A stretch of DNA of 15,442 nt from Chloroflexota bacterium. Its GTDB lineage: Bacteria > Chloroflexota > Dehalococcoidia > JACQUE01. The stretch is from positions 1 to 15,442 of the forward strand of contig JACQUE010000240.1 of assembly GCA_016210425.1 (NCBI GenBank). The letters run 5' to 3'. The position numbers and the translations under genes are program-made. This document shows positions 1 through 15,442 of the stretch, in pieces; positions within the stretch are counted from its first letter, which is position 1; each line of letters opens with the position of its first letter. Below the pieces are notes generated by a model that worked only from the letters and a program-made list of their open reading frames with translations, was not told the origin of the DNA and did no database searches.

Positions 1-1
1 C

Positions 2-442
2 AAGAGGGTCACCAATCTGGACATATTCTCCGGCAAGTTTCTGGAGGACCAAGGCGAGGGCGTGCTGACGATGACGATCTTGGGTGGCAGAGGCGGCATG
101 CCGGCTTTCGGCGAGGAGAACGGCGGTCCGCTGGACATCAAGAAGGCTAAGTCGCTCGTCCAGTACCTGCAGTCTTCCGCGGCAGCAGCCGGCGGAGCGG
201 GCGGCGCTGACGGCAAGGCGCTATACGCTAAGAACTGTGCTGCCTGCCACGGCGATAGCGGCAAGAGCCTTGCCAACGCCGACCTGGGATCGAAGGACTA
301 CCTGGCCAAGCGGGGCGATGTAGGGCTCATGGAGGCAATACTTAAGGGCAAGGGCGGAATGCCGGCGCTAGGTGGTTCGGTTTCGCAGGGGGACGCTCAG
401 GCGATAGTGGACTATCTGAAGAAGGCGGCTGGCGGGCAGTAG
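2..442 (+). CDS. Cytochrome c with two haem domains (5' end outside window)
   Basis: This frame is open from the first bases of the window, so the gene starts upstream and only about 146 C-terminal residues are seen. The visible part covers the end of one cytochrome c domain and a complete second one. The first domain ends with a GGMPAFG stretch whose Met (codon 98-100) is the probable sixth haem ligand. An Ala/Gly-rich linker follows, then a CAACH haem-attachment motif (codons 236-250), and a second GGMPALG stretch with its Met at 359-361. The duplication resembles dihaem class I cytochromes such as the c4 type, or a cytochrome subunit of an oxidase or other quinol-oxidising complex. The CXXCH motif of the first domain would lie outside the window. 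Function is predicted to be electron transfer outside the cytoplasmic membrane; the partner is unknown. The downstream cytochrome gene begins 20 nt after the stop, suggesting cotranscription. Confidence 0.9.
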   Translation, partial: KRVTNLDIFSGKFLEDQGEGVLTMTILGGRGGMPAFGEENGGPLDIKKAKSLVQYLQSSAAAAGGAGGADGKALYAKNCAACHGDSGKSLANADLGSKDYLAKRGDVGLMEAILKGKGGMPALGGSVSQGDAQAIVDYLKKAAGGQ

Positions 443-462
443 GATGGGTAAGGGCGGTAGTT

Positions 463-876
463 ATGAGGCTCCCCAGGGTACCGGCGGTCGTAGGCTTGCT
501 TCTTGTGGCGCTGCTGCTGGCCTGCAGCAGGCAAAGTGACGATGAAGTGCGAACGTCAACCGATGTGCCGGTGACCGCCAGCTATATCGTGACCCGGCCG
601 CCCAGCTACAGCAAGGACATACAGCCTCTCTTCGACCGCTACTGCGTAAAGTGCCACGGTGCGAAGCGGGCCGAGAAGGGGCTCAGGCTCGATAGCTACC
701 AGCATACTATGGCTGGCAGCAAGTATGGAACCGTAATCATCCCCTACTCGTCTGCCGTTAGCCTGCTTCTTGGCGGTCTGGAGCGCGACATAATGCCGCC
801 GGGAAAGGCCAAGCTCCTGCCCAACGAGATCAAGAACGTGATGTTTTGGATCGACGGAGGAGCGCCGGATAACTAG
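463..876 (+). CDS. Monohaem cytochrome c lipoprotein, planctomycete-type (PSCyt1-like) domain
   Basis: The 137-residue protein begins with a basic N-terminus and a hydrophobic stretch ending in a lipobox, LLAC with Cys21, so it is predicted to be a lipid-anchored extracytoplasmic protein. A single haem-binding motif CVKCH lies at residues 61-65 within DIQPLFDRYCVKCHG. It is followed by KGLRLDSY and, near the C-terminus, MPPGKAKLL...WIDGGAP. This pattern (PLF..C..CHG, LRLD, MPP, WI..GAP) is typical of the PSCyt1-like, planctomycete-type cytochrome c domain. Met111 in MPP is the likely axial ligand. It lies 20 nt downstream of the dihaem cytochrome gene, so the two probably work in the same electron-transfer chain. 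The ATG was chosen because it gives a complete signal peptide; another ATG at 444 is out of frame. The specific redox partner cannot be told from the sequence. Confidence 0.88.
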   Translation: MRLPRVPAVVGLLLVALLLACSRQSDDEVRTSTDVPVTASYIVTRPPSYSKDIQPLFDRYCVKCHGAKRAEKGLRLDSYQHTMAGSKYGTVIIPYSSAVSLLLGGLERDIMPPGKAKLLPNEIKNVMFWIDGGAPDN

Positions 877-920
877 GGTGCGATGCGGCCAAGAAGCCGC
901 TGCAACAATAACGTCTGTGA

Positions 921-925
921 GGAGG
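921..925 (+). promoter_or_regulatory. Strong Shine-Dalgarno for the 61-residue ORF
   Basis: GGAGG lies 7 nt upstream of the GTG at 933. It decides in favour of that GTG over the in-frame ATG at 948 and is the main evidence that the small ORF is translated. Confidence 0.7.
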
Positions 926-932
926 AAGGGTA

Positions 933-1118
933 GTGATAGACACGATCATGTCGGGGATTGTGCAAGGGGTTTACTCGATCCAGGTGTTCGTCGATGGCAT
1001 GTCGCCCTGGTGGGCGGTCATCGGCCTGCCGGCCATTGTTATCGTCCTGGGTGGGATCGTAACCTTCGCCGCCAAAGTCATCGACGGCTTTGTAGCCCGC
1101 AGAAGGTACAGCAGATAG
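933..1118 (+). CDS. Small single-pass membrane protein, unknown function
   Basis: This 61-residue ORF starts with GTG behind a GGAGG ribosome-binding site. Residues about 26-48 (from WWAVIGLPAIVIVLGG onwards) form one clear membrane segment. A short amphipathic N-terminus precedes it and a basic tail (VARRRYSR) follows, which by the positive-inside rule would place the C-terminus in the cytoplasm. I do not recognise a family. It lies 56 nt after the cytochrome lipoprotein gene and before the probable terminator, so it looks like the last gene of the cytochrome transcription unit. It could be a small accessory subunit of a respiratory complex, but that rests only on position and size. The in-frame ATG at 948 is an alternative start lacking the well-placed Shine-Dalgarno. 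Confidence 0.65.
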   Translation: MIDTIMSGIVQGVYSIQVFVDGMSPWWAVIGLPAIVIVLGGIVTFAAKVIDGFVARRRYSR

Positions 1119-1151
1119 TCCCCTCCTAGACTGCTTCAAAGACCCTTCGGT

Positions 1152-1189
1152 AACTCGGCCACGGGGAGCCTAGTGGCCCGAGGTTGTTT
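1152..1189 (+). terminator. Probable intrinsic terminator of the cytochrome gene group
   Basis: Arms at about 1152-1162 and 1173-1185 (CTCGGCCAC against GTGGCCCGAG, with flanking AA/TT pairing) form a GC-rich stem with one or two bulged bases and a 10-nt loop. A short T-rich stretch (GTTGTTT) follows. The stem is convincing and the U tract is weak. Position between the cytochrome genes and the dcw promoter fits termination. Confidence 0.5.
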
Positions 1190-1201
1190 GCGCCGTCCGC
1201 C

Positions 1202-1227
1202 GGTTGCCAGTAGCCACCTCTTTTTTT
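1202..1227 (+). terminator. Weak hairpin followed by a T7 run, possible second terminator
   Basis: GGTTGC (1202-1207) and GCCACC (1213-1218) can pair with one mismatch around a 5-nt loop. Seven consecutive T follow at 1221-1227. The T run is a good release signal but the stem is poor, so this may be a backup to the stronger stem just upstream. Confidence 0.35.
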
Positions 1228-1303
1228 GAGTCTTCTACTCTACTGGCCTGCCTCTTACAGCAATCTTCCCGCACAATCTTCTGATGTGAATTCTCGAATA
1301 GTA

Positions 1304-1331
1304 TTGACATTCGGGGTGGAAGTGTTACTAT
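1304..1331 (+). promoter_or_regulatory. Sigma70-type promoter of the dcw operon
   Basis: A consensus -35 box TTGACA (1304-1309) is separated by 16 nt from a -10 box TACTAT (1326-1331). Transcription would start near 1338, just ahead of the MraZ repeat array and about 58 nt before the mraZ ATG. No comparable promoter is obvious at later junctions, so this probably drives the whole operon. Confidence 0.7.
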
Positions 1332-1341
1332 TAGGCGTGAA

Positions 1342-1375
1342 GTGGGGAATTGTGGTGAATTGTGGGCATTATGGG
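1342..1375 (+). promoter_or_regulatory. MraZ operator: tandem TGGG/TGGT repeats at 10-bp spacing
   Basis: TGGG occurs at 1343 and 1363, TGGT at 1353, and TGGG again at 1372 (9-bp step). The first two units, GTGGGGAATT and GTGGTGAATT, are 9/10 identical tandem copies. MraZ proteins are known to bind TGGG-type direct repeats one helical turn apart in the leader of their own operon, and mraZ begins 20 nt downstream. The repeats lie at about +5 to +38 of the predicted transcript, a position suited to repression of transcription. Confidence 0.75.
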
Positions 1376-1395
1376 AGCCACGGGGTGTCTGGGAC

Positions 1396-1824
1396 ATGTT
1401 TCTGGGTGAATACGAATACAACATAGACCAGAAGGGGCGCGTCGCCATCCCGGCACGTTTTAGGGACGAGTTCCGGGGCGGGCTCGTTGTTGCGCGCGGC
1501 TACGACCGATGCATCGTCGTCTACCCCTTGCCCGAGTGGCAGAGGATGGCCGACAAGATAACCTCGCTTCCTCTAACGCGGCAGACCTCCCGTCGCCTCA
1601 GCCGGGCCACCTTCGCCAGCGCCTACAACCTTGAGCTTGACCGCCAGGGCCGCGTGATTATCCCTGCCTCCCTGCGTGATTATGCGGGTATTAGGGATAG
1701 TGCCGTTATTGTTGGCGTCCACAATTGTCTGGAGATATGGGATAAGGACCTCTGGGCGGCCGAGAAGTCGATCATGACGGAGCAGGCCGCGGAGATAGCA
1801 GAGGCAGCAGAGGTGGCCCTGTGA
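1396..1824 (+). CDS. mraZ: MraZ, transcriptional regulator of the dcw operon
   Basis: The product is 142 residues, the usual MraZ length. It begins [20 protein letters not shown], the characteristic MraZ N-terminus. It contains two SpoVT-AbrB-like DNA-binding halves, each with a DxKGR/DRQGR...IPA.xR signature (first near residues 10-24, second in [19 protein letters not shown]). MraZ forms ring-shaped oligomers that bind repeated TGGG sites and regulates the dcw operon, and such repeats lie immediately upstream. The reading frame is open back to a GTG at 1342, but that extension lies inside the operator and has no MraZ-like sequence, so ATG 1396 is chosen. Its ribosome-binding site is weak (GGGG at 1382-1385), which may keep the regulator at low level. 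The stop overlaps the GTG start of rsmH. Confidence 0.95.
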
Positions 1825-2759
1825 GGCTAATGGTGGAATACTCAAACCACGTGCCGGTCCTCCTGGACGAGGTTGTGGCGGGCCTGGACGTCATCCCCGG
1901 AGGCCGTTACATCGACTGCACGGTGGGGGCTGGTGGTCATGCCGAAGCCATTCTTGAGGCGAGCGCTCCGGGTGGCCAGCTCCTGGGCATCGACGCCGAT
2001 CCGCACGCCGTCTCCGTTACCTCTGCCCGGCTGCGTCCCTATGGCTCCTCTGTCCTGCTGGTCAACGACAACTTCCGCAACCTGGAGGCCATCTGCACCC
2101 GCTACTCCTTCTACCCCGTGCACGGCGTCCTCTTTGATCTCGGCATCTCCTCTCTGCAGCTTGCCGGAGAGGGGCGCGGCTTCAGCTTCCGGGCCGAAGA
2201 GCCTCTGGACATGCGCTTCAGCCCCGACCAGCGCCTCACGGCGGCCGATATCGTCAACACCTACTTTGAGGAGGACCTGGCCGAGATATTGCGCTCTTAT
2301 GGGGAGGAGCCCCATAACCGCCGCATCGCCAGGGAGATAGTGGCGCATCGGCCGCTGCTGACGGCCCGCGAGCTGGCCCAGCTCATTGAGAGGATGAGCG
2401 GTGGAGGACGGCGCGGCCGCATCCATCCGGCGACGCGCACCTTTATGGCCCTGCGCATCGCTGTCAACGAGGAGCTGGAGAGCCTGAAATCGGCGTTGGA
2501 GCAGGCAACGAGGCTGCTGGGCAAGGGCGGAAGACTTGCCGTCATCAGCTTCCATTCATTGGAGGATAGGGTAGTGAAGGCATTTATGCATGAGGAATCC
2601 CGTGAGTGCATCTGCCCGCCGGGTGTGCCGGTCTGCATCTGCGGGCATCAGGCGACGCTGCGGCTGATCAGCCGCAAGGCGATCATGCCCAGCGCCGAGG
2701 AGACCGAGCGCAACCCGCGCAGCCGCAGCGCGCGACTGAGGGTGGCCGAGAGGATATAG
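1821..2759 (+). CDS. rsmH: 16S rRNA (cytosine-1402-N4)-methyltransferase RsmH
   Basis: The product is 312 residues, a normal RsmH (MraW) length. It opens with [10 protein letters not shown] and has the SAM-binding motif GAGGH at residues 36-40, then GIDADPHAV. Family signatures follow: DLGISSLQL, a GRGFSF...PLDMRFSP block, [30 protein letters not shown] and the C-terminal [11 protein letters not shown] Cys-rich stretch ([13 protein letters not shown]) near the C-terminus is common in the family. RsmH methylates N4 of C1402 in 16S rRNA in the decoding centre. The GTG start at 1821 overlaps the mraZ stop by 4 nt and has GAGG 7 nt upstream. An ATG at 1830 in the same frame is a reasonable alternative and would shorten the protein by three residues. 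Confidence 0.96.
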
Positions 2760-3239
2760 ATGCCCGGCGGGGCGGCCCAGCGTCTGGTCGGGGCAGCAGG
2801 GTGTGAGATGGACATCGCGGCGTCGAAAGAGAGGGCTCAAGAGCTGGCAGGTCATGGTGACCTGTTGGCCTTCTTGCCGCTGATAATGGCCATCGTCAGC
2901 CTGGCTAGCCTGCTCTTGCTGGTCCAGACCAGCCGGGTCGCCACCGCCGGCTACGATATCCGCCGTTTGGAGCAACTCCGCGAGAGTTGGAGGCAGCGGA
3001 ACTACGAACTGGATGTGGAGGTGTCCAGGCTGCAATCTCTGGAGCGGGTGGAGACGGAGGCCAGAAGCAGATTTCACATGGTTGAGCCATCCGGTTACGT
3101 GTACGTGGCGGTGGATACCCCGCCGCCGGTACGTGCGGAGGTTGCTCCTGAAACCACCGGTTGGGATGAAAGCGAGCCAAGCGTGAAGATATCTAAACAC
3201 TGGTGGGAAGCCTTTTTCCGGCCTATATTCTCTCGGTAA
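2760..3239 (+). CDS. ftsL: FtsL-like septum protein (bitopic, coiled coil)
   Basis: This 159-residue protein has a cytoplasmic N-terminus of about 35 residues and one membrane segment (about 35-57, LLAFLPLIMAIVSLASLLLL). A predicted coiled coil follows (about 64-104, IRRLEQLRESWRQRN.EL..EVSRLQSLERVE.EAR), then MVEPSGYVYVAVD and a Pro/Glu-rich tail. The layout matches FtsL/DivIC-type proteins, which bridge FtsQ-type proteins and the FtsW-FtsI synthase at the division site. FtsL sequences are poorly conserved, so the name rests mainly on topology and on position between rsmH and ftsI, the standard location. The ATG follows the rsmH stop with no gap and has GAGAGGA 5 nt upstream. The unusual extra is the C-terminal 40 residues, ending in a Trp/Phe-rich segment (HWWEAFFRPIF) that could contact the membrane. 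Confidence 0.8.
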   Translation: MPGGAAQRLVGAAGCEMDIAASKERAQELAGHGDLLAFLPLIMAIVSLASLLLLVQTSRVATAGYDIRRLEQLRESWRQRNYELDVEVSRLQSLERVETEARSRFHMVEPSGYVYVAVDTPPPVRAEVAPETTGWDESEPSVKISKHWWEAFFRPIFSR

Positions 3240-3263
3240 CATAAAGTAGGTAGATACACCGGC

Positions 3264-3286
3264 GGGGAGACTCCCCCGAGCTTCGG
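3264..3286 (+). other. Two adjacent short hairpins in the ftsL-ftsI gap
   Basis: GGGGA/TCCCC (3264-3276) and CCGA/TCGG (3276-3286) are small stem-loops in the 56-nt gap, the longest junction in the operon. They end 9 nt before the ftsI ATG and lack a T run, so a terminator is unlikely. They could stabilise an mRNA end or influence ftsI translation. Confidence 0.35.
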
Positions 3287-3295
3287 CGGTGACGG

Positions 3296-5053
3296 ATGTC
3301 AAGGTTAGCGGGCATAGGCGGTTGGAGGGTTGGCGTGGTGATGATGTTGCTTGCCAGTTCCACGCTGGCGCTGGTCGCACGTCTTGCTAACCTGCAGATA
3401 ATGCAGCATGACCAGTATGCCGCCCAGGCCCGCAGCGAGCACTGGAGCCGCGACAAGGTGCCGGCGCACCGCGGGGCCATCCGCGATAGGAACGGCTACG
3501 CCTTAGCCATCACCGCCACAACCTACGATCTCTACCTCAAGCCCAAGGTCTCGGGGCCGGTCACTGCCGCCAATACCGCCAAGGCCCTCGCCCCGCTCAT
3601 TGATGTCCCGCCTGAGAAGATCATGGCCACCCTGACAGGGGAGGACAAGGGGAAGGCCCTCGTGGCCGCCAACATCTCTTATGCCACCGGCGAGAAGATA
3701 AGGTCGATGGGATTGCCGGGCGTTGAGGCCGTCGAGAAGGTCCGCCGCTTCTACCCTGAGGGCAACCTCGGCTCGACTCTCATGGGCTTCGTGGGCAAGG
3801 ACGGCAACGGACTGACGGGCGCCGAGGAGAGCCTGGACGGGGACCTGGCGGGCATCGCCGGGCTGCTAGTGTACGAGCGCGATAGTACGGGCGAGCCGAT
3901 ACCCCTCGGCATAAACAGCCTGACGCCGCCTGAGGCCGGGGCCGACGTCTACCTGACCATCGACCGCTACATCCAGCGCCTGGCCGAGAGGGAGCTCGAC
4001 AAGGCGATGGAGAAGCACAAGGCTAGCGGCGGCACCATCATCGTTATGGATCCCAAGACCGGGGAACTCCTGGCTATGGCCAGCCGGCCCGCTTTTGACC
4101 TCACCAAGATCGAGACGGATCTGGCCCAGCTTAATCCGAAAGACTCAAAGCAGGTCGCCCTCTTCCGCAACCGCGCCGTAGCAGACGTCTATGAGCCGGG
4201 CTCGACGTTCAAGATCATCACGATGGCCTCCGCCGTTAACGAGGGGCTGGTCAATGCCAATACGACCTACTATGATGGAGGGCCGGTCAACAAGTATGGC
4301 TGGAATATCGACACGTGGAATGGCAAGCATTTCGGCCAAGAGACGATGACCCAGCTCCTCCAGCACAGTAACAACGTCGGTGCGGTCTGGGTCAGCGACC
4401 GACTGGGGACGGACCGCTTCTACAAATACGTGCGCCTCTTCGGCTTCGGCCAGGCCACAAACGTTGGGCTCGCGGGGGAGGGCCGCGGCCAGGTCCGCTA
4501 TCCCACCGAGGCGGGATGGTACCCCGTCGACTTGGCGGTCAACAGCTTCGGCCAGGGTATAAGCGTGACCCCCTTGCAGATGATCACTGCCGCGTCAGCC
4601 GTTGCCAACGGCGGCAGCCTGATGCAGCCCTACGTCGTCAAGCGTATCGAGGGGCCTAGGGGCACTCGGAGCTTCTCACCGGTGCCGGTGCGGCGCGTCG
4701 TCAGCGAGGCGACGTCGCGAACGCTGCGGGAGATGCTGACGAAGGTGGCGGAGGGCGAGAACACGGTGTTGCCGCTGGCAGCGGTGCCGGGATACAAGGT
4801 GGCAGGCAAGACGGGGACCGCCTCCATACCAGGCCCTGGAGGGTACACGTCGGCGGCGACCATCGCCTCGTTCATAGGCTTCGGCCCGTCGGATAATCCC
4901 AGGTTCATCATCCTGGTCAAGATCGATGAGCCGCAGGACTCGCCCTGGGGTAGCCTGGTCGCTTCGCCCATCTTTAGCTCCATCGCGAAGCAGACATTCG
5001 CCTACCTGCAGATACCGCCCACCGACACGGCCCTGGCCTTGGCCAACAGGTGA
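3296..5053 (+). CDS. ftsI: Class B penicillin-binding protein, septal transpeptidase (FtsI/PBP2 type)
   Basis: The 585-residue protein has an N-terminal membrane anchor (about 10-30) and the RGAIRDRNGYALA entry to the class B dimerisation (pedestal) domain near residue 59. The C-terminal transpeptidase domain has all three active-site motifs: STFK with nucleophile Ser303, SNN at 358-360 and KTGT at 505-508. It lacks C-terminal PASTA repeats and has no glycosyltransferase domain, so it depends on a partner polymerase, most likely the FtsW encoded further down. It crosslinks septal peptidoglycan on the outer face of the membrane and would be a beta-lactam target. Position after the FtsL-like gene supports a division role over an elongation role (PBP2/MrdA). 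murE, which usually comes next, is absent; murF follows after 16 nt. Confidence 0.95.
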   Translation: MSRLAGIGGWRVGVVMMLLASSTLALVARLANLQIMQHDQYAAQARSEHWSRDKVPAHRGAIRDRNGYALAITATTYDLYLKPKVSGPVTAANTAKALAPLIDVPPEKIMATLTGEDKGKALVAANISYATGEKIRSMGLPGVEAVEKVRRFYPEGNLGSTLMGFVGKDGNGLTGAEESLDGDLAGIAGLLVYERDSTGEPIPLGINSLTPPEAGADVYLTIDRYIQRLAERELDKAMEKHKASGGTIIVMDPKTGELLAMASRPAFDLTKIETDLAQLNPKDSKQVALFRNRAVADVYEPGSTFKIITMASAVNEGLVNANTTYYDGGPVNKYGWNIDTWNGKHFGQETMTQLLQHSNNVGAVWVSDRLGTDRFYKYVRLFGFGQATNVGLAGEGRGQVRYPTEAGWYPVDLAVNSFGQGISVTPLQMITAASAVANGGSLMQPYVVKRIEGPRGTRSFSPVPVRRVVSEATSRTLREMLTKVAEGENTVLPLAAVPGYKVAGKTGTASIPGPGGYTSAATIASFIGFGPSDNPRFIILVKIDEPQDSPWGSLVASPIFSSIAKQTFAYLQIPPTDTALALANR

Positions 5054-5058
5054 GGCGC

Positions 5059-5064
5059 GGAGGG
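5059..5064 (+). promoter_or_regulatory. Shine-Dalgarno that fixes the TTG start of murF
   Basis: GGAGGG sits 5 nt upstream of TTG at 5070 (GGAGG with a 6-nt spacer). The murF frame stays open upstream into ftsI, but there is no other plausible start near the conserved N-terminus, so this site is what defines the gene's beginning. Confidence 0.75.
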
Positions 5065-5069
5065 ATACA

Positions 5070-6434
5070 TTGGTCTACGGGGACGTAATTAGAGCCCTGG
5101 GCAGCCATCTGCTGGAGGTACGGGAGCCGCGCGCGGAGAGCGGCGACTTCGGCGAGGTAGTGATCGACACGCGGCGGATGAAGCCAGGCGATCTGTTTGT
5201 AGCCCTGAAGGGCGGGCGTGGCGACGGACACGACTACCTGGGCGCAGCCCTCGCAGCGGGCGCCGGAGCCGCCCTAGCGGAGCGCGTCCCTGATGGCCTC
5301 ACCTGCGCGGCGCCGGTCTTTGTCGTATCCGACTCCCTGAGGGCGTTGCAGGCTCTTGCTGCCTACTGGCGGGACAGGCATCCGGCACGGGTCATCGGCG
5401 TGACGGGCTCTGTGGGCAAGACGAGCGCCAAGGACCTGATCGCGGACCTGCTGGCGACGCGCTACACCGTGCTGCGCAACGAGGGCAACCTCAACAACGA
5501 GATCGGGCTGCCGCTGACGCTCCTCAAGCTGAGCGAGAAGCACGACCGGGCTATCGTCGAGATGGGCATGTACGATCTGGGGGAGATAGCGACCCTCTGC
5601 GTCATAGCGAGACCCAGCATAGGTGTGGTAACGAACATCGGCCCAAGCCACCTGGAGCGCCTCGGCAGTCTGGAGCGCATCGCCCAGGCCAAGGGGGAGC
5701 TGGTGGAAGCCCTTCCTGCTGATGGCTGGGCGGTGCTCAACGGCGACGACGAGCGCGTGCTTGCTCTGGCTGGACGGACGCGGGCGCACGTCATCTTCTA
5801 TGGCCTTGGAACCGACAACGACGTGCGCGCCGAAGACATCGAGAGCTTGGGTCTCGGTGGAGTGCGCTTCACGCTGCGTTCGGAAGGCCTGGCTGTATCC
5901 GTGGAGATGGCCGTGCCGGGGCGGCACAATGTCTATGGAGCCCTGGCCGCGGCAGCCGTCGCCCGGATCGAAGGCCTTTCGCTGGAGGAGATCGGGGCTG
6001 GACTGAGGGGCATCAAGGGTCAGGCCCACCTCATGGTGCTGGCCGGCGTCAACGGCAGCACCATTATCGATGACACGTACAACGCGAGCCCGGTCTCGGC
6101 GAAGGCGGCTCTGGACCTGCTGGCGGAGCTTCCGGGGCGGAAGATCGCCGTCCTTGGAGATATGCTGGAGCTAGGCTCCTACGCGGAGGAGGGACACAGG
6201 GATGTCGGGCGGAGAGCCGCGCAGGTGGCCGATATGCTCGTTGCCGTCGGCGAGTTGGGCCGCATAATCGGTGAGGAGGCGGCGAGCGGGGGACTGGTGA
6301 AGGTCATCTTCGCGGGAACCAATGAAGAAGCAAGTGAATGGCTGCTCTCGGCGCTGGAGTTGGGGGATAAGGTGCTGGTGAAGGGGTCGCGGGGGGTGCG
6401 CATGGAGCAGATAGTAGATAGGATCAAGCGATAA
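5070..6434 (+). CDS. murF: UDP-MurNAc-tripeptide:D-alanyl-D-alanine ligase MurF
   Basis: Starting at TTG 5070 the product is 454 residues, normal for MurF. It adds D-Ala-D-Ala to UDP-MurNAc-tripeptide in the cytoplasm using ATP. Visible signatures are the N-terminal substrate domain (VIDTRRMKPGDLFVALKG), the P-loop TGSVGKTS with Lys117, NEGNLNNEIGLPLTLL, VEMGM, TNIGPSHLERLGS, PGRHNVYGALAAAA, and the MurF-specific DDTYNASPVSAKAAL, then LGDMLELG and a VKGSRGVRMEQI end. The YNASP motif separates it from MurE, which carries DNPR instead, so this is not a displaced MurE. The frame is open upstream to 4926 within ftsI, but that part encodes out-of-frame ftsI shadow and was excluded. The stop overlaps the mraY start by one base (TAATG). 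D-Ala-D-Ala would come from Ddl at the operon's end. Confidence 0.95.
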   Translation: MVYGDVIRALGSHLLEVREPRAESGDFGEVVIDTRRMKPGDLFVALKGGRGDGHDYLGAALAAGAGAALAERVPDGLTCAAPVFVVSDSLRALQALAAYWRDRHPARVIGVTGSVGKTSAKDLIADLLATRYTVLRNEGNLNNEIGLPLTLLKLSEKHDRAIVEMGMYDLGEIATLCVIARPSIGVVTNIGPSHLERLGSLERIAQAKGELVEALPADGWAVLNGDDERVLALAGRTRAHVIFYGLGTDNDVRAEDIESLGLGGVRFTLRSEGLAVSVEMAVPGRHNVYGALAAAAVARIEGLSLEEIGAGLRGIKGQAHLMVLAGVNGSTIIDDTYNASPVSAKAALDLLAELPGRKIAVLGDMLELGSYAEEGHRDVGRRAAQVADMLVAVGELGRIIGEEAASGGLVKVIFAGTNEEASEWLLSALELGDKVLVKGSRGVRMEQIVDRIKR

Positions 6435-7390
6435 TGCGTCAAGCGCTCGCGGTCGGAGCCTTCTCATTCTTGGTCGCCCTGGGCACCGGATGGCCCGTCA
6501 TCCTGCTGCTCCGGCGCTACCGCGTCGGCAAGCGTATCAGCAGCGAGGGTCCAGAGCGGCATCTTGCCAAGCTGGGTACGCCTACAATGGGCGGCCTTAT
6601 CATCTTCCTCACAGTGGTGATCGCCACCATACCGTTTAACCTGGTCCACCGCTACTCGATCTTCCTGCCCCTGGGCACCATGGTGGGCTGCGGCATCCTG
6701 GGCGCCTTCGATGACACCATGACCCTAACCGGCTCCAAGAAGGCTGGCATGACGGCGCGGCTCAAGTTCGCCTGGCTCACTGCAATAGCCCTTGGCGCTG
6801 CGCTTGTCCTCTACTACGGCTTCGAGGCACGAAGCATCAACGTGCCCTTCCTAGGCAAGTACGACATCGGCCTCTGGTACATACCCATCGCCGTATTCGC
6901 TATCGTTGGCTTTGCCAATGCCGTCAACCTCACCGATGGGCTGGATACGCTGGCCGGCGGCACAGCCGCCCTGGGCTTCACCGCCTACGGCGTCATCGCC
7001 TTCCTGCAGCAGCAGGCCTTTCTTGTCACGTTCTCGTTCACCGTGGTCGGGGCAACCCTTGGCTTCCTCTGGTACAACTCGCACCCGGCGATGGTCTTCA
7101 TGGGCGACACCGGCTCGCTGGCCCTGGGTGCGACGCTGGCGGTGGTGGCGCTCATGACCGGCTGGTGGCTGCTGCTGCCCCTCATCGGCGGGGTGTTCGT
7201 GATCGAGACAGGCTCGGTGATGGCGCAGGTCGCCTATTTTAAGCTGACGCATGGCAAGCGACTCCTGCGCATGAGCCCCCTGCACCATCACTTCGAGCTT
7301 ATCGGCTGGAAAGAGACTCAGATCACCATGCGCTTCTGGCTGGCGGGCATGGCGATGGCCATGCTTGGCATCGCGCTGGCGCTTTCATGA
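6434..7390 (+). CDS. mraY: Phospho-MurNAc-pentapeptide translocase MraY
   Basis: The 318-residue polytopic protein transfers phospho-MurNAc-pentapeptide from UDP to undecaprenyl phosphate, making lipid I on the inner face of the membrane. Catalytic signatures are all present: GTPTMGG near the N-terminus, FDD with Asp93-Asp94, NAVNLTDGLDTLAGG, MGDTGS with Asp225, and the HHH cluster at 284-286 in SPLHHHFELIGWKE. About ten hydrophobic segments fit the known fold, and the length matches the shorter Gram-positive-like form rather than the 360-residue enterobacterial one. Translation is coupled at both ends: the ATG overlaps the murF stop by 1 nt and the TGA overlaps the murD start by 4 nt. Confidence 0.96.
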   Translation: MRQALAVGAFSFLVALGTGWPVILLLRRYRVGKRISSEGPERHLAKLGTPTMGGLIIFLTVVIATIPFNLVHRYSIFLPLGTMVGCGILGAFDDTMTLTGSKKAGMTARLKFAWLTAIALGAALVLYYGFEARSINVPFLGKYDIGLWYIPIAVFAIVGFANAVNLTDGLDTLAGGTAALGFTAYGVIAFLQQQAFLVTFSFTVVGATLGFLWYNSHPAMVFMGDTGSLALGATLAVVALMTGWWLLLPLIGGVFVIETGSVMAQVAYFKLTHGKRLLRMSPLHHHFELIGWKETQITMRFWLAGMAMAMLGIALALS

Positions 7391-8784
7391 GAGGGACTGT
7401 CTTGGCAAGCAGGCTGGAGCTAAAGGGGAAGAGGGTGACTGTCATTGGCCTTGGCGTCGAAGGCAGGGCCCTCGTGCGCTACCTCTGTGGTGAGGGCGCG
7501 CAGGTCACAGCCAGCGACTCGCGGCCGGCCGAGAGGCTTGCCGCCGGCCTGCGGGACGTCGAAGGGCTGCCGGTGCGCCTGTCGCTGGGCGGTAACCAGA
7601 TTGCGGATGCCGTGGGCGCCGAGGTCGTCTTCGTGAGCCCGGGCGTGCCGCTGGACATCGCGCCCCTGGCCGCTGCCCGCCAGCGCGGCATCCCCTTCAG
7701 TTCGGTGACCAGGCTCTTCTTCGAGCGCTGTCCCGCGCCCATCATCGCTATCACCGGCAGCAATGGCAAGACGACCACGACTAGCCTCGTGGCCGAGATG
7801 CTGAAGGCGGCGGGGCGCGATGTATTCCTGGGGGGCAACATCGGGCAGCCCCTGCTGGAGTCGCTGCCGGAGATAGGCCCCGGTAGCTGGGTGGTGCTGG
7901 AGCTGAGCAGCTTCCAGCTCCAGATCATGGAGCAGAGCCCGCATATTGCCGCCGTCACCAATGTCACCCCCAACCACCTCGATCAGCACCGCTCCATGGA
8001 GGAGTACATCGAGGCCAAGCGCAACATCGTGCGCTACCAGCGGGCGGATGATTTCGCGGCGCTCGGCTACGATAACGCGATTTCGCGCGCAATGGCCCAC
8101 GGCTGCCCCGCCAGGGTCATCTTCTCCAGCCGGGAGACCGAGCCGCCGGGGGACGCCGCCTTTCTGCGCGGTAGCAGGGTGATTGTGCGACTCGATGAAC
8201 GCGAGAGCCATATTTGCGATCGGGGCCAGATCCCGCTTCTCGGCGAGCACAACGTGAGCAACGTCATTATGGCGTCGGCTATCGCGATGGCGGCCGGAGT
8301 TGGGAGCGATGCCATCGCCAAGGCCATCGATGGCTTCCGCGGCGTAGCGCACCGGCTGGAGCCGGTCCGGGATCTGGACGGGGTCACCTACTATAACGAC
8401 AGCATCGCCACCAGCCCGGAGCGGGCTGTAGCGGGGCTGCGCTCCTTCACACAACCCATCGTCCTTATAGCAGGAGGCCGCGAAAAGCACCTGCCGCTGG
8501 ACGAGTTCGTGCGGACGGTCCAGGAGCGTTGCCGGGCCGTGGTGCTGTACGGCGAGGCGGCGCCGGTGCTGAAGGATGCGCTGCGGGCGGCGAAGGGCGT
8601 GCCCGTTCGCATGAGTCCGTCATTCGCCGAGGCGCCGGCAATCGCACGGGGCGAGGCGAGACCGGGCGATGTTGTGCTTCTCTCCCCAGCCTGCACCAGC
8701 TATGACCTCTTCGCCAACTTCGAGGAGCGGGGAGACGAGTTCAAGCGCCTGGTGCAGGAGCTAAAGCCGCGGAGGGAATTATGA
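7387..8784 (+). CDS. murD: UDP-MurNAc-L-alanine:D-glutamate ligase MurD
   Basis: The 465-residue product has the three-domain Mur ligase layout. A Rossmann-like N-terminal domain (VTVIGLGVEGRALVRYL, SPGVPLD) binds the UDP part. The central ATPase domain has GSNGKTTTT with P-loop Lys128, GGNIGQPLLE, VLELSSFQL and TNVTPNHLDQH. The C-terminal domain has HRLEPV, YYNDSIATSPERA, GGREKHL and SPACTSYDLFANFEERGDEF. The SSFQL and SPACxSxD motifs are specific for MurD. It adds D-Glu to UDP-MurNAc-L-Ala in the cytoplasm. The length is slightly above the E. coli enzyme (438), with no obvious extra domain. It overlaps mraY and ftsW by 4 nt each (ATGA). Confidence 0.95.
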   Translation: MRGTVLASRLELKGKRVTVIGLGVEGRALVRYLCGEGAQVTASDSRPAERLAAGLRDVEGLPVRLSLGGNQIADAVGAEVVFVSPGVPLDIAPLAAARQRGIPFSSVTRLFFERCPAPIIAITGSNGKTTTTSLVAEMLKAAGRDVFLGGNIGQPLLESLPEIGPGSWVVLELSSFQLQIMEQSPHIAAVTNVTPNHLDQHRSMEEYIEAKRNIVRYQRADDFAALGYDNAISRAMAHGCPARVIFSSRETEPPGDAAFLRGSRVIVRLDERESHICDRGQIPLLGEHNVSNVIMASAIAMAAGVGSDAIAKAIDGFRGVAHRLEPVRDLDGVTYYNDSIATSPERAVAGLRSFTQPIVLIAGGREKHLPLDEFVRTVQERCRAVVLYGEAAPVLKDALRAAKGVPVRMSPSFAEAPAIARGEARPGDVVLLSPACTSYDLFANFEERGDEFKRLVQELKPRREL

Positions 8785-9929
8785 CGGAGGCGGCGCTAAG
8801 GAGGGAGGTCTTGCGCAAGAGGCCCGATTATCTGATCCCGGCTCTCACTGGCGTGCTGCTGCTCATCGGGTTGCAGGCCGTGTACAGCGCCACCTTTGCC
8901 CTGGGCGTACGCCAGTATGGCAGCGTCGGCTACTTCGTGACGAGGCAGAGTATGTGGGCCGGCGTCGGGCTGATCATGTTTATCGTTGGCTCGCGGGTCA
9001 ACTACCGACGCTGGATCGCCTGGAGCCCCTGGATCATGCTGGGGTGCCTGGGGGCGTTGGCGGCGGTCCTCGTGCCGAGCCTGGGGCTCACCCGATATGG
9101 CGCGACACGCTGGCTGCAGATAGGGCCTTTCGGTGTGCAGCCCAGCGAGTTCATTAAGCTCTCACTCATCCTCTACGTCTCGGCGTGGCTGGCGACGCGC
9201 GGCGAGAGGCTGCGGAGCTGGTCATCGGGATTCCTGCCATTCGTCATAATAGTGGGGCTCGTCGGCGGCCTCATCATGCTGCAGCCTGATTTGGGGACGA
9301 CGCTCATCATCCTATTCGTGACCGCCATCCTCTTTTTTGTCGGCGGCGCCGACCTGCGCCAGTTCCTGGTGCTGGCCGTGGCCGGGCTGGCGGCGATGGC
9401 GATGCTCATAGCGGGCGCCGGCTACCGTTCCGATCGCTGGGAGGCCTTCGTCAACCCCTGGGATGACCCGGCGGGCAAGGGCTTCCACATCATCCAGCTT
9501 CTCATCGCGCTGGGCAGCGGCGGCGTCACCGGCCTGGGTATTGGCGCTAGCCGCCAGAAGTTTTTCTACGTGCCCGGCTCCCATACCGACGGCATTTTCG
9601 CCATTATCGGCGAGGAGGTGGGCTTCGTGGGGGCGATCCTTGTCATCGCCGTCTTTGCCGCGCTGGTCTGGCGCGGCTTCAAGGTGGCATCTGCGGCTCC
9701 TGACCAATACGGAGGGCTCGTGGCGGTGGGCATCACCTGTTGGCTGGGCTTTCAGGCCCTTATCAACATCGGTGGCATCACGCGCTCGATCCCGCTGACC
9801 GGCATACCGCTGCCTTTCATCAGCTACGGAGGCTCCTCTCTTGCGGTATCCATGGCCGCGATTGGTATCTTATTCAACATATCGAAGTACGGCCTGCCGT
9901 CGAGGCAGGTAGCGCCGGCGCCGGCCTAG
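8781..9929 (+). CDS. ftsW: SEDS peptidoglycan glycosyltransferase FtsW
   Basis: The 382-residue polytopic protein has about ten membrane segments and the SEDS-family signatures: GATRWLQIGPFGVQPSEFIKL, LQPDLGTT, FVNPWDDPAGKGFH, GASRQKFFYVPGSHTDGIFAIIGEE, and PLTGIPLPFISYGGSS near the C-terminus. Asp270 in SHTDGIF corresponds to the large extracytoplasmic loop aspartate implicated in polymerase activity. SEDS proteins polymerise lipid II into glycan strands in complex with a class B PBP. Location between murD and murG is the classical ftsW position and argues for FtsW over RodA. Start and stop codons are tightly linked to neighbours (4-nt overlap with murD, 13-nt gap to murG). Confidence 0.95.
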   Translation: MTEAALRREVLRKRPDYLIPALTGVLLLIGLQAVYSATFALGVRQYGSVGYFVTRQSMWAGVGLIMFIVGSRVNYRRWIAWSPWIMLGCLGALAAVLVPSLGLTRYGATRWLQIGPFGVQPSEFIKLSLILYVSAWLATRGERLRSWSSGFLPFVIIVGLVGGLIMLQPDLGTTLIILFVTAILFFVGGADLRQFLVLAVAGLAAMAMLIAGAGYRSDRWEAFVNPWDDPAGKGFHIIQLLIALGSGGVTGLGIGASRQKFFYVPGSHTDGIFAIIGEEVGFVGAILVIAVFAALVWRGFKVASAAPDQYGGLVAVGITCWLGFQALINIGGITRSIPLTGIPLPFISYGGSSLAVSMAAIGILFNISKYGLPSRQVAPAPA

Positions 9930-9942
9930 AGAGCTATGAGCG

Positions 9943-11055
9943 ATGCGTTTTGTGATCACGGGGGGCGGCACCGGAGGGCATGTTTACCCGGCCCTAGCGG
10001 TAGTCGAGGTGCTGGCCAGGGAAGAGCAGGATAAAGGGATGAGTCGGAGCGAGCTATTGTACGTTGGCATGGCGCAGGGCATCGAGGCTGGCCTGGCCAC
10101 CAGGACAGGGTTGCCCTTCGCCGCTGTACGGGCCGGCGCAATTAGAGGCGGCTCGCCCATCCGGATCGTCGCCGGCGCTGCGAAGCTGCTCCTAGGTATT
10201 GTGCGGGCTTGGCAGGTGCTGCGGCGCTTCCGGCCCAAGGCCGTGCTGTCGACGGGAGGCTACGTCTCGGTGCCGGTCGGCCTGGCGGCCTGGCTGCTGC
10301 GCGTACCGCTGGTCGTCTATCTGCCCGACGTGGCGCCGGGCTGGGCTGTGAGGTTACTGGCGCGCTTCGCAAGGCGCGTGGCAGTGACATCTGAGGCATC
10401 GCGCGCCTACCTGCCGCCCGCAAAGGTTGTGGTGACTGGTTATCCCGTCCGTGCCGTTTTTGGCTCGGCAAGCAAAGAGGAGGCGCAGCGCAAGATGGGG
10501 CTTGACCCTGTGCTGCCGACGCTCCTCCTCTGGGGAGGCAGCCGCGGCGCCCGCAGCCTCAATCGTGCCCTTGGCGTTGTCCTGGCTGAGGTACTCGATC
10601 TGTGCCAGGTGTTGCACGTCTGCGGCACGGAGGACGAGGCGGAGTTCCAGGCCAGGCGCGAGGCTCTGCCTGCGGAGCTTCGCGAGCGCTACCACGTCCA
10701 CGCCTATCTGTATGACGACCTGCCGCTGGCGATGGTCGCCGCCGACCTAGCCGTATCGCGGGCGGGCGCTTCGATCATGGGCGAGTTCCCTGTTGCCGGG
10801 CTGCCTAGCATCCTCGTACCGTACCCATACGCAGGCGGTCATCAGTGGCTGAATGCGAAGGCGCTCGTGGACGGTGGCGCCGCCGAGATCATCGAGGATG
10901 CGGACTTAGAGGCCAGGCTGCTGCCGGCGGTGCGAGACCTGATCTGCGACCAGGAGCGGCTGGCCGGGATGGCGGCTGCGTGCCGCAGGTTGGCGAGGCC
11001 GGATGCGGCGCGAGAGATAGCGAGGCTGCTGCTTCAGGCAGGAGCCAGTCGTTGA
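9943..11055 (+). CDS. murG: UDP-GlcNAc:lipid I GlcNAc transferase MurG
   Basis: The 370-residue GT28-family protein adds GlcNAc to lipid I to give lipid II at the inner face of the membrane. The N-terminal acceptor domain begins with the glycine-rich loop GGGTGGHVYPALAV and continues with STGGYVSVPVGLAAWLL. The C-terminal donor domain shows LLWGGSRGARSLNRAL, SRAGASIMGEF, AGLPSILVPYPYAGGHQWLNA and an aliphatic end. One clear departure is that the HEQN-type motif after the second glycine loop, highly conserved in well-studied MurG proteins, reads YLPD here (residues 126-129, in VVYLPDVAPG). The remaining catalytic-site motifs are intact, so activity is still expected; this may be a lineage variant. 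It follows ftsW after 13 nt. Confidence 0.93.
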   Translation: MRFVITGGGTGGHVYPALAVVEVLAREEQDKGMSRSELLYVGMAQGIEAGLATRTGLPFAAVRAGAIRGGSPIRIVAGAAKLLLGIVRAWQVLRRFRPKAVLSTGGYVSVPVGLAAWLLRVPLVVYLPDVAPGWAVRLLARFARRVAVTSEASRAYLPPAKVVVTGYPVRAVFGSASKEEAQRKMGLDPVLPTLLLWGGSRGARSLNRALGVVLAEVLDLCQVLHVCGTEDEAEFQARREALPAELRERYHVHAYLYDDLPLAMVAADLAVSRAGASIMGEFPVAGLPSILVPYPYAGGHQWLNAKALVDGGAAEIIEDADLEARLLPAVRDLICDQERLAGMAAACRRLARPDAAREIARLLLQAGASR

Positions 11056-11100
11056 AAGCGACACCATAGTTGGCATGGAGAAGGGACCGAGGTAACTGAG

Positions 11101-11721
11101 ATGGACGCGGCACTGTGGGGCCTGATAGCGATGCTCCTGCTGGGAGCGCTGGGCTTCCTGCGCGGGGGGCGCGCCGAGGGTATATCGCTGGCGGGCGTCA
11201 TCGGCACGGCGACGGTGCTCACCCAAAGCGGGCTACGCGACCGGGTGGTCAGTCTGGTGAACAAGGGGCCCAAGCTGGTGGATGTCCTCTTGCGGCCTGA
11301 CGAGTCATCGGCAGCCGGGGCGGCATCGCAGGCCAGGCAGCTCCTGGCCACTGCCGATCAGAAGCTCCTCTTCTACGTTGGCTTCTTCGTGCTGGGTGTC
11401 ATCGTCTTCTACCTGGCGGGCTCGGCCATGGGCGGGTCGGCGATAGGCATGGTGCAGCGACTGGCGGGAGGGATCATGGGCGCTATCAGCGGCTACGTCA
11501 TCGGCCTCTCGCTCACCAACTTCAGCCAGGACTACCTGAGCCGGCATCCGGCCAGCGGTCAGATGAAACTTCAGCTTCCGTCGGTGTTCTCTCCGGAGCT
11601 GCCGCACACGAACTCGCTTTCGCAGTACGCGCCTCTGATATTCGTCATGGGACTCTTCGTGATAGCCCTGCTGGCTGCCTTCTCCTTCTTCCGAGGGCGA
11701 GGTGCCAAGGTGAAGCAGTGA
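11101..11721 (+). CDS. Multi-pass membrane protein, CvpA-like, in the murG-murC gap
   Basis: This 206-residue protein has about five hydrophobic segments (about 4-20, 27-43, 88-108, 118-138 and 177-197). The first two, with LGFLRGGRAEGISLAGVIG between them, resemble the start of CvpA-family proteins, as does the overall layout of short helices rich in Gly/Ala. A polar loop (about 44-87) and a second loop (about 141-176) separate the helices, and the C-terminus is basic (FRGRGAKVKQ). I cannot name a family with confidence. ATG 11101 has GAGGTAA 5 nt upstream, and the stop lies one base before the murC start, so it is a true operon member and probably acts at the membrane in envelope synthesis or division. 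The 45-nt gap after murG is larger than most junctions here. Confidence 0.85.
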   Translation: MDAALWGLIAMLLLGALGFLRGGRAEGISLAGVIGTATVLTQSGLRDRVVSLVNKGPKLVDVLLRPDESSAAGAASQARQLLATADQKLLFYVGFFVLGVIVFYLAGSAMGGSAIGMVQRLAGGIMGAISGYVIGLSLTNFSQDYLSRHPASGQMKLQLPSVFSPELPHTNSLSQYAPLIFVMGLFVIALLAAFSFFRGRGAKVKQ

Positions 11722-11722
11722 T

Positions 11723-13113
<1,391 letters not shown>

Positions 13114-13117
<4 letters not shown>

Positions 13118-14055
13118 AGGAGCTCCTTAAGATACTGGAGGAGAGGGTCGAGGTGCTCGCCAACGAGCCCATGTCCCGCCACACCTCCATCCAGGTCGGC
13201 GGCCCTGCCGACTACTACGTGACGGTGAAGACTGCCGCTCAGCTCGCCTGGATCTGCCAGGCCGCCTGGCGATGCGACGCTCCCTTCTTTGTCTTCGGCA
13301 ACGGGACAAATCTGCTTGTGCGCGATGGTGGCATCCGCGGGCTGGTGGTGGAGAACCGCGCCAGCCGCGTCCGTGGCCTCAAGGACACCGCAGCCTGGGC
13401 CTTCGAAACCATCTCCATTTTCGTCGAGTCCGGCACGTCCTTGCGCGGGCTGGCCATGCGCACGGCGAAGGCCGGCTGGCAGGGTCTCGAGTGGGCGGCG
13501 GGCATTCCGGGCACCGTGGGTGGCGCCGTCCTCTCCAACGCGGGCGCCCATGGCGGCTGCATCGCCAACGCCTTCCGCTCGGGGCGGGTGCTCTGCGCCA
13601 ATGCCGCCAAGGTGCAGGAGTGGCAGCCGGAGGCCTTCGGCTTTACCTATAGACGAAGCGTCCTGCAGGCCGAGACTGGGCATCGGGCGCCGAGCACGGT
13701 AGTGCTGGGGGTGACGCTCTCGCTGCAGCGCTGCGAGGCTGCGACTTTGCTGGCGCGCATCGAGAAGTACCTCGGCTGGCGGCGGCGGAACCAGCCTCAG
13801 CTTCCCAGCGCAGGCTCAGTTTTCAAGAACCCGGGGCGGCTCGGCGCCGGTGCACTCATCCAGCAGGTGGGGCTCAAAGGCGAACGCCGGGGAGATGCCC
13901 AGTTTTCGCCGGAGCACGCCAACTTCATCGTGAACCTGGGCGGAGCCAGGGCGACGGACATCGAGATGTTGATGGCGCTGGCGCGCCAGATGGTTAAGGA
14001 CAGCTTCGGCATCGGGCTGGAGCTAGAGGTCCAGATCGTGGGGGAGGCGGCATGA
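13114..14055 (+). CDS. murB: UDP-N-acetylenolpyruvoylglucosamine reductase MurB
   Basis: The 313-residue flavoprotein reduces UDP-GlcNAc-enolpyruvate to UDP-MurNAc with NADPH and bound FAD. FAD-binding motifs are visible: [33 protein letters not shown], and [41 protein letters not shown] with the proton-donating Ser235, [29 protein letters not shown] and a C-terminal [10 protein letters not shown], with the conserved Glu, complete the active site. The length and the lack of long insertions suggest the shorter type found in many Gram-positive bacteria. Order murC-murB-ddl is common in dcw operons. It overlaps both neighbours by 4 nt, so the three proteins are probably made in matched amounts. 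Confidence 0.95.
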
Positions 14056-15119
14056 TGGTGGGTGGAACGAGCAAGCTGCGGGTGGGAGTCATCTTCGGCG
14101 GGCGCTCCGCCGAGCGCGAGGTATCGGTGACGTCGGCGCGGGCCGTCATGGCGGCGATGGACTGGAAACGGTATGAGATCGTTCCGATCCTGATAACCCA
14201 AGACGGGCGCTGGCTGTCGCCGGAGCGCACCGAACGATTCTTGAGCCAAGGCGAGGCGGGAGACCCGCCCAATGGGGTCATCGAGTTGCCGGCGATGGGC
14301 CGCCTCGTAGATGTGGCCTTCCCGTTGGTGCATGGCACGTATGGCGAGGACGGCACGCTGCAGGGAGCCCTGGAGATGATGGACATACCCTACGTGGGCT
14401 GCGGCGTCCTGGCCAGCGCGCTGGGCATGGACAAAGTGGTTCAGAAGACGCTCTTCCGGATGAGGGGGCTGCCTATTGCCGATTTCGTGGCCTTCAAGTC
14501 ACATGATCTCTCTGCTGACAGGAGGGGCGCCCTGGCCAGAGTGGAGGCCCAGATTGGCTTTCCCTGCTTCGTCAAGCCGGCCAACCTTGGGAGCAGCGTC
14601 GGCATCAGCAAGGCGCGCAATGAAGAGGCATTAGAAGGAGCGATATCTGTGGCGCTGCGCTATGACGAGAAGGTGATCGTCGAGGAGGCGATCATCGGAC
14701 GAGAGTTGGAGTGCAGCGTCCTGGGCAACGAGGAGCCGGAGGTTTCTTGCCTGGGTGAGATCGTTCCTGTTGGAGAATTCTACGATTACGACGCTAAGTA
14801 TGTCGATGATAGCGCCCATCTAATCTTTCCTGCCAAAGTGGAGCCAGACTTGGAGGCCGAGGCAAGGCGCCTGGCCATTGAGGCCTTTAAAGCCATCGAC
14901 GGCTCCGGCATGGCCCGTGTCGACTTCTTCCTGCGCGGGAGCGACGGCAAGCTCATCATAAACGAGGTGAACACCATCCCCGGCTTCACGCGCATCAGCA
15001 TGTACCCGAAACTCTGGGAGGCGAGCGGCGTTTCTTACGCGGAACTGCTCGACCGCCTCATTCAGCTCGCGCTCGCGCGCCATCGGCGGGACAAGAAGCT
15101 CAAAACGACGTACGATTAG
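14052..15119 (+). CDS. ddl: D-alanine:D-alanine ligase Ddl
   Basis: The 355-residue ATP-grasp enzyme makes the D-Ala-D-Ala dipeptide used by MurF. Signatures are VGVIFGGRSAEREVSVTSA, HGTYGEDGTLQGALEMMDIPYVG (HGxxGEDG), MDKVVQK, CFVKPANLGSSVGISKA (phosphate-binding loop), VEEAIIGRELECSV, EIVP...FYDYDAKY, RVDFFL and NEVNTIPGFTRISMYPKLW. The YDYDAKY stretch retains the Tyr typical of D-Ala-D-Ala ligases, with no sign of a D-lactate or D-serine type switch. Two ATG codons in frame (14052, 14055) both overlap or adjoin the murB stop. It is the last gene of the operon in this window; ftsQ, ftsA and ftsZ do not follow. Confidence 0.96.
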   Translation: MMVGGTSKLRVGVIFGGRSAEREVSVTSARAVMAAMDWKRYEIVPILITQDGRWLSPERTERFLSQGEAGDPPNGVIELPAMGRLVDVAFPLVHGTYGEDGTLQGALEMMDIPYVGCGVLASALGMDKVVQKTLFRMRGLPIADFVAFKSHDLSADRRGALARVEAQIGFPCFVKPANLGSSVGISKARNEEALEGAISVALRYDEKVIVEEAIIGRELECSVLGNEEPEVSCLGEIVPVGEFYDYDAKYVDDSAHLIFPAKVEPDLEAEARRLAIEAFKAIDGSGMARVDFFLRGSDGKLIINEVNTIPGFTRISMYPKLWEASGVSYAELLDRLIQLALARHRRDKKLKTTYD

Positions 15120-15125
15120 AGTTGC

Positions 15126-15168
15126 GAGTTGAGAGTGTAAGAGTTGAGAAGTTGAAGAATTCAACTTC
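15126..15168 (+). repeat. GAGTTGAGA direct repeat and 9-bp hairpin after ddl
   Basis: GAGTTGAGA occurs at 15126-15134 and 15141-15149 (15-bp step). Partly overlapping the second copy, GAAGTTGAA (15148-15156) and TTCAACTTC (15160-15168) form a perfect 9-bp stem with a GAA triloop. It starts 7 nt after the ddl stop and could act as an mRNA 3' end or weak terminator, but no T run follows. Confidence 0.55.
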
Positions 15169-15174
15169 ACAACG

Positions 15175-15185
15175 GCTTTGTTGCA
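15175..15185 (+). repeat. Left terminal inverted repeat
   Basis: GCTTTGTTGCA; exact inverse of 15432-15442. The preceding G at 15174 may belong to it. Confidence 0.7.
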
Positions 15186-15223
15186 AAAACATTTCTGCGG
15201 TAATAAAAATGCGAAATCCTTTT

Positions 15224-15308
15224 TAGCGCCGAAGGCGCGCCCGTCAGTAGCCTGGGGCGGAAGCCCCAGGAATCGGATCTCAACAAGACGTCAAGCCCCG
15301 AAGGGGCG
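15224..15308 (+). repeat. Palindromic unit 1 (REP-like), + orientation
   Basis: This 85-bp unit contains three hairpins in order: GCGCC/GGCGC with a GAA loop (15226-15238), CCTGGGGC/GCCCCAGG with a GGAA loop (15251-15270), and GCCCC/GGGGC with a GAA loop (15295-15307). The linker GCCCGTCAGTAGCC places GTAG (15247-15250) directly before the middle hairpin. GTAG at the foot of a palindrome is the hallmark of REP sequences mobilised by RAYT (REP-associated tyrosine) transposases. Unit 2 is its inverted relative. Confidence 0.8.
15247..15270 (+). repeat. REP-like core: GTAG plus 8-bp hairpin
   Basis: GTAG (15247-15250) is followed at once by a perfect 8-bp stem closed by GGAA, a GNRA-type tetraloop on this strand. 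Confidence 0.7.
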
Positions 15309-15321
15309 GCAGGAAAAGTGT

Positions 15322-15406
15322 CGCGCCTTCGGCGCTAAGACCGTCTTTATTCTGCGAATCCCACGGCTTACGCCGTGGGCTACGGACGGGCGCCCCTTCG
15401 GGGCTT
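15322..15406 (-). repeat. Palindromic unit 2 (REP-like), inverted copy
   Basis: Read on the - strand it matches unit 1 end to end without gaps, 57 of 85 positions identical by hand count. Hairpins are at 15392-15404 (GCCCC type), 15360-15379 (CCCACGGC/GCCGTGGG, loop GTAA on the - strand) and 15323-15335 (GCGCC type). All paired features of units 1 and 2 are symmetric about 15315, and 13 nt separate the units. The outer and inner small hairpins swap types relative to unit 1. Confidence 0.8.
15360..15383 (-). repeat. REP-like core of unit 2: GTAG plus 8-bp hairpin on the - strand
   Basis: CTAC at 15380-15383 is GTAG on the - strand and abuts a perfect 8-bp stem (15360-15379) with a GTAA (GNRA-type) loop, mirroring the core at 15247-15270. 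Confidence 0.7.
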
Positions 15407-15431
15407 TATCGGAAAGTGCCATTTATTTTTA

Positions 15432-15442
15432 TGCAACAAAGC
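15432..15442 (-). repeat. Right terminal inverted repeat, at the window's edge
   Basis: TGCAACAAAGC; exact inverse of 15175-15185. The sequence stops on its last base. Confidence 0.7.

Follow-up and report, generated by a model that had tools for sequence, protein, structure and literature searches.

The window, the whole 15,442-nt stretch of Chloroflexota DNA analysed here, carries at positions 1342–15119 an ordinary-looking division and cell-wall gene cluster in mraZ to ddl order, as judged by eye from the ORF translations. The ddl-like ORF (14052–15119, also named by eye) lies directly upstream of a feature that is composed of two three-hairpin units in inverted order. A scripted self-alignment of the window places the mirror centre of these units at 15315.0, with 57 of 86 aligned positions identical and no indel, in agreement with an earlier note on this DNA that had described inverted hairpin units with a common symmetry centre at 15315 and no net indel. 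On the + strand, the left unit begins with a 5-bp outer small hairpin closed by a GAA triloop (GCGCC GAA GGCGC; 15226–15238), which is followed by a 9-nt linker (15239–15247), a TAG foot (15248–15250), an 8-bp main hairpin with a GGAA loop (15251–15270), 24 nt, and a second, inner small hairpin of 5 bp with a GAA triloop (15295–15307). The right unit is the mirror image on the − strand and runs from 15404 down to 15323. Its outer small hairpin (5 bp, GAA triloop) occupies 15392–15404, the 9-nt linker and the TAG foot 15380–15391, and the inner small hairpin (GAA triloop) 15323–15335; its main hairpin is closed by a GTAA loop. The small hairpins and the left main hairpin were read directly and in the DNA fold (the latter also in the alignment), and the right foot with its linker was read directly and in a geometry scan.

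When folded as DNA, the 88-nt arms of the feature outscore shuffled sequence by 2.9 to 4.0 sd, whichever strand is taken; with the Rfam scores given below, this argues against a chance arrangement. The CGTC of the linker can pair with a GACG 3´ of the main hairpin in both arms, and in the DNA fold prediction this pairing closes a branched structure (15239–15294 and its mirror). Four of the 13 stem pairs in the 45-nt core differ between the left and the right unit, and all four are changed on both sides and still Watson-Crick; the unpaired positions differ at 2 of 19. A fifth compensated pair was read off the alignment in the inner small hairpin. The five compensated stem differences of the earlier note are thus present, four in the core and one in the inner small hairpin, and the compensated stems support its view that the fold is under selection. 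An outer inverted repeat surrounds the two units, with its left copy at 15175–15189 (+) and its right copy at 15428–15442 (−). The two copies match at 14 of 15 positions, and 6 of 5000 shuffles were as good. The right copy ends exactly at the contig end, so the right flank beyond 15442, where a target duplication would lie, is missing. Because this repeat lies outside the range given earlier (15224–15406), the element may be longer than that range.

Both cores belong to the Rfam family Acido-Lenti-1 (RF01687), a membership that the earlier note had not recognised. A cmscan of the whole window at gathering thresholds returned only two matches, and both are the hairpin units. The right unit (15360–15404; TAG strand −, Rfam RNA strand +) was matched at 15360–15405 with 53.2 bits (E 8.5e-10), and the left unit (15226–15270; TAG strand +, Rfam RNA strand −) at 15225–15270 with 52.3 bits (E 1.5e-9). 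Both matches cover the full model (1–46) and lie above the gathering cut-off of 37 bits, and the inner third hairpin of the window units is absent from the model. This inner hairpin was also visible by eye in some gene-bearing relatives. The family was proposed by Weinberg et al. (2010; PMC2864571), who, in the accessible text, scored it 'y' (probably RNA), listed it as not cis-regulatory and assigned it to Acidobacteria and Lentisphaerae.

The host genome is 54% complete, and a search of it with the linker pattern and with a 323-base stretch gave no real copy besides the window pair; the high copy number typical of REPs was thus not observed there. Likewise, no Y1 gene lies between or near the pair, and no Y1 match was found in this incomplete genome. 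The earlier note had proposed a search for further linker copies in the host and for a transposase gene. Because neither was found there, the case rests on relatives, in whose genomes many copies do occur. The window element sequence had no match in E. coli genomes, and its plasmid matches (18 records, E 0.9 to 3) are limited to the outer repeat plus its flank, or to short segments in other places. Three loci (L004, L007 and L008) of G022, a genome of the same class as the window genome, carry Acido-Lenti-1-like units at 31–34 bits, below the cut-off, some with CAG in place of TAG at the foot.

A scan with a degenerate core pattern found at least 117 stretches in genomes and 12 in viral contigs, and the matches listed include Planctomycetes, Acidobacteria, Verrucomicrobia, Bacteroidota and other taxa. 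Dispersed inverted pairs were observed in these relatives (19 in Planctomyces sp. G042 and 9 in G041), which supports the REP/BIME-like inverted pair proposed earlier. A Y1 transposase-like ORF was present in 10 of 129 pattern-chosen loci, and in all ten a pattern match overlaps the ORF or is no more than 206 nt away from it. The genomes of four of these ten loci, scanned in full, contain 42, 58, 7 and 28 Acido-Lenti-1 matches (E ≤ 0.001) and 4, 13, 2 and 5 Y1 matches, with the units clustered around several Y1 genes.

Seven linked proteins of 147–151 aa form an alignment of 151 columns in which two His, a Trp, a Gln, a Tyr, a further Gln and an HH pair are invariant. All seven match Pfam Y1_Tnp (4e-20 to 1e-26), and by sequence their nearest solved chains are ISHp608 and other IS200-type transposases. 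Each protein contains WQ, the Y...Q..HH motif and a conserved C-terminal piece. The HuH motif reads [DN]H[VCLI]H overall; the tabulated form DH[IV]H occurs in three of the seven, and the others have N for D or C/L in the middle. TnpAY1 subclass 1.2 is tabulated by Quentin et al. (2018; PMC6006769) with WQ, Y...Q..HH and DH[IV]H, with 'no' for REP and with a distribution in Cyanobacteria and Bacteroidetes, and the accessible text describes it as not sharing IS properties. The motifs of the linked proteins largely fit this subclass, an assignment made by motifs and not by the profiles of Quentin et al. The Y...NP motif of class 2 RAYTs is absent, and YI..Q..HH stands in its place in all seven. 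Among the four proteins scanned against NCBIfam, REP_Tyr_transpos matched two at 19.2 and 26.3 bits (cut-off 80), and transpos_IS200 matched all four, two of them over its cut-off. The REP/RAYT idea of the earlier note was therefore right in kind, in that a Y1/HUH enzyme is linked to the repeat, and wrong in class, since the proteins are IS200-like with subclass 1.2 motifs. Its GTAG foot is present in both window units (15247–15250 on the + strand, and the mirror) and is not required in relatives, where the base before TAG varies (A 95, G 61, T 36 and C 17 in 209 sites of a scan that itself demanded TAG).

Acido-Lenti-1 units flank genes for Y1/HUH transposases with subclass 1.2-like motifs, an association that is new. 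To avoid choosing loci by the repeat, a protein alignment (A1) was run against 148 genomes of the class of G042, and 55 of them contain the protein at E ≤ 1e-30. Thirty loci among the matches listed were taken, and 29 were counted, the one from the seed genome G042 being left out. Acido-Lenti-1 was found at E ≤ 0.5 in 21 of the 29 protein-chosen loci and at or over the gathering score in 9. Copies lie on both sides of the gene in 16 of 29, on the opposite strand upstream and on the gene strand downstream. In a scan of these loci with 4227 Rfam families, Acido-Lenti-1 accounted for 37 of 37 matches in one set and 13 of 15 in the other. No Rfam match was obtained in 8 of the 29 (L189, L200, L202, L205, L207, L208, L212 and L214). 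By eye, several of these eight loci have the same plan with a longer main hairpin. Related elements thus have the unit at the flank of the gene, as an end of a subclass 1.2 element should be.

For a scan by structure only, the next 40 protein matches were added and two G042 loci dropped, which gave 67 loci. A perfect unit in the expected orientation was observed in 41 of 67 (26 on both sides) and in the opposite orientation in 16 of 67; 26 of the 67 have none. After shuffling, 0–2 of 67 loci had one. The 25 control loci gave 3 in the expected and 5 in the opposite orientation; they are weaker Chloroflexota matches from another phylum that were judged to be without the C-terminal piece, and are not a clean control. 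The position of the TAG follows a sharp ruler: in the 300 nt next to the gene, 66 of 134 flanks contain a 5-bp hairpin, 9 nt and TAG, versus 0–8 at other spacings (3 to 19 nt), 24 on the flipped strand, 0 in shuffles and 0 of 50 control flanks (2 of 50 at 10 nt). Both window units obey the 9-nt ruler. In 29 Bacteroidota loci (G043 dropped), the spacing peaks at 10 nt (15 of 58 flanks; 5 when flipped).

Of two plasmid homologues, the one from Persicobacter has a single Acido-Lenti-1 match at 35.7 bits and the one from Bernardetia (L218) none. The four Y1 genes of G022 and G039 that were scanned are also without Acido-Lenti-1, and none of sixteen Chloroflexota Y1 loci (L161–L176) has a match over the cut-off, L164 having two at 23.8 bits. 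Four Chloroflexota genes with the C-terminal piece (L157–L160) showed the 10-nt spacing in 3 of 8 flanks and 4 of 8 when flipped, and had no Rfam match and no perfect unit. Small hairpins without a main hairpin, often with GAA loops, were seen by eye at these genes, on both sides in three and on one side in the fourth; possibly, these loci are the same system in reduced form. In viral contigs, the protein-alignment scan gave 29 pattern matches and no relative.

At the genome level (the 148 genomes less G042, with at most 38 candidates per genome scored), Acido-Lenti-1 at E ≤ 1e-5 was present in 47 of 54 genomes with the protein versus 20 of 93 without it, with a Fisher p of 3e-15 that is inflated by the kinship of the genomes. 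The exceptions are the 20 genomes that have the repeat without the protein and the 7 of 54 that have the protein without the repeat.

The boundaries of the gene-bearing units were located by comparing copies at different sites (L192, L194 and L201, which are one locus in three genomes, and L206 and L261); these share ~655 bp at 61–74% identity. In six of seven pairs, the homology ends on either side 1–4 nt beyond the outer small hairpins. The exception is the pair L201–L261, in which it continues for 14–15 nt on the right; in more distant pairs of gene-bearing copies, it is lost inside the unit. No target duplication was seen by eye at the gene-bearing units of this comparison. Five of the nine genomes of that genus (G336, G630, G631, G316 and G632) lack the gene-bearing unit at the L192 locus, G632 having a single unit; the intergenic DNA at this locus is too diverged for a readable junction.

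The outer inverted repeat of the window raises the possibility that an IS5-like DDE transposase moved the feature as a MITE, in which the Acido-Lenti-1 pair is only cargo. Terminal inverted repeats are what a DDE-type MITE should have, and the 14/15 repeat is weakly like IS5 family ends: weakly similar matches occur in 14 Acinetobacter plasmid records, and the one inspected adjoins an IS5 family gene. The same design, with other outer repeats, was observed in G042, where twelve gene-less pairs (L219–L230) share ~250 bp and an outer inverted repeat starting ACTCAAAC. Identical 5-bp repeats lie outside it in 4 of 9 evaluable copies and in 0 of 72 cross pairs, and such target duplications point to a DDE transposase rather than to a Y1 enzyme. 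All 21 sites of this outer repeat (up to 2 mismatches) are on contigs with such Acido-Lenti-1 pairs. An outer inverted repeat at a shuffle p ≤ 0.01 is present in 8 of 23 pairs examined, the window included, two of them being neighbouring tandem units in L063. In G041, no such outer repeat was seen by eye, and one side of the copies ends by the outer hairpin. Some pairs, perhaps the window's, were thus last moved by a DDE-type enzyme. Against cargo as the account of the family stand the gene-bearing copies, of which only 2 of 25 (L198 and L263) have outer repeats by eye; in these two, longer inverted repeats follow the outer hairpins, as in the gene-less chimaeras. The reading of all units as cargo of DDE MITEs was dropped as a general answer because the homology of gene-bearing copies ends at the outer hairpins. 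A DDE enzyme accounts for how some copies last moved and leaves the hairpin family unexplained, and for the window feature itself we regard the cargo reading as possible and somewhat doubtful.

Alternatively, Acido-Lenti-1 could be a functional small RNA that lies beside transposase genes through regulation of them or a shared intergenic space. The Rfam type of the family is sRNA, which accords with the 'y' score of Weinberg et al., and copies 3´ of Tannerella forsythia protease genes led to the suggestion of a possible link to protease expression in the accessible text of PMC13298647. The mirror-image copies on both sides of the gene and the dispersed inverted pairs in G042 and G041 are, conversely, the layout of element ends. 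The loops also point to the other strand: the triloop is GNA on the TAG strand, opposite to that of Rfam, in 50 of 74 protein-chosen sites, and among the 14 commonest main loops listed, 37 of 41 tetraloops are GNNA, the single commonest loop being the triloop AAC. GNA and GNNA loops are unusually stable in DNA. Stem exceptions on the TAG strand are more often G.T than A.C (16 vs 7 inside stems and 13 vs 1 at loop-closing pairs), mostly in the pattern-chosen set; this is a weak point against RNA, as the protein-chosen set alone has 2 G.T vs 0 A.C inside stems, too few to decide RNA vs DNA. We consider the small-RNA reading unlikely. Less probable still is that the hairpins serve the mur/ddl operon, which ends at 15119, as ordinary terminators or attenuators of transcription. 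The position just 3´ of the ddl-like ORF and the strength of the hairpins would suit them, and the mirror order of six hairpins, the conserved unpaired linker and the recurrence in many genomes would be unexplained.

Stem compensation outside the window is supported, although not cleanly. Two-sided changes were counted at 12 of 13 pairs, a largely circular result as 18 of 20 rows were chosen for perfect stems. In a less biased comparison of upstream with downstream units at 20 loci, 11 pairs had two-sided changes that kept the pairing, 3 had a one-sided change to G.T, 10 were broken by a one-sided change and 3 by a two-sided one, several of the broken pairs arising from a wrong partner or a shift in register. 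Unpaired positions differed at 85 of 374 in the same comparison.

Taken with the gene flanking, the orientation and the unit boundaries, the window feature at 15226–15404 is probably a mobile element in gene-less (non-autonomous) form, with an inverted Acido-Lenti-1 unit at either end and with a Y1/HUH gene enclosed in the complete form. The gene of that complete form would encode a Y1/HUH nuclease of ~150 aa, of the TnpAY1 subclass 1.2 type, and would have a unit on either side, commonly some 40 to 65 nt away. On single-stranded DNA, for example at a replication fork, the TAG strand would form the small hairpin with its GNA loop as well as the 8-bp hairpin, and the nuclease would recognise these folded hairpins. 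At its distance of 9 nt from the small hairpin, the TAG may be read as a guide in the way of the GTAG of REPs, for which a guide role of GTAG and cutting at CT or CA on single strands are described in the accessible text of Corneloup et al. (2021; PMC8266576). This analogy is one of working, not of membership, because the class 2 signature was looked for in the linked proteins and is absent. The nuclease tyrosine would then cut next to the outer hairpins, and the unit would be moved or copied as single-stranded DNA. Cleavage and mobility, including a past move of the window copy, are what we infer from these layouts.

A broader proposal is that Acido-Lenti-1 as a whole represents, in place of an RNA, the single-stranded DNA end of a widespread, unrecognised class of elements, with three-hairpin ends, a hairpin–9 nt–TAG ruler, cutting by subclass 1.2 Y1 enzymes and repeated capture into DDE-type MITEs. 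Two unrelated transposition chemistries would then move one and the same short element. We advance it tentatively, as an idea with a little less than an even chance of holding. The element-end reading would provide a likely function for a structured 'RNA' family whose role has been listed as unknown since 2010 and which was taken for a possible regulator (PMC13298647, accessible text); under it, the T. forsythia copies 3´ of protease genes would be element ends. It would also supply a DNA partner for a transposase group described, in the part of PMC6006769 available, as without REPs and IS properties. The hairpin–9 nt–TAG geometry is a sharp rule that is open to in vitro testing. More generally, structure-based RNA discovery would have to reckon with covariation that comes from folded DNA ends. 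A link between Acido-Lenti-1 and a transposase was not found in print in the accessible text of open-licence papers (including PMC2864571, PMC13298647 and PMC10059132).

Among known systems, the closest solved relatives of the linked proteins are the transposases of IS200/IS605 (subclass 1.1). IS200/IS605 elements have hairpin ends; in contrast to these, the Acido-Lenti-1 ends are inverted and also dispersed alone, and the linked proteins have an extra C-terminal piece. Compared with the Rfam description, which is an sRNA on the CTA strand, the unit is read here as a DNA end that would be active on the TAG strand. TnpAY1 subclass 1.2 resembles the linked proteins in WQ, Y...Q..HH and the conserved C-terminal piece (PMC6006769, accessible text). 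Its table differs in giving DH[IV]H, which three of the seven linked proteins have, and no REP, whereas here Acido-Lenti-1 flanks the genes, and in its taxa, which here are the class of Planctomyces sp. G042 together with pattern-chosen loci in Bacteroidota, Blastocatellia and others. As far as the available text of PMC8266576 and PMC3733652 describes them, REPtrons with class 2 TnpAREP (RAYT) share hairpin units around a Y1 gene, dispersed non-autonomous inverted pairs and a GTAG-like foot, and the REP of S. maltophilia is an 8-bp perfect palindrome with a short loop, like the main hairpin of the window (PMC3733652). The system described here differs from class 2 RAYT REPs in the lack of Y...NP, in the second small hairpin fixed 9 nt from the TAG and in that a strict GTAG is not required. 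Finally, TIRtrons (TIR-flanked RAYTs) and REP chimaeras, in which REP units are joined to unrelated stem-loops or inverted repeats, as reported for stem-loops in Pseudomonas (Di Nocera et al., 2013; PMC3733652, accessible text), parallel the joined repeats of G042 and perhaps those of the window. The enzymes differ, 20 of 26 TIRtron examples being of subclass 2.1 and the rest of subclasses 2.2 and 2.5 in the portion of Quentin et al. available (PMC6006769), whereas the proteins linked to Acido-Lenti-1 are of the subclass 1.2 type by their motifs.
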